A stretch of DNA of 62,308 bases, from assembly GCA_947372925.1 (NCBI GenBank), contig CANBVQ010000006.1:1-62308 (forward strand). The letters run 5' to 3'. This DNA comes from Acidimicrobiaceae bacterium (GTDB taxonomy: Bacteria; Actinomycetota; Acidimicrobiia; Acidimicrobiales; RAAP-2). The notes beneath the pieces are model-generated. The model was not told the origin of the DNA. It did no database searches and worked only from the letters and a program-made list of their open reading frames with translations. Position numbers and translations under genes: made by a program. Below are positions 1 to 62,308 of this stretch, in pieces (within the stretch, counting starts at the first letter, position 1; every line of letters starts with the position of its first letter).

Positions 1-1471
<1,471 letters not shown>

Positions 1472-1473
1472 GA

Positions 1474-3183
1474 TTACGCTCCTCGCTGAGATGGGTGGAC
1501 AAGGATTTCGTCATTCGTGGCGCCGGAGGGAACCATGGGGAAGACCTTCTCACTGGCGTCGGTGCGGAAGTCGATAACTACCGGCACGTCATTGATGGTG
1601 TTGGCCAGATCGATCGCGGCGATGGCCTCTTCCATGGTGCGCGCACGAAGACCGACGCAGCCCATCGATTCGGCCCACATCACGTAGTCCGGCAGGTCGG
1701 GCGAAAGGTAGACCTCGCTGTAGCGTTCCTCGTAGAACATCTCTTGCCACTGGCGAACCATGCCCAGGTAGGCATTGTTCAAGATCGCAACCTTGATGGG
1801 GATGCCTTCCGCGCGTGCGGTCACGAGCTCTTGAGCGGTCATCTGGAAGCAGCCGTCGCCGTCGATGCACCACACGGTGCGGTCGGGGTGTCCGGCCTTG
1901 GCACCAATGGCGGCGGGAACACCGAAGCCCATGGTGCCAGCGCCACCGGAGTTAATCCAGGTGCCAGGGATCTCGTACTGCCAGTGCTGCGCGGCCCACA
2001 TCTGGTGCTGGCCTACGCCACTGGTCACAATCGTGCCCGGTTTCGCTCGAGCCGCGATGGCCTCAATGATGGCCTGGGGGCGCAGTTGGGCCGCAGGGTC
2101 TTGAGGGTCGTAGGCCAATGGGAATTCGTCACGCCATGCGTCGATGGTCTTCCACCACGGCGCAATGTCACCAACGTGTGTGGTGGCCGCGTCGAGGGCC
2201 AACAACGTGTCCTTGATCTGACCACGAATGGCGACGTCGGCCTGGCGAATCTTGTTGAACTCAGCCGCATCGATGTCGGCGTGGATGATCTTTGCGTGCG
2301 GCGCAAAACCGTCGAGTCGGCCAGTCACGCGGTCGTCAAAACGGGCGCCCAGGGTAATCAACAGGTCGCTCTGCTGCATGGCGGTAACGGCCGCGTACAT
2401 GCCATGCATACCGGGCATTCCGAGGTGGAGGCGGTGAGAGTCGGGAAAGGCACCACGGGCCATCAAGGTCGTTACGACCGGAATGTTCGTCCGTTCGGCG
2501 AAGGCCAAGAGTTCGGCGCTGGCCCGTGACTTCAAGACACCGCCACCCACGTAGAGCAGTGGGCGCTCGGCGGCGGCAATCAGCGCGGCCGCCTCGGCGA
2601 TGAGCGAACCGTCGATGGCACTCTCAGGGTGGTATCCGGGTAGGTCGAGATCTTCAATGGTCTCTGGCCACCACCACTCCATCATTGCTTGCGTCACGTC
2701 CTTAGGAACGTCGATGAGCACTGGTCCGGGTCGACCAGTCGTCGCAATGTAGAAGGCGGCCGCTACGGCCCGAGGTATTTCATGGGCCGTGGTAACGAGG
2801 AAGTTGTGCTTCGTTATGCCCATGGTGATGCCGGTGATGTCGCACTCCTGGAAGGCGTCGGTACCGATGTTGGCCGTCGGCACCTGTCCGGTAATGACGA
2901 CGAGTGGCGTGGAGTCCATGTGGGCGTTAGCGATCGGGGTCACGATGTTCGTCGCGCCCGGACCACTGGTCACCATGGCCACTCCGGGTCGGCCGGTGGC
3001 CATCGCGTAGCCCTCTGCCATGTGACCAGCGCCCTGTTCGTGGCGCACGAGGATGTGGCGAATTGATGAATCGATGAGCGGGTCGTACACCGGGAGAATT
3101 GCTCCGCCGGGCAGGCCGAAGATGGTGTCGACACCCATCTGCTCAAGGCTCTTGATAAGCGCCTGGGCTCCTGTTAGCTGCAC
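1474..3183 (-). CDS. ilvB: Acetolactate synthase large (catalytic) subunit
   Basis: ThDP-dependent enzyme that condenses two pyruvates (or pyruvate plus 2-oxobutyrate) as the first committed branched-chain step. The 569-aa length is normal. Residues seen include the ThDP-activating glutamate in [12 protein letters not shown] (Glu49), the FAD/central domain, and the C-terminal GDG...NN ThDP/Mg motif (GDGCFQMT...ILNN). The start is GTG, preceded by AAGGAG at 5-nt spacing. Transcription must pass a terminator hairpin 22 nt upstream (see attenuator), so expression is likely tied to charged tRNA-Val/Leu supply. First structural gene of ilvBNC. Confidence 0.97.
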
Positions 3184-3205
3184 AACAACTCCTTGTTTGG
3201 ATAAG

Positions 3206-3233
3206 AAAAAAGGCCTCCCTTTCTGGGAGGCCT
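3206..3233 (-). terminator. Attenuator terminator hairpin upstream of ilvB
   Basis: Perfect 9-bp inverted repeat (3225-3233 with 3211-3219, 5-nt loop), followed on the minus strand by six T residues (3206-3211). It is a textbook intrinsic terminator placed between the leader peptide and ilvB, where it would stop transcription before the structural genes. A weaker stem (3252-3256 with 3239-3243) that includes part of the leader stop codon lies just upstream and could take part in alternative folding. Confidence 0.92.
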
Positions 3234-3254
3234 CGGGAAGCGTACGACGTGACG

Positions 3255-3305
3255 CTACCGTTGGCCAACACCTACTACTACAAGTACGGATTCACGGTTC
3301 GTCAT
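3255..3305 (-). CDS. ilvB leader peptide (16 aa, Val/Leu-rich)
   Basis: Short ORF: ATG at 3305-3303, TAG at 3257-3255, product [16 protein letters not shown]. Six of 16 residues are Val or Leu, with a run of Val-Leu-Val-Val-Val and then Gly-Val. That is the composition expected of an attenuation leader for branched-chain amino-acid genes. Attenuators before ilvB are known in Actinobacteria. Here the terminator hairpin follows 21 nt after the stop. A putative promoter (-35 TTGAAA, 17-bp spacer, -10 CAGACT) ends 6 nt before the ATG, so the peptide is probably translated from a leaderless mRNA. It is too short for automatic gene callers. Confidence 0.88.
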
Positions 3306-3311
3306 GGAATC

Positions 3312-3340
3312 AGTCTGTCACAGTCGGTGAAACATTTCAA
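3312..3340 (-). promoter_or_regulatory. Putative promoter of ilvL-ilvBNC
   Basis: TTGAAA (3335-3340), 17-bp spacer, CAGACT (3312-3317) on the minus strand, 6 nt before the leader ATG. It sits immediately after the ilvD stop codon (3344-3346), so ilvBNC can be transcribed independently of ilvD. Confidence 0.65.
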
Positions 3341-3343
3341 GTG

Positions 3344-5023
3344 CTAGGCCGAGGTAACCGCGCCCTTCTCGGCACCCTGCACCAATCGAGCGAACTTCTC
3401 AAGTACTCCTGTGGTGTAGCGGGGTACGAAGGGGATGATTTCGGTAGCCCGGCGGGCCAGTTCGGCGGCATCCACCATGAGGTCGATGGAGTCCTTGGTT
3501 ACGTCGATCACGATCCGGTCGCCATCACGAACGAGCCCAATCGGCCCACCGTCCAGGGCTTCGGGCGCCACGTGTCCAACGCAGAATCCGTGTGTTCCAC
3601 CAGAGAATCGTCCATCAGTCACCAGGGCGCAGTCGCCACCGCGTCCAGCGCCCTTCATGGCACCAGTCACCGCCAGCATTTCGCGCATGCCAGGGCCGGC
3701 CTTGGGGCCCTCGAAGCGAATCACCACCACCGTGTTGGGCTGGATCTCGTCAGCCAAGATTGCGGTCATCGCCGCATCCTCGCCGTCAAAGACGCGGGCC
3801 GTGCCGTCGAAGGTCAGGTTGTCGATTCCGGCGACCTTGACGACGGAACCCTTGGGAGCCAGTGAGCCCGTCAAGACCGCAATGCCACCGCGGTCGTGGA
3901 TGGGGTTCGAAAGAGGGTGCACCACGAGGCCGTCGGGCTTCGGGGCGTTGTACTCCTTCAAGTTCTCTTCCATGGTGCGACCAGAAACAGTCATTACGTC
4001 GCCGTGCAAGAGACCGGCTTCGAGCAGGTGGGCCAGGACTACAGGCACGCCACCAATCTTGTCGAGGTCCGTCATGTGGTACTTGCCATGAGGCTTCGTG
4101 TCAGCCAAGTGCGGAACACGGCGGGCGATGCGGTTGAAGTCATCCAACTCGAGTTCGACACGAGCTTCGTGCGCAATAGCCAGTAGGTGGAGCACGGCAT
4201 TGGTAGAACCGCCGAGGGCCATAACTACCGAGATGGCGTTTTCAAAGGCCTTCTTCGTCATGATTTGACGAGCCGTAATACCCCGATCCAAAAGGTTCAG
4301 TACCGCGACACCCGAGGCGTACGCGTAGTCATCACGACGGGAGTCAATCGACGGGGCCGAGGCTGAACCCAGGATTGACATTCCGAGGGCTTCGCCGACG
4401 CTGGCCATGGTGTTGGCCGTAAACATTCCCGCACAGGAACCTTCTCCGGGGCAGGCCTTCAGTTCAATCATGGAGAGTTCTTCGTCACTCAAATTGCCAA
4501 CAGCGTTCGCACCGACGGCCTCGAAGACCGAAACGATGTCAAGCGCCTCTCCCCCGTGGTAACCGGGCAGGATTGAGCCTCCGTAGAGAAACACATTGGG
4601 AACGTCCAAGCGGGCGGCGGCCATCAACATGCCCGGGAGTGACTTGTCACAACCGGCAAACGTCACCATGGCATCAAAACGCTCCGCGTGCATCACTGTT
4701 TCTACAGAGTCGGCAATGACCTCACGTGAAACCAAGGAGGCGCGCATACCTTCGTGGCCCATCGAAATACCGTCAGAAACCGCAATCGTCACGAATTCGA
4801 ACGGGACTCCGCCGTTATCGCGAACGGCCACCTTGGCGCGCTTGGCCAAGCGATCGAGAGGCAAGTTGCAGGGGGTGACTTCATTCCACGACGAGGCCAC
4901 GCCAATCTGTGGCAAGGACATGTCTTCGTCGCGCAGACCCATGGCCCGCAACATTGCTCGCGCTGGTGCGCGGTTCTTCCCTTGAGTTACGTCTGAACTT
5001 CGAGGGGTGGGGTGGGTCGTCAT
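3344..5023 (-). CDS. ilvD: Dihydroxy-acid dehydratase
   Basis: Fe-S enzyme for the third common step of valine/isoleucine synthesis, dehydrating 2,3-dihydroxy acids to 2-oxo acids. The 559-aa length is typical of IlvD. Cluster-ligand motifs are visible: [11 protein letters not shown] in the N-terminal third and [16 protein letters not shown] in the middle. The C-terminal [17 protein letters not shown] block is also characteristic. The start is ATG at 5023 with TAAACT ending 6 nt upstream and no Shine-Dalgarno sequence, so a leaderless mRNA is likely. It lies between gatB (43 nt upstream) and the ilvB attenuator. Confidence 0.97.
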
Positions 5024-5029
5024 AGAGAC

Positions 5030-5035
5030 AGTTTA
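5030..5035 (-). promoter_or_regulatory. -10 element of ilvD (leaderless)
   Basis: TAAACT on the minus strand, 6 nt before the ilvD ATG. No convincing -35 hexamer was seen. Confidence 0.55.
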
Positions 5036-5065
5036 GGAATCCCGCTCCCCGTACTACGAACAGGG

Positions 5066-6493
5066 CTAGCGGCGTGACTGGAGTTCAGCAATGACGGCTT
5101 TGCCGTTGGCTTGCCCCTTGGTCGCCTTCATGACGAGTCCAATGAAGAACTGGGCCAACTTGTCGTCCCCGTCCTTAAATCGCTGCCACTCATCGGGGTT
5201 CGCCGTGATCAGTTCGCCAACCGTGGCCGAGAGGGAGTCCGTAGAGAGTTGCTCGAAGCCCTTGGCCTTAGCCACACTGGCGGGATCGCCACCCTTCTCG
5301 AGCAGTTCGCCCAACACGGTCTTAGCTTGCGTCGCTGACAGTTGACCCGACTGCTCCATGGCCACAGTTGTGACGAAGTTCGCTACCGACAGATTCGCGA
5401 GCTTCTCGTTCGCGGCCGCCAATTCGTTGGCGGCACGAGCAACGGCCAGCGCCACGTCACCGTGAGCTTGGGCCACACCTTCTACGTAGAGGTCGAGGTC
5501 GAGGTCGACGACCGTGGTCACCCCATCACGCTGGGCGTCGGTGGGGTTGGTCAAGAGTGCTTCGAGGTCCCGGCGACGTTGGGCTGGGAGCTTCGGCAGG
5601 CCCGCGAGGACTCGGTCCTTCCAAGCCTGATCGGGGGCAAGGTCAACGAGGTCGGGCTCGCGGAAGTAGCGATAGTCCTCGGCCTCTTCCTTGACGCGCA
5701 GCGTGGAAGTTTCGCCGCGGTCTTCATCCCAGTGGCGCGTCTCCTGGCGAATCGAACCGCCATCTTCGAGAACGTCAATCTGACGCAGCGCTTCGTACTC
5801 GATGGCCCGAGTCAAACTCCGAAGCGAGTTGAGGTTCTTAATCTCACAACGAGTACCAAAGGGCGTATCGGGCTTGTGGACCGAGACGTTGGCGTCGACG
5901 CGCAACGACCCTTCTTCCATTCGACCGTCGGAGGCACCAATGGCCACGAGGATGGAGCGAAGCTCGGCGACGTAGTCACGAGCCTGCTGGGGGTTACGAA
6001 TGTCGGGTCCGGAAACAATCTCGACGAGCGGCACACCAGAACGGTTGTAGTCCACGAGCGAGCGATCAGCGCCGTGAATTCGACCCGACGTTCCTAGGTG
6101 CGTCGTCTTGCCGGTGTCTTCTTCCATATGGGCACGTTCGATGGATACGCGTGAGCCATCGGGGAGGTCCAAGTACCCGCGGGCATTGATTGGAAGGTCG
6201 TACTGACTGACCTGATAGTCCTTCGGCATGTCCGGGTAGAAATAGTTCTTCCGGTGGAACGTGGAGTCCTGAATGGTGCAATTGAGGGCGAAGCCAATGG
6301 CCATAGCCAACTCAACTGCACGCTCATTGAGCACCGGCATCGAGCCAGGCAGTCCGAGACATATTGGGCAGACCTGTGAGTTGGGCGCCGACCCGAACTC
6401 ATTCGCACAGCCACAGAAGAGCTTGGTCTTGGTCTTGAGTTCGGTGTGGACTTCGAGGCCCACCACCATTTCCCATCCATTTGGCAACATCAT
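5066..6493 (-). CDS. gatB: Asp-tRNA(Asn)/Glu-tRNA(Gln) amidotransferase subunit B
   Basis: tRNA-binding and kinase subunit of GatCAB, which phosphorylates mischarged Glu-tRNA(Gln) or Asp-tRNA(Asn) and amidates it with ammonia from GatA. At 475 aa it is full length. The N-terminal GLEVHTEL motif, the zinc-type CGCANEFG...CPICLGLPGSMPVLN segment, the YFYPDMPKDYQVSQYD signature and the C-terminal YqeY-like tail (KGQANGKAV) are present. The ATG overlaps the gatA stop by 4 nt (ATGA). Its presence suggests the organism makes Gln-tRNA and/or Asn-tRNA indirectly. Confidence 0.97.
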   Translation of the reverse strand: MMLPNGWEMVVGLEVHTELKTKTKLFCGCANEFGSAPNSQVCPICLGLPGSMPVLNERAVELAMAIGFALNCTIQDSTFHRKNYFYPDMPKDYQVSQYDLPINARGYLDLPDGSRVSIERAHMEEDTGKTTHLGTSGRIHGADRSLVDYNRSGVPLVEIVSGPDIRNPQQARDYVAELRSILVAIGASDGRMEEGSLRVDANVSVHKPDTPFGTRCEIKNLNSLRSLTRAIEYEALRQIDVLEDGGSIRQETRHWDEDRGETSTLRVKEEAEDYRYFREPDLVDLAPDQAWKDRVLAGLPKLPAQRRRDLEALLTNPTDAQRDGVTTVVDLDLDLYVEGVAQAHGDVALAVARAANELAAANEKLANLSVANFVTTVAMEQSGQLSATQAKTVLGELLEKGGDPASVAKAKGFEQLSTDSLSATVGELITANPDEWQRFKDGDDKLAQFFIGLVMKATKGQANGKAVIAELQSRR

Positions 6494-7911
6494 GCTCGAC
6501 CATCCGCAATTTCGAGAACACGGGCCGCGGCAAAGAGGCGCGCCTCGCTCCGTCCGGGTCCTAACAGCTGAACACCGATTGGCAGATTGGCCTCACCGGT
6601 ACCGAACGGTACGGAGATGGCCGCTTCACCCGCCAGGTTGGTAGGAATCGTAAAGACGTCATTCAGGTACATCGCCATGGGATCGTTCGTCTTGCTGCCG
6701 AATTCGAAGGCCACTGACGGCGTCGTGGCGCCAATAATCATGTCGACTTGTTGGTAGGCCGTGGCGAATGCTTCAATCATGCGCGTACGCACCTTGAGCG
6801 CTTGGCCGTAGTAGGCGTCGAAGTATCCCGCCGACAGGGCGTAGGTGCCCAGCATGATGCGACGCTTCACTTCCGCACCAAAGCCGGCGGTCCGCGTGGC
6901 TTCCATCATGGCCGTGACGTCTTCACCGTCAACGCGATTTCCAAATCGAACACCGTCGAAGCGAGCCAAGTTGGAGCTGGCTTCAGCCGGTGCAATGAGG
7001 TAGTAGGCCGACAGTCCAAGGTGGAGTTCAGGTATCGAGAGCTCCACAATGGTCGCTCCGGCATCCTTGAGTGTCTCCACGGCCTTATTTACCGCGCGGA
7101 CCACGTCTTCATCGGCACCATCGACGAGTTCACGGACGAGACCGATGCGCTTTCCGGCTACTCCGTCAGCGACGTGCGCCAGGAGCGACGGGGTGGGCTC
7201 GGGCAGTGAAGTCGAGTCGAGGGGGTCGTGCCCGGCAATGACCTCGAGCAACAGAGCGGCATCGGATACCGACTGCGCGAATGGGCCAATTTGATCGAGC
7301 GAACTGGCAAAGGCAATTAGGCCGTAGCGAGAGACGAGTCCGTAGGTCGGCTTCACGCCAACGAGGCCACACAGGGCCGCGGGTTGGCGGATCGATCCAC
7401 CGGTGTCGCTACCGAGCGAAACAGGCGTCATGTTCGATGCCACCGCAGCGGCCGAGCCACCGGAAGATCCACCCGGGACGCGAGCGGGGTCCAAGGGGTT
7501 GCGCGTCGGACCGAAGGCTGAGTTTTCCGTCGATGAGCCCATAGCGAACTCATCGAGGTTGGTCTTGCCCATCGAAATGGCACCCTGGGCGACGAGACGG
7601 TCGACGACCGTGGCGTTGTACGGAGGCTTCCATCCTTCGAGAATTTTCGAAGAACAGGTAGTGGGTATGCCCGTGGTGCAGAGGTTGTCCTTCAAGGCAA
7701 TTGGTACGCCGGCGAGCAGGCCGGGGTCTTCGCCTCGTCGCACCTGCTCGTCGATGCGGGCGGCCGCGGCGCGGGCACCATCTTCGTCGACGTAGAGAAA
7801 GACGTTGAGTTCTTCGTTACGAGCTCGAATCGCCGTCAGCGACTCTTCTACGGCTACGAGTGCGGACTGACCACCACGAACCGCAGCGGCGATTTCTAGG
7901 GCGGACTTCAC
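6490..7911 (-). CDS. gatA: Asp-tRNA(Asn)/Glu-tRNA(Gln) amidotransferase subunit A
   Basis: Glutaminase subunit of GatCAB, an amidase-signature enzyme that releases ammonia from glutamine and channels it to GatB. The 473-aa length is typical. The Ser-cisSer-Lys triad is complete: Lys74 in ALKDNL, Ser149 in PGGSSGGS and Ser173 in SDTGGSIRQP. It is coupled to gatC and gatB by 4-nt ATGA overlaps on both sides. Confidence 0.97.
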   Translation of the reverse strand: MKSALEIAAAVRGGQSALVAVEESLTAIRARNEELNVFLYVDEDGARAAAARIDEQVRRGEDPGLLAGVPIALKDNLCTTGIPTTCSSKILEGWKPPYNATVVDRLVAQGAISMGKTNLDEFAMGSSTENSAFGPTRNPLDPARVPGGSSGGSAAAVASNMTPVSLGSDTGGSIRQPAALCGLVGVKPTYGLVSRYGLIAFASSLDQIGPFAQSVSDAALLLEVIAGHDPLDSTSLPEPTPSLLAHVADGVAGKRIGLVRELVDGADEDVVRAVNKAVETLKDAGATIVELSIPELHLGLSAYYLIAPAEASSNLARFDGVRFGNRVDGEDVTAMMEATRTAGFGAEVKRRIMLGTYALSAGYFDAYYGQALKVRTRMIEAFATAYQQVDMIIGATTPSVAFEFGSKTNDPMAMYLNDVFTIPTNLAGEAAISVPFGTGEANLPIGVQLLGPGRSEARLFAAARVLEIADGRA

Positions 7912-8210
7912 GGCGCTTCTCCCACGATGCGAGGTACCGCGAAACGACCGTCTTCTACGTCAGGTGCTTGGGCCAACACGGGAGCCGGGTCCAGGCTCGC
8001 GCGAACCTCATCAGGTCGAACGACATTAACGAGACCAAACGGGTGAGCCGTGGGCGCCACACCGTGGAGATCCAGGGAGCTCAAGTCTTGAGCGTGCACC
8101 AAGATCTTGCCTAGTTGCTCGGTGTAGCGAACAAGCTCGTCTTCCGTGAGACGGAGACGGGCCAACTTGGCCACGTGCGCCACATCATCCCGCGAGAGTG
8201 GTTCGGTCAT
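7908..8210 (-). CDS. gatC: Asp-tRNA(Asn)/Glu-tRNA(Gln) amidotransferase subunit C
   Basis: Small subunit (100 aa) that wraps the GatA-GatB interface and stabilises the complex. The family pattern is clear: DVAHVAKLARLRLTEDE at the N-terminus and a C-terminal P-R-DEV-ASL type segment (VRPDEVRASLD). It overlaps the upstream esterase stop and the gatA start by 4 nt each, so the four genes form one translationally coupled operon in the order esterase-gatC-gatA-gatB. Confidence 0.95.
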   Translation of the reverse strand: MTEPLSRDDVAHVAKLARLRLTEDELVRYTEQLGKILVHAQDLSSLDLHGVAPTAHPFGLVNVVRPDEVRASLDPAPVLAQAPDVEDGRFAVPRIVGEAP

Positions 8211-8962
8211 GCTGAGAAAATTGAATCTAAGAAGCGAACAGTGTTCGCCTCAACGAGTGAAGCGTCGTTGTCCAACGTGGCTACGTGGTAGCTGTCTTCC
8301 AGCCAGATGTGCTCCACCGAGCCCTTGACAATCCGTGCCAGGTCTTCCGAGTTGTCGCTGGACACAACGTGGTCTTCACGGGACGACAAAATAAGTGTCG
8401 GCGCGCTGATGGTGTCGAGGCGCTCCCAGACCTTTTCGATGCCATCAAACAAACTGGCGGCGCAAGCGAGTGGCGTGGCGTTGTACGACGCCTCTTGGCT
8501 GCCGTCCTTCTTGATGTCCGAGCCGATTGACTCCATGGTCTCCATGCCCGCATCGAGTAGTCCCTTGAGCCCATCGCGCATCTCCTGCACGGGAGGCTTC
8601 ACGAGCGCGTTAATAAATACCAGGGCAGCGACGTCGGGGTGCTCTTCGGCCACAAAGGCCGTAAGCCCTCCGCCCATCGACAGACCGACCACGGCGACAC
8701 GGTCGCAGCGGGTGGCGAGTTCACGGTAGGCCGCATCGGACGCGCTCGACCAGTCGGACCAACCCGTGGTCATCATGTCTTCGACAGAGGTGCCGTGACC
8801 AGGTAGCCGTGGCAGTTCAACGGTGTAGCCCGCGTTAGCAATTGCTTCGGCCAGGGGGCGCATTGACTGTGGATTCCCCGTGAATCCGTGGAGCACGAGA
8901 ACGCCGTCTCGACCCCCCGAAGCAGAGAATGGTTCGCAGCCGGGCATGATATTCGTCGTCAT
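8207..8962 (-). CDS. Alpha/beta hydrolase, carboxylesterase/monoacylglycerol lipase type
   Basis: 251-aa serine hydrolase of the Est30-like carboxylesterase group. The oxyanion-hole motif LHGFTGNP, the nucleophile elbow GLSMGG (Ser95), the acid in SREDHVV and the catalytic His in SYHVATLD are all present; the last motif is characteristic of this group. The natural substrate is unknown and could be short-chain esters or monoacylglycerols. It is the first gene of the gatCAB operon, its stop overlapping the gatC ATG by 4 nt. TAGGCT lies 8 nt before the ATG and may be the operon -10. Confidence 0.85.
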   Translation of the reverse strand: MTTNIMPGCEPFSASGGRDGVLVLHGFTGNPQSMRPLAEAIANAGYTVELPRLPGHGTSVEDMMTTGWSDWSSASDAAYRELATRCDRVAVVGLSMGGGLTAFVAEEHPDVAALVFINALVKPPVQEMRDGLKGLLDAGMETMESIGSDIKKDGSQEASYNATPLACAASLFDGIEKVWERLDTISAPTLILSSREDHVVSSDNSEDLARIVKGSVEHIWLEDSYHVATLDNDASLVEANTVRFLDSIFSA

Positions 8963-8993
8963 GGCATCTGAGCCTACCGTTCACGGGTACCGT

Positions 8994-9015
8994 GGGCTCT
9001 GAGTAGAAAGAGCCC
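8994..9015. repeat. Inverted repeat between divergent esterase-gatCAB and SCP2-like genes
   Basis: GGGCTCT (8994-9000), 8-nt spacer, AGAGCCC (9009-9015): perfect 7-bp arms ending 5 nt before the plus-strand ATG at 9021. A second short palindrome (CACGG-GTA-CCGTG) lies just to its left, at about 8982-8994. Either could be an operator for the divergent pair, or the repeat could fold in the plus-strand 5' end. No T-run follows. Confidence 0.4.
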
Positions 9016-9020
9016 GCAAA

Positions 9021-9422
9021 ATGGCGCATGATTTCCTAAGTCCCGAATGGCTCGAAGCCGCACGGCAAATTCGCGAGTCTCTGGGCGACATTGGCCCCGC
9101 ACCGGTGGAATTGGTTATGAACCTCATCGTGACTGAGGTGCCCTTTTCGAGCCAAGAGATCCAGGCCAATCTCGACACCCGCGTTGGCACGCTGGTCCTC
9201 GAAGAAGGACACGCGTCCGACCCTCACCTCACGGTCACGATTACGTGGGCTACCGCCAAGGCCCTGCTGATCGACGGCCAACCACAGGCGGCGATGTCGG
9301 CATTTATGGCGGGCAAAATCCGCGTTGAAGGCGATATGTCCAAGCTCGTGGCGCTCCAGAATCAAAAGCCGGACCCGCGCGCCGAGCAAGTACTCAGCCA
9401 ACTGAAGGCGATTACTTCGTAA
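9021..9422 (+). CDS. SCP2-like sterol/lipid-binding domain protein
   Basis: 133-aa single-domain protein. The pattern matches the SCP-2 fold: an amphipathic strand region (PVELVMNLIVTEVPF), a D-x-TVTITWATAKALLIDG segment, a QAAMSAFMAGKIRVEGDMSKL block (the most characteristic SCP2 motif) and a short C-terminal helix. The likely role is binding or carrying hydrophobic ligands such as fatty acyl chains; the ligand cannot be told from the sequence. It is divergent from the esterase-gatCAB operon, and its 3' end overlaps the end of the minus-strand MFS gene by 11 nt (tail to tail). Confidence 0.82.
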   Translation: MAHDFLSPEWLEAARQIRESLGDIGPAPVELVMNLIVTEVPFSSQEIQANLDTRVGTLVLEEGHASDPHLTVTITWATAKALLIDGQPQAAMSAFMAGKIRVEGDMSKLVALQNQKPDPRAEQVLSQLKAITS

Positions 9423-11022
9423 GTCGGTTCTTGTCGCGTTCGAACTGTTTAAAAAACAGCGCGGCAATGATTCCTAGCGATCCGATAACTGCGCCGATGG
9501 CGAAGGGCCAATGGAACGTCCCGAGAAGTTCAACCGTGCCAGGGATGGCGTTGGAAAGACCGCGTCGATGTTCCAGTGAGGCCTGAACCGTCTCTAGAAC
9601 CTGGATACCGGCGACTTCTCCCACCTGCATTGCCAGCATCTGCGCGGCGGACATGACACCGAATTCATTGTCCTTCACGGCGTGAGCCATGATGGCGCTC
9701 GAGCTCGGCATCGCGACACCCATACCAAGTCCCGAGAGTGCGAGAGCGACCACCACGACCCAGGTCCCAGTCGATGGTTGCAGTAGCGAGAACATAAAGA
9801 GTGACATGGTGAGGAACGTCATGCCCGCAATCGCACTCACGCGTTCGCCAATCCTCACGGCGATGTAGCCGGCAATCGGGGAACAGATGGCGAAGGTGAG
9901 AGGTCGGGCAATGGAGATGGCGCCCACCTTGCCAATGGAGTAGCCGTAACCCTGTTCCATCAAGATGGGGAATAAGAAGAAGGCGCCGAAGTACGCGAAG
10001 TTGGCCGAAGCCCGAACCACCATGGGCATCACGAAGTTGCGCTTGGCGAAGTAGTGCGGCGGGATGAGAGGTCGTTCGGCCGTGCGGATGCGATAGATGA
10101 ATGCCACGATGCAGACCACAGCGACGGTCCAGCTCACCATGCAGAGCGGGCTGGTCCAGCCCACGCGTCCGCCGAAACTCAGTCCCAACATGAGGGCCGT
10201 CACCGAGAAGGACAAGGTCCAGCTCCCGATCCAGTCCATCTGTTTGAACTCTTTTCGAGCTTTCGCCTTCGCCACGGCCTCTTCCTCGGGTGTTCCCCGG
10301 CCGCTCGGCAGAATGGTCGAGACGACGACCATGGCAATCAAAATCAGAACGAGTTGGGTCCAAAAGAGGGCCCGCCATCCCCACGCGGCAATAATCGGAG
10401 CCCCGAGGGTGACACCAAAGACTGGGCCGCCGGCGCCAATAAGTGACCACCACCCCATCGCCTTGACTCGCTCGTCGGGATGGAACATCAAGTTGATCAA
10501 GGCGGCCGAGGCGGTTCCGGTGGCAGCCGCCTGAATACCGTCTAGGGCTCGGGCTCCGAGCAACGTAATTACCGTCGGTGCGAGTGCCGTCAACACGGCC
10601 GAGACGGCAGCGCCGGCCAGACCGAAGAGATAGAGGCGCCGATGGCCGAGGATGTCACCGGCTTTGCCAAAAATAGGTGCGGCTAATCCATTCGCCAGCA
10701 GCGGCCCCACCATTGTCCAGGTCAAAATCCCCTTGGTGGTGTGGAACTCCTTAGCCACCTGCGGGAGGTCGACGATGAAAACAGTAAAGGTGAAGTTAAG
10801 CGCGAGTAGTCCCGCCAGCAGGCTCCACAGCACCCACCACTGATACTTCGACGAAACGGCCACGCGTGTTTGCACACGGTGTCGAATCATCTTCAGCCAG
10901 TTGAGGTCGCTGCCCGCCTCGGCACCCAGGGCGCCGAAAGCTCCGCCGCCTGGATCACTCCGTGGGTTTAAGAGAGCCTCGGGATCTTCGCGGAGACCAG
11001 GATTGGTCTCGTCACTGCTCAC
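9412..11022 (-). CDS. MFS transporter, DHA2-like (multidrug-type)
   Basis: Polytopic membrane protein of 536 aa with about 14 hydrophobic segments. Motif A-like GDILGHRRLYLFGL follows the second or third segment, and motif C-like GPVFGVTLGAPI lies further on. The long reading frame extends to 11067, but a GTG at 11022 overlaps the preceding SDR stop codon (GTGA), matching the coupling style of this region, so that start is preferred. The substrate is unknown. Coupling to an SDR of lipid/sterol type suggests export of a metabolite or drug-like compound, but this is inference. Confidence 0.83.
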   Translation of the reverse strand: MSSDETNPGLREDPEALLNPRSDPGGGAFGALGAEAGSDLNWLKMIRHRVQTRVAVSSKYQWWVLWSLLAGLLALNFTFTVFIVDLPQVAKEFHTTKGILTWTMVGPLLANGLAAPIFGKAGDILGHRRLYLFGLAGAAVSAVLTALAPTVITLLGARALDGIQAAATGTASAALINLMFHPDERVKAMGWWSLIGAGGPVFGVTLGAPIIAAWGWRALFWTQLVLILIAMVVVSTILPSGRGTPEEEAVAKAKARKEFKQMDWIGSWTLSFSVTALMLGLSFGGRVGWTSPLCMVSWTVAVVCIVAFIYRIRTAERPLIPPHYFAKRNFVMPMVVRASANFAYFGAFFLFPILMEQGYGYSIGKVGAISIARPLTFAICSPIAGYIAVRIGERVSAIAGMTFLTMSLFMFSLLQPSTGTWVVVVALALSGLGMGVAMPSSSAIMAHAVKDNEFGVMSAAQMLAMQVGEVAGIQVLETVQASLEHRRGLSNAIPGTVELLGTFHWPFAIGAVIGSLGIIAALFFKQFERDKNRLTK

Positions 11023-11897
11023 TTGAGCAGTTTGGGCAACTCTGCGGACAGGTCCGCGACGGTCCAACGCTCGTTCTTCTCAAGCGTCTCCTTCATCGTC
11101 CAGTTCTGGAAACGACGGACCGTGCCACCCTGCACAAAGAAGACTTCCCCAGTGGCGGGGCAGTCTTCCACGGCCAAGGCGGCAACGAGTGGCGAAATGT
11201 TGGCGGGGTCCCAAGCGTCGAATGTCGCTTCGTCGGTGGGGGCCTTCACGACATCAGAGAGACCTGGGGTCGACTCAGTCATACGCGTACGAGCGGCGGG
11301 GGCGATGGCGTTGGCACGCACACCGTAACGACCGAGCTCTTCGGCGATGATGACCGTGAATGAGGCGATACCGGACTTGGCGGCACCGTAGTTCGACTGT
11401 CCGACGTTGCCAATAAGACCTGAGGTGGAGCTGGTGTTGATGATGCAAGCCTTGACCTGCTTACCCTGCTTGGCCTGCTCGCGCCAGTAGGCGGCGGCGT
11501 GACGGGTCGGTACAAAGTGGCCCTTGAGGTGCACCTTGATGACCGAGTCCCAGTCGTCTTCTGAGAGGTTGACCAAAACGCGGTCGCGGAGGATACCGGC
11601 GTTGTTTACGAGTACGTGGAGGTCACCGAAGGTTTCGATGGCGGTGTTGATCAGTCGCTGACCACCCTCCCAGTCTGTGATGTCGTCGTGGTTGGCAACA
11701 GCCTCGCCACCCATGGCCTTGATCTCGGCCACGACCTGCTCGGCGGGTGTACCTTCGCTACTCGAACCATCGAGGTTGCCACCGAGGTCATTGACGACGA
11801 CCTTCGCGCCTTCAGCGGCGAAGAGCAGTGCGTGCTCGCGGCCAATGCCACGGCCAGCGCCAGTAATAATTGCTACACGACCATCAAGAAGTCCCAT
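11019..11897 (-). CDS. Short-chain dehydrogenase/reductase (MFE-2/HSD17B4-like)
   Basis: 292-aa classical SDR with NAD(P)-binding GAGRGIG (14-20), NNAG (98-101) and a full catalytic set (Ser156/157, Tyr170, Lys174 in the context QSNYGAAKSG). The insertion NDLGGNLDGSSSEGTPAEQVVAEI after the second strand is typical of the hydroxyacyl-CoA dehydrogenase domain of multifunctional enzyme 2 and of actinobacterial 3-hydroxyacyl/steroid dehydrogenases. The likely role is fatty-acid or steroid side-chain oxidation. GGAG lies 6 nt before the ATG. It shares a 4-nt overlap with the downstream MFS gene. Confidence 0.87.
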   Translation of the reverse strand: MGLLDGRVAIITGAGRGIGREHALLFAAEGAKVVVNDLGGNLDGSSSEGTPAEQVVAEIKAMGGEAVANHDDITDWEGGQRLINTAIETFGDLHVLVNNAGILRDRVLVNLSEDDWDSVIKVHLKGHFVPTRHAAAYWREQAKQGKQVKACIINTSSTSGLIGNVGQSNYGAAKSGIASFTVIIAEELGRYGVRANAIAPAARTRMTESTPGLSDVVKAPTDEATFDAWDPANISPLVAALAVEDCPATGEVFFVQGGTVRRFQNWTMKETLEKNERWTVADLSAELPKLLK

Positions 11898-11962
11898 GAT
11901 GCTCCTTCAAACTAGAGAGATTGGTACTCACCTTAGTGGCGGCCAAGAGGGGTAAAAACGCC

Positions 11963-12247
11963 CTAGCGAAGCCAGAAATGAGGCGGACGGGCGTGAGCGT
12001 GATAGTGATCGGGGATGTTACGCATGTTGTCGTCCATCTTCCAACCACCCTCCCCCAAGATGGGGTCGGCCACGGCCGCGAGTAGTTGGTGCAGGGTGGC
12101 CTTGACTTCCGGTGGCGGCGACGCGTCGTGGACGCGCCACACGACCATGGGTACTAGGCAAATTTCGCAGTCGGCAATCCAGCAGAGATCGTCTTCGTAG
12201 TGCCGCTTGGTTATGGGCGCGGCTTCGCAGAGGTCGCAGTGGCTCAC
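11963..12247 (-). CDS. Conserved small cysteine-rich protein, function unknown
   Basis: 94 aa from a GTG whose last two bases overlap the TGA of the upstream pseudokinase gene (GTGA); the open frame begins earlier, at 12277. The N-terminus carries CxxC (CDLC) and a second CEIC in a CWIADCEICLVPMVVW context, suggesting a small zinc or metal knuckle. The C-terminal half is rich in His, Pro and Trp (DHYHAHARPPHFWLR). No signal peptide or membrane segment. Tight coupling to the PASTA pseudokinase suggests a linked function; no activity is proposed. Confidence 0.7.
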   Translation of the reverse strand: MSHCDLCEAAPITKRHYEDDLCWIADCEICLVPMVVWRVHDASPPPEVKATLHQLLAAVADPILGEGGWKMDDNMRNIPDHYHAHARPPHFWLR

Positions 12248-14046
12248 TTGACGGTCATGTGGACCGTACCGTGCCACTTGATCGAGGTACCGGGGGCCGG
12301 AGTCTGTGAGACCACTGTGTGCCAGGTGCCGTTATTGGAACCCGGACCAGTAGTCACAAAGTAGAGCTCAGCAGTGTGCATGAGGGCGAAGACTTGCGTA
12401 CGACTCTTGCCAACGACGTTCGGTACTGGACGAGAAGCGTGACCGTTGGATGGCTGCGTCGTCGATGTAGTCGTCGATGTGGCTGAACCGTTTCCGCGAC
12501 TCAAGACCAACGTCACCGTCGCCCCCTTGGGCACCGAGGCCGGATTCGTCTGCGAGTCGTAGGTGACCTTGACCACATGTCCGGCGGGAACCTTGGTTGA
12601 CTTCACCGCGGCCGACGAGGGGCAGGCCGCCTTGAGTCCAACTCCTACGAGGGCCTGCGTCGCCGAGGCGCAGTCCATACCAATGATGTTGGTCGGAACG
12701 GCCACGGGTGGGGCACCCTGCGAAATAGAGACGCGTAACGATTCGCCTTCTTGGAGCGACGTACCAGCGTCGGGTGTTTGCGAGGCGATTAGTCCGTCAT
12801 CAACGGTCGTCGAAAACGAGTGACCGGTGATTTCCAACTTGAAGTTGCTGTCTGACACCACACTCAGCGCCTGTTGCTGGGTGAGTCCAAGGACGGAAGG
12901 CACCGTGTGTGCCGGCTTAAACATGCCCGTGGCGTAGGCCCCGACCAAGCCGACCGTGACCAAGAACAGCGTGGCCGCAAGTGCGGGACGGAGCCACGAT
13001 CGCTTCCGACGGGCGGCGGGGCGGTAGTTCTCAAAGTCGCCCATGGGCACTTCGCCACTGGACCGGACTGATTCGATCCCTTCAATCAATGTCGATGGCG
13101 GAACAGGGGCCGTTTCGCCGGTCAAGACATCCGAAGACGTGGGCGCCTGGAAACCTAATGACGGACGCTTCGTCACCCTGGCGGCATCTGAAGGAACAAC
13201 GGCGGCGGGCGCCATAGAGGCCGTATTGGTGGCCGAACTCGAGAGGGCACCCACGGTGGCTTGCAGACGGGTGGTCAGCGAAGCGGCATCGAGACGGAAC
13301 TTGGCGTCGTAGGCACCGGCCTGCGCCAAGACCATGTCCAGTGAGCGAATACTTGGGTGCGACGGCAGTGGTGTGCCAATACGGGCGGTGAGCGTTTCGG
13401 CCGGCGAACTCTGTTCGTGCGGAATGGATCCGGTGATGGCCTCAAACAAGATGAGGGCCAATGTGTAGACGTCAGTCTTGCCGTCAACAGCGAGACGTTG
13501 TGCCTGCTCCGGGCTGGCGTAGCGGATATCGGTCGACGGACCAATGTGCGACTTGGCAATGGCGGTGGCGAAACCAAAATCGGCGACCTTGCTGCGACCA
13601 TCGGCATCAAAGTGAATCGTGGCCGGCGACAGAGCGCCGTGAACGATTCCTCGTGCGTGGGCGTAGGCCAGCCCGTCAGCCAGCTCCAATCCCATGAGAG
13701 CGACTTTTGATTCATCCATAAGACCGTCACGGTCTAAGACGCTGCGCAATGTACCGCCGACTGGAAACTCGGTGACGAGGTAGGCCCCACCGGCCTCTTC
13801 ACCCCAGTCGTAGACACGGAGCACGTGCGGGTGGTTCAGTGCGGCCGCCGCGGTGGCTTCCTCGCGAAAGGCCTGGAGAAAGACTGCGTCGTTGTGCAGC
13901 GAGAAGGGAGCGACGTGAATGGCGACAGGTCGCGTCAGTGACAGGTCATCAGCTCGAAAGACATCGGCCGTTGGACTGGAGACAATGGGGGCGACGAGAC
14001 GGTATCGACCGTTAACGATGTCGCCAATGGAAAAGGGGGAACTCAT
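12244..14046 (-). CDS. PASTA-domain Ser/Thr kinase-like membrane protein, predicted pseudokinase
   Basis: 600 aa. Residues 13-265 are a protein-kinase fold, about 355-375 one membrane helix, then three extracellular PASTA repeats (about 380-444, 448-517, 539-600) with a Ser/Thr-rich linker before the third. DFG (156-158) and the activation segment RYASPEQ are kept. The three key catalytic features are lost: the glycine loop reads IVSSPTADVF, the ATP-anchoring VAIK lysine is His44, and HRDLKPxN reads HGALSPAT (catalytic Asp to Ala138). Known PASTA kinases such as PknB sense muropeptides or lipid II; this protein could still sense cell-wall fragments and signal allosterically. Located between ligA and a small Cys-rich gene. 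Confidence 0.88.
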   Translation of the reverse strand: MSSPFSIGDIVNGRYRLVAPIVSSPTADVFRADDLSLTRPVAIHVAPFSLHNDAVFLQAFREEATAAAALNHPHVLRVYDWGEEAGGAYLVTEFPVGGTLRSVLDRDGLMDESKVALMGLELADGLAYAHARGIVHGALSPATIHFDADGRSKVADFGFATAIAKSHIGPSTDIRYASPEQAQRLAVDGKTDVYTLALILFEAITGSIPHEQSSPAETLTARIGTPLPSHPSIRSLDMVLAQAGAYDAKFRLDAASLTTRLQATVGALSSSATNTASMAPAAVVPSDAARVTKRPSLGFQAPTSSDVLTGETAPVPPSTLIEGIESVRSSGEVPMGDFENYRPAARRKRSWLRPALAATLFLVTVGLVGAYATGMFKPAHTVPSVLGLTQQQALSVVSDSNFKLEITGHSFSTTVDDGLIASQTPDAGTSLQEGESLRVSISQGAPPVAVPTNIIGMDCASATQALVGVGLKAACPSSAAVKSTKVPAGHVVKVTYDSQTNPASVPKGATVTLVLSRGNGSATSTTTSTTQPSNGHASRPVPNVVGKSRTQVFALMHTAELYFVTTGPGSNNGTWHTVVSQTPAPGTSIKWHGTVHMTVK

Positions 14047-14086
14047 GTGCTTGTAACGATACCGAACCGTTCAAGTGCGTGGGACC

Positions 14087-17169
<3,083 letters not shown>

Positions 17170-17198
17170 ACTGACAGTTTGCCAGCCAGCGGTGACGT

Positions 17199-18368
17199 CT
17201 ACTTCTCTCCTCGGAGTCGGTAGACCACATCAGCGAACACGGCAATCAGGTGGTCGACATCGTCCTTGGTCGTTTCACGCCCCATTGTGAAGCGCAGGGC
17301 ACCACGGGCCTTGTCTTCAGGCATCTTCATCGCCTCTAAAACATGACTCATTACCGATGCGCCACTCGAGCAACTAGCTCCGGCGGAAGCGGCAATACCG
17401 GCATTGTCTAACAAGAACAACAGCTCTTCACTAGCCGCGCCCTCCACCGTGAGGTGGGTGCAACCCGGCACACGGGTCTCTTCGGTCGCCGTGAGCGCCA
17501 CACCCGGGATGTAGCGAAATGCCGCTTCGAGACGGGCACGGAGTTCGCCGACTCGCTCATTGACTTCCATGCGTTCACGGTCGACCACGCGACAGGCGGC
17601 GGCCAGACCAACGGCGGCGGCCACGTCAACGGTGCCGCCACGGTGACCACGCTCCTGGCCACCCCCGACTGAAACCGGATCGAGCTTGATGTCTCGACGC
17701 AGAATTAGTGCGCCCGAGTTCACTGGACCACCGAGCTTGTGTGCCGCGATGGAAATCATGTCGATACTTTCCGTGATTGCCGGCAGGTAGAGCCACGGCG
17801 CAGCGGCGACGGCATCGGTGTGAGATATTCCACCGTCGGGCACTCCGCTGGCGGCGATGCTGCCGACCACGGGAACTGGTTGGTAGATACCAGTTTCGTT
17901 ATTGACGGTCATCACGCTCACGATGGCCGTCTTTGGTCCGACATTTTCCCAAAGTGATGTCGTCGTGATGATGCCGAGCTCATCCACATCGAGAAAGCGA
18001 ACTCGGACATCGTCGAATTCGTCGGCCAGCGCCAAGGCCGTGTTCAGTACGGCGTGGTGCTCGGTTGGCGAGATAACAATTTCGCTGATGTCGTGGTGTT
18101 TGCGATGTTCACGAACAACGCCCGAAATCGCGAGGTGGCAAGATTCCGTTCCGCCACCAGTAAATATCACTTCGTGGGTGGGCTGACCGACAAAGTTCGC
18201 CACGACGTCGCGAGCATCCTCAATAGCGCGACGAGCGGCCCGCGCAGCACTGTGCATCCCCGAAGGATTTCCAACAACGCCGTGCTGCCAGGGCGCCATG
18301 GCCTCGGCCACTTCGTCGAGGCGCGGAGCGCTGGCACCGTGGTCGAAGTAGTAGGTCTGCTCGCTCAT
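17199..18368 (-). CDS. Cysteine desulfurase (NifS/IscS family)
   Basis: 389 aa, PLP enzyme that takes sulfur from L-cysteine. The Schiff-base lysine is Lys211 in SIAAHKLGGPVNSG and the persulfide cysteine is Cys333 in AGASCSSGA. The N-terminal YFDHGASAPR segment and GGGTESCHLA match the family. It sits directly before mnmA, so it is the probable sulfur donor for tRNA thiolation, and may also serve Fe-S assembly. Its ATG overlaps the upstream aldehyde dehydrogenase stop by 4 nt. Confidence 0.95.
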   Translation of the reverse strand: MSEQTYYFDHGASAPRLDEVAEAMAPWQHGVVGNPSGMHSAARAARRAIEDARDVVANFVGQPTHEVIFTGGGTESCHLAISGVVREHRKHHDISEIVISPTEHHAVLNTALALADEFDDVRVRFLDVDELGIITTTSLWENVGPKTAIVSVMTVNNETGIYQPVPVVGSIAASGVPDGGISHTDAVAAAPWLYLPAITESIDMISIAAHKLGGPVNSGALILRRDIKLDPVSVGGGQERGHRGGTVDVAAAVGLAAACRVVDRERMEVNERVGELRARLEAAFRYIPGVALTATEETRVPGCTHLTVEGAASEELLFLLDNAGIAASAGASCSSGASVMSHVLEAMKMPEDKARGALRFTMGRETTKDDVDHLIAVFADVVYRLRGEK

Positions 18369-19729
18369 GCTTGGTAGAAGGTTTTCACGTTGACAAACTC
18401 CTTGATGCCGTACGCCGAAAGTTCCCGTCCAAAACCCGAATTCTTGATGCCACCAAATGGCAACTCGGGAGTGGAGGCAACTACCGCATTGGCAAAAACC
18501 ATACCGGCTTCAATGCCCGAAATGGCAGCGTCCACTTCGGCCTGATCGGTCGCCCAGATCGAGCCTCCGAGGCCCCAGGGGGTGGCGTTGGCCAGTGCGA
18601 TAGCGGAGGCCAGATCGGGCACCGTGTGCACAACGGCCACCGGCCCGAAGAGCTCTTCACGGCCGGCGCGGCTCGCGAGATCAACGTCCACCAACACCGT
18701 GGGTGGATAGAAAAAGCCGGGTCCGTCCAGTGGCGCACCGCCAGTAAGGGCCCGAGCGCCATTTTTTATCCCATCGTTCACCTGGGCGGCCAAGCCGTCG
18801 CGCTGCGCGGCACTCACCAGAGGGCCCACCACCGTGGATGGGTCCATGGGATTCCCTACAACGACTGAACCCATGGCTTCGACGAAACGGGAGGTGAACT
18901 CTTCGGCTCGAGAGGCCACCACGATGAAGCGCTTCGACGCAATACAGCTCTGACCATTGTTCTGGACACGAGCGGTCACCGCGAAGGGAATCACGTCGTC
19001 AAGGTTGGCGGACTCGGCGATGATAAAGGCGTCCGACCCACCGAGTTCGAGGACGCACTTCTTAAGATTGCGCCCGGCGATCTCTGCCACTGATCGACCG
19101 GCTCGCTCGGAACCGGTGAGAGTGACGGCCGCTACGCGGGGGTCGGCAATGACCCCTTCGATGTCCTCAACTTCAATGAAGGCATTTTGAAAGACGCCCT
19201 CGGGAAATCCGGCCCGGCGAAACAGCATGCCGAGAAATTCGGCGCAGGCGGGAACATTCGGTGCGTGCTTCAAAATACCGACGTTGCCGGCCATCACCGT
19301 CGGCGCTGCGAATCGGACGGCCTGCCACAGTGGAAAGTTCCAGGGCATGATCGCCAGAACGGCACCGATCGGATCAAAGCGAATCCCCGAAGCGGAACCG
19401 CTGGTGGCGATAGCTTCACTCGCCAGCATCGATTCGGCGTGTTCGGCGTAGTAGCGCATGGTCATGGCGCACTTCGCCACTTCACCCTTGGCGGCTGCGA
19501 ACGTCTTGCCCATCTCGCGCGACATCATCTCCGCGACAACCGGCACTTCACTCTCCAGGAGTTCGGCGGCACGATTCATGAGCAGGGCCCGTTCCGAGAA
19601 ACTGGTCTGACGCCATGATTCAAAAGCTCGGTGCGAGCGATCAAGGACGTTCTCGATACCGGCGGCGTCGAGCGAGGGATAGGTCGCAATGACTTCACCG
19701 GTGGTGGGGTTGGTAGCAACAAATGGCAT
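18365..19729 (-). CDS. Succinate-semialdehyde dehydrogenase-like aldehyde dehydrogenase
   Basis: 454 aa, a length typical of the short GabD-type succinate-semialdehyde dehydrogenases. Catalytic residues are Glu228 (VLELGGSDA) and Cys262 (NNGQSCIASKR); MPWNFPLWQAVR is present. The likely reaction is succinate semialdehyde to succinate, the last step of GABA catabolism, which would complete the putative putrescine route encoded at 32-37 kb. It is coupled to nifS by ATGA. CAAACT lies 6 nt before the ATG, suggesting a leaderless start. Confidence 0.85.
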   Translation of the reverse strand: MPFVATNPTTGEVIATYPSLDAAGIENVLDRSHRAFESWRQTSFSERALLMNRAAELLESEVPVVAEMMSREMGKTFAAAKGEVAKCAMTMRYYAEHAESMLASEAIATSGSASGIRFDPIGAVLAIMPWNFPLWQAVRFAAPTVMAGNVGILKHAPNVPACAEFLGMLFRRAGFPEGVFQNAFIEVEDIEGVIADPRVAAVTLTGSERAGRSVAEIAGRNLKKCVLELGGSDAFIIAESANLDDVIPFAVTARVQNNGQSCIASKRFIVVASRAEEFTSRFVEAMGSVVVGNPMDPSTVVGPLVSAAQRDGLAAQVNDGIKNGARALTGGAPLDGPGFFYPPTVLVDVDLASRAGREELFGPVAVVHTVPDLASAIALANATPWGLGGSIWATDQAEVDAAISGIEAGMVFANAVVASTPELPFGGIKNSGFGRELSAYGIKEFVNVKTFYQA

Positions 19730-19741
19730 AGTGGCAGTTTG

Positions 19742-20977
19742 TCAGGCGCTGGGGGTTGGCGTATCACCCATGACGGATATGAAGCGTGGGGCGGTGGCGC
19801 GAACGGTCAAGTAGACAGCGACCATCAGGCCCGTGCTGATGAGTGTCACCGGACGCAGACCGAAACGATGGACGAAAAAACTCTGGATGAAGGCGCCCAG
19901 GGGGTAGGCCACCGACAGGCTCATGGTGTACAGCGAGAGGATTCGAGAGCGTTCGCCGCCAGGGGCGTGGAGCTGCACGACGGAGTTCAGGCCTGTGAGT
20001 GTCCCGATATAGGCGGCGCCCACGACAACCATGACCACCACGGCCACACTCAAGGTGGGGCTCACTGCGTAACCGGCCAGGCCCACAATCATGACGATGA
20101 GCGATCCCTCGAGGACCTTCAGCCGAGATGTTCGGGCCGCCAGCGCGGGCAGGAGAATCGCGCCGAGTACGGCACCGATGCCCTGGGCGGTGACCAACGA
20201 GCTGGTCCCCACCTCACCGGCGTGAAAGACCTCAATCGCCATGGTGGGAACAAACGAGATGAAGGGGCTCATAATGAAGGCAATCACCGCGATACTCAAA
20301 ATGGGCGAGCGAGTGCCCCGAACGGCCATGGCCGTCTTGGCGCCATGGCGAATCTGATCAATGAGGTGGCCCACCGGCGGGACTAACTGGCGCGGACGAC
20401 TCTTCACAAATCCGTAAATCAAGACGACGAAGTAGAAGGTTCCAGCGTTGATTGCGAAACACCATCCCGCTGAACCAAATCCCATGACTACGCCGGCCAG
20501 CATCGGGCCAATGATTCGTCCGAGATTGAACTGTGCCGATGACAAGGAAACTGCCGCCAGAACCTCATCGGTTTCAACCAAGTCTCGAAGTAACGACTGC
20601 CAACTGGCCCAGGAACCAGCTCCCGCGAAACCCTCCACGATGGCAATCAAGACTGCATCAATTGGCCGCAGATGACCAGTGAGGTAGAGAGCGGCCAGCG
20701 TTGTGGCACACAGGGCCATGACCCCGTTAGAGATCTGAATAATGCGTTCCCGACTCATTCGATCTGCCAGAGCACCACCCACCGGCGAGGCGACGGCACT
20801 TGGCAGCCACGCGGCCAGCGTCAACAGGCCCAGCCACACGGCGTTGTGCGTTGTGACCTGGAGGTAGACGCCCATGGCGACCGACTGCATCCACGTACCC
20901 GACGAGGAGACAAAGGAACTCAGAAGTGCTAACCGAAAACTGCGATGGCGTAACGGTGCGAAGGACGTTGAGGCCAT
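19742..20977 (-). CDS. MFS transporter, DHA3-like (EntS/MefA type)
   Basis: 411 aa with about 12 membrane segments. The N-terminal FRLALLSSFVSSSGTWMQSVA, the motif A stretch GGALADRMSRERII and the ARLFLLD-type VEGFAGAGSWASWQSLLRDLV segment match the EntS/macrolide-exporter group. The ATG at 20977 is preceded by TAGCGT at 6-nt spacing. It is divergent from the sirtuin gene with only 36 nt between the start codons. Substrate unknown. Confidence 0.85.
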   Translation of the reverse strand: MASTSFAPLRHRSFRLALLSSFVSSSGTWMQSVAMGVYLQVTTHNAVWLGLLTLAAWLPSAVASPVGGALADRMSRERIIQISNGVMALCATTLAALYLTGHLRPIDAVLIAIVEGFAGAGSWASWQSLLRDLVETDEVLAAVSLSSAQFNLGRIIGPMLAGVVMGFGSAGWCFAINAGTFYFVVLIYGFVKSRPRQLVPPVGHLIDQIRHGAKTAMAVRGTRSPILSIAVIAFIMSPFISFVPTMAIEVFHAGEVGTSSLVTAQGIGAVLGAILLPALAARTSRLKVLEGSLIVMIVGLAGYAVSPTLSVAVVVMVVVGAAYIGTLTGLNSVVQLHAPGGERSRILSLYTMSLSVAYPLGAFIQSFFVHRFGLRPVTLISTGLMVAVYLTVRATAPRFISVMGDTPTPSA

Positions 20978-20983
20978 GCAGGG

Positions 20984-20989
20984 ACGCTA
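20984..20989 (-). promoter_or_regulatory. -10 element of the DHA3-like MFS gene (leaderless)
   Basis: TAGCGT on the minus strand, 6 nt before the MFS ATG. It lies 12 bp from the opposing -10 of the sirtuin gene. Confidence 0.55.
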
Positions 20990-21001
20990 GTGGTGTCGCA
21001 T

Positions 21002-21007
21002 TACTCT
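21002..21007 (+). promoter_or_regulatory. -10 element of the sirtuin gene (leaderless)
   Basis: TACTCT, 6 nt before the GTG at 21014. It supports that GTG over the in-frame GTG codons at 20990 and 20993. Confidence 0.55.
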
Positions 21008-21013
21008 CCCTCC

Positions 21014-21787
21014 GTGCCAACCAACGAACTACAGCTCGCGCAACGCTTGGTGGTCGAAGGTCGGCGCGTGGTGCTGCTGACGGGTGCGGGTATCTCCACG
21101 GCATCGGGTATTCCCGACTACCGCGGACCCGATGGCGTCTGGACGAAAAATCCCGGTGCTGAAGTGCGGGCCCACATCGATGTTTGGATGTCAGACGTTG
21201 AAGTTCGCCGGGCGGGATGGCAACGTCGAGCGAATATGTCCTGGGAGGCCGTCCAGCCCAATGCCGCACACCACGCCATCACCGACTTTTCCCAACGTGG
21301 CACGCTCGACGTTGTCATCACGCAAAACATCGATGGCCTACACCAAAAGGCTGGACTCACTGGGGAACGGCTCATCGAAATCCACGGAACGGTGCACGAA
21401 TCGCTCTGCATGCGCTGCGGTGAGCGCGGACCAATTGAACTGATTCTTTATCGTGTGGAGGCCGGCGACACTGATCCCCGATGTGAAGCCACGTCCGGCA
21501 GTAGCCACTGTGGTGGCATTCTGAAGGCGGCCACCATTTCATTCGGCCAGTCACTCATCCTCGATGATCTGAACCGCGCCGAACAGGCGGCCCGAGAGTG
21601 CGATGTTTTCGTAGCGGTCGGTTCGACACTCGGCGTTTACCCCATTGCCGCAATTGTGCCTGTGGCCAAAAGAGCGGGGGCGAAAATCATCATCGCCAAT
21701 GGCAGTCCCACCGAGATGGACGGCCTGGCCGATGTCGTGGTCCCCGGTGACCTCACTGACACGCTGCCAGCGATATTGGCTGGTTAG
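21014..21787 (+). CDS. NAD-dependent protein deacylase (Sir2 family)
   Basis: 257 aa from GTG 21014. Sirtuin motifs: TGAGIS and GIPDYRGPDGVW in the NAD pocket, TQNIDGLH, the catalytic His in IEIHGTVHE, a zinc-binding set CMRC...RCEATSGSSHC, and GSTLGVYP. It removes acetyl or other acyl groups from lysines, for instance on acyl-CoA synthetases, consuming NAD. The frame opens at 20990 with GTG, but 21014 gives the usual distance to TGAG and has a 6-nt-spaced -10. Its stop overlaps the end of the convergent 41-aa gene. Confidence 0.93.
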   Translation: MPTNELQLAQRLVVEGRRVVLLTGAGISTASGIPDYRGPDGVWTKNPGAEVRAHIDVWMSDVEVRRAGWQRRANMSWEAVQPNAAHHAITDFSQRGTLDVVITQNIDGLHQKAGLTGERLIEIHGTVHESLCMRCGERGPIELILYRVEAGDTDPRCEATSGSSHCGGILKAATISFGQSLILDDLNRAEQAARECDVFVAVGSTLGVYPIAAIVPVAKRAGAKIIIANGSPTEMDGLADVVVPGDLTDTLPAILAG

Positions 21788-21909
21788 TTGTCGTCGCTCT
21801 TCTTAAGGCGCGGACGAAGGGCGAACCAGAAGACTGAAAACACGGTCACGACAACACCGACAATGCCGAGGGTCTTCTTCTTGCTACCGGTGGAGGATTC
21901 GTTGCTCAT
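21784..21909 (-). CDS. Small single-pass membrane protein (41 aa), unknown function
   Basis: Product has a polar Ser/Lys-rich N-terminus, one hydrophobic helix (LGIVGVVVTVFSVFWFALR, about residues 14-32) and a basic-acidic tail (RLKKSDDN). The frame is open to 21999, but the ATG at 21909 has TACCAT exactly 6 nt upstream, as in many genes here, and the longer version would run through a 30-bp palindrome. It lies after yceI on the same strand, beyond that palindrome. No function can be assigned. Confidence 0.6.
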   Translation of the reverse strand: MSNESSTGSKKKTLGIVGVVVTVFSVFWFALRPRLKKSDDN

Positions 21910-21925
21910 ACCACCATGGTACGGC

Positions 21926-21955
21926 GATACCCCGGGGTTTGCACCCCGGGGTATC
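21926..21955. repeat. Perfect 13-bp inverted repeat with 4-nt loop
   Basis: Arms 21926-21938 and 21943-21955 (GATACCCCGGGGT / ACCCCGGGGTATC, loop TTGC). It lies between the yceI stop and the start of the 41-aa gene, both on the minus strand. It forms a very stable hairpin but has no T-run on the minus strand. It may be a U-less terminator for yceI or an operator/5' structure for the small gene. Confidence 0.75.
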
Positions 21956-21976
21956 AATAATTTGAACGGCTGAAAG

Positions 21977-22522
21977 TTAGGCCTGGTGGGCTGCTTCAAT
22001 CACGAATTCCAGCGCAACCTTGTTTGAAACTACGAGGTTGCCGTTTTCGAGAGTGCCCTCGAAGTTGACGTTGAAGTCACGGCGGTCGATTTCGCCCCGA
22101 GCTTCAAATCCAGCGACCGTCACGCCGGGCGCCATGCCTGGGCCGGTGCCGAGAAATTCCAGTTCGAAGGTAACGGTCTTCGTCACGCCACGGAGAGTCA
22201 GGTCGGCTTCGAGGTCGTAGAGGTCGCCGCTCTTGGCGGTGATCTTCTTCGAGGCGAACTCCAGCGTGGGGTGATTTTCAAGGTCCAAGAAGTCAGGGCT
22301 CTTGAGGTGACCATCACGCATCTCGTTGTTGGTCGTGATTGATCCGGCCTGCACAGTGGCGGTCACTGAAGAGGTCTCTGGAGTCTCGCCAATAACGACG
22401 GTTCCGGTGAACTCGGTGAATGATCCACGAACCTTGGCGGCCATCAGGTGACGCACGGTGAAGTTCACGGACGAGTGAACTGAATCGACGTTGTAGGTGC
22501 CGGGAGTGGGCAAATTGCTCAT
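21977..22522 (-). CDS. YceI-family lipid/isoprenoid-binding-like protein
   Basis: 181 aa, a complete YceI lipocalin-like domain: GTYNVDSVHSSVNFTVRHL at the N-terminus, VRGSFTEFTGTV, RDGHLKSPDFLD, DLTLRGVTKTVTFELEF and ARGEIDRRDFNV. YceI proteins bind polyisoprenoids or amide lipids and are often stress- or MarR-regulated. There is no signal peptide, so it is probably cytoplasmic. The frame extends upstream to 22810, but ATG 22522 has AAAGGA upstream and lies behind a strong promoter. Divergent from a marR gene. Confidence 0.92.
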   Translation of the reverse strand: MSNLPTPGTYNVDSVHSSVNFTVRHLMAAKVRGSFTEFTGTVVIGETPETSSVTATVQAGSITTNNEMRDGHLKSPDFLDLENHPTLEFASKKITAKSGDLYDLEADLTLRGVTKTVTFELEFLGTGPGMAPGVTVAGFEARGEIDRRDFNVNFEGTLENGNLVVSNKVALEFVIEAAHQA

Positions 22523-22564
22523 TGAATAATCCTTTAATTTGAGAGGGTTTGTAAGTCGAGAGTA

Positions 22565-22594
22565 ATAATAGTTGCTTATACAACTATTTGTCAA
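22565..22594 (-). promoter_or_regulatory. Strong yceI promoter
   Basis: Minus strand: TTGACA (complement of 22589-22594), 18-bp spacer, TATTAT (complement of 22565-22570). This is the best consensus promoter in the window. A MarR-type palindrome fills its spacer. Confidence 0.8.
22567..22588. promoter_or_regulatory. Probable MarR operator in the yceI promoter spacer
   Basis: Perfect inverted repeat AATAGTTG-CTTATA-CAACTATT (8-bp arms, 6-bp centre). A further half site, CAACTACT at 22611-22618, lies 30 bp downstream in direct orientation and ends 3 bp before the marR -10. The arrangement fits repression of yceI and autoregulation of marR. Confidence 0.72.
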
Positions 22595-22621
22595 GCAATA
22601 ACTTTTTATGCAACTACTTGC

Positions 22622-22627
22622 TACACT
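22622..22627 (+). promoter_or_regulatory. -10 element of marR (leaderless)
   Basis: TACACT, 6 nt before the marR ATG. The CAACTACT half site ends 3 bp upstream of it. Confidence 0.6.
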
Positions 22628-22633
22628 TTCCCT

Positions 22634-23080
22634 ATGGTTTCTGAGGAGTTCTGCCCATCGAAGGACCCGCGTGTTCTGCTCTTCGCCCAGCTCTCCGAGA
22701 CCAACGCCCGGCTCGAGCGCCAGCTGGATGGTGAACTTCGTTCTCGAGTCGAACTCCCCCTCCCCTGGTTTGAAACACTCCTTCACCTTCGTCAGTCCCC
22801 GGAAGGTCACTTAACGATGAGTGAAATTGCTGACGCCATCGTTCACTCCACTGGCGGCACTACGCGATTGATTGACCGCATGGTTGAAGAGGGACTCGTC
22901 GCCCGTCAGGCCTGCCCCAAAGATCGTCGAGCCATCCACGTGGCCATCACGGACTCGGGCAACACCCGTTTCGACGAGGCGCTCGGCATCCACGTTGCCC
23001 TACTGGCCGAACTCTTTGATCGCGCGCTCTCGGCTGACGAACAGGCACAACTCGTTGAACTGTTGAAGAAGCTCCGCTAG
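22634..23080 (+). CDS. MarR-family transcriptional regulator
   Basis: 148 aa with the MarR winged helix: dimerisation helix (LLFAQLSETNARLERQL), PWFETLLHLRQSPEG, recognition helix region LTMSEIADAIVHSTGGTTRLIDRMVEEGLVAR and the wing with CPKDRRAIHVAITDSG. It contains two cysteines (Cys7, and the one in ACPKDRR), so redox sensing is possible but unproven. Divergent from yceI, with palindromic sites between them. The 3' end overlaps the ileS stop (tail to tail). Confidence 0.92.
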   Translation: MVSEEFCPSKDPRVLLFAQLSETNARLERQLDGELRSRVELPLPWFETLLHLRQSPEGHLTMSEIADAIVHSTGGTTRLIDRMVEEGLVARQACPKDRRAIHVAITDSGNTRFDEALGIHVALLAELFDRALSADEQAQLVELLKKLR

Positions 23081-26000
23081 TTCGTCGCTTTGGCCACCCA
23101 GGCCAGTGCGCCGGTGCGTTCGTCATCGAAGGAAAGTGCTTCCCCGGCTCCCACACCGGGCGTCGCGTGAATCTCAGTCGCCAGCACCTCACTGGCGACG
23201 AGCGCAAACCCTTCGGCCAGATCATCCACACCGACTAGGTGCAGCGTGATGCGATCGGAGACGTCGAGGCCCGTCGTTTTCCGGAGGTCTTGAACCTGGC
23301 GAACCAGGTCTCGCAGGTAGCCCCGGCGGAGCAGTTCATCGTTCAAGGTGAGGTCCAGTGCGACAACTTCGCCACCCTCTCTACCTACGGCAAAACCACC
23401 TTGGCTCTTTACCCGCAGTTCAATGTCATCAGTGCCGAGCACGAAGTCACCTGTGGAGAGCGTTAAGGAAACGGTTTCGCCCCGTTCGAACGCGGCAGCC
23501 ACGGCAGCCCCATCGAGTTGACTCAGCGCCGGACGCAGTTCTTTGGCCGCCTCGCCCAGTCGGGGGCCGAGGGTTCGGAAATTCGGTACGAGTTCGAAAC
23601 TCAAGACGTCGGCCAGTTCCGTGCCGTACTCAATGGCGTCCACGTTGAGCTCTTCCTCAACAACACCAGCCGGCGGCTGAGGGCTACCCGGTGGCAGGAA
23701 TACCAGCGCGCGAGCGAGCGGCTGACGCACCTTGACGCCGGCGTCGGCCCGAGCGGCCCGACCCATTGAGGTCAGGCTGCGGGCGACAACCATGGCTGCT
23801 TCGAGGTCGTCATCGATGTCGGCCTCGAGAGTGCTCGGCCAGTCGGCCAAGTGGACCGAGTTCGTCGCATCGAGTCCGAATAGTTCGCGATACATCGAAT
23901 CGGCCACGAAGGGGCAGAACGGTGCCAGGAGCAGGGAAATTCGCTGCAAAACCTCGAGTAATGTCGCCTGCGCCGCTAAGGAATCCGCTCGAGGGGCATT
24001 CGGGTCGGTGCGCCAAAAACGGCGGCGACTGCGGCGGACATACCAGTTCGACAAGTCGTCAACGAGGCCCGAAACGGCCGACGCTGCCGGCAACGGCTCG
24101 TAGCCATCGAGTGACTCGGTAACAATCTTGGTGGTCCGCTCGAGGCGCGACAGAATCCAACGGTCCATGTCGGGACGGTCCGCTCGCGCGGGGATCCCGG
24201 CATCGTTGGGATTGAATCCGTTGAGCGATGCGTACGTCGTGAAGAAGCTGTAGGTATTCCACAGCGTGCCGAGTGTTTCGCGCATTGAAGAGTCAATAGC
24301 GCCCATCGACGCACGAGTTGGTGTCCACGGGGAACCTTGCGAGAACATCCACCAACGGAGTGGGTCGGCACCACGGGAATTCAACACTTCCCACGGATCA
24401 ATCACATTGCCGAGCGATTTGCTCATCTTGCGGCCATCAACATCGACAATGTGACCCAGACAGAGCACGTGCTCGTACGGCTTGGCACCAAAGACGAGAG
24501 AGTTCACCGCCAAGAGTGAGTAGAACCACCCTCGGGTCTGGTCAATCGCTTCGGCAATGAACTGCGCCGGGAAGTTAAAGAGGGCCTCGGAACCGGGGAC
24601 GTGGGGATAGCCCACCTGGGCGGCCGGCATGGCACCGGAGTCGAACCAGGCATCGATGACTGGCTCTACGCGCCTTGCCTCGACACCACAGGTCGGGCAG
24701 GCAAAGGTCACGGCATCGATTGAGGGACGGTGGGGGTCGAGCTCGGAGAGATCACGCTTTGTGAGTTCACCCAATTCCTTGAGCGAGCCAATACACGTGA
24801 GGTGTCCCTCGCCGCAACGCCAAATCGGCAGTGGCGTTCCCCAGAAACGGTCGCGAGAAAGAGCCCAGTCGACGTTGTTGGCCAGCCACTCACCGAATCG
24901 TCCTTCACGAATGTGCTCCGGGTGCCAGTCAATGGTCTTGTTTTCATTGACCATGAGCTCTTTGAACTTGGAGGTCGCGATGTACCAACTGGGCTTGCCC
25001 CAGTAGATAAGGACAGTCGAGCAACGCCAGCAGTGTGGCAGAGAGTGCTCGTAGTTAAAGCGGCGGATCAAAATACCGCGGCGCTCAAGCTCATTATTGA
25101 TTTCGGCGTTGGCGTCGCGAACACCAATGCCGGCCAGCCACGGCACTTGCGAGGTGAACGCACCATCGGGACCCACGGGGTTGACGGTGGGTAGACCGTT
25201 CGCGCGCGCGACCTGACGGTCGACTTCACCGAAAGCCGGCGAGAGGTGGACGAGTCCGGTGCCATCTTCGGTCGTCACGTAGTCAGCGGGAACGACGCGG
25301 CAGGCATCGGCACCTTCAGGGAGCTCCACGTCATCGAAAGGACGGCGGTAGTGCAGGCCTACGAGTTGGCTGCCGCTGAATGTGGCATCCGCTTTGACTC
25401 CCTCGCCACAGACGGCCTCCACAAGTGCTTCGGCCATCACGAGGCCGTTCACGACGGCGTACGTCACTTCGGGATTTACGGCGACACCGACGTTGCTCAG
25501 CAGCGTCCACGGTGTCGTCGTCCAGACCGCTAGGTGCGTAGCACCGGGGAGGTCGTGGGCGTCAGTGATCTCGAGCTGGACGTAGCAGCTCTCATCAAAT
25601 TCATCGGTGTAGACACCGGGCTGTCCGAGCTCGTGACTTGACAGGGCGGTGCCGCAACGCGGGCAGTAAGGAACGACCTTGAGGTCTTCGTAGAGCAGTT
25701 CTTTGTTGAAGAGTTGCTGCAACTGCCACCAAACAGATTCGACATAACTGGTGTGATAGGTCCAGTACGCAGATTCCAGGTCGACCCAGTAGCCAATGCG
25801 CTCCGTGAGCTTTTCAAACTCTCCGACATACGTATGGACACTCTCTCGACAGAGGCGCGTGAACTCGGCGATGCCAACTTCTTCTTCGATGGCCTTTTTG
25901 CCAGAGATTCCGAGGCGCTTTTCGACTTCGACCTCTACCGGCAACCCGTGGGTATCCCAGCCGGCACGACGCTGGACAAAGTGGCCCTGCATGGTTTGGT

Positions 26001-26211
26001 AGCGGCAGAAAAAGTCCTTATAGATACGGGCCCAAACGTGGTGCAGCCCGGGCTTGCCGTTGGCCGTCGGGGGACCTTCGTAAAAGACCCACGGGGTGGC
26101 CCCTTCGCGCTGCTGCATCGAGCGGGCAAATACGTCGTGCTCACGCCAACGGACCAGCTCGGCTTCTTCGAGCGCGACGAAATCGATCTCAGCACTAATT
26201 GGACGGAACAC
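23077..26211 (-). CDS. ileS: Isoleucyl-tRNA synthetase, type 2-like, with GXHH variant of the HIGH motif
   Basis: 1044 aa from GTG 26211, which has AAAGGGGA upstream; the frame opens earlier, at 26391, but the extra 60 residues look noncoding. It charges tRNA-Ile. The context EGPPTANGKPGLHHVWAR places GLHH (55-58) where class I synthetases have HxGH. KMSKS (DGRKMSKSLGN), the CP1 editing domain with GWDTHGLPVEVEVEK and a zinc-type CPRCG are normal. The overall pattern resembles the Thermus/eukaryote-like IleRS2 class, which tolerates mupirocin. It is the only IleRS gene in the window, so it may be the housekeeping enzyme. Confidence 0.96.
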   Translation of the reverse strand: MFRPISAEIDFVALEEAELVRWREHDVFARSMQQREGATPWVFYEGPPTANGKPGLHHVWARIYKDFFCRYQTMQGHFVQRRAGWDTHGLPVEVEVEKRLGISGKKAIEEEVGIAEFTRLCRESVHTYVGEFEKLTERIGYWVDLESAYWTYHTSYVESVWWQLQQLFNKELLYEDLKVVPYCPRCGTALSSHELGQPGVYTDEFDESCYVQLEITDAHDLPGATHLAVWTTTPWTLLSNVGVAVNPEVTYAVVNGLVMAEALVEAVCGEGVKADATFSGSQLVGLHYRRPFDDVELPEGADACRVVPADYVTTEDGTGLVHLSPAFGEVDRQVARANGLPTVNPVGPDGAFTSQVPWLAGIGVRDANAEINNELERRGILIRRFNYEHSLPHCWRCSTVLIYWGKPSWYIATSKFKELMVNENKTIDWHPEHIREGRFGEWLANNVDWALSRDRFWGTPLPIWRCGEGHLTCIGSLKELGELTKRDLSELDPHRPSIDAVTFACPTCGVEARRVEPVIDAWFDSGAMPAAQVGYPHVPGSEALFNFPAQFIAEAIDQTRGWFYSLLAVNSLVFGAKPYEHVLCLGHIVDVDGRKMSKSLGNVIDPWEVLNSRGADPLRWWMFSQGSPWTPTRASMGAIDSSMRETLGTLWNTYSFFTTYASLNGFNPNDAGIPARADRPDMDRWILSRLERTTKIVTESLDGYEPLPAASAVSGLVDDLSNWYVRRSRRRFWRTDPNAPRADSLAAQATLLEVLQRISLLLAPFCPFVADSMYRELFGLDATNSVHLADWPSTLEADIDDDLEAAMVVARSLTSMGRAARADAGVKVRQPLARALVFLPPGSPQPPAGVVEEELNVDAIEYGTELADVLSFELVPNFRTLGPRLGEAAKELRPALSQLDGAAVAAAFERGETVSLTLSTGDFVLGTDDIELRVKSQGGFAVGREGGEVVALDLTLNDELLRRGYLRDLVRQVQDLRKTTGLDVSDRITLHLVGVDDLAEGFALVASEVLATEIHATPGVGAGEALSFDDERTGALAWVAKATN

Positions 26212-26268
26212 AAATCCCCTTTGTCTGTTCCTATCGTAGAAGACGACGACACTCTGGCCGTCTCCTCC

Positions 26269-26274
26269 TAGGGT
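26269..26274 (+). promoter_or_regulatory. -10 element of the GNAT gene (leaderless)
   Basis: TAGGGT, 6 nt before the GTG at 26281. Confidence 0.5.
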
Positions 26275-26280
26275 GCCCTC

Positions 26281-26757
26281 GTGCAATTGACTATCGAGCG
26301 TGAATCCTCCTCCTCCCCCGCTGTCCGCGCACTGATCTACTGCGCCCTCGAGGAACTCGGTCGCCGTTATGGGAGTAACGCGGATGACCACAGCCTTTCT
26401 TTTGACGAACTTGAACTACCAACCGGGGCCTTCTTCGTGGCGCGACTCGATTCTCACCTTGCCGGCGGTGTGGCACTGAGAAGAATTGGCGAGCCCAGCG
26501 AGCGAGCCGCAGAAGTTAAGCGACTCTGGGTTCGACCCGATCTCCGCCAAGCGGGAGTCGCCCAACGGTTAATGGTGGCCCTGGAGGAGTTTGCGCCCAC
26601 AATGGGCGTAGCGTCGATTTACCTCGAGACGGGTGACAAGCAACCTGAGGCCATCAAGTTCTATGCCCGCATTGGCTACGAACGCATCGCCGCCTTTCCC
26701 GATGGGGTCGACCACTACCCCGAAGGGCTCAAGTTCCTCAAGGTATTGGCGAACTAG
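26281..26757 (+). CDS. GNAT-family N-acetyltransferase
   Basis: 158 aa. Acetyl-CoA-binding motif A is visible in AAEVKRLWVRPDLRQAGVAQRLMVALEEFA (R-x-x-G-x-A variant), with the C-terminal YLETGDKQPEAIKFYARIGYERI block typical of small-molecule GNATs. The substrate is unknown. The start is GTG with a -10 hexamer 6 nt upstream. It is divergent from ileS and overlaps the HAD gene end by 4 nt. Confidence 0.87.
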   Translation: MQLTIERESSSSPAVRALIYCALEELGRRYGSNADDHSLSFDELELPTGAFFVARLDSHLAGGVALRRIGEPSERAAEVKRLWVRPDLRQAGVAQRLMVALEEFAPTMGVASIYLETGDKQPEAIKFYARIGYERIAAFPDGVDHYPEGLKFLKVLAN

Positions 26758-27413
26758 TTCGCAAATCGTTCGTCGAGCCACTCCGGGGTGAGTTCGTTCA
26801 GAGAGTTCAACACGAGGTCGGCGATTTGAAAGGCCGGCATACGAAGCTCATCGGCTACGGGAACTGCCACACACGTCATACGCCCGGCCTTCGCAGCCAA
26901 CACCCCCGCGGCCGAGTCCTCAAACACGAGGCAGGAGGTCGGCGCTGCGCCGAGTGCCTTTGCCGCGGTGAGAAAGACCCCGGGGTGAGGCTTGCCGTAG
27001 GGTTCGATGTCGGCCGAGTGGATCGATTGAAACAGGTCCACGAGATTGAAATTCTGGAGGCACCGCATAATGAGGGGCATCGGCGTTGAACTCGCGACCG
27101 CAATGGGTCCCCGCTCGGAGGCCAATTCAATGGCCCGCAGAGCCCCGGCCATCATGACGCCCTCGGACTCCACTAAATCGCCGACGGCCTGCAAAATCAG
27201 CTCAACCACTTCGGGTCGTGAGGGTGCCGGCCAAGGGTGTTGGGCAAACCAGTAGTCAACAACTTCAGAAACAAACATGCCCTTGGTGAGCCGTACTTCT
27301 CCGTGAGGGATGGGCACGCCAAGATCACCAAGGATTTTGAGTTCGGCCTTATGCCAAAGGATTTCTGAATCGAGCAGAAGCCCATCCATGTCAAACAGGG
27401 TGGCGGTCAGCAT
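26754..27413 (-). CDS. HAD-family sugar-phosphate phosphatase (YniC/HxpB-like)
   Basis: 219 aa. Motif I DMDGLLLDSE (Asp8 nucleophile, Asp10), motif II in VASSTPMPL, the motif III lysine in YGKPHPGVFLTAA and motif IV FEDSAAGVLAAKAG. The cap segment DYWFAQHPWPAPSRPEV resembles the E. coli hexitol phosphatase B/2-deoxyglucose-6-phosphatase group, so a hexose- or hexitol-phosphate substrate is plausible. Cytoplasmic. Convergent with the GNAT gene. Confidence 0.85.
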   Translation of the reverse strand: MLTATLFDMDGLLLDSEILWHKAELKILGDLGVPIPHGEVRLTKGMFVSEVVDYWFAQHPWPAPSRPEVVELILQAVGDLVESEGVMMAGALRAIELASERGPIAVASSTPMPLIMRCLQNFNLVDLFQSIHSADIEPYGKPHPGVFLTAAKALGAAPTSCLVFEDSAAGVLAAKAGRMTCVAVPVADELRMPAFQIADLVLNSLNELTPEWLDERFAN

Positions 27414-27455
27414 GGGGCTACTTTCTCACAACAACGAGATGTCGTGAACGAATTG

Positions 27456-27935
27456 CTAGAGCGCAGCCTCAATAGCGGACACCAGTGCTGGGTCTTCGGG
27501 AGCGACGAGTGGTCCGAAACGCGTGATTGAGCCGTCACGGCCAATTAAGAACTTCTCGAAGTTCCAGCGGATATCACCAGTGTGCCCTTCGGCGTCAGTG
27601 GTTTCCGTCAAGATGCCGTACAGAGGGTGACGACCCTCGCCGTTGACTTCGACCTTCTCGAGCAGCGGAAAGCTCACGCCATAAGAGGTTGAGCAGAAGG
27701 TCTGAATCTCTTCAGCACTGCCGGGCTCTTGCTCGCCGAACTGATTACAGGGAACACCGATGACTGTAAAGCCCTGGTCGGCGTAGTGCTTCTGCATCTC
27801 TTCGAGGCCGGTGTACTGCGGCGTGAGGCCACACTTAGAGGCGACGTTGACGACAAGAACTACCTTGCCGGAGTACGCCTCAAGCTGGGCTGGCGAGCCG
27901 TCGAGGTTGTTAATGGCGGTATCGAAAATAGTCAT
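27456..27935 (-). CDS. Glutathione peroxidase-family thiol peroxidase
   Basis: 159 aa. The peroxidatic Cys35 is in NVASKCGLTPQY, with PCNQFGEQEPG (Gln) and WNFEKFLI (Trp/Asn) completing the catalytic site. Non-selenium members usually use thioredoxin, and an actinobacterium would lack glutathione, so a thioredoxin- or mycothiol-linked peroxidase is likely. The frame opens at 27968, but ATG 27935 has TATCGT exactly 6 nt upstream. Confidence 0.93.
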   Translation of the reverse strand: MTIFDTAINNLDGSPAQLEAYSGKVVLVVNVASKCGLTPQYTGLEEMQKHYADQGFTVIGVPCNQFGEQEPGSAEEIQTFCSTSYGVSFPLLEKVEVNGEGRHPLYGILTETTDAEGHTGDIRWNFEKFLIGRDGSITRFGPLVAPEDPALVSAIEAAL

Positions 27936-27941
27936 GACGGC

Positions 27942-27947
27942 ACGATA
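27942..27947 (-). promoter_or_regulatory. -10 element of the glutathione peroxidase gene (leaderless)
   Basis: TATCGT on the minus strand, 6 nt before ATG 27935. It decides the start. Confidence 0.55.
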
Positions 27948-28020
27948 GTGGCGATCTGGACATGCCACGCCTTCGACGGATGTGTCCTAGTTTGACGGGG
28001 AACGCCTAGGAGGGTGCCTC

Positions 28021-28968
28021 ATGCGAGCAGTGAAGATCAACAACAACGAACTGGAGATTGTCTCGCAGGAAACACCCCAGCCCGGCCCCGATGATGTGGT
28101 TATCGAAGTACGGGCCGCTGGTTTGAACGCCGCCGACCTCTTGCAGCGACGCGGCTTTTATCCCGCACCTCCCGGTTGGCCGAGCGACATTCCCGGCCTC
28201 GAGTGCGCCGGCGTAGTGCACGCCGTTGGTCTTAACGTCACGTCCGTTTCCGTGGGTGATCGGGTGGCGGCCATTGTCGGTGGGGGCGGACAGGCCACCC
28301 ACTGTGTCGTGCCGGCCGAACACCTCATCGCCGTTCCCTCATCCATTCCTGACACCGAAGCCGGCGGTTTTGCAGAGGCCTTCACCACGGCATTTGATGC
28401 CCTCGTCCTGAACGCCCACATCGCGCCCAATGAGCGGGTGCTCATCTCGGGCGCGGCGGGCGGTGTTGGCTTGGCCGCCGTTCAGATTGTGCGAGCATTC
28501 GGCGCTGTAGCCGTGGCGGTCACTCGTGACGACCGCCACCACAGTGCGCTGCGTGAGCTCGGCGCCAGTGAGTGCGTCACCCTTGATGACGTTGGAACCA
28601 TTGAAGACGTCGACGTCATTCTCGAACTTGTTGGTGCAGCGCACCTGGCAGCAGCGCAGACTAAGTTGCGACCCTTTGGTCGCGTCGTGGTGATTGGAGT
28701 CGGGAGCGGTGGACGCGTCGAAATCGACCTACTCGGACTCATGTCACGCCGGGCCTCGCTAACCGGATCCACACTGCGAGCTCGATCGCGTGAAGAAAAG
28801 GCCTCAATCGCCCTGGCCGTAAATGATCAGTTAGTGCCCCTCTGGGCCGACGGCACCTTGCGTGTTGTTCTCAGCGACGCGCTGTCGCTCGACCAAGCCA
28901 GTGAGGCCTACGACCTCTTTGCGCAACCCGGCAAACTAGGAAAGATTGTGTTGGTCAACGAGGCCTAA
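28021..28968 (+). CDS. NADPH:quinone oxidoreductase-like protein (zinc-free MDR family)
   Basis: 315 aa. GroES-like N-terminal domain (AADLLQRRGFYPAPPG...PGLECAGVV), Rossmann motif SGAAGGVGLAAVQ, and the C-terminal RARSREEKASIA segment typical of the PIG3/QOR subgroup. No zinc ligands are seen. It probably reduces quinones or enones with NADPH. Start ATG with a good AGGAGG 7 nt upstream, unlike many neighbours. DUF5522 follows 21 nt later. Confidence 0.9.
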   Translation: MRAVKINNNELEIVSQETPQPGPDDVVIEVRAAGLNAADLLQRRGFYPAPPGWPSDIPGLECAGVVHAVGLNVTSVSVGDRVAAIVGGGGQATHCVVPAEHLIAVPSSIPDTEAGGFAEAFTTAFDALVLNAHIAPNERVLISGAAGGVGLAAVQIVRAFGAVAVAVTRDDRHHSALRELGASECVTLDDVGTIEDVDVILELVGAAHLAAAQTKLRPFGRVVVIGVGSGGRVEIDLLGLMSRRASLTGSTLRARSREEKASIALAVNDQLVPLWADGTLRVVLSDALSLDQASEAYDLFAQPGKLGKIVLVNEA

Positions 28969-28977
28969 CTCCACCGG

Positions 28978-28983
28978 TAGGTT
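28978..28983 (+). promoter_or_regulatory. -10 element of the DUF5522 gene (leaderless)
   Basis: TAGGTT, 6 nt before the GTG at 28990. Confidence 0.5.
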
Positions 28984-28989
28984 GCAGCC

Positions 28990-29208
28990 GTGGCCATCGC
29001 CTACCCAACTCCTCATCCTTCGCGCCTAAACCCCTCGCGCTTGGACTACGCCACCATCATGGCGGCCCACGATGCGGCGATCACGGCCAACGAAGCCACC
29101 TACCGAGACCCCGCCACGGGGCTGCTCGTCCTCACGGTGCGCACCCACATGGACCGTGGCACGTGCTGCGAGAGTGGCTGTCGCCACTGCCCGTATCTCT
29201 GTGACTAG
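28990..29208 (+). CDS. DUF5522-like small cysteine protein
   Basis: 72 aa, GTG start. The C-terminal RGTCCESGCRHCPYLCD matches the DUF5522 pattern (CC-x2-GC-x2-CPY), a small conserved domain of unknown function whose Cys cluster suggests metal or Fe-S binding. The preceding TGLLVLTVRTHMDRG segment also fits. It may be co-transcribed with the quinone oxidoreductase, but a -10 hexamer 6 nt upstream suggests its own leaderless start. Its stop overlaps the convergent MFS gene by 4 nt. Confidence 0.82.
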   Translation: MAIAYPTPHPSRLNPSRLDYATIMAAHDAAITANEATYRDPATGLLVLTVRTHMDRGTCCESGCRHCPYLCD

Positions 29209-30683
29209 TGGGCACCACTAGGAACTTCGGCGTGGCCGAGTTCGTGGCGTTCAATGTTGCAGAGCAGGTAGAAGGCCACGGCTGCGGCCAGAACGAAGAT
29301 TGACCCCATACGGAACGCCATGTCGAAACCATGGACCGTGGCGGCCGCCTGTAGTTGTGGCGTCAGCTGGGTCATCGGCTTCGCCATCGCCACCGCGAGG
29401 AAGTTGCCTGTCGCCGTGACGGCAACCGTGTTCTGAATGGCCGTACCGAACGAACCACCGATTTGCGACGAAGTATTCAAGAGAGCCGAGGCGGCACCGA
29501 TGTCGTGGAAGGGCGTCGCGTGCAATGCCGTCGTGGACTGACTCACAAACACGCCACCTAGGCCGAGGCTCATCAACATCAATCCCGGTAGGACGTGCGT
29601 CGCGTAGGAGCTCGTCGCCGTGAGTGTCGATAGGTAGAGAAGGCCGAATGCCGCCATGATCAGACCAACGGTTGCCAGCGGTCGAGGTCCAATCTTGGGC
29701 AACAACTTGCTCGCCGATCCGGCCGAAACAATGACGCAGAGCGAGAAGGGCAAGAAGCAGAGACCCGACTTCACGGCGGAGTAGCCGTGGATGTTCTGGA
29801 AGTAGAAGGTCATGAATAAGAACATTCCGAAGATGCCCATACCGGCGAGAATTGAGCTCAGGTACGAACCACCACGGATGCGGTTGAACAGGCGAAGTGG
29901 TAACAGTGGGTGCGGGACGCGAGTTTCGAGGAAGAAGAAGAGGCCAATGAGTGCCGCACCGACGAGCATGAATGTCAGTGCCGAAGTGGAGGCCCAGCCC
30001 TTCGTTGAGGCTTCCGAAACTCCGTACACAATGGCCAACATTCCACCAGTAGCCGTGATCGCGCCCGGGACGTCGTAGCGAGTGTCGCCCTTCGTAACGC
30101 GTGACTCACGAACGTTCTTACGGGTCAAGACGATGGCGATGATGGCCATGGGGGTGTTAACCAGAAGACACCAGCGCCAGTTGGCGTACTGCGTCAACAG
30201 TCCACCCATGATGAGGCCAATGGCGGCACCAACGCCGGAAAGAGCGCCGTAGACCGCGAAGGCCTTGGCGCGCTCTTTGGCATCCGTAAAGGTGACTGAG
30301 AGCAAAGACAACGCGGCCGGAGCCAACAGTGCTCCGAACATGCCCTGCAGACCACGGGCCGCAAAGAGGGCCTGCTGATTCCACGCAAGGCCACCCAACA
30401 GCGAGGCGAAGGCGAAGCCACCGAGGCCAATCATGAAGGCCTTCTTGCGACCGATGAAGTCCGAGATGCGGCCACCGAGTAGCAGAAAGCCACCGAAGGT
30501 CAAGGTGTAAGCCGTAATCGCCCACTGGCGATTGGCATCACTGATGTGCAATGCCAGCTGGGCGTGAGGCAGAGCAATATTGACGATTGACGAGTCCAGC
30601 ACCACCATGAGCTGCGCCAGGGCAATGGTTATAAGGGCAAACCAGCGTCGGGGGTCCGGTGTTTGAAGTTCGTTGTCAGTCAT
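29205..30683 (-). CDS. MFS transporter, EmrB/QacA (DHA2) family
   Basis: 492 aa, 14 predicted membrane segments. Typical motifs: LDSSIVNIALPHAQ in helix 1, GGRISDFIGRKKAFMIGL (motif A), RGLQGMFGALLAPAALSLL and the motif C-like SGVGAAIGLIMGGLL. It is a proton-coupled drug or metabolite exporter of unknown substrate. A small perfect palindrome lies just upstream of the ATG and may be the site of a TetR- or MarR-type repressor; no regulator gene is adjacent. Confidence 0.92.
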   Translation of the reverse strand: MTDNELQTPDPRRWFALITIALAQLMVVLDSSIVNIALPHAQLALHISDANRQWAITAYTLTFGGFLLLGGRISDFIGRKKAFMIGLGGFAFASLLGGLAWNQQALFAARGLQGMFGALLAPAALSLLSVTFTDAKERAKAFAVYGALSGVGAAIGLIMGGLLTQYANWRWCLLVNTPMAIIAIVLTRKNVRESRVTKGDTRYDVPGAITATGGMLAIVYGVSEASTKGWASTSALTFMLVGAALIGLFFFLETRVPHPLLPLRLFNRIRGGSYLSSILAGMGIFGMFLFMTFYFQNIHGYSAVKSGLCFLPFSLCVIVSAGSASKLLPKIGPRPLATVGLIMAAFGLLYLSTLTATSSYATHVLPGLMLMSLGLGGVFVSQSTTALHATPFHDIGAASALLNTSSQIGGSFGTAIQNTVAVTATGNFLAVAMAKPMTQLTPQLQAAATVHGFDMAFRMGSIFVLAAAVAFYLLCNIERHELGHAEVPSGAH

Positions 30684-30689
30684 GAGCGT

Positions 30690-30702
30690 TCTCGATTCGA
30701 GA
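30690..30702. promoter_or_regulatory. Palindrome upstream of the EmrB-like gene
   Basis: TCTCGA-T-TCGAGA, 6-bp perfect arms, 7-19 nt before the MFS start. Possible operator. No T-run, so it is not a terminator. Confidence 0.4.
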
Positions 30703-30751
30703 GAGAAGGGGTACTCCCCACGCTAACCGTCAGTGAGTGTCGAGGATACGA

Positions 30752-31870
30752 CTACAGCAAAGTGCTGATATCAATCGACGGTAGACCGTGCGCATCGGCC
30801 ACTGACCCGTACGTGATCTCACCGTTCACCACATTGACACCTTCGCGTAACGCGGCATCGCGGCGAACGGCGTCTCGCCATCCGTGTCGAGCCAAGTTCA
30901 TGACGTAGGGCATCGTGGCATTCGAGAGGGCGTGTGTCGACGTGTGCGGAACGCCACCGGGCATGTTGGCCACACAGTAAAAGATGCAACCGTTGTGCTC
31001 AAAGACTGGATCGGAGTGCGTCGTAGGACGGGTCGCTTCGAAACAGCCGCCCTGGTCGACCGAGATGTCCACTAGTACTGAACCGGGGCGCATACGGCTA
31101 ACCAGATCGTTGGGTACCAACTTCGGGGCCTTGGCTCCGACGACGAGCACGGCGCCAATAACGATGTCGGCGAGGAGGCAGGCCTCTTCGATGGCGTGCG
31201 CCGAGGAGGCCACGGTTTCAACATCGCCACGGAAGTGATGATCGACTTGACGGAGTCGTTCCAAGTTCTTGTCGAAGATGTGTACGTTGGCGTGCATACC
31301 CACCGCCAATGTGGCTGCGGCCATTCCGGCCACACCGGCGCCCAGAACCACAACATTGGCCGCCGCTACACCCGGCACGCCAGCAATCAACATGCCTCGG
31401 CCACCACCGGCGCGCATGAGGTGATGTGCTCCCATAAAGGGGGCCATGCGACCGGCGACTTCGCTCATAGGCGTCAAGAGTGGCAGGGAGTTGTCCGGCA
31501 TGCGCACCGTCTCGTAGGCGATCGCCACATTGCCCGCATCGACGAGAGCATCAGTACACGAACGGCTCGCTGCGAGGTGGAGATACGTGAAGAGGACCTG
31601 ATTCTCGCGGGCCTTCAAGCGATGAAACTCGGGCTCCACGGGCTCTTTGACCTTCAGAACAAGGTCGGCCTCGGCCCAGATGTCATCAGCGTTATCGAGG
31701 AGCTCGGCCCCCGTCGCGACGTAGTCGGCGTCGCGGATGGATGAGCCCAAACCCGCTCCACGCTCGATGAGTACGCGGTGGCCCTCGCCTACAAGCTCAC
31801 GCACACCAGCTGGAGTCATCGCAACGCGATACTCGTCAGTTTTTACTTCGCTTGGAACTCCGATGATCAT
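30752..31870 (-). CDS. ald: Alanine dehydrogenase
   Basis: 372 aa, standard length. It interconverts L-alanine and pyruvate plus ammonia with NAD. Family features: N-terminal MIIGVPSEVKTDEYRVAMTPAGV, active-site Lys/His region (KVKEP...LFTYLHLAA), NAD-binding VLGAGVAGMAAA and the C-terminal GGCFEATRPTTHSDP. It could recycle alanine made by the pyruvate-dependent aminotransferase encoded at 34.1 kb (inference). GAGG lies about 12 nt before the ATG. Confidence 0.96.
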   Translation of the reverse strand: MIIGVPSEVKTDEYRVAMTPAGVRELVGEGHRVLIERGAGLGSSIRDADYVATGAELLDNADDIWAEADLVLKVKEPVEPEFHRLKARENQVLFTYLHLAASRSCTDALVDAGNVAIAYETVRMPDNSLPLLTPMSEVAGRMAPFMGAHHLMRAGGGRGMLIAGVPGVAAANVVVLGAGVAGMAAATLAVGMHANVHIFDKNLERLRQVDHHFRGDVETVASSAHAIEEACLLADIVIGAVLVVGAKAPKLVPNDLVSRMRPGSVLVDISVDQGGCFEATRPTTHSDPVFEHNGCIFYCVANMPGGVPHTSTHALSNATMPYVMNLARHGWRDAVRRDAALREGVNVVNGEITYGSVADAHGLPSIDISTLL

Positions 31871-31937
31871 CGTTGATCAGTCCTCTAACTCAGCACTGCG
31901 AACCCGTTGCGTGAATTTCACCAACGAGTGGAACTAC

Positions 31938-33365
31938 TTAAAAATCGAGATTGTGCATCACGTGCTTGATACGGGTGTAGTCCTCGAAGCCATACACCGA
32001 CAGGTCCTTGCCGTAACCCGAGTTCTTAAATCCACCGTGAGGCATTTCCGCCACGATTGGAATGTGGGTGTTGATCCAGACACAGCCAAAGTCGAGGTCG
32101 CGAGCAAAGCGCATCGCCCGGCCGTGGTCGCGCGTCCAGACTGAACTGGCGAGTCCGTAGTCGACGCCGTTAGCCCACGCCAACGCTTCGCTCTCATCGC
32201 TGAACTGCTGCACGGTGATGACGGGTCCGAAAATTTCGCTCTGCACCATTTCGTCCTGCTGGGTCAGATCGGCTACGACGGTTGGAGCGATGAAGTACCC
32301 GGCGTCACCGACCGTGGCGCCACCGGCCGCAAAGGTCGCGTGGCTGGGCTTGCGAGAGAAGAAGCCCTTGACTCGCTCGAACTGATTGACGTTATTAACC
32401 GGACCGAAGAGGGCATCTTCGTTATCGGGGTTACCAATCACGGTGTTCTTGGTGGCTTCAACGAGCGCGTCGAGGAAGTCGCCGTGCACCTTGGGGCCCA
32501 CGAGCACACGAGTAGCCGCCGTGCAGTCTTGACCAGCGTTGAAGAATCCGGCCATGGCGATACCTTCGGCCGCTGCCTCAATATCGACATCGTCAAAGAC
32601 GACGACTGGGGCCTTGCCACCGAGCTCGAGGTGGACCCGCTTCAAAGTCTTGGAGGCGCTCGAGGCCACTTCCATTCCGGCGCGGACCGATCCCGTTACC
32701 GAGACCATGGCGGGGATGGAGTGCTCCACCAGAGCACGACCAGTGTCACGGTCACCGCAGACGACGTTGAAGACACCGGGAGGAAGGATCTCTCCCATGA
32801 TCTCGGCCATGAACAGGGTTGAGGCTGGCGTGGTGTCCGAGGGCTTTAAGACCATGGTGTTACCGGCGGCGAGGGCGGGTGCCCACTTCCATACCGCCAT
32901 CATCATGGGGTAGTTCCACGGTGTCACGGCACCACAGACACCGATCGGCTCACGGCGCACGTAGCTGGTGTGACCCTCCATGTACTCCGCGGCGCCGCGG
33001 CCTTCCAGCACGCGAGCGGCACCGGCGAAGAAACGAATCTGGTCGACCATCGGCGGCACTTCTTCGCTCATCGTGACAGCGATGACCTTGCCGCAGTTCT
33101 CCGACTCAATGGCAACGATTTCTTCGGCGCGAGCTTCAATGGCGTCAGCAATCTTTAAGAGATATCCCGAGCGCTCGCTTGGCGTAGTGCGGCGCCACGA
33201 CTCAAAGGCGCGGGCTGCCGACTGGACTGCGGCGTCGATATCGGCACCGTTAGAGATCGGCATCTCGGCGAAAGGCTGACCCGTCACTGGACTCAGCAGT
33301 TCGACGTACTTCCCCGATGTGGGTGCGACGTACTCGCCGCCGATGTAGTTGGCCAATCGACGCAT
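31938..33365 (-). CDS. Gamma-aminobutyraldehyde dehydrogenase-like aldehyde dehydrogenase
   Basis: 475 aa. Catalytic Glu247 (HLELGGKAP) and Cys281 ([11 protein letters not shown]); [23 protein letters not shown] and KPSDTTP are typical. The [12 protein letters not shown] context and length match PatD/YdcW-type aminobutyraldehyde dehydrogenases. Divergent from an Lrp regulator-aminotransferase-FAD oxidase operon, suggesting oxidation of 4-aminobutanal to GABA in putrescine breakdown. AAGGAG precedes the ATG. Two inverted repeats lie in its upstream region. Betaine-aldehyde dehydrogenase activity is an alternative. Confidence 0.87.
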
Positions 33366-33379
33366 ACTGACTCCTTCGG

Positions 33380-33395
33380 GTTACCTTGGGGTAAC
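33380..33395. promoter_or_regulatory. Inverted repeat near the aldehyde dehydrogenase start
   Basis: GTTACC-TTGG-GGTAAC, perfect 6-bp arms, 15 nt from the ATG of the minus-strand gene. Possible operator or 5' hairpin. Confidence 0.4.
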
Positions 33396-33410
33396 GCTAC
33401 CTCGCCTACT

Positions 33411-33437
33411 TTGCCAGATATTTCAGGGGTCTGGCAA
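33411..33437. promoter_or_regulatory. Candidate Lrp-type operator between divergent genes
   Basis: Perfect 8-bp inverted repeat TTGCCAGA...TCTGGCAA with an 11-bp AT-rich centre, between the aldehyde dehydrogenase and the Lrp/AsnC gene. Its symmetry and position fit a site for the adjacent regulator. The rest of the 33366-33561 gap holds only the promoters. Confidence 0.55.
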
Positions 33438-33561
33438 CTCATTTACGAAGAATTTCGATGTAATTACCCCCATGAGCGACTAATTGCGTGGTGATATGGG
33501 CTACAGTGACGATATCCGTAGCCACGGAGTCGGAGACGACTACCGAGCAAAGGTTCAAATA

Positions 33562-34083
33562 ATGCCAGGACAAACTGCAGAAAAAGGATCTAAGAAGATC
33601 CAAAAGAGGTCAGAGGTCGAGATTGTCTCGACCTCAACTGTCCTCGACTCTGTCGACCGGCGCATTGTCGAACTACTTCAGCGCGATGGTCGCCGTCCTT
33701 ACGGGGCGATCGCCAACGACGTCGGTCTTTCGGAGGCCGCTGTTCGTCGGCGCGTGCAACGTCTTCGTGACTCGGGTGTGATGCAGATCGTGGCCATCAC
33801 CGATCCACTGCAACTTGGTTACGGCCGAGAAGCACTGATCGGCGTACGCGTCCAAGGTGACGTTCGTACAGTGGCCGACAAGATCGCATCGATTGAGGAA
33901 GCCAACTACGTCGTTATGACGGCCGGGAGCTTCGACATCATTGCCGAAGTTATTGCCGTTGATGACAACGCCTTAGTCCACCTGCTGAATGACTCCATTC
34001 GGAGTATTCCAGGCGTGACCGAAGTTGAGACCTTTCTCTACTTGAAGTTGGCAAAGCAAACCTACGCTTGGGGAACCAAATGA
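33562..34083 (+). CDS. Lrp/AsnC-family transcriptional regulator
   Basis: 173 aa from ATG 33562 (AAAGG upstream); the frame opens further upstream with a TTG at 33484 that lacks support. N-terminal HTH: LDSVDRRIVELLQRDGRRPYGAIANDVGLSEAAVRRRVQRL, then the RAM ligand-binding domain (ALIGVRVQGDV...SFDIIAEVIAVD). The N-terminal 30 residues are basic and Ser/Lys-rich. It overlaps the aminotransferase start by 4 nt (ATGA), so it very likely regulates this locus in response to an amine or amino acid. Confidence 0.92.
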   Translation: MPGQTAEKGSKKIQKRSEVEIVSTSTVLDSVDRRIVELLQRDGRRPYGAIANDVGLSEAAVRRRVQRLRDSGVMQIVAITDPLQLGYGREALIGVRVQGDVRTVADKIASIEEANYVVMTAGSFDIIAEVIAVDDNALVHLLNDSIRSIPGVTEVETFLYLKLAKQTYAWGTK

Positions 34084-35498
34084 CATTGCACGAAATCATC
34101 AGCGACGGTATGACCGTTGCCAATCCCGAACACGAGAGCCATACGCTCTCCGAGCGGGCTCGCCGGCATCTCTGGATGCACTTTTCTCGGCTGGGTTCGT
34201 ATTCGGAAACCTCAGACATCCCCGTCATGGTGCGAGGAGAAGGTGCGTACATCTACGACGCACGAGGAAACCGTTACCTGGACGGCATCTCAGGACTCTT
34301 TACTTCTTCACTCGGACACGGCCGTCGCGATATCGCCGCCGTAGCCGCTCAGCAGATGAGCGAGCTCGAGTACTTCCCGATTTGGACTTACGCCCACCCC
34401 CGCGCCATTGAACTGGCCGAGAAGCTGGCTTCGTTGGCCCCCGGCGATCTCAATCGCGTCTTTTTCACCAGTGGTGGAGGCGAAGGCGTGGAGTCGGCCT
34501 GGAAGCTGGCCCGCCAGTACCACCGCCTCCGTGGCGAGTCCGACCGTTACAAGGTGATCAGTCGCGACATCGCGTACCACGGCACCACCATGGGAGCTTT
34601 GACCATTACGTCGGTGCAGTCGTACCGCACCCCGTTTGAACCGCTGGTTCCCGGCGCCATCAAGATTCCCAACACCAACACCTACCGCTCGCCGATGTAC
34701 CAAGCGAACCCGGCCGCGTTTGGTGAATGGAACGCTTCGCAGATTGAAGAGGCCATCTTGCGAGAGGGACCCGACACCGTCGCGGCCGTCTTCCTCGAGC
34801 CCGTTCAAAACGCCGGTGGCTGTCTCACGCCTCCCCCGGGTTACTTCCAGAAGGTTCGCGAGATCTGTGACCGCTACGGCGTGTTGCTCGTCTCCGACGA
34901 AGTCATCTGCGCCTACGGTCGCCTCGGCACCTGGTTCGGTGGACAGAAGTACGACTTCGTTCCCGACATCATGGTGACGGCCAAGGGTCTGACTGCCGGT
35001 TACGCCCCGCTAGGCGCCATGATCGTCTCGGACCGAATTGCCGAGCCTTTCCTGCACGGAGACGAGTCATTCCTGCACGGCTTCACCTGGGCCGGACACC
35101 CCACCTCCTCCGCCGTTGCGCTCAAGGTGATTGACATCATTGAAACCGAGCACGTCCTCGAAAACGTCACCAGCAACCAGGACTACTTCCGCGACGCTCT
35201 CGAGACACTGCGCGACATCCCAATCGTCGGCGACGTTCGAGGCACCGGATACTTCTACGGCGTGGAGCTCGTGAAGGACCAGGGCACCAAGGAGACCTTC
35301 GAAGGTGACGAGGCCGAGCACTTACTGCGCGGCCACCTCTCCCCCGAACTCTTCCGCCGTGGCCTGATCTGTCGCTCCGACGACCGTGGCGACCCCGTCG
35401 TTCAGTTCGCCCCACCACTTATCGTGGGTCGTTCGGAGATCGACTGGATGGTCGGCACACTGCGCGAAGTTCTCGAAGACTCTCTCCACCTCCTGTAG
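34080..35498 (+). CDS. Class III aminotransferase, putrescine/diamine:pyruvate type
   Basis: 472 aa from the ATG that overlaps the Lrp stop (ATGA). PLP enzyme: Schiff-base Lys302 in MVTAKGLTAGYAPLGAM, Asp in LLVSDEVICAYGR, phosphate-binding TSGGGEGVESAWKLARQY. The RDIAYHGTTMGALT and LTPPPGYFQKVREICDRYGV segments match omega-aminotransferases of the SpuC/putrescine-pyruvate group. It probably converts putrescine or a related amine to the aldehyde handled by the divergent dehydrogenase. Followed after 2 nt by an FAD oxidase gene. Confidence 0.9.
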   Translation: MTLHEIISDGMTVANPEHESHTLSERARRHLWMHFSRLGSYSETSDIPVMVRGEGAYIYDARGNRYLDGISGLFTSSLGHGRRDIAAVAAQQMSELEYFPIWTYAHPRAIELAEKLASLAPGDLNRVFFTSGGGEGVESAWKLARQYHRLRGESDRYKVISRDIAYHGTTMGALTITSVQSYRTPFEPLVPGAIKIPNTNTYRSPMYQANPAAFGEWNASQIEEAILREGPDTVAAVFLEPVQNAGGCLTPPPGYFQKVREICDRYGVLLVSDEVICAYGRLGTWFGGQKYDFVPDIMVTAKGLTAGYAPLGAMIVSDRIAEPFLHGDESFLHGFTWAGHPTSSAVALKVIDIIETEHVLENVTSNQDYFRDALETLRDIPIVGDVRGTGYFYGVELVKDQGTKETFEGDEAEHLLRGHLSPELFRRGLICRSDDRGDPVVQFAPPLIVGRSEIDWMVGTLREVLEDSLHLL

Positions 35499-35500
35499 TC

Positions 35501-36901
35501 ATGCTCACACCACCGCGTTCAATGTGGTGGGAAACGCTCGATAGCCCCGTCACACCACGGCCGGAGTTGCGAGAGAGCCTTGACGTCGATGTAGTTATCG
35601 TCGGCGGTGGCTTCACGGGACTGTGGACAGCACGAGAGTTGCTCGAGCGAGACCCGGCGCTTCGCATCGCCGTCGTCGAGCAGTCCGTCTGCGGCTTTGG
35701 GGCTTCAGGTCGTAATGGTGGCTGGGCTTCAGCCCTCTTCCCCGTAAGCGACTGGACTCTCGCTAAGCGATTTGGCGAAGACTCAGTTACGCCCCTGCAC
35801 CACGCACTTAATCGGGCCGTGACCACCCTGGGGGAAGCATTACGTCACGATGGCATCGACGGTCACTTTCGACATGGTGGCACGTTGACCTTCGCTCGAA
35901 GTGAGATACAGGCCGAGCGACTGCGGCACCAGGTCACCCAGAACAGTGAGCGGGGATTTAGTGCCGAACTGACGTGGCTCTCGAGTGACGAAGCTCGGCA
36001 ACGGGCCGACCTGCCCGGGCTGCATGGCGCCACATTCGCTCCTAACTGTGCCCGCATCAACCCCGCTCGGGTGGTGAGAGGTCTCGCCGACCGCCTTGTA
36101 GAGCGAGGGGTAGCCGTCTACGAGAACACCACGGTGACTTCCATCGAAGCGGCCACGCCAACTCGACGGGCGCGCATTGTTTCGCGCGGTGGAACTATCT
36201 CGGCGAACTACGTTGTTCGAGCAACCGAGGCCTTCAGCGTGAAGCTCCCGGGCTTGCGTCGCAGCGTGGCGCCGATCTACTCACTCATGATTGCGACCGA
36301 ACCTCTTCCGTCGTCGTTCTGGGATGCCACTGGTTTTCGAGAATACGAAACCTTCGCCGATGATCGACACATGATTATTTACGGCCAGCGGACCGAAGAC
36401 AATCGCATCGCCTTCGGTGGTCGGGGTGCGCCGTACCACTTCGGCTCTTCCATCAAGCCGGGTTACGACTACGACGACAAGGTCTTCCAATTACTCGAAG
36501 GAACATTGCGAGACCTGTTCCCCAACCTGCCGGGCGAGATTTCCCACCGCTGGGGCGGACCGCTCGCGATGCCTCGCGACATGATGCCCTCAGTCAACGT
36601 TGATCAGGCCACCGGGCTGGCGTCCGCGGGTGGCTACACCGGTGACGGTGTGGTCCTGGCCTACGTGGCGGGCCAGGCGTTGGCCGACCTCATTACGCAA
36701 CCCGACGCCACCACCGAACTCACGTCGTTGCCGTTCGTCCATCACCAGTCGAAGCGGTGGCCCGTTGAGCCGGCGCGGTGGCTCGGTATTAATACCGGAC
36801 TGGCCCTGGCTAAGCGTTCCGATCACGTCGAAGAACACCAAGGGAAAACAAGTCGAGCATCGACACTCTTAGAGCAGCTCTTGGAGTCCTTCCCACCGTG
36901 A
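35501..36901 (+). CDS. FAD-dependent amine oxidase/dehydrogenase, DAO family (PuuB-like)
   Basis: 466 aa. N-terminal dinucleotide motif VVIVGGGFTGLWTA (31-44), then EQSVCGFGASGRNGGW, typical of gamma-glutamylputrescine oxidase and related DAO-fold enzymes; a C-terminal GGYTGDGVVLAYVAGQALADL FAD motif. It starts 2 nt after the aminotransferase stop. The likely substrate is a modified diamine or secondary amine. No gamma-glutamylputrescine synthetase is in the window, so a complete Puu pathway cannot be claimed. Confidence 0.88.
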   Translation: MLTPPRSMWWETLDSPVTPRPELRESLDVDVVIVGGGFTGLWTARELLERDPALRIAVVEQSVCGFGASGRNGGWASALFPVSDWTLAKRFGEDSVTPLHHALNRAVTTLGEALRHDGIDGHFRHGGTLTFARSEIQAERLRHQVTQNSERGFSAELTWLSSDEARQRADLPGLHGATFAPNCARINPARVVRGLADRLVERGVAVYENTTVTSIEAATPTRRARIVSRGGTISANYVVRATEAFSVKLPGLRRSVAPIYSLMIATEPLPSSFWDATGFREYETFADDRHMIIYGQRTEDNRIAFGGRGAPYHFGSSIKPGYDYDDKVFQLLEGTLRDLFPNLPGEISHRWGGPLAMPRDMMPSVNVDQATGLASAGGYTGDGVVLAYVAGQALADLITQPDATTELTSLPFVHHQSKRWPVEPARWLGINTGLALAKRSDHVEEHQGKTSRASTLLEQLLESFPP

Positions 36902-36915
36902 GGTGGATCTCTCGC

Positions 36916-37710
36916 CTAGAGGTTGAGGGTGTTGATTCCCAACCCTGACAAGTTGCCGCCGGACATCAGGCCATTCAACAACTGCATCAAGGTGTCGTTG
37001 TTACCGGCTATTTGCTGCAGCGAATTCGAGGTCAATGGCTTCACGGACGATGGCTTCGGCGTGGCAATTACGACGGGTTGGTTGTAGGAATCCATGGTGA
37101 GTGCGATCGTCATGTCTTGCTTGGCCGCCTGAATCGTCACGGTCAGGCCAATAATCTGACCCTCGCTGGCGGTTCGAAAAACGAGCGTGACGTCGCCTGA
37201 TGTCGGGAGCCCCAGAGACTTTGCCTTCACGTGATACGTACGTACGGTGATGTCACCGTCGGTGGTGATTTCAACGGGACCCAACTGCTTAGGCATGAGA
37301 TCAAATTCGGGCTTCGCCATGGTGAGGGCCAAACCGGTGAGATCCAGGTTGGTGTTCAGTGGTGCGGCCAACCATTCAGCCTGAGCCGCAGATTGGAAGG
37401 CACCGGCACCGAGGTAGAGCTTGTCGTTGACTTCTCGAATGTGGATTCGTGCCATTACCAAGATGAAGGGAACATCGATTTCGCCGTCGACCCGATTCTT
37501 CACCATGTCGACGTTCATGTGACCGGTGATAGCGACGCCATCGGAATTCGCAATTGAAAAAGACATGGCGGCCGTCTTGGGGACCTTGCCATTGAGCGCG
37601 TACGGCGAGGCATTGGCATTGGTGTCAGTGGCGGCCATCACGATGCCCGTAGTCGTACCTACAAGGGCGAGAACAGCGACGATGGTGGCGAGAAGACGGT
37701 GGCGGGACAT
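36916..37710 (-). CDS. Secreted/anchored protein, LppX/LprG-like fold possible, function unknown
   Basis: 264 aa with an N-terminal signal sequence (hydrophobic about residues 6-26, likely cleavage after VMA). No lipobox cysteine. The mature part contains alternating polar/hydrophobic strands (MSFSIANSDGVAITGHMNVDM...), reminiscent of LolA/LppX-type lipid-carrier folds, but this is only a structural guess. The C-terminus is Asn/Gly/Leu-rich. TATGGT lies 6 nt before the ATG. Divergent from the 146-aa gene with 54 nt between starts. Confidence 0.72.
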   Translation of the reverse strand: MSRHRLLATIVAVLALVGTTTGIVMAATDTNANASPYALNGKVPKTAAMSFSIANSDGVAITGHMNVDMVKNRVDGEIDVPFILVMARIHIREVNDKLYLGAGAFQSAAQAEWLAAPLNTNLDLTGLALTMAKPEFDLMPKQLGPVEITTDGDITVRTYHVKAKSLGLPTSGDVTLVFRTASEGQIIGLTVTIQAAKQDMTIALTMDSYNQPVVIATPKPSSVKPLTSNSLQQIAGNNDTLMQLLNGLMSGGNLSGLGINTLNL

Positions 37711-37716
37711 GCCTCC

Positions 37717-37722
37717 ACCATA
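37717..37722 (-). promoter_or_regulatory. -10 element of the secreted protein gene (leaderless)
   Basis: TATGGT on the minus strand, 6 nt before ATG 37710. Confidence 0.5.
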
Positions 37723-37752
37723 GAACTAAACGGCGCTTTTGTCAGGTGGAAT

Positions 37753-37758
37753 TAGCCT
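37753..37758 (+). promoter_or_regulatory. -10 element of the 146-aa gene (leaderless)
   Basis: TAGCCT, 6 nt before ATG 37765. Confidence 0.5.
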
Positions 37759-37764
37759 GTTCTC

Positions 37765-38205
37765 ATGGACATCGACCATCGCGCCATTGCCATTGAGACC
37801 TACAACCGCTGCTGGGAACTTCTTGAAATGGAAAGCCCCACCGTCGAACACCACACCGAGCTGCTCACGGCAGCCCTGACTTCTCGCTACCACTGGCTCC
37901 ACGCCGGAGGTCCCCAGGAGAATGTCATCGCCGATTGGATGGTTGCGCGGGCGGCGGGCGTGAGTGGTCTGGGAGATTTGGCCGTCCGCTTTGCGTTACG
38001 AGCCGAAGCGGCGCTCACTAGCGATCTAGCCGAGTGGCTGCGAGCCAGCGTGGCCGAAGGTGTGGCCCGGGCTTACCGCGACGCCGGTGAGGAGGCTGAG
38101 TGTCTCACGTGGATTGGCGTAGCCGCCGATCGCATCGAGGTCATTGCCGACGAGGAAGATCGAGCGCTCATTACCAGCCAGCTCGAAGAAGTCCGATTCT
38201 TCTAA
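37765..38205 (+). CDS. Conserved hypothetical helical protein
   Basis: 146 aa, probably all-helical and cytoplasmic, rich in Ala, Glu and Trp. The pattern of paired helices (AIAIETYNRCWELLEM, ELLTAALTSRYHWLHAG, LAVRFALRAEAAL, WLRASVAEGVARAYRDAGE) looks like a TPR-like array, which may mediate protein contacts. No catalytic motif was recognised. It overlaps the end of the minus-strand dnaE2 by 4 nt (convergent). Confidence 0.78.
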   Translation: MDIDHRAIAIETYNRCWELLEMESPTVEHHTELLTAALTSRYHWLHAGGPQENVIADWMVARAAGVSGLGDLAVRFALRAEAALTSDLAEWLRASVAEGVARAYRDAGEEAECLTWIGVAADRIEVIADEEDRALITSQLEEVRFF

Positions 38206-41200
38206 CGAAAATCGCGAGACGGCGGTGTCGTTACGGCCACGTCAAACAACTCGACCGATTCCGCTTGAAGCGCAATCGCCCCCTGGCCCCGCTGCAGCAC
38301 GCCGCGTATTAGGAGGACGGGCGCAGAGCGTGCCACTGATTCCCACCGAACCCAGGCACCCTTGGAGAAAATCACGTTCACGTGACCACTCTCATCCTCC
38401 AGATTTAAAAAGACCGCCCCGTTGGCCGTTTCGGGGTGCTGACGATGCGTCACGACCCCGCAGACCACAACACGATGCGCCTCGACGCTGGCCAGCGAAC
38501 CAGCCAGCGTGACGTCGAGTTGGTTGAGCTCTTCACGACATAGAGCGATGGCCGTGGCGTCAGGTGTCAGACCGAGGGCCCACATGTCGTCGGACACCCG
38601 TTCCAATTCGCTCGTTGGTCGCAGCAGCGGTGAGGTCGTGCCGGTCACCATGCCGGGTAGGCGGTCCTGGGTGTTCTGGGAGGCCGCGCCGGCCTCCCAG
38701 AGAAGTCCACGGCGCGAACGGCCCAGCGAGTCCAGTGCGCCGGATGCAGCCAGCGCTTCCAGGTGAGACTGACGTAGTTCGGCCCGTCGAGCGAGGTCTT
38801 CCATCGTGACCCAGGGGGTACCGTCAACAATGCGTTGAGCTGCCCCCTCTCGCACGCCCCGCACCGTGGTGAGACCGAGTCGAACTGCCGTGCCCGATTC
38901 GTGATGCTCCAGGGTTGAGGTGGCCCGCGAAGACTGCACGTCAGGTCGCAGGACCGTCACCCCGTGACGCTGGGCATCGGCGACCAAACTCTGGGGCGAC
39001 CAGAACCCCAACGGCTGGGCGTTCAGTAACGAGGCGAGAAAGGCCGCCGGGTAGTGGACCTTGAGCCACGCGGAGCAGTAGACCAGATGGGCGAAAGAGA
39101 CCGAGTGAGACTCGGGGAAGCCAAAATTGGCGAAAGCCGACAGGGCGTCCCAAAGGTGGTCAGCATCAGGACCGACGATGTCGTAGTTGGCCATCCCCGC
39201 GTAGAAGCGCCCCTTCAGTCGCGCCATACGCACCTCTGATCGCTTTGCCGCCATCGCTTGACGCAGCTCGTCGGCCTCGGCCGGCGAGAAGCCCGCCACG
39301 GCCACGGCCATCTCCATGAGCTGCTCTTGAAAGAGCGGCACGCCGAGGGTCCGTTCCAAGATGGGTTCTAAGCGGGGGTGGAGATAGGTCACCGGCTCTT
39401 CGCCTCGACGGCGACGGATATAGGGATTGACGGCCTGGCCCTGAATGGGTCCGGGGCGAATGAGTGCCACTTCAATCACGAGGTCATAAAAACAGCGAGG
39501 CTGAACACGGGGCAAGGTGCCCATCTGCGCTCGAGACTCCACCTGAAAGAGACCGACCGTATCGGCCCGACAGAGCAGGTCGTAGACAATCTCTTCTTGC
39601 GGTAGTTCGCCGAGATCGAGCCGTACTCCCTCGTGCTCCTCAATAAGGTCAACGGCTCGGTGCAGTGCCTCGAGCATGCCTAGCCCGAGCAGGTCAAACT
39701 TCACGAGTCCAGTGGCGGCGCAGTCATCCTTGTCCCACTGCAGTACCGATCGACCCGGCGTTCGACCCCACTCCACGGGACAGACCTCGCTGACGGGGCG
39801 GTCGCAGATCACCATGCCGGCCGAGTGGATACCGAGGTGACGAGGCCTGTTGAGTAGCTCTGTCGCCATCTCTTCAATGTGCGCCCCATCACGCGCTCTT
39901 TCTTCGGGCGTCATCTCGTCAACGGCGGCGTAGCCAAAGGCCCGCGCCACGTCACGCTGGGCCGAGCGTGGTCGATAGGTAATGACATTGGCCACCTGCG
40001 CGGCGTGGTGACGGCCGTAGCGGCGATAAACGTACTGAATCACTTCTTCTCGTCGACCCGACTCGATATCAACGTCAATATCTGGCGGCCCGTCTCGGGA
40101 TGTCGAGAGGAAGCGTTCGAAAAAGAGGTTGAGCCGCACCGCGTCGGCGTTGGTAATGCCGAGGGCAAAACAGGCGGCCGAGTTAGCGGCCGAGCCACGG
40201 CCCTGGCAGTAGATGTTCTCCCGGCGGCAGAACTCCGTGATGTCCCACACAATCAGGAAGTAGCCGGCAAAGCCCAACTGCTTGATCACGGAGAGTTCGT
40301 GATCGATCTGACGCCAGGCCCCGACGACTCGTTCGGCCGTTCGGGGACCGTACCGCCTCGTCGCCCCTTCACTGACGAGCTGTTCGAGGTAACTCTGCTC
40401 ATCGTGGCCGGGCGGCGTTGGAAAGTTTGGTAGCTGCGGTGTAACCAGTCGAAGATCAAAGGCCAACTCTTCGGCAATCTCACCGGCCCGATCGACCACA
40501 CCGGGCCAGCGAGCGAAGCGTCGGCGCTGTTCCTCATCACTGCGAAGACAGGCCGTGGCCGACGATGGCAACCAGCCCTGCATCTCGCGAAGTGACTGGC
40601 GAGCGCGGATGGACGACAGCACCTGGGATCGCCGAAAGGCTGAGGGCGTGGCGTAGTGCACGTTGCCCGTAGCGACCAGTTCGCTTTGCCCTCGTACGGC
40701 CAGCGTGGCGAGAGCATCGTTACGGTAAACATCCAGCGGCTGACCGTGATCCCATAGTTCTACGACGAGCGACTCTCCGAAGTAGTCACGGAGCTGCCGA
40801 TAGCGCCGTTCGGCCGCCTGGGGGCCGTGTGTTTCGAGAGCGTGCGCTAACGGTCCCTTGCGACAACCCGTCAAGATCCGCCAGTGGGCGGCGTGTTGGG
40901 CCAACTCCTCATACTGAAAGAGTGGTGCCCCCTTGTCGCCACGGCGCAAGTGGCCGTCACTCAAGAGCCGTGAGAGGCGGCGGTAACCCTCGGGGGAACG
41001 GGCCAAGACCACGAGGTGCTCGCCCGCGGGGTCGGGCGTGCCGACTCGATCACCGCCGTGTTCGACGGCAATTTCAGTACCGAACATCGTGGGAAGGCCG
41101 GCCGCGCGGGCCGCTTCGGCGAAACGCACGACGCCGTAGAGACCGTGATGATCAGTCAGCGCCAGTCCGTTGAGCTGGAGTCGAGTTGCTTCGACGGCCA

Positions 41201-41273
41201 GCTCCTCCGGATCGCTGGCTCCGTCAAGAAAACTAAAACCGGAGTGGGCGTGAAGTTCTCCGTAGCGGGCCAT
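38202..41273 (-). CDS. dnaE2: Error-prone DNA polymerase III alpha subunit
   Basis: 1023 aa, typical for DnaE2/ImuC rather than the longer DnaE1. N-terminal PHP domain (HAHSGFSFLDGASDP...LTDHHGLYGVVRF), polymerase core with the catalytic acidic motif PDIDVDIE (about residues 395-402), the QGRGSAANSAACFALGIT signature and a C-terminal OB fold (VVCGVVTHRQHP). It makes damage-tolerant, mutagenic synthesis together with ImuB and ImuA'. Its ATG shares one base with the imuB stop (TGATG). Part of the LexA-controlled operon starting at 43014. Confidence 0.96.
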   Translation of the reverse strand: MARYGELHAHSGFSFLDGASDPEELAVEATRLQLNGLALTDHHGLYGVVRFAEAARAAGLPTMFGTEIAVEHGGDRVGTPDPAGEHLVVLARSPEGYRRLSRLLSDGHLRRGDKGAPLFQYEELAQHAAHWRILTGCRKGPLAHALETHGPQAAERRYRQLRDYFGESLVVELWDHGQPLDVYRNDALATLAVRGQSELVATGNVHYATPSAFRRSQVLSSIRARQSLREMQGWLPSSATACLRSDEEQRRRFARWPGVVDRAGEIAEELAFDLRLVTPQLPNFPTPPGHDEQSYLEQLVSEGATRRYGPRTAERVVGAWRQIDHELSVIKQLGFAGYFLIVWDITEFCRRENIYCQGRGSAANSAACFALGITNADAVRLNLFFERFLSTSRDGPPDIDVDIESGRREEVIQYVYRRYGRHHAAQVANVITYRPRSAQRDVARAFGYAAVDEMTPEERARDGAHIEEMATELLNRPRHLGIHSAGMVICDRPVSEVCPVEWGRTPGRSVLQWDKDDCAATGLVKFDLLGLGMLEALHRAVDLIEEHEGVRLDLGELPQEEIVYDLLCRADTVGLFQVESRAQMGTLPRVQPRCFYDLVIEVALIRPGPIQGQAVNPYIRRRRGEEPVTYLHPRLEPILERTLGVPLFQEQLMEMAVAVAGFSPAEADELRQAMAAKRSEVRMARLKGRFYAGMANYDIVGPDADHLWDALSAFANFGFPESHSVSFAHLVYCSAWLKVHYPAAFLASLLNAQPLGFWSPQSLVADAQRHGVTVLRPDVQSSRATSTLEHHESGTAVRLGLTTVRGVREGAAQRIVDGTPWVTMEDLARRAELRQSHLEALAASGALDSLGRSRRGLLWEAGAASQNTQDRLPGMVTGTTSPLLRPTSELERVSDDMWALGLTPDATAIALCREELNQLDVTLAGSLASVEAHRVVVCGVVTHRQHPETANGAVFLNLEDESGHVNVIFSKGAWVRWESVARSAPVLLIRGVLQRGQGAIALQAESVELFDVAVTTPPSRDFR

Positions 41274-42355
41274 CAGTCAAACACTCCCGCCAGCCACCAC
41301 TGGGCACGCTCCGCATAGAGCCAGAAGGCTCGCCCGTCCTCGAGGAGTACGTGCACGTGAGCCCGCCGGTGGTGATTACCCCACCAACCTTCGTCGTGTG
41401 GCCAGGGACCGGCGCTAAAGGTGACGCGATGACTCTTACCGGGGGGAAACCGCATGGCGTGAATCGGCGCACTCAGCAGTGCCCGACCGGTCACGCGAAC
41501 GGCGGCGCCCTGTTCGCTGGTCACCTCCACGGCAACCGGATGATTCAGCACCACGCTGGGGGCCGGCGAAGGAAGCCGCCCGGGCCACGGCGCGCCACCT
41601 ACTACTCGTCGGGGGCTCGGCGCGCCCCACGGCCTCCACTCCACCTGATCGTGTGGCGTTCTCCCTCCACGGAGCGAGGCGGTCCATACCGACTCCACGC
41701 CGAGGCGGGTCGTGATGCGATGCGCCACCGCAATCGCTCGACGATCGGCATCGGTGCGATCACCGAAGAAGCCCATTTGGCCCACCACGACTTCCTCTTC
41801 ACCGTGGATTTCGCGTAGACGGCGAAACAGCGTTGGGTCGCGATAGGCATCCCAGGCATCACGCTCCCCACGGGCCAGCTCGTGCAGTACCACGACGGCG
41901 GCCGAGAAGCGCTCGGTCACCCGAGCGCGAGGCAGTGCGGCGAAGGAGCCGACGGTGTGGAGACCAAGCCGACGAGCCGTAACGGCCAAGTCGTTCATGC
42001 CGAGCGCCTCGATCGGTAGGGCGCTACGAAATGCGGTTGTCTCCTTGAGAGGAACTACCACCTCGCGAAGGGCGGCCGCGTGAGCGGCAAAAAGTCCGTC
42101 GGCGATACCGATATGAACGGTCCCATCCACGTGACGAGCCGCGAGTGTTCGCACGCTCTCAATGACGATTTCCTCTCCCCCGACAAAGCGACTCGGACCC
42201 CGTACCGGGAGAACAAAGAGTCCGTATCGCACGACTTCACTAAAGGGACAGAACATCGTGAGGTCACCGAGCAACGCCGCGTGGGCACGCGTCACCGCAC
42301 CGTCGTCGCTCTCTTGTGCGAGCGAGGGAACCCATAAGGCCAAGAGCCGCTCCAT
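41273..42355 (-). CDS. imuB: ImuB-like Y-family polymerase homologue, unusually short
   Basis: 360 aa from an ATG sharing one base with the imuA' stop (TGATG); a GTG 3 nt earlier is possible. The GPSRFVGGEE, HIGIADGLFAA and LGLHTVGSFAALPRARVTERF blocks identify ImuB, the mutasome hub. Most ImuBs exceed 500 aa. Here the segment between LLALWVPS and LFVLPVRGPSR is only about 35 residues and most of the little-finger region is missing. A probable beta-clamp motif QMGFFG (193-198) is retained where mycobacterial ImuB has a QLPLW-type motif. Polymerase acidic residues are not evident. It would bridge DnaE2, ImuA' and the sliding clamp. Confidence 0.85.
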   Translation of the reverse strand: MERLLALWVPSLAQESDDGAVTRAHAALLGDLTMFCPFSEVVRYGLFVLPVRGPSRFVGGEEIVIESVRTLAARHVDGTVHIGIADGLFAAHAAALREVVVPLKETTAFRSALPIEALGMNDLAVTARRLGLHTVGSFAALPRARVTERFSAAVVVLHELARGERDAWDAYRDPTLFRRLREIHGEEEVVVGQMGFFGDRTDADRRAIAVAHRITTRLGVESVWTASLRGGRTPHDQVEWRPWGAPSPRRVVGGAPWPGRLPSPAPSVVLNHPVAVEVTSEQGAAVRVTGRALLSAPIHAMRFPPGKSHRVTFSAGPWPHDEGWWGNHHRRAHVHVLLEDGRAFWLYAERAQWWLAGVFD

Positions 42356-43014
42356 CACGGCCGATCTACCGTGCCGTACGTAGTTGGCAGGAGCAACCTC
42401 ACATCGTCGCCCCGCCGGGCCGCCCCTCGGCCACTGATGCGCGTCGTGATGACGCGTTCACGCAGCGTGGCGTCAGTCCGCCAATCGGCTTCGGTGATAT
42501 CAATCATCACATCCACCGGAACGGGCCAGGCCGAGCGAGGTTCGCTCACTACGAGCAAAACGGCGCGGCGTTCTCGTGCTCTTGCCATTAACCGACGTGC
42601 GGCTCCATGCGCCGGTCGCGACGGCGGGCGCACCACAACGAGATCGATTCCATCAATCAGATCAGCCGTTGCCTCAACCCAGGCGTCGCGCGGACGAGGT
42701 AGAAAAAGGACGTGGGCCAGAGAGATACCAAACTCGGCCATCGCCACGACGCCGGGATCATCGACACCGACGAGGGCGGCCCAGTGACCCTTACTCGTGG
42801 GGTGAGCCACCACGCTGAAGGCCGCACTCAGGGCACCGGCACCGGCATCACTGTTAAGAACGATGGTCGATCCACGACGGAGCCCCCCGTCAGGCAAGAG
42901 TGTCGACCACGGGGCGCCCACCGCGATCTGGCGACTGGCGGCCATGGCCACGGGGCGGATGGATGCAGCCAGTGAAGCCGGCAATTCTGGGCGATTGGGT
43001 GAAAAAGCGAACAT
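42355..43014 (-). CDS. ImuA'-like RecA-fold mutasome protein
   Basis: 219 aa. It resembles the RecA-like ImuA/ImuA' partners by position and by the early GAPWSTLLPDGGLRRGSTIVLNSDAGAGALS stretch. That stretch is a degenerate P-loop with no Lys-Ser/Thr, so ATP hydrolysis is doubtful. VDDPGVVAMAEFGISLAHVLFLP and DLIDGIDLVVVRPPSR follow the expected RecA-core order. First gene of imuA'-imuB-dnaE2. Its start codon lies inside a LexA box. Confidence 0.82.
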   Translation of the reverse strand: MFAFSPNRPELPASLAASIRPVAMAASRQIAVGAPWSTLLPDGGLRRGSTIVLNSDAGAGALSAAFSVVAHPTSKGHWAALVGVDDPGVVAMAEFGISLAHVLFLPRPRDAWVEATADLIDGIDLVVVRPPSRPAHGAARRLMARARERRAVLLVVSEPRSAWPVPVDVMIDITEADWRTDATLRERVITTRISGRGAARRGDDVRLLLPTTYGTVDRP

Positions 43015-43021
43015 TTGTTCG
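43008..43021. promoter_or_regulatory. LexA (SOS) box overlapping the imuA' start codon
   Basis: CGAAC-ATTT-GTTCG, a perfect palindrome with 4-bp centre, matching the Gram-positive/actinobacterial SOS box (CGAAC-N4-GTTCG). It covers the ATG at 43014 and abuts a TAGAGT -10 hexamer placed 8 nt before the ATG. LexA binding here would block transcription initiation of imuA'-imuB-dnaE2. Confidence 0.88.
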
Positions 43022-43138
43022 TACTCTAATCAGCGGCCGTGACATTCGCCAATCCCCCAGGGTCACCCCTCGGAGTCAGGAGTTTTACGACTGGGCAACC
43101 ACACGCCAGATGAAATTGTTCGTTACCATCAGGGCACG

Positions 43139-44110
43139 ATGAGCGACAAGAGCCAAGACCTAGCAATCGATGAATTTGGACAGCCCGCCGACGCGAAGAG
43201 TGCTCGCAAGGAGGCTCTCGCCGCCGAACGGGCCATCGCCTCAAAGTACTGGGGAGGCTTTCAGCTCCGTATCGTCGCGACCTTTGCCCTCTGCGTAGCG
43301 CTGTGGGTAGCCGTGGTGGCCGTGTCTCTGACACACCACGTCCCACTGTGGGCCGGTCTCATTATCAACACCATCGTGGCATCCCTCTTCTATATGCCCA
43401 TGCACGAAGCGGTCCACGGCAACATCTCGGGCCGACAGGAGAAGTGGCGAGGAGTGGAGAATCTCGTTGGCGCCATCTGCGCTATCCCGCTCGGCTTCTC
43501 GTTCGCCGCGCACCGATCTTCACACTTGCGCCACCACGCCTACACGAATAACCCTGACCGTGACCCCGATCACTACACCTACGGCAAGCTCAGTTCCCTC
43601 GTCGGCAAGTGGTTCGCAGTCGCAGTGATCTCCAGTTTTCTCCCGTTCTTTGCCTTTATTCCTGTACTTCGAAAAGTCTTACCCCAACAGGTTCAGCGAT
43701 CCCTCGGCGCCGACAACGACCGCGCGAGTGGGATTATTCAGTTACGGTTCTGGATCTTGACCACCGTGGCCCTCGCGGCAGCGTTTCTTCTCGGGGTCGG
43801 CTGGCCGGCACTCATGCTCTGGTACATCCCGGGACGTCTGCAGGCGCTCTGGTTGCTCTTCGTCTTTGCGTGGTTCCCCCACCACCCCGCCAGCGAGTCA
43901 GGTCGATACGTCGACACTCGCGTAGCGGTGTTTCGAGGATCGCGGTGGCTCATCCGTGGTCACGACCACCACGCCCTTCACCACCTGTACCCCCAGATTC
44001 CCCACTACCGACTACGAGCTCTCTGGCAGGAAGCAGCCGAGGACCTCGTCGCCAAGGGCGTGCGGGCCGAAGGTCGGGCTCTGGCGGCCACCGGTCCCAT
44101 CGTCTGGTAA
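43139..44110 (+). CDS. Membrane fatty acid desaturase/hydroxylase family protein
   Basis: 323 aa with four to five membrane helices and the three histidine clusters of di-iron membrane desaturases: HEAVH (89-93), HRSSHLRHH (125-133) and HDHHALHHLYP near residue 275. It is shorter than acyl-CoA desaturases and close to carotenoid beta-ring hydroxylase/ketolase-like or small FA_desaturase members, so lipid desaturation or carotenoid hydroxylation are both possible. TACCAT lies 9 nt before the ATG. It lies downstream of, and divergent from, the SOS operon. Confidence 0.87.
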   Translation: MSDKSQDLAIDEFGQPADAKSARKEALAAERAIASKYWGGFQLRIVATFALCVALWVAVVAVSLTHHVPLWAGLIINTIVASLFYMPMHEAVHGNISGRQEKWRGVENLVGAICAIPLGFSFAAHRSSHLRHHAYTNNPDRDPDHYTYGKLSSLVGKWFAVAVISSFLPFFAFIPVLRKVLPQQVQRSLGADNDRASGIIQLRFWILTTVALAAAFLLGVGWPALMLWYIPGRLQALWLLFVFAWFPHHPASESGRYVDTRVAVFRGSRWLIRGHDHHALHHLYPQIPHYRLRALWQEAAEDLVAKGVRAEGRALAATGPIVW

Positions 44111-44140
44111 CACCGCTCGAGAGTTCGTAGCATTCTCACC

Positions 44141-44842
44141 ATGTGCGGACGCGTCGCTCTCTATACCCCTCCAGCGAAGTTGGCTCGCTTTCTCGACGCC
44201 GCACTCGCTGCAGGCATTGACCCCGAAGGTCGAGCGAGTTGGAATATCGGACCACAACGTTCGCTCTTTGCCGTTACCGAAGATGACCACAGTCGCACTC
44301 TTGATCGCTACCGCTGGGGCCTACTACCGAGTTGGGCGAAAGACCCGAGTATTTCCAACAAACTCTTCAACGCTCGTGGGGAAACGGTCGCTGAAAAACC
44401 ATCGTTTCGCTCCGCATTCGCGAAACATCCCTGCGTGATCCCCGTGGATGGTTTCTACGAGTGGGACCACCGTGATGGCAAAGGTCGCCAACCACACTTC
44501 TTTACCCGTCGCGATGGCACGCCCCTCTTGCTCGCCGGGCTCGTCGAACAGTGGCGCAATCCCGCCGAACCCGACGCCCCGATAGTGCGGACCTGCACCG
44601 TCATAACAACTACGCCGAGCGACGACATCGAGGGTATTCACGATCGCATGCCCGTCATCTTGACGGTGGCGACCGTGGAGCCCTGGCTCGATACCAACGC
44701 CCCTGGATCGCTGCGTCAGGCACTTCTGGCTCCGGCACCCAACGGCACGCTGGAGCACTATGGCGTCGGTAGTGCGGTGGGCAACGTCCGTAACGACGGA
44801 CCAGAACTCATTGCACGTAGCGAACCGACCACGCTCTTTTAG
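44141..44842 (+). CDS. SRAP-domain DNA-protein crosslink protein (YedK/HMCES family)
   Basis: 233 aa. The nucleophilic Cys2 follows the initiator Met (MCGRVALY), with Asn35 (WNIGP), Glu107 (FYEWDH) and His167 (GIHDRMPVIL) completing the abasic-site binding pocket. SRAP proteins bind covalently to abasic sites in single-stranded DNA and protect them. It lies 30 nt after the desaturase and close to the SOS mutasome, consistent with a DNA-damage role. TAGCAT lies 7 nt before the ATG. Confidence 0.95.
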   Translation: MCGRVALYTPPAKLARFLDAALAAGIDPEGRASWNIGPQRSLFAVTEDDHSRTLDRYRWGLLPSWAKDPSISNKLFNARGETVAEKPSFRSAFAKHPCVIPVDGFYEWDHRDGKGRQPHFFTRRDGTPLLLAGLVEQWRNPAEPDAPIVRTCTVITTTPSDDIEGIHDRMPVILTVATVEPWLDTNAPGSLRQALLAPAPNGTLEHYGVGSAVGNVRNDGPELIARSEPTTLF

Positions 44843-45808
44843 TTACTCGGCCAGCAGGCTCTGCAGTAGATCGAAGGCGATGTTGCGTCCACAGGCGATA
44901 AAGCCAACGCGACTCGACGTGTCGTTAATGAGATTGTTGGTAATAGCGGCGTAGGAGGCCGTGGCCGAACCCTCCATCACGAGACCGTTTTGCTCGACAC
45001 ATTCCCGCACGGCGCTTCGAATCTCGTCTTCGGGGACGAGAACAAAGGGGATCTGGTGGTGAGCCACAATCGCGTTGGTCATAGCGCCATCGTCACCACC
45101 ACCCGCGAGTCCGTCGGCGATTGTGGGCAGATGTGTGATTTCAGCCATCGTCATACCCTGCAGCGCAAAGTAGAGAGCCGAGGAGTTCTTCGGTTGCACG
45201 GCCGTTACCTGGATGTCGGTGCGACCGTGGACTTCTCGCGCCACGAGAGAGCCGGAGATCAGCCCGCCGCCGCCGACGCTGACGACCAGGTGCTCCAACT
45301 CGGGAGCTTGGTGCAACATCTCTTCGAAGACCGTGGACTGACCGGCCACAACATCGGGGTCATTGAACGGAGAGAGGAAACGGATGGATCGTTCGGACGC
45401 CAACGCGAGGGCAAAGGCTTGGGCTTCGTCGTAGGAGTTGCCGTGTTGGATGAGTTCAATGTCGTACCCACGCAACTTCTTAACCTTGGCGGCCGAAGCG
45501 GTCGCGGGGACCACGACCGTGGCGCGGGCGCCGAGCAACATGGCGGCGTGGGCGATACCGAGTCCGTGATTGCCCGCCGAAGACGCGATTACGGCACCCG
45601 TGGGGTCACTCGTAAGCGCCGCATCGATAGCGGCCAATGCACCGCGAATCTTGAAGGCGCCGGTGGGTTGAAACAGTTCCATCTTGGTGAGAACTGGTCG
45701 GCCACGCAACGAGAGAGTCACCGTGGGCGTAGGAACAAGGTGATCGCCAATGACGCGACGGGCCGCTTCCAACTGTTGCTCGGTTGGTGGTGGCACGTTT
45801 GTATTCAT
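44843..45808 (-). CDS. Threonine/serine dehydratase (catabolic type, no ACT domain)
   Basis: 321 aa from ATG 45808, with GGAG 5 nt upstream; an ATG 3 nt earlier is possible and the frame opens much further upstream. PLP lysine Lys53 in PTGAFKIRGA, SSAGNHGLGIA phosphate/substrate loop, and the GGGGL glycine loop. It deaminates threonine to 2-oxobutyrate or serine to pyruvate, or could be a serine racemase-like enzyme. The lack of a regulatory ACT domain suggests a catabolic rather than isoleucine-biosynthetic role, though 2-oxobutyrate could feed IlvB. Confidence 0.9.
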   Translation of the reverse strand: MNTNVPPPTEQQLEAARRVIGDHLVPTPTVTLSLRGRPVLTKMELFQPTGAFKIRGALAAIDAALTSDPTGAVIASSAGNHGLGIAHAAMLLGARATVVVPATASAAKVKKLRGYDIELIQHGNSYDEAQAFALALASERSIRFLSPFNDPDVVAGQSTVFEEMLHQAPELEHLVVSVGGGGLISGSLVAREVHGRTDIQVTAVQPKNSSALYFALQGMTMAEITHLPTIADGLAGGGDDGAMTNAIVAHHQIPFVLVPEDEIRSAVRECVEQNGLVMEGSATASYAAITNNLINDTSSRVGFIACGRNIAFDLLQSLLAE

Positions 45809-45865
45809 CATTACTCCGCTCCAACTGTACCGCCGAGAAAGATGGTCCTTTCTGGGCGTGCGGGG

Positions 45866-45871
45866 TATGGT
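45866..45871 (+). promoter_or_regulatory. -10 element of the cadD-like gene (leaderless)
   Basis: TATGGT, 6 nt before ATG 45878. It marks the true start inside a much longer open frame. Confidence 0.55.
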
Positions 45872-45877
45872 GACCCC

Positions 45878-46450
45878 ATGCACGACGTGATGGTGGCTAT
45901 TGCAATTGGCGTGGGCGCTTTCTTGGGCACCATGATTGACAACTTTTTTGCCTTTGCCGCCCAGTTGGTCCTCACCGAACCCAAACGGTTTCGCCGTGTT
46001 TCGTACGCCCACGTCATCGGGGTTCTCGTTCTCATCATCGGTTCGGCCGCCGTGGGCAGCGCTTTGAACTTCATCTCACTCAAGTGGATTGGCATTCTCG
46101 CGGTGGCACCGCTTGCTCTCGCCTGGCACGGTTGGCGGCACCGCAATGAATTGGCACCCCAGCGGCGGGGAGCGACGACGACGTTCCTGGTTACCGTGGG
46201 ACTCGGGGGTGACAACATCGCGATTTGGATTCCCATTCTTCGAGCCCAGGGGGTCTTGCGCGGCATTACCGTGGCCACCACCATCCTCGTGCTCGATATC
46301 GGAGCCGTTTTTCTGGCACGGTTCGTAGCGAAGCGTCCGTCAGCCATTCAATTCGGCCAACGGTGGAGCGCCCAATTGATGCCAATCCTGTACTGCGGGC
46401 TCGCCGTACTAATTGTCTGGCAATGTGAGTGGTTTTCCTTCCTAGGCTGA
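45878..46450 (+). CDS. CadD-like cadmium resistance/LysE-superfamily transporter
   Basis: 190 aa, five to six membrane segments. The N-terminal IGVGAFLGTMIDNFFAFAAQLVL and the GLGGDNIAIWIPILR segment match the CadD family (D-N/D-D motif in helix 1 and GDNI-x-IY/WIP in the fourth). CadD-like proteins export cadmium or other cations. A long in-frame extension upstream to 44990 is the antisense shadow of the dehydratase gene and is rejected. Divergent from the dehydratase, and overlapped by the promoter of the HlyIII gene. Confidence 0.83.
   Translation: MHDVMVAIAIGVGAFLGTMIDNFFAFAAQLVLTEPKRFRRVSYAHVIGVLVLIIGSAAVGSALNFISLKWIGILAVAPLALAWHGWRHRNELAPQRRGATTTFLVTVGLGGDNIAIWIPILRAQGVLRGITVATTILVLDIGAVFLARFVAKRPSAIQFGQRWSAQLMPILYCGLAVLIVWQCEWFSFLG
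46443..46448 (+). promoter_or_regulatory. -10 element of the HlyIII/PAQR gene (leaderless)
   Basis: TAGGCT, within the last codons of the cadD-like gene and 6 nt before ATG 46455. Confidence 0.5.
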
Positions 46451-46454
46451 CCGC

Positions 46455-47099
46455 ATGGAAGAACAGACCGCCCTCACTAAGCCCCTGCTTCGCGGCTGGC
46501 TCCACCTCGGTGGATTGATTGTGCTGCTGGCCTGTTCCCCAATCCTGCTGGTTCTGGCAGAAAATGGTGCAGATATTGCGTGGTCGCTCTGTTTCGTTGG
46601 TGGCGTCGCCACCATGATGTTGACCAGCGCACTCTTCCACCGCATCAACTGGCAGCCGCGCGCGCGTCGGGCCTGGCGCCGGGCCGATCACTCGGCCATT
46701 TTTGCCGCCATCGCCGGCAGCTACTTCGGTCTTGCCGGCATCACCATGCACGGCACCGCGCGCACCGTCCTTCTCGTCATCGTCGCCACCGGCACGGTGG
46801 TGGGGATCACGATTCGCCAACTGTCTCTGGATACCCCGAAATGGGTTGCGACACTCCCCTATCTCGTTGTCGGCTGGGCCGCCGTGGCCTTCATCCCGCA
46901 GATGTACCGCGGGGGTGGTCTGGCCTGCCTACTCTTCGTTCTGGGCGGTGGCTTGGCCTACACCGTCGGAGCCATCTTCTACGGAACAAAACGGCCCAAG
47001 CTCTGGCCCAAAGTTTTCGGCTACCACGAACTCTTTCACGCCTTTACCTTGGTGGGTGCCAGCTTGCACTTCACCGCTATCGCTCTCGCGCTTCGCTAG
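46455..47099 (+). CDS. Hemolysin III/PAQR-family membrane protein
   Basis: 214 aa with seven hydrophobic segments. The metal-binding pattern of the PAQR/CREST family is present: SALFHR (Ser and His) after helix 2, RADHSAIFAAIAGSY (Asp) and GYHELFHAFTLVGASLHF (two His) in helix 7. Members act as hydrolase-like or membrane-homeostasis proteins (TrhA/YqfA). It starts 4 nt after the CadD-like stop. Convergent overlap of 4 nt with the following SDR. Confidence 0.92.
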   Translation: MEEQTALTKPLLRGWLHLGGLIVLLACSPILLVLAENGADIAWSLCFVGGVATMMLTSALFHRINWQPRARRAWRRADHSAIFAAIAGSYFGLAGITMHGTARTVLLVIVATGTVVGITIRQLSLDTPKWVATLPYLVVGWAAVAFIPQMYRGGGLACLLFVLGGGLAYTVGAIFYGTKRPKLWPKVFGYHELFHAFTLVGASLHFTAIALALR

Positions 47100-47863
47100 G
47101 GCAGTGGCGAGAGCCCACCGTCGAGATTGATACCCACGCCCGTGAGATAACTGGCGCGGGCCGAGAGGAGATAGGTCGCGAGATCGGCGAATTCGCTTGC
47201 TTCTCCGACACGACCAAGTGGAATCCCTTGATGTTGGACGATGGCCCCGTAGAGGTCGTCGTGAGCCATCGACATGGCGTCCGCTCGCCGAGTCCACTGA
47301 CCCGACTTAATGAGACCAATCAAGATGGCGTTCACGCGCACCCCGTGAGGAGCGAGTTCACCGGACAGCGCCTTGGTCATTGCTAGGCCGGCGGCGCGCG
47401 AGGCGGCCGTGGGCGTCGAGCCGGCGTCGGGAGCCTTGCCCTTGACCGCCAGAATATTGAGGACGGCACCGCGGCTTTGGATGAGCTCAGGGATAGCTCT
47501 GCGAATGAGGTGAACTGCCGCGATTACTTTCAGTTCATAGTCTTCGCGCCACTCTTCGTCGCTCGAGTCCAGTAATGGCGTGGCGGCTGACCGACCGGCA
47601 TTATTCACCACGCCATCAAGTCGCCCGAACGTAGTTAGGGCTTGATCAAAAAAGGCATCAAGCTGCTCGGTCTTCGTGACGTCCGTCTGAACGACAAGGG
47701 CGTTTGGCCCCAGCATGGCGGCCGCCTCCGCCACCTTGTCGGCCCGGCGACCACAGAGTGTCACGTTGGCCCCTTCGGAAATGAGCGATTGGGCCAGCGC
47801 TAAGCCCAGCCCTTCCGTACCACCCGTGATGATGAAGGCCTTACCAGAAAGTTCGAGATCCAT
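47096..47863 (-). CDS. SDR-fold protein with altered catalytic tetrad
   Basis: 255 aa. The cofactor site is normal: TGGTEGLG (13-20), CGRRADK (NADP-type Arg pair) and VNNAG (86-90). The Asn-Ser-Tyr-Lys tetrad is not: the Asn position reads DYELKV, the Ser position LNILAV, and YxxxK reads Thr152-x3-Arg156 (PTAASRAAG). The C-terminal YLTGVGINLDGGLSPLP is ordinary for FabG-like SDRs. It may be catalytically inactive, or use another mechanism as some divergent SDRs do. TAGGCT lies 6 nt before the ATG. Confidence 0.83.
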   Translation of the reverse strand: MDLELSGKAFIITGGTEGLGLALAQSLISEGANVTLCGRRADKVAEAAAMLGPNALVVQTDVTKTEQLDAFFDQALTTFGRLDGVVNNAGRSAATPLLDSSDEEWREDYELKVIAAVHLIRRAIPELIQSRGAVLNILAVKGKAPDAGSTPTAASRAAGLAMTKALSGELAPHGVRVNAILIGLIKSGQWTRRADAMSMAHDDLYGAIVQHQGIPLGRVGEASEFADLATYLLSARASYLTGVGINLDGGLSPLP

Positions 47864-47869
47864 GAAATG

Positions 47870-47875
47870 AGCCTA
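47870..47875 (-). promoter_or_regulatory. -10 element of the atypical SDR gene (leaderless)
   Basis: TAGGCT on the minus strand, 6 nt before ATG 47863. Confidence 0.5.
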
Positions 47876-47942
47876 GAAGGAGTGATGGTTCGAGTTGTAT
47901 CTGGCAAGCCCAGGTGGCGAGATGCACGGTAGCGTGGTCTCC

Positions 47943-49115
47943 GTGCCAGTTATGAGCCCCCAAAGGATTCTCCGGCGCCTCCAGTTCATTGTGGCCATCC
48001 AATGGATGGGCGCCACTCTCGGACTGCCCCTCCTCTCTCTCTTTCTCCGCCAGCGTGGTATTTCGACGGCCGAGATTGGCGTCATCATGTCCGCCTTCTT
48101 TATTGCGGGTGTCGTAACCCAGTTTGTGGCGGGTCATCTCGCCGACCGATTCGGGCGACGCGTCGTTTTGGCCGGGGGGCTCTTTCTCTACGCCATTGCT
48201 AGTCCTACCTATCTGCTCGCAGTGCCCGCCGTCTGGTTCATCATCACCCGGGCCATCCAGGGTGCGGCGGCCGGCGCGATTGAAGTGTCATCCCTTTCCA
48301 CCGTCGCCGCGCTCTTTCCCGAGAATGAGCGCGGGGCGGCAATGTCCAAAATCTTTGCGGCCCAGCTTCTAGGTATTGCTGCCGGTCCCATGTTCGGCGT
48401 ATTCATCACGATCGACCAATTGGGCTGGGCGTACCTCTTCGCCGGTATTGCCAGTGCCGTGGCGGGATTCTTTACCCTCAAAACGCTTCCACCCACGCCC
48501 CCCGAGCACCACCACGAGCCTCTTCCTCCCGTGCAGATGACCAATCAAGTGATCGGTGCCATCGTCGGCACGGCGGCCGTAGGGCTGTGTGTCGGCGTCT
48601 ACGAAACGTGCTGGAGTCTCCTCATGCACACCCTGGGTGCCTCCTCGACCCAGATTCGCTTGAGCTGGACCTTCTTCTGCCTCCCGTGGGTACTCCTTGC
48701 CGGGGTCGGTGGTCGAATGGCCGATCGATTCGACCGGCGAATTATTGCGATTCTCGGTGGTCTCAACGGGGCCCTCTTCTTATTTCTCTATCCCCATATC
48801 CACAACATCCCCGCACTGTTGATCTTGGGATCGGGAGAAGCGATCGGCGCGGCCCTGTGTGTTCCGGCTCTTTCGTCGCTGTTGACCCAAGGTGCTCACG
48901 ACCGTGAACTCGGGCGGCGTCAAGGTATTTCCACTACGGCCAACACCGCGGCGCTGGCGATTTCAGCGATTATCTCGGGAGCCCTCTTTGAGGTCTCACC
49001 CGGACTTCCCTTCACGGTCATCGCCATTTCATCTGCACTCTTAGTGCTAACTCAACTGTTCTGGTGGCGCAATACGCCTGGTCGTATTGACCATCCCGCT
49101 ACCAGCGAGGCCTAG
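47943..49115 (+). CDS. MFS transporter (12-TM, sugar/drug type)
   Basis: 390 aa from GTG 47943, with TAGCGT 7 nt upstream; the frame opens at 47895 with TTG. Twelve hydrophobic segments; motif A GHLADRFGRRVVLAG and its repeat GGRMADRFDRRIIAILG in the second half; RAIQGAAAGAIEVSSLSTVAALFPENERGAAM resembles drug/H+ antiporter members. Substrate unknown. Followed by a strong hairpin. Confidence 0.85.
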   Translation: MPVMSPQRILRRLQFIVAIQWMGATLGLPLLSLFLRQRGISTAEIGVIMSAFFIAGVVTQFVAGHLADRFGRRVVLAGGLFLYAIASPTYLLAVPAVWFIITRAIQGAAAGAIEVSSLSTVAALFPENERGAAMSKIFAAQLLGIAAGPMFGVFITIDQLGWAYLFAGIASAVAGFFTLKTLPPTPPEHHHEPLPPVQMTNQVIGAIVGTAAVGLCVGVYETCWSLLMHTLGASSTQIRLSWTFFCLPWVLLAGVGGRMADRFDRRIIAILGGLNGALFLFLYPHIHNIPALLILGSGEAIGAALCVPALSSLLTQGAHDRELGRRQGISTTANTAALAISAIISGALFEVSPGLPFTVIAISSALLVLTQLFWWRNTPGRIDHPATSEA

Positions 49116-49123
49116 AAAACGAA

Positions 49124-49155
49124 ACACCGGCGGTACCCGAAGGTACCGCCGGTGT
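49124..49155 (-). terminator. Hairpin between convergent MFS and solute-binding protein genes
   Basis: Perfect 14-bp arms (49124-49137 and 49142-49155). Read on the minus strand the loop is TTCG (a stable UUCG tetraloop) and is followed by TTCGTTTTC, so it probably ends the solute-binding protein transcript. It may also act on the plus strand. Confidence 0.82.
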
Positions 49156-49181
49156 CGATCGTTACTACCGATCTGCAAGGA

Positions 49182-51032
49182 CTAGGCCTTGTAGATGTGC
49201 TCCCAGCGAGCCGAACCACCGTCGGGGCTGTAGGCCCGTGAAGATGCTCGGTTGCTCGTTGCAGTTGCAGCACCGGCGTACGCAAAGTTGTGTACGTTGG
49301 CACGTGCGGCAAACATGGTGACTGTGGTGTCGAGCCACAGGTATGGCACCGTGATGGCCATACGAGCGTTAACACCCTGCCAAGCCTTCTGCTGAGCAGC
49401 CGTACCTGGAACAGCAGCCATACCGGCGAGCATGCCCGACTGAATCAGCGGGTCACACTGCTGCGCAAAGTTCACGAAGCCGTTGACCTGCTTGCCAAAT
49501 GCTTGGAAGCTAGTGAACCAGACGAAGTTAAGGTCTGGCACCATGCCACCGAACTGACTCCAGGTTGAAGCGTCGTATTCCTTGGAAATCTTCGCACCAA
49601 TCAGGTCAGGCTGCGTCAAGGGACGTGAGGTCACCGTGATGCCGATAGCAGACAACGCGTTCTTAATGAACGTGAAGGCCTGCTGCTGGGCCGTGTTGCC
49701 CTGAACAATGTCGATGACGAAGGCTGCGGCAACACCGGGGTTTGCCTTCTTCCATGCATCAACGAGCTTCTTACCGTTGGCAGTGCTGTACTTGGGGTAC
49801 TTGGGGTCCTTGTAGAGACCCGTGGCAGTCTTGCCGTTGATCTTCGAGCGGTAGAGACCGTCGGAAACCTGGCCAATGCTGCCGTCAACAGTGCTGAAGT
49901 ACGTGGCTCGGTTGATCGCCATGGCACAAGCCTGGCGGATCGACTGGTCAGCAACAACGGGAGTTGCGCTGGCGTTCCAAGCACCGGTTGAAGGGTTAAC
50001 GGCACCCTTCGGCTTACCGCCGACCCAGTAACCCTTGTTCATGTTGGTGTTCAAGATGATCGAGTTGATCGAGGGCTCACGGCCACCGTTCTCGTCACTG
50101 ACCCACTTGTAGCTGGAGTTCGAACCGGAAGTGTTGGTGATGTTTCCACCTACTGCCTGCTTCACAGCCTTGACGGTGCTGCCGTCGGCGTTCACCATGA
50201 TGTCGATGGAGTTCGACTGCAGTGCCTGCCAGCGAGCAGCTGGGTCCACGATGACCTTGAAGACGAGAGTGTCGACGTATGGCAATGAACCACCGTTGGC
50301 GTCCTTCTTCCAGTAGTTGGGGTTGGCGCTCCACGTTGATGAACCACCACCAGCGGTCTGGAGGTCCCAGTCAGACAAGGTGTCCAACTTGAATGGACCG
50401 GTTCCCATTGGCTTACCACCAGCGGCGTCCAAGTCAGTGCCGTGCGCCATGAAGGAAATCTGCTGCTCAGCAAGCTGGAACGGGAAGGTGGTCCAAGCCA
50501 TCTTCGTGGTGTACTTGACCACGTAGGTGCTGACCTTCACGCAACTTGCGATCAGTGGGCTAATGGCGAGACCAACTGTGGTGTCGGCAGCAGCGGCGGT
50601 GTAGTTAGCTACAACGTTGTCTGCATTGAATGCATCACCGTTGTGGAACGTAACGCCCTGGCGCAGGGTAATGGTCCACTGCTTCTTGGTGCTGTCCGGC
50701 ACGGCGCTGAGAGCCAAGTGTGGCAACCACGTCTTGGCATCGGCCGACGAGAGGAACAGTGGGTCGTATACGGCATTGGCAACACAGAAACCATTGGAGT
50801 CCAACTTGCCTTGCGCACCAGAGAAGTGAAGCTTGGAAGGCACCTCTGAACCGATTCCGACTCGGAGGGTTCCACCTTTTTGTCCACTGGTTGGAATTGA
50901 GTCCACACCAACTTCGGTTGCGGCGCCAGCGGCAGAAACCAATGAGTCGACAACTGTGCCGGCCATTGCGATTCCACCGGCAGCTGCTGCCGAGTGTGTG
51001 AGGAATGAACGACGGCTAAACGTGTTTTCCAC
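49182..51032 (-). CDS. ABC transporter family 5 solute-binding protein, Tat-exported
   Basis: 616 aa from GTG 51032, which has an AGGGGG Shine-Dalgarno; the frame is open to 51176. The twin-arginine signal is ENTFSRRSFLTHSAAAAGG (about residues 2-20) with a hydrophobic core ending near VSAAGAATE. GGTLRVGIGSEVP starts the mature family 5 (peptide/opine/nickel-type) domain, with ITLRQGVTFHNGDAFNADNV and GTGPFKL typical. There is no lipobox, so it is released or surface-held in an unknown way. No permease or ATPase genes adjoin, making it an orphan binding protein here. The ligand is probably a peptide or other small polar molecule. Confidence 0.9.
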   Translation of the reverse strand: MENTFSRRSFLTHSAAAAGGIAMAGTVVDSLVSAAGAATEVGVDSIPTSGQKGGTLRVGIGSEVPSKLHFSGAQGKLDSNGFCVANAVYDPLFLSSADAKTWLPHLALSAVPDSTKKQWTITLRQGVTFHNGDAFNADNVVANYTAAAADTTVGLAISPLIASCVKVSTYVVKYTTKMAWTTFPFQLAEQQISFMAHGTDLDAAGGKPMGTGPFKLDTLSDWDLQTAGGGSSTWSANPNYWKKDANGGSLPYVDTLVFKVIVDPAARWQALQSNSIDIMVNADGSTVKAVKQAVGGNITNTSGSNSSYKWVSDENGGREPSINSIILNTNMNKGYWVGGKPKGAVNPSTGAWNASATPVVADQSIRQACAMAINRATYFSTVDGSIGQVSDGLYRSKINGKTATGLYKDPKYPKYSTANGKKLVDAWKKANPGVAAAFVIDIVQGNTAQQQAFTFIKNALSAIGITVTSRPLTQPDLIGAKISKEYDASTWSQFGGMVPDLNFVWFTSFQAFGKQVNGFVNFAQQCDPLIQSGMLAGMAAVPGTAAQQKAWQGVNARMAITVPYLWLDTTVTMFAARANVHNFAYAGAATATSNRASSRAYSPDGGSARWEHIYKA

Positions 51033-51381
51033 GCTTCCCCCTTTTCCTCGGAGATCTCTTCTCAGAAATCTCCGTCTATGAGACGCCCCCCTTGGACGAC
51101 CTCGTATTTGCGACACTACACAAACTTTGGAGTGGTTGCTATTCATGGGGAGAAATTTCTGCGAGAACGTCTTCACAAGCGCACAGCATGAAGCGACCAG
51201 TTCGCCTCCCGAAATTAATAAAGGGCGTTCCTCCTGATATTTCCGAGGATTTCAGGGGCAACTAGCCGTAATTGCAGCGTGGACGGACCCCGATCGCCAT
51301 CGCCTGTCGTTCCTTCCGCCAAGTCCCGAGAGGACCCGCGTGGGTGGCCACGCCTACAAGGTCTCTCAACCCCTCGGAGTC
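51033..51381 (-). other. Long intergenic/5' region with structured-RNA potential
   Basis: 349 nt without a convincing gene, upstream of the solute-binding protein gene. On the minus strand it holds a stem of 8 pairs (51370-51377 with 51326-51333, one G-U) that encloses a perfect 6-bp hairpin (51348-51353 with 51338-51343). The inner arm 51360-51367 can instead pair with 51328-51336, so two folds compete. A further hairpin (51068-51073 with 51050-51055) lies just before the GTG and its Shine-Dalgarno sequence. It matches no riboswitch class I know. A 29-codon frame (51351-51262) exists but lacks support. Confidence 0.4.
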
Positions 51382-52044
51382 CTAGCGCGTTAGCTCGACC
51401 ACATCGTGTGTAGACGGTGTAAAGAAGCCACTGCGAAAGAGAATCTCGATGACGTCAACTTCGCTGCGCCACTCCATCGCTTCAATCTGCCGAACACTGC
51501 GGCGTCCACTGCTCGCCCGAAACCACTCAAAGGCCGTTGCCGAAAGTGTGACCTGGTGCTGTCCAGTACCAGTGGCGAACTCCTGCCCGTCGAGAGTCAA
51601 GGTCACGTGGAGGTCATTTTCCGTGGCGCCGAAGCGACCGAGAGTGAACTTCGAAAGAAGTGCGAGCGTTGCGGGGTCGAGTTCAACAGGCACTCCCAGT
51701 GCGTGGAAGATATCGGCTTCGTGGGTGGCTTGATCAAAGAGCGCGATGGCGAGCGATTCGGAAAGCATTTCTCCAAGAGCGAATTGTTGCCATTGCCCCA
51801 CGAGCGCATGCGCGTCAATGGTCCGAAGTCGTTCGACCTGGTCCGACGTCCAGGCGTCAAAGTCTTGGGGGAAGTTGCCAGTCGAGACGTCCTGAGCCAC
51901 ACCAACGAGGTGGGCCACGATGTCACGCACCCGCCATTCAGGTGTCAGCGGTGCGATGCGCTCCAACTCGGTCAGCGGAGTCCCAATGGCGAGGTCGCTC
52001 ACGCGCTGGCGGCTCGCATTCCAGGCAACTCCGTATTCGTTCAC
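51382..52044 (-). CDS. TIGR03083-type mycothiol-dependent (maleylpyruvate isomerase-like) protein
   Basis: 220 aa from a GTG start. The DinB-like four-helix bundle has the expected metal ligands: a His in WRVRDIVAHLVGVAQD and a His in ALFDQATHEADIFHALG. A C-terminal alpha/beta domain (NDLHVTLTLDGQEFATGTG...WFRASSGRRS) is typical of the MDMPI C-terminal family. Members use mycothiol as cofactor in isomerase or transferase reactions; the substrate is unknown. TAATTT lies 6 nt before the GTG. Confidence 0.87.
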   Translation of the reverse strand: MNEYGVAWNASRQRVSDLAIGTPLTELERIAPLTPEWRVRDIVAHLVGVAQDVSTGNFPQDFDAWTSDQVERLRTIDAHALVGQWQQFALGEMLSESLAIALFDQATHEADIFHALGVPVELDPATLALLSKFTLGRFGATENDLHVTLTLDGQEFATGTGQHQVTLSATAFEWFRASSGRRSVRQIEAMEWRSEVDVIEILFRSGFFTPSTHDVVELTR

Positions 52045-52050
52045 GGACTT

Positions 52051-52056
52051 AAATTA
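52051..52056 (-). promoter_or_regulatory. -10 element of the TIGR03083 gene (leaderless)
   Basis: TAATTT on the minus strand, 6 nt before GTG 52044. Confidence 0.5.
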
Positions 52057-52107
52057 GAGCCTCGGCATAGTTCGTCATCGCTTGCCATTAGACCTTCCTT
52101 CAAAGGA

Positions 52108-53661
52108 ATGCTTTCCCAATCGCTAGGTGGCCCCGTGGCAGACGACTCCGTTTACGAAGAGCCCCAGACATTTCAGGTCGAACTTCACGGAATCGATTTC
52201 ATCAGTGATCGGGAGCGGTGGGCCACTCCCCGATTGATCGCTGGCCTCTGGGGCGGCGTGAGTACGAATATTCAATACTTCGTGTACGGCGCCCTCTTAA
52301 TGGGTTTTGGCTTCAGCTTTCCGCTCACGGTGAGTTTGATTCTCCTCGGCAACCTTTCCTACTTTCTTCTAGCCATCGCCTCACTCCAAGGACCTAACGC
52401 CGGCACCACGACCTTCACGATTGCTCGCGCGCCGTTTGGAATTCGCGGGGCCCGTCCGATGGCATTTTTCAACTGGATCACCCAACTGGGTTTCGAGACT
52501 GAAGGTTTGATCTTGATTGTGGGAGGCGCCGTCACGCTCTCCGAGCTCTTCGGCATTCACCCCACGTCACCTATGAAGGTTGGCTACATCATTGTGGCGA
52601 CCTCCATCATGGTGGTCTTGCCCTATTTCGGACACGCCACGATGGTGCGAGTCTTGCGACAGTTAATTGTTCCCTTCGTGCTGGTCTACGGCATGTTGCT
52701 GGTGTTTACGGCGGGCCATTGGCACCTCGACTACACCCCCGCCCTAACGGGCTTTAACTGGCAGGTCTATTCGGCGGCATTGGCCTTCTCCTTCACGCTG
52801 GCCGGTTTGAGCTGGACGGAAAATGGCAACGACTACACCCGGTATCTTCCCCGCACTACGTCCAAGGCTTCCCTAATCCGATGGATCTTCACCGCTACCG
52901 CGCTGCCACAAATCTCCACCATGCTCGTCGGCGCGACCACCTATACGGCCTTTGGTTCCTTTGCGGTATGGAACAGTGTCAACCCATTTGATGCGTTCTT
53001 GACGACACAGCAGTCGATTGTGCCTCGATGGTTCGTGGTGGTCTTTCTCGTAGTGGCCATCGTGCAGCTGTTCGGAATTAATGCCCTCGACCTCTACTCC
53101 TCGGGGGTCTCCCTACAGGCGCTGGGGCTTCGACTCCAGCGTTATCAGGCAGTCCTCATTGACGGCGTTATTGCCGGACTACTCACCGTCTGGGTGACCT
53201 TCGGTTCTACGTTCTCTCTCTTTATGAAGGGGTTCGTTGGCGTGGTGATTGTGTGGATCGCCCCGTGGTTTGGCGTCTTCATTACCGACTGGCTCCTCCG
53301 GGGCCGTTCGTATGATCCGATGGCGCTCCAAGACTCATCGAAGTCGTCGATGTACTACGGCCGGGCCGGCTTTAACTGGAATGGCATTGTCGCATTCTTG
53401 GTGGGAGTCGTACTGGCCACCACGGCCTACTCCAAAGCACCACCGCCGATCAACTTCCCGTTTCATTGGATGACACCAATTTCGAATCACTTCGGTGCGT
53501 TCTACGACTCCTCGCTCCACGGATGGTGGGGAGGGGCCGACTTTTCGATTCCTCTCGGTATCGGTGGTTCGGCCGCGGTCTACTGGCTCCTCGAACGTCG
53601 CACCCGAACAATTGCCAAGCAGACGACCTTGACGCCAAGCGAGCCACCCGCGATTTCCTAA
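52108..53661 (+). CDS. NCS1-family cytosine/purine permease
   Basis: 517 aa from ATG 52108 (AAAGG directly upstream; GTG 52135 is an alternative). About 12 membrane helices; the NCS1 features WATPRLIAGLWGGVSTN, GPNAGTTTFTIARAPFGIRGARP, FNWITQLGFETEGL and SWTENGNDYTRYLP are clear. A cytosine deaminase gene follows 72 nt downstream, so cytosine is the best substrate guess; allantoin or other nucleobases are possible. The much longer open frame from 51406 is antisense shadow. Confidence 0.9.
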   Translation: MLSQSLGGPVADDSVYEEPQTFQVELHGIDFISDRERWATPRLIAGLWGGVSTNIQYFVYGALLMGFGFSFPLTVSLILLGNLSYFLLAIASLQGPNAGTTTFTIARAPFGIRGARPMAFFNWITQLGFETEGLILIVGGAVTLSELFGIHPTSPMKVGYIIVATSIMVVLPYFGHATMVRVLRQLIVPFVLVYGMLLVFTAGHWHLDYTPALTGFNWQVYSAALAFSFTLAGLSWTENGNDYTRYLPRTTSKASLIRWIFTATALPQISTMLVGATTYTAFGSFAVWNSVNPFDAFLTTQQSIVPRWFVVVFLVVAIVQLFGINALDLYSSGVSLQALGLRLQRYQAVLIDGVIAGLLTVWVTFGSTFSLFMKGFVGVVIVWIAPWFGVFITDWLLRGRSYDPMALQDSSKSSMYYGRAGFNWNGIVAFLVGVVLATTAYSKAPPPINFPFHWMTPISNHFGAFYDSSLHGWWGGADFSIPLGIGGSAAVYWLLERRTRTIAKQTTLTPSEPPAIS

Positions 53662-53733
53662 TCTGAGACCTCCTCCGTCGGGGTAGTTGCAATGGAGCGT
53701 CGATGGGCGTCATCGCTACGGCATACTTATGCC

Positions 53734-54207
53734 ATGAGCACTGAGAACCGACCTCCACTCGATCGCGAACTCGCCAAGCAGATGTTGCGCACGGCCTACC
53801 AGGAAGCGGCCAACGGCCTAAGTGAAGGTGGCATACCAATCGGCGCGGCACTCTTTCATCGTGATGGCACCCTGCTAGGTGCCGGACACAACCGACGCGT
53901 TCAAGAGGACGATGCATCCGTTCACGCCGAGACGGACGCCTTCCGCAAGGCCGGCCGCCGCCGGGACTATCCCGACTGCGTCATGGTGACCACGTTGTCA
54001 CCCTGCTGGTACTGCTCGGGTCTCGTCTACCAATTCAATATTGGTGCCGTAGTCATTGGCGAGGCCGAGAACTTCTACGGGGGTCACGACTGGCTGATTG
54101 AAAAGGGTGTGGAGGTCATTGTCCTGGACGATCCGGAATGCACCGAGATACTCAAGACGTTTATTCACGAACATCCCGAAATCTGGCACGAGGACATTGG
54201 CCTCTAG
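53734..54207 (+). CDS. Cytosine deaminase, yeast FCY1-like zinc type
   Basis: 157 aa from ATG 53734 (CATACT 6 nt upstream); the frame opens at 53692. The zinc deaminase motif is complete: His64-Ala-Glu66 and Cys91-x2-Cys94 (SPCWYC). The GHNRRVQEDDASVHAETDAF and AENFYGGHDWL segments match the fungal-type cytosine deaminase rather than the large amidohydrolase CodA of E. coli. It converts cytosine to uracil, which the convergent upp gene salvages. Guanine deaminase is a less likely alternative. Confidence 0.92.
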   Translation: MSTENRPPLDRELAKQMLRTAYQEAANGLSEGGIPIGAALFHRDGTLLGAGHNRRVQEDDASVHAETDAFRKAGRRRDYPDCVMVTTLSPCWYCSGLVYQFNIGAVVIGEAENFYGGHDWLIEKGVEVIVLDDPECTEILKTFIHEHPEIWHEDIGL

Positions 54208-54210
54208 GGA

Positions 54211-54846
54211 TTAACGAGCGGGTGGTCCAAAGAGTCGATCCCCGGCGTCGCCGAGTCCCGGCGTGATGTATCCCACGTCGTTCAAGATGGGGTCGAGGGC
54301 CGCGGCGGCAATGCGAACATCGGGATGCGCACTACTCACTACGTCAACGCCAGGTTGCGAGGCGATTAAGACGAGCGCCGTTATGTCGGCGGCACCACGT
54401 GACTTCAAGAGTTCGATGGCGGCAATCAGTGAGCCCCCAGTGGCCAGCATGGGATCGCAGATGACCACGCTCACGCCATCGAGGCGTTCGGGCAGACCGT
54501 CAAGGTAGAGATCTGGCTGCAGGGTCTCTTCATTGCGACGAAGCCCCATTAGACAGACACGGTGTCGTGGCAGGACGGCCTGAACGGCGGGACTCATTCC
54601 TAGACCCGCGCGCAGAATGGGAACGATGAGGTACTCACGTTCGACACGCACCGCGGGGGCATTCTTCATCACCGGCGTATCAACAGTGGTCTGAACAACG
54701 GGAACCGTGCGAAAGGCCTCGTAGGCGAGGTACCGCGTAATCTCACCGGCCAGTCGCAGAAAGTCGGCGTTGGGGGTTCGCTCGTCTCGCAGTTGGCGGA
54801 TGGCGTCAGCAATGAGCGGGTGGTCGACAACGTGTAATTGAGTCAC
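54211..54846 (-). CDS. upp: Uracil phosphoribosyltransferase
   Basis: 211 aa, GTG start with TATCGT 6 nt upstream. It converts uracil plus PRPP to UMP. Motifs: ILRAGLGM, the PRPP-binding loop VVICDPMLATGGSLIAAI and the C-terminal YITPGLGDAGDRLFG uracil-binding motif. Convergent with the cytosine deaminase with 3 nt between stops; together with the permease they make a cytosine to UMP salvage set. Confidence 0.97.
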   Translation of the reverse strand: MTQLHVVDHPLIADAIRQLRDERTPNADFLRLAGEITRYLAYEAFRTVPVVQTTVDTPVMKNAPAVRVEREYLIVPILRAGLGMSPAVQAVLPRHRVCLMGLRRNEETLQPDLYLDGLPERLDGVSVVICDPMLATGGSLIAAIELLKSRGAADITALVLIASQPGVDVVSSAHPDVRIAAAALDPILNDVGYITPGLGDAGDRLFGPPAR

Positions 54847-54852
54847 GGTGAA

Positions 54853-54858
54853 ACGATA
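54853..54858 (-). promoter_or_regulatory. -10 element of upp (leaderless)
   Basis: TATCGT on the minus strand, 6 nt before GTG 54846. Confidence 0.55.
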
Positions 54859-54904
54859 CGCCGGCGCGACTGCCTTCTCCTGAATCGCCGTAGCATCTCC
54901 CCGT

Positions 54905-56380
54905 ATGAGCGCTGACCCGCACCCCAGTTCGACCGAAATCGCCTACGCCTCAGCCGGAGAACTTCTCGACCGCCTCGAGGAAGGCAGCCTCACCTCGGTG
55001 CAACTGGTTGGGACGCTGCTGGAACGGATCGCGGCGATTGATGCACCGACCAGCGCTATTGCCCTACGAGCTATCGCCGCCATCGCCGGTGATGCGCTTG
55101 CGGTGGCCGCCGAACGAGATGCCGAGAGGGCCCAGGGAGTACTACGCGGTCCCCTGCACGGGATTCCAGTCATTATCAAGGACAACATCGAGGCCCTCGG
55201 TCTGCCCGGCGCAGCCGGCAGCACCGCTCTACGTGATCGGGAGTCACGCGATGCTCCCCTCGTTCAGAGCCTCCGAGCCTCTGGGGCGATCGTGATGGCG
55301 TCCGCCAATCTCTCCGAGTGGGCCAACATGCGTTCTCCCCATTCGACTTCGGGTTGGTCGGCAACGGGAGGTCTCGTGGGGAACCCGTGGCGACTCGACC
55401 GGAGTGCGGGTGGCTCGTCTAGCGGTTCGGGCGCAGCGGTAGCGGCGGGCTTCACGCCGTTGGCCGTGGGAACTGAAACCGACGGCTCAATCATCTGCCC
55501 CGCATCGCTCAATGGCGTAGTCGGTCTCAAGCCCACCGTGGGAGTCGTCTCGGCTCAATTTGTCGTGCCGATTAGCGCGAGCCAAGACACGCCCGGACCA
55601 ATGGCGCGCACCGTCGCGGACGTCGCGCGCCTGTTCTCGGTCTTAAGTGGGCAGCCACTGCAAAATAATCAAGACAAGGAACTCCGATTCGTCGCTGCGT
55701 CGAATTGGCGTACCGGACACGTCGCTACCGATGAAGCCTTTGAAAGGCTCCTGCTACATATGCGTTCAGCGGGCGAGCTAGTCATCGATCGTGAGATTGC
55801 CAGCCCTGGAGAACAGGAGGGCGCCGATGAACTCACCGTGCTCGTAGCCGAGCTGGGAGACGACCTGACGTCCTACCTCGCGGCTCGGCCCGGAGCCGGA
55901 GTGAAGTCGCTCGATGACGTCATCGCGTACGAGGACGCCAACGCCGAGATTGAACAACCGCACTTCGGCCACGAATTCTTCACCATGGCCGTCGCGGCCG
56001 GCGGGAGGGCCACCAGTGACTATCAAGAAGCGCGGGCTCGCAATCTGACGTGGGCAATCGATACCTGTCTGACTCCCGCGCTAAGCGATGCGGAAGTACT
56101 CCTCGCTCCGGCCTACGGTCCAGCGTGGAAGAGCGACCTCACCATCAGTGGGCACGCAACAGCCATTTCCAGTGGCTCGACGATGCCGGCCGCCGTGGCC
56201 GGTTGGCCCATTGCCTCGGTGCCCATCGACTTAGTTGATGGACTACCCGTGGGTGTCACCATTCTTGGGCGGCCTCATGATGAGTGGACTATCTTGGCCG
56301 CCGCACGTCGTATTGAGGCTGTCGTGAGCGCCACCGTACAGCTCCCTCGCGCACCATTTCACGCACCGCAACGGGGATAA
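54905..56380 (+). CDS. Amidase-signature family amidase
   Basis: 491 aa. Triad Lys92 (VIIKDNIE), cis-Ser171 (SAGGSSSGSGAA) and nucleophile Ser195 (TETDGSIICPA). The sequence GLPGAAGSTALRDRESRDAPLVQSLRASGAIV and STSGWSATGG resemble peptide/aryl amidases of the AtzF-unrelated class rather than GatA, and there is no gatB/gatC nearby. Substrate unknown. TAGCAT lies 8 nt before the ATG. Divergent from upp. Confidence 0.9.
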   Translation: MSADPHPSSTEIAYASAGELLDRLEEGSLTSVQLVGTLLERIAAIDAPTSAIALRAIAAIAGDALAVAAERDAERAQGVLRGPLHGIPVIIKDNIEALGLPGAAGSTALRDRESRDAPLVQSLRASGAIVMASANLSEWANMRSPHSTSGWSATGGLVGNPWRLDRSAGGSSSGSGAAVAAGFTPLAVGTETDGSIICPASLNGVVGLKPTVGVVSAQFVVPISASQDTPGPMARTVADVARLFSVLSGQPLQNNQDKELRFVAASNWRTGHVATDEAFERLLLHMRSAGELVIDREIASPGEQEGADELTVLVAELGDDLTSYLAARPGAGVKSLDDVIAYEDANAEIEQPHFGHEFFTMAVAAGGRATSDYQEARARNLTWAIDTCLTPALSDAEVLLAPAYGPAWKSDLTISGHATAISSGSTMPAAVAGWPIASVPIDLVDGLPVGVTILGRPHDEWTILAAARRIEAVVSATVQLPRAPFHAPQRG

Positions 56381-56407
56381 CCAGAAGTCGTAATCTCCGT
56401 TCACCAC

Positions 56408-56413
56408 TACGCT
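56408..56413 (+). promoter_or_regulatory. -10 element of the ABC exporter operon (leaderless)
   Basis: TACGCT, 6 nt before ATG 56420. Confidence 0.55.
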
Positions 56414-56419
56414 GAACCA

Positions 56420-58261
56420 ATGATCAATCCTCGCTTGGAACCCATGTTTCATGCGAGTGCACCAAGCCCGGCCTTTGAACATATCGGTGAGCCGCAGCGC
56501 TTCGAGGGCCCCCGGGCTGAGATATCCCGTGATCGCGACTTGGTGTGGTGGCGTCGCATCATGCCCGTCCTCAAGAGCCACCGAGTGACTTTTATCGGGG
56601 CCATTACTTTCAGTTTCGTCAGCCTCATCTTTCAAACACTTGTCCCGAAAATTTTGATGAGTGCCATCGACCGCTTAACCCCGGGGAACCACCAACCGAT
56701 TCACGGCATTGTGGTCGCCGTGCTCATCATTGGGCTCTTTGCCGGTGTGGCTGGTTACCTCTCACGACGCTTCCTCTTCACAACGGCCTACAACGTCGAA
56801 TCCGACCTGCGTAATTTGATGTACGAACACTTGACGTGGCTCTCCTTCGGCTTCTATGACCGGGTTCAAAGTGGTCAGCTCATCAGTCGCGCCAACAGCG
56901 ATATTCGCTCGGTCCAGATGTACTTCACCTTTGCGCCACAGATCATTGTGCAGTGCGGCATCGGAGTTATTGCCTTCGGCTTCATGCTCTCGATCAATGT
57001 GACTCTGGCGCTCATTGCCATGATCACGATGCCGATCATGTACGTCGTCGGTATCAAGATGCGTCAAGTGATGTTTCCCATTTCGTGGATCATCCAGGCG
57101 CGTCTGGCCGATGTCGCCGCCATCGTCGACGAGAACATCAACGGTGTGCGAGTAGTGAAATCATTCGCACAAGAGGCCGGCGAGATTAATCGTCTCGCCG
57201 ACGCCTCAGAAAAAGTTGCGTGGGCCTATACCAAGGATGCTGATATTCGCGGTCAGTGGGCTCCGTGGGTCCAGAACCTGCCTCAACTGGGTCTCGCCCT
57301 CGTCTTGTTCTTCGGTGGCTGGATGGTCACCTTGGGACACGCCCCAATCGGAGCCATCGTTGCCTTCAACGCTTACCTCTTGATGCTGCAAGCACCGTTC
57401 ATGATGCTGGGCCAACTCGTCATGATGGGCCAGCGGGCGCGAGCCAGTGCCGAACGTATTTTCGAGATTCTCGACGAGCAGCCGGACATTACCGAACGTC
57501 CGGGCTCAATCGACCTCCTCGATGTTCAAGGTGAAGTTGTCTTTAACCACGTTCGATTCGGCTACGGCGACGGCGCTGACATCCTGCACGACTTTCACGC
57601 GACCATCAAGGCTGGCGAGTCCGTGGCCCTGGTCGGCAGGACGGGTTCCGGGAAGTCCACCGTGGCACGTCTCGTGGCACGTTTCTACGACGTCCGAGAC
57701 GGCTCCATCCAAATTGATGGTCATGATGTTCGCGATGTGACGTTGCCCAGTTTGCGAGCCAACGTGGGCCTTGTACTGGACGAGCCCTTCCTCTTTTCCG
57801 TATCGATTCGCGAAAATATTGCCTACGGTCGCGCCGACGCCAACCTCGATGAGATCATCAGTGCCGCCAAGGCCGCTAATGCTCATGAGTTCATCGAGCA
57901 ACTCCCCGAGGGGTACGACACGGTGGTTGGTGAGCGTGGATACACGCTGTCGGGCGGTCAGCGCCAACGCATTGCCATTGCCCGAACACTGCTCGTTAAT
58001 CCGCCCATTCTGATCCTCGACGATGCCACGAGCGCCATTGACGTGCACGTGGAGGCTGAAATCCACGATGCCCTCGAATCACTCCTCGAACACCGGACGA
58101 CCCTGGTGATTGCCCACCGAATTTCAACGATTGCCCTGGCCGACCGTGTGATCTTGCTCGAAGAGGGTCGAGTGGTCGCTGAGGGCACCCACGAGGAGCT
58201 CCTAGCCTCCGTGCCCCTCTACGCCGAAGTGCTGGCCCAGACCACCTCGGAGAGCCTCTAA
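56420..58261 (+). CDS. ABC exporter half-transporter with degenerate ATPase site
   Basis: 613 aa: six-helix membrane domain (about 55-340), then a nucleotide-binding domain. Walker A GRTGSGKS (Lys412) and signature LSGGQ (510-514) are canonical, but the Walker B catalytic Glu is Asp535 (LILDDATSAID) and the Q-loop Gln is Asp444 (LVLDEPFLFS). His566 is present. This is the pattern of the noncatalytic partner in heterodimeric type IV exporters (BmrC/TM287-like). Its stop shares one base with the next gene (TAATG). Confidence 0.93.
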   Translation: MINPRLEPMFHASAPSPAFEHIGEPQRFEGPRAEISRDRDLVWWRRIMPVLKSHRVTFIGAITFSFVSLIFQTLVPKILMSAIDRLTPGNHQPIHGIVVAVLIIGLFAGVAGYLSRRFLFTTAYNVESDLRNLMYEHLTWLSFGFYDRVQSGQLISRANSDIRSVQMYFTFAPQIIVQCGIGVIAFGFMLSINVTLALIAMITMPIMYVVGIKMRQVMFPISWIIQARLADVAAIVDENINGVRVVKSFAQEAGEINRLADASEKVAWAYTKDADIRGQWAPWVQNLPQLGLALVLFFGGWMVTLGHAPIGAIVAFNAYLLMLQAPFMMLGQLVMMGQRARASAERIFEILDEQPDITERPGSIDLLDVQGEVVFNHVRFGYGDGADILHDFHATIKAGESVALVGRTGSGKSTVARLVARFYDVRDGSIQIDGHDVRDVTLPSLRANVGLVLDEPFLFSVSIRENIAYGRADANLDEIISAAKAANAHEFIEQLPEGYDTVVGERGYTLSGGQRQRIAIARTLLVNPPILILDDATSAIDVHVEAEIHDALESLLEHRTTLVIAHRISTIALADRVILLEEGRVVAEGTHEELLASVPLYAEVLAQTTSESL

Positions 58262-60201
58262 TGGCCTGGGGCGGCGGCTGGGGCGGCGGTCCGGGTATGG
58301 GTGGCCAACATCCAGGTGCCACCGGCAGCACGGGTCTTCCCTTCGGCGGAATCCCCCAAGAACTCATGGACGGCGTCAAGAAGATTGTCGCCGATGAACC
58401 CACGCACCGGCCCGCCAATCTCACTTTTCAACAACTCCCCAGCGAAGCCGAGTCGCGTCGCTTAACCCTCGGTCGCATGGTGCGTTCACATACGGGCCTC
58501 TTCGCCATTGCCTCAGTGCTCGTAGTCCTGATTTCGGTCGCGTCCCAAGCTGGACCGGCCCTGGTGGGCTACGCCATTGACCACGGCATGCAGCCCCGTC
58601 ATCACTCCATGAACGTGATTGTCACTTGCTCCTTGGCGTACCTGGGTGCAGCCCTGATGGCGTCGCTCTTTCAACGGTGGCAGGCGTCGGTATCGGGTCG
58701 TCTGGCCTCACGCGTGATGTACGACCTACGAATCAAAGTCTTCACTCATTTCCAACGACTCAGCTTGGACTTCTTCACCGAAGAAAAGGCCGGAGTCTTA
58801 ATGAGTCGCATGACCAGTGATATCGAGAACCTCCAGCAGCTCCTCCAGGACGGTCTGGCCCAGTTCGCCATGCAGGGTCTGACCATGGTCATCATCACGA
58901 TTGCCCTCTTCTCGACCAACGTGGTCTTGGCCACCTGGACCGTTCTGCTGGTGATTCCGGTACTCGTGCTACTCACCGTCTGGTTTCACACCAGTAGTGA
59001 GAAGGGATACCTGCGCGCCCGCGACGCCATCGCCAACGTGTTAGCCGATCTCTCCGAATCGCTCTACGGCATTCGCGTCGTCACGGCCAACAACCGCCAG
59101 CGGCACAACATCATTCATCACCGCAACGTGGTCGGTGAATACCGCAATGCCAACATGTTCACCGGTCAGATCATGAGCGTCTACGGACCGGTGACCATCA
59201 TGGTGGGCATTTTGAGTCAAGCCTTGCTTCTGGGCATCGGTGGTCAGATGGTCCTTCGAGGCGAACTCTCACTCGGTGGTCTCACCCTGTTCATCTTGTA
59301 CTTGAACCGTTTCTTCCAGCCCATTCAGCTTCTCGTCCAGCAGTACAACCTGTTACAGCAGGGACGCTCTTCAATCATTCGTTTACGCGAATTGTTAGAG
59401 ACCTCCCCTTCGGTTAATGAAGTGCCGGACGCCGTGACGTTGCCACCCATCACGGGCCGACTCACCTTTGAAGACGTCTCCTTTGGCTACATTCCCGGGC
59501 GTCCAGTGCTGGAGCACGTCAACCTCGAGATTGCCCCCGGCGAAAGTGTCGCATTCGTAGGACCGACTGGCGCGGGCAAGTCGACTTTGGCCAAACTCGC
59601 GACCCGCTTCTACGATCCGACCGGTGGTCGGGTTCTCGTTGACGGTGTTGACCTCACGACGGTCACTATGCACTCTCTGCGCAGCCAATTGGGGGTAGTA
59701 CCCCAGGAGCCTTTCCTCTTCTCCGGCACCATTCGCGTCAACCTCCGTTTCGGTCGGCCCGAAGCTACCGACGCAGACATCGACGAAGCCGTCGACGTCG
59801 TGGGCCTGCGCGATTTGATTGATCGTCTCCCCAATGGTCTGGACACCGTGGTCCACGAACGAGGTCAGACTCTGTCGGCCGGTGAGCGGCAACTTCTGGC
59901 CCTCGCTCGGGCCTTCCTCGCCCGCCCCCGAGTACTCGTGCTCGATGAAGCGACATCATCACTGGACCTACGGAGTGAAACGATTATCGAACGAGCGCTC
60001 GACCGAATGCTCGAAGGTCGTACGGCAATCTTGATTGCCCACCGCCTCACGACAGCCCAGCGGGCCGATCGCATTGTCGTCGTAGATCAAGGTGGCATCG
60101 TGGAAATTGGTAGCCACCACGAGCTCGTCCAAGCCCAAGGCGTTTATGCGGGAATGTACGAAGCGTGGATTGCGTCCGGTGGACGCGATACGTCGCTCTA
60201 A
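58261..60201 (+). CDS. ABC exporter half-transporter with consensus Walker B
   Basis: 646 aa with a Gly-rich N-terminal tail (MAWGGGWGGGPGMGG), six membrane helices (about 75-350) and an NBD. Walker A GPTGAGKS (Lys440), Q-loop Gln482, Walker B LVLDEATSSLD with catalytic Glu563, but a non-canonical signature LSAGE (538-542). Paired with the upstream gene this gives one consensus site (this Walker B with LSGGQ of the partner) and one degenerate site. Substrate unknown, probably lipid or hydrophobic drug. Convergent overlap of 4 nt with the hydrolase gene. Confidence 0.94.
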   Translation: MAWGGGWGGGPGMGGQHPGATGSTGLPFGGIPQELMDGVKKIVADEPTHRPANLTFQQLPSEAESRRLTLGRMVRSHTGLFAIASVLVVLISVASQAGPALVGYAIDHGMQPRHHSMNVIVTCSLAYLGAALMASLFQRWQASVSGRLASRVMYDLRIKVFTHFQRLSLDFFTEEKAGVLMSRMTSDIENLQQLLQDGLAQFAMQGLTMVIITIALFSTNVVLATWTVLLVIPVLVLLTVWFHTSSEKGYLRARDAIANVLADLSESLYGIRVVTANNRQRHNIIHHRNVVGEYRNANMFTGQIMSVYGPVTIMVGILSQALLLGIGGQMVLRGELSLGGLTLFILYLNRFFQPIQLLVQQYNLLQQGRSSIIRLRELLETSPSVNEVPDAVTLPPITGRLTFEDVSFGYIPGRPVLEHVNLEIAPGESVAFVGPTGAGKSTLAKLATRFYDPTGGRVLVDGVDLTTVTMHSLRSQLGVVPQEPFLFSGTIRVNLRFGRPEATDADIDEAVDVVGLRDLIDRLPNGLDTVVHERGQTLSAGERQLLALARAFLARPRVLVLDEATSSLDLRSETIIERALDRMLEGRTAILIAHRLTTAQRADRIVVVDQGGIVEIGSHHELVQAQGVYAGMYEAWIASGGRDTSL

Positions 60202-61064
60202 GCCAAATCGGCGACAGCCACAATCTCGGCGGCCACAACGTCCCACACTGGCTCCGGCAAACTGTGACCCATTCCGGGATACACCACGTGTTTGGCGTGC
60301 GCGATAGCCGCAGCGGTCGCCTCGCCACCCGATGGGGTCACCAAAGGGTCCTCGTCACCGTGCAGGACTAAGACCGGCACCGTGAGCTTGCTCAGGGCTG
60401 GCCGGCGATCCGGTGATCCGACGACGGCACAGAGGTGGCGGAGAACGCCAATGGGATTACGCCCACGGTTCATCGCGGTGATGGCTTGCTCGCGCACCCA
60501 CGCTTCATCAAGTGGATGGGCCGAGCCGTTGGTCAGTTGCCAATTCTCAATCTCTTCGACCAGGAATGTTTCTAAATCCTCACTGCGGGGCCGGGTCAGC
60601 ATGGCCAAGCATTCGGGAGTCGATGTGCCAACTTCGAGTGGTGCGGGCGTCGACATAATCGACGTGAGCGAGAGCGTCAGTTCCGGGAAGTTAATGGCGA
60701 ACTGCTGCGCAATCATGCCGCCCATCGAGACGCCGACGACGTGTTGCGCACCGAGGCCAAGGACCCTGACAAGTTCCGCTCCGTCGGCCGCCATGTCGGC
60801 AATCAGATAGGGCGCTTCGGCCTGACCAAACAAGATGGCGGCCGAGTCTGGCTCGCCGAAGTGGTCCATGTGTGTCGAGAGACCCACGTCGCGATTGTCG
60901 TAAGTGGTCACGAAGAATCCCGCTGCGACCAAAGTGTCGAGGAAACCTTGGGGCCAGCTGGTCATGTGGGCACCGAGACCACAGATCAAGAGCAGTGGGC
61001 GACCCGTGGGCTCACCAAACTGCTCGTAGTAGATCTCAATTCCGTTTGCGGCAACCTTTGGCAT
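60198..61064 (-). CDS. Alpha/beta hydrolase (RdmC/methylesterase-like)
   Basis: 288 aa from ATG 61064, with GGGGAG upstream; the frame is open to 61142. Catalytic Ser113 in GVSMGGMIAQQ, acid in LVLHGDEDPLV and His in GMGHSLP; TYDNRDVGLSTH is a motif of the aclacinomycin methylesterase-like group. The natural substrate is unknown. Intergenic 61065-61152 holds its promoter region and the terminator of the next gene. Confidence 0.88.
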   Translation of the reverse strand: MPKVAANGIEIYYEQFGEPTGRPLLLICGLGAHMTSWPQGFLDTLVAAGFFVTTYDNRDVGLSTHMDHFGEPDSAAILFGQAEAPYLIADMAADGAELVRVLGLGAQHVVGVSMGGMIAQQFAINFPELTLSLTSIMSTPAPLEVGTSTPECLAMLTRPRSEDLETFLVEEIENWQLTNGSAHPLDEAWVREQAITAMNRGRNPIGVLRHLCAVVGSPDRRPALSKLTVPVLVLHGDEDPLVTPSGGEATAAAIAHAKHVVYPGMGHSLPEPVWDVVAAEIVAVADLA

Positions 61065-61105
61065 GACACTCCCCTCGTGCGCCTCAACTCTAGAAGGTGG
61101 AGACG

Positions 61106-61136
61106 CAAAAAGCGGCGCCGGTTGCCCGACGCCGCT
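61106..61136 (-). terminator. Intrinsic terminator after the F420-type oxidoreductase gene
   Basis: 7-bp GC-rich arms (61130-61136 with 61111-61117), 12-nt loop, then a run of five T on the minus strand. Located 17 nt after the stop of the minus-strand gene at 61153. Confidence 0.83.
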
Positions 61137-61152
61137 GTTCAAATTGCGTTCG

Positions 61153-62202
61153 TTACATCATTTCCTTAACCATACCGATGAGATCAGCATTGGTTTGGTC
61201 GCCCTGAGGCAAGGGGTAGATGTCGAGGTGCGTGACGCCGGCTTCCTTGAAGGCTGCCACGCGCTCGGCGACGTAACTCTTGGGACCACAGAGTGTGGTG
61301 AGTTCGCAGAACTCAGCAGGGACGGCCGCTTCGGCCTCCTTCTTCTTTCCCGACAGGTAGAGGTCCTGAATGATGGTGGCTTCCTTCTCGTAGCCGTATC
61401 GCACGGCCAGGTCGTTGTAGAAGTTGCGACCCTTGGCTCCCATACCACCCACGTAGAGGGCAATCTGCGAACGCTGAAGTTCACGGAGCTTGACAATGTC
61501 TTCGCCCTCACCGATAGCCAAGATGCCACCGGCCTTGGTCATGAGTGAACCCAACTTCGGGTCACGCTTGGCTTCACCGGCGGCAAGTGCGTCGCCCCAA
61601 ACATCCTTCGCACGCTCGGGGATGTACATGATGGGAATCCAACCGTTGGCCAGTTCAGCGGTCATTTCGACATTCTTGTCACCCAGCGAGGCGACCCAAA
61701 TTGGAATCTCGCTGCGGACGGGGTGGGCAATAATTTTGAGGGCCTTGCCGAGACCAGAACCACCCTGCTCCTTCGAGAGGGGCATGTCGTAGAACTTGCC
61801 GTGGTACTCGAGGGGCTTTTCGCGCTTCCACACTTCACGGCAGATTTCGATGGTCTCGCGAGTCTTGCCGAGGGGGTAGGTGTAGGGAACACCGTGGAAA
61901 CCCTCGATCACCTGTGGGTTTGAGGCACCGATACCGAGACTGAATCGACCATCGGACAACGCGTCGATACCGGCGGCGGTCATCGCCATCAGCGTGGGGG
62001 TACGAGTACCGATCTGCAAAATTGCCGAGCCGATTTCGACCTTCTCGGTGAGTGCGGCGAGATAACCCATGAGCGACGGACCATCGAAGCCGTACGCTTC
62101 AGCGACCCAGACAATGTCGAGACCGGCCTTTTCCATTTCGATAACGTTGCGCGCTGCTTCTTTGAAGCCGCCGCTGTATGCCAGTTGAGTTGAGAGTTTC
62201 AT
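61153..62202 (-). CDS. LLM-class F420-dependent oxidoreductase
   Basis: 349 aa, luciferase-like TIM barrel. KAGLDIVWVAEAYGFDGPSLMGYLAA, LGIGASNPQVIEGFHGVPY and IPIWVASLGDKNVEMTAELANGWIP are typical of the mycobacterial F420-dependent LLM group. It probably transfers hydride from F420H2 to an unknown substrate, although FMN use cannot be excluded. The start has a strong AGGAGG Shine-Dalgarno 4 nt upstream. The 106 nt after 62202 contain its promoter region (TAGAGT near 62231-62236) and nothing else seen. Confidence 0.92.
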   Translation of the reverse strand: MKLSTQLAYSGGFKEAARNVIEMEKAGLDIVWVAEAYGFDGPSLMGYLAALTEKVEIGSAILQIGTRTPTLMAMTAAGIDALSDGRFSLGIGASNPQVIEGFHGVPYTYPLGKTRETIEICREVWKREKPLEYHGKFYDMPLSKEQGGSGLGKALKIIAHPVRSEIPIWVASLGDKNVEMTAELANGWIPIMYIPERAKDVWGDALAAGEAKRDPKLGSLMTKAGGILAIGEGEDIVKLRELQRSQIALYVGGMGAKGRNFYNDLAVRYGYEKEATIIQDLYLSGKKKEAEAAVPAEFCELTTLCGPKSYVAERVAAFKEAGVTHLDIYPLPQGDQTNADLIGMVKEMM

Positions 62203-62308
62203 GATTCCTCCTGAGGACTTCAGGAAACTCTAGTGTCCGTCAACAACCATTCGGTACCTACTTTTCTAGGCACTACGTTCAGAATTACTGGGCAATCGCG
62301 CAGCGATT

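Follow-up and report, generated by a model that had tools for sequence, protein, structure and literature searches.

Among the type 2 isoleucyl-tRNA synthetases (IleRS2), Brkic et al. 2023 described a group that carries G/AXHH at the first class I signature and combines mupirocin hyper-resistance with retained activity (PMC10485003). The group accounted for 86 of the 379 sequences in that study. In Deinococcus radiodurans the IleRS2 has ALHH, and its mupirocin Ki of 6.6 mM drops 823-fold when the motif is changed to HVGH. Replacement of HVGH by GVHH in the enzymes of Thermus thermophilus and Priestia megaterium raises the Ki roughly 200- to 400-fold at a moderate catalytic cost; the same swap abolishes the activity of IleRS1. 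Tolerance of the exchange in IleRS2 has been ascribed to a displaced helix tip, and resistance to a clash of the third histidine with mupirocin (PMC10485003). The IleRS of Streptomyces griseus lacks tRNA-dependent pre-transfer editing (PMC4861432).

The window, i.e. the whole 62,308-nucleotide stretch of DNA that was analysed, carries on its reverse strand an ileS gene with such a motif. A sequence-only reading had pointed to the exchange and to its link with very high mupirocin resistance in some IleRS2; that link is the published one (PMC10485003). The GXHH variant is thus not new. Its principle dates from 2023, and the window's gene is a further member of the group, with a conservation across its lineage that goes beyond the earlier note. 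The features of the gene are as follows.

About 26211-23077, reverse strand: ileS, type 2 isoleucyl-tRNA synthetase, 1044 amino acids from the probable GTG start (TIGR00392, Pfam and homology)
26215-26222, reverse strand: probable ribosome-binding site AAAGGGGA, directly upstream of the GTG start, as judged from the sequence
26038-26049, reverse strand: GLHH at the first class I signature, where residues one and three of HXGH have changed places (read from the sequence; aligns without gaps to 1ile, 8c8u and 8c8w)
24415-24429, reverse strand: KMSKS, the second class I signature, canonical; residues 655-659 of the open reading frame, aligned with relatives

The mechanically defined reading frame (26391-23077, reverse strand) contains WVFYEGPPTANGKPGLHHVWARIYKDF and counts 1104 amino acids from an upstream GTG. 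The true start is probably the GTG at 26211-26209, since it is preceded by the probable ribosome-binding site listed above and since homology to other IleRS begins near it. Indeed, the HMMER alignment with the T. thermophilus enzyme opens at residue 2 counted from this GTG, and most relatives' alignments start only at residues 41-67 of the longer frame. A divergent acetyltransferase frame lies about 70 bases from the same GTG. A T-box or other RNA leader was considered for ileS and dropped, given this short gap and an Rfam search of the whole window that returned no match of any kind.

The protein matches NCBIfam TIGR00392 with 854 bits, where the ileS equivalog cut-off is 621, and displays the Pfam domains tRNA-synt_1, Anticodon_1 and, at the C-terminus, DUF5915. 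Its closest PDB entries are those of P. megaterium IleRS2, led by the GVHH mutant 8c8w (830 bits), which is the best full-length match. T. thermophilus IleRS follows with 812 bits. These scores are more than twice those of the IleRS1 structures of Staphylococcus aureus and P. megaterium (327-337 bits). In a maximum-likelihood tree from which the motif columns were left out, the protein falls inside IleRS2, divided from IleRS1 by a branch with support of 100. The window's enzyme is therefore an IleRS2, grouping away from IleRS1, as the sequence-only reading had proposed.

The codons GGG CTG CAC CAC at 26049-26038 specify Gly-Leu-His-His, residues 115-118 of the 26391-23077 frame, in the context WVFYEGPPTANGKP-GLHH-VWARIYKDF. 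HMMER alignments bear out the earlier placement of these residues at the HIGH position: GLHH falls without gaps on the HVGH of T. thermophilus IleRS (1ile, YEGPPTANGLP-HVGH-AQAR), on the HVGH of wild-type P. megaterium IleRS2 (8c8u) and on the GVHH of the engineered P. megaterium mutant (8c8w). What defines the G/AXHH group is a glycine or alanine as the first signature residue together with a histidine as the third, and the window's enzyme has both. By every sequence feature that was checked, it belongs to this group. A sequencing or assembly error, or chance, is excluded as the source of GLHH because two separate codons must change relative to HXGH and because the swap recurs in every one of 80 related loci that were sequenced independently.

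Those 80 loci, the best related ones, come from named genome records, almost all of which bear the label Acidimicrobiaceae, Acidimicrobiales or actinobacteria; 78 read GLHH and 2 GVHH. One of the GLHH loci (L085) has NN in place of NG upstream. Another relative from the Acidimicrobiaceae (L061) combines GVHH with KASKS instead of KMSKS. A GXHH match was found in every sampled genome of the window's genus (15/15) and family (21/21). Of the 296 genomes sampled across the phylum, at least 143 match a strict DNA pattern for GXHH, and 47 match a strict pattern for HXGH in an IleRS2-like context; in the remainder the sequence around the motif, e.g. that of IleRS1, fits neither pattern. Nothing matched in the reversed control of the GXHH search. 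This census is the added value of the present analysis: among phylum genomes that match either pattern, the swap (143) outnumbers the canonical IleRS2-like motif (47) about threefold. The family is thus fixed for GXHH among its sampled members, and the motif is common in the phylum.

At the level of the class, 35 genomes (within the 296) comprise 13 with GXHH, 16 with HXGH and 6 with neither pattern. The HXGH genes of the class mostly read GPPFANGLPHYGH and occur in other families. Those sampled form a separate, well-supported IleRS2 clade (SH-aLRT 95; core 99), so that the contrast between GXHH and HXGH within the class is one of gene lineage and not of recent point changes. In the maximum-likelihood tree, which is small, the GXHH enzymes lie on one side of a branch whose support is only 49, so that those of the phylum may have had one origin or several. 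A broader proposal is that the housekeeping ileS of this one class consists of two deep IleRS2 lineages, GXHH and HXGH, split along families, with this genome's family fixed for GXHH; we consider it as likely as not. Should mupirocin resistance and editing set the two lineages apart in the way they do their homologues, these would offer a natural comparison of the costs and benefits of the swap in closely related, free-living bacteria.

A different departure from the signature is found in type 1 enzymes of the phylum. The IleRS1 of L089, L093, L098, L106 and related loci (G191, G020, G213, G132 and others) are about 930-950 amino acids long and read HVGT, HAGT or HLGT, i.e. the fourth histidine of the signature, present in the HIGH of Escherichia coli, is a threonine. 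In another actinobacterial order, 11 of 12 genomes match the HXGT pattern, and in the four genomes checked (G191, G058, G035, G213) the HXGT gene alone passes the ileS cut-off. Full-text literature searches for an HXGT signature in type 1 IleRS found no paper. This side observation may deserve more attention.

The assembly to which the window belongs (1.49 Mb, 96.2% complete, 101 contigs) was searched for a second ileS, and none was found above the cut-off; the window's gene is its only such match. The lesser, below-cut-off matches include an 863-amino acid ValRS-like protein with HIGH, a LeuRS-like open frame of 541 amino acids and weaker ones; the names ValRS-like and LeuRS-like are our reading of the sequences. 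Within the 96% completeness of the assembly, this is the sole chromosomal ileS of the genome, and the whole sampled family carries the same enzyme. The protein also stays below the cut-offs of the MupA and MupB models, and the extra mobile copy beside a housekeeping ileS that typifies these two is absent. The sequence-only reading had taken the gene for an ordinary chromosomal ileS and not an acquired second copy, and this view holds.

The opposite view, in which this is a second ileS gained for antibiotic resistance on top of a canonical housekeeping copy, draws on the tie between GXHH and hyper-resistance (PMC10485003) and on actinobacterial genomes that do contain both motif types. Three genomes of one genus (G154, G231 and G281; loci L146, L147, L149-L152) each have two full ileS genes over the cut-off, one GXHH and one HXGH. 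Nevertheless, it is very improbable for the window's gene, in view of the single match above the cut-off in this genome, the retention of the gene throughout the genus and the family, whose sampled members showed no canonical motif alongside it, and its ordinary neighbours (GNAT acetyltransferase, HAD hydrolase, glutathione peroxidase and YceI).

As a separate observation, GIHH is found in Bacteroidota IleRS2 on records classed as plasmids, from Phocaeicola massiliensis (L139) and Prevotella nigrescens (L140).

The enzyme is almost certainly the housekeeping IleRS2 of an Acidimicrobiaceae-like actinobacterium and one of a natural GXHH sub-group that combines normal charging with hyper-resistance, inherited with the family's ileS. 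Its tRNA-charging activity is presumed from homologues, sole-copy status and conservation; hyper-resistance is predicted from published homologues, and what concerns editing behaviour we likewise infer. In catalysis, the histidine at position 3 of the motif would stand in for the first histidine, which is missing. This replacement should be feasible because the helix tip bearing the motif is displaced in IleRS2, as shown for the P. megaterium enzyme (PMC10485003). The same histidine would clash with mupirocin, so that normal charging of tRNA-Ile is expected, together with a Ki for the drug that lies between high micromolar and millimolar values. This trait would be passed on with the family's ileS and not as an acquired resistance gene.

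It could be argued, from the inactivation of IleRS1 by the same swap (PMC10485003), that GLHH marks a paralogue with altered or lost synthetase function that does not charge tRNA. This is hardly credible, since the enzyme is an IleRS2, where the swap is tolerated, and the sole ileS, with its KMSKS, editing and anticodon-binding regions intact. Nor is there any real likelihood that the swap is recent in this lineage and adapts it to mupirocin producers of its own habitat: mupirocin pressure is held to have selected the motif in general (PMC10485003), but its fixation in all sampled family members and its spread in the phylum already contradict a recent event, and nothing in the tree calls for a late change close to the window's protein.

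What is confirmed, then, is the swap of a nearly invariant catalytic motif in the only IleRS of a whole bacterial family, from which intrinsic mupirocin hyper-resistance is predicted for a group of mostly uncultured actinobacteria.

Compared with known systems, the window's enzyme most resembles the G/AXHH IleRS2 of Streptomyces griseus and D. radiodurans, likewise type 2 with the first and third signature residues exchanged; it differs from them only in its lineage, that of an Acidimicrobiaceae-like actinobacterium, and is known here by sequence. The GVHH of the P. megaterium mutant 8c8w corresponds to GLHH position by position, but it was engineered from a canonical HVGH enzyme whereas the window's motif is natural. 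MupA of Staphylococcus is IleRS2-like, stands in a context of mupirocin resistance and is 38% identical to the window's protein along 95% of the length. However, MupA is an acquired second copy on plasmids, unlike the sole chromosomal gene described here, which scores 756 bits against the MupA cut-off of 1900. Finally, the GPPFANGLPHYGH enzymes of other families belong to the same class and enzyme type but retain the canonical HXGH and form their own well-supported clade, whereas the window's IleRS2 carries GXHH.
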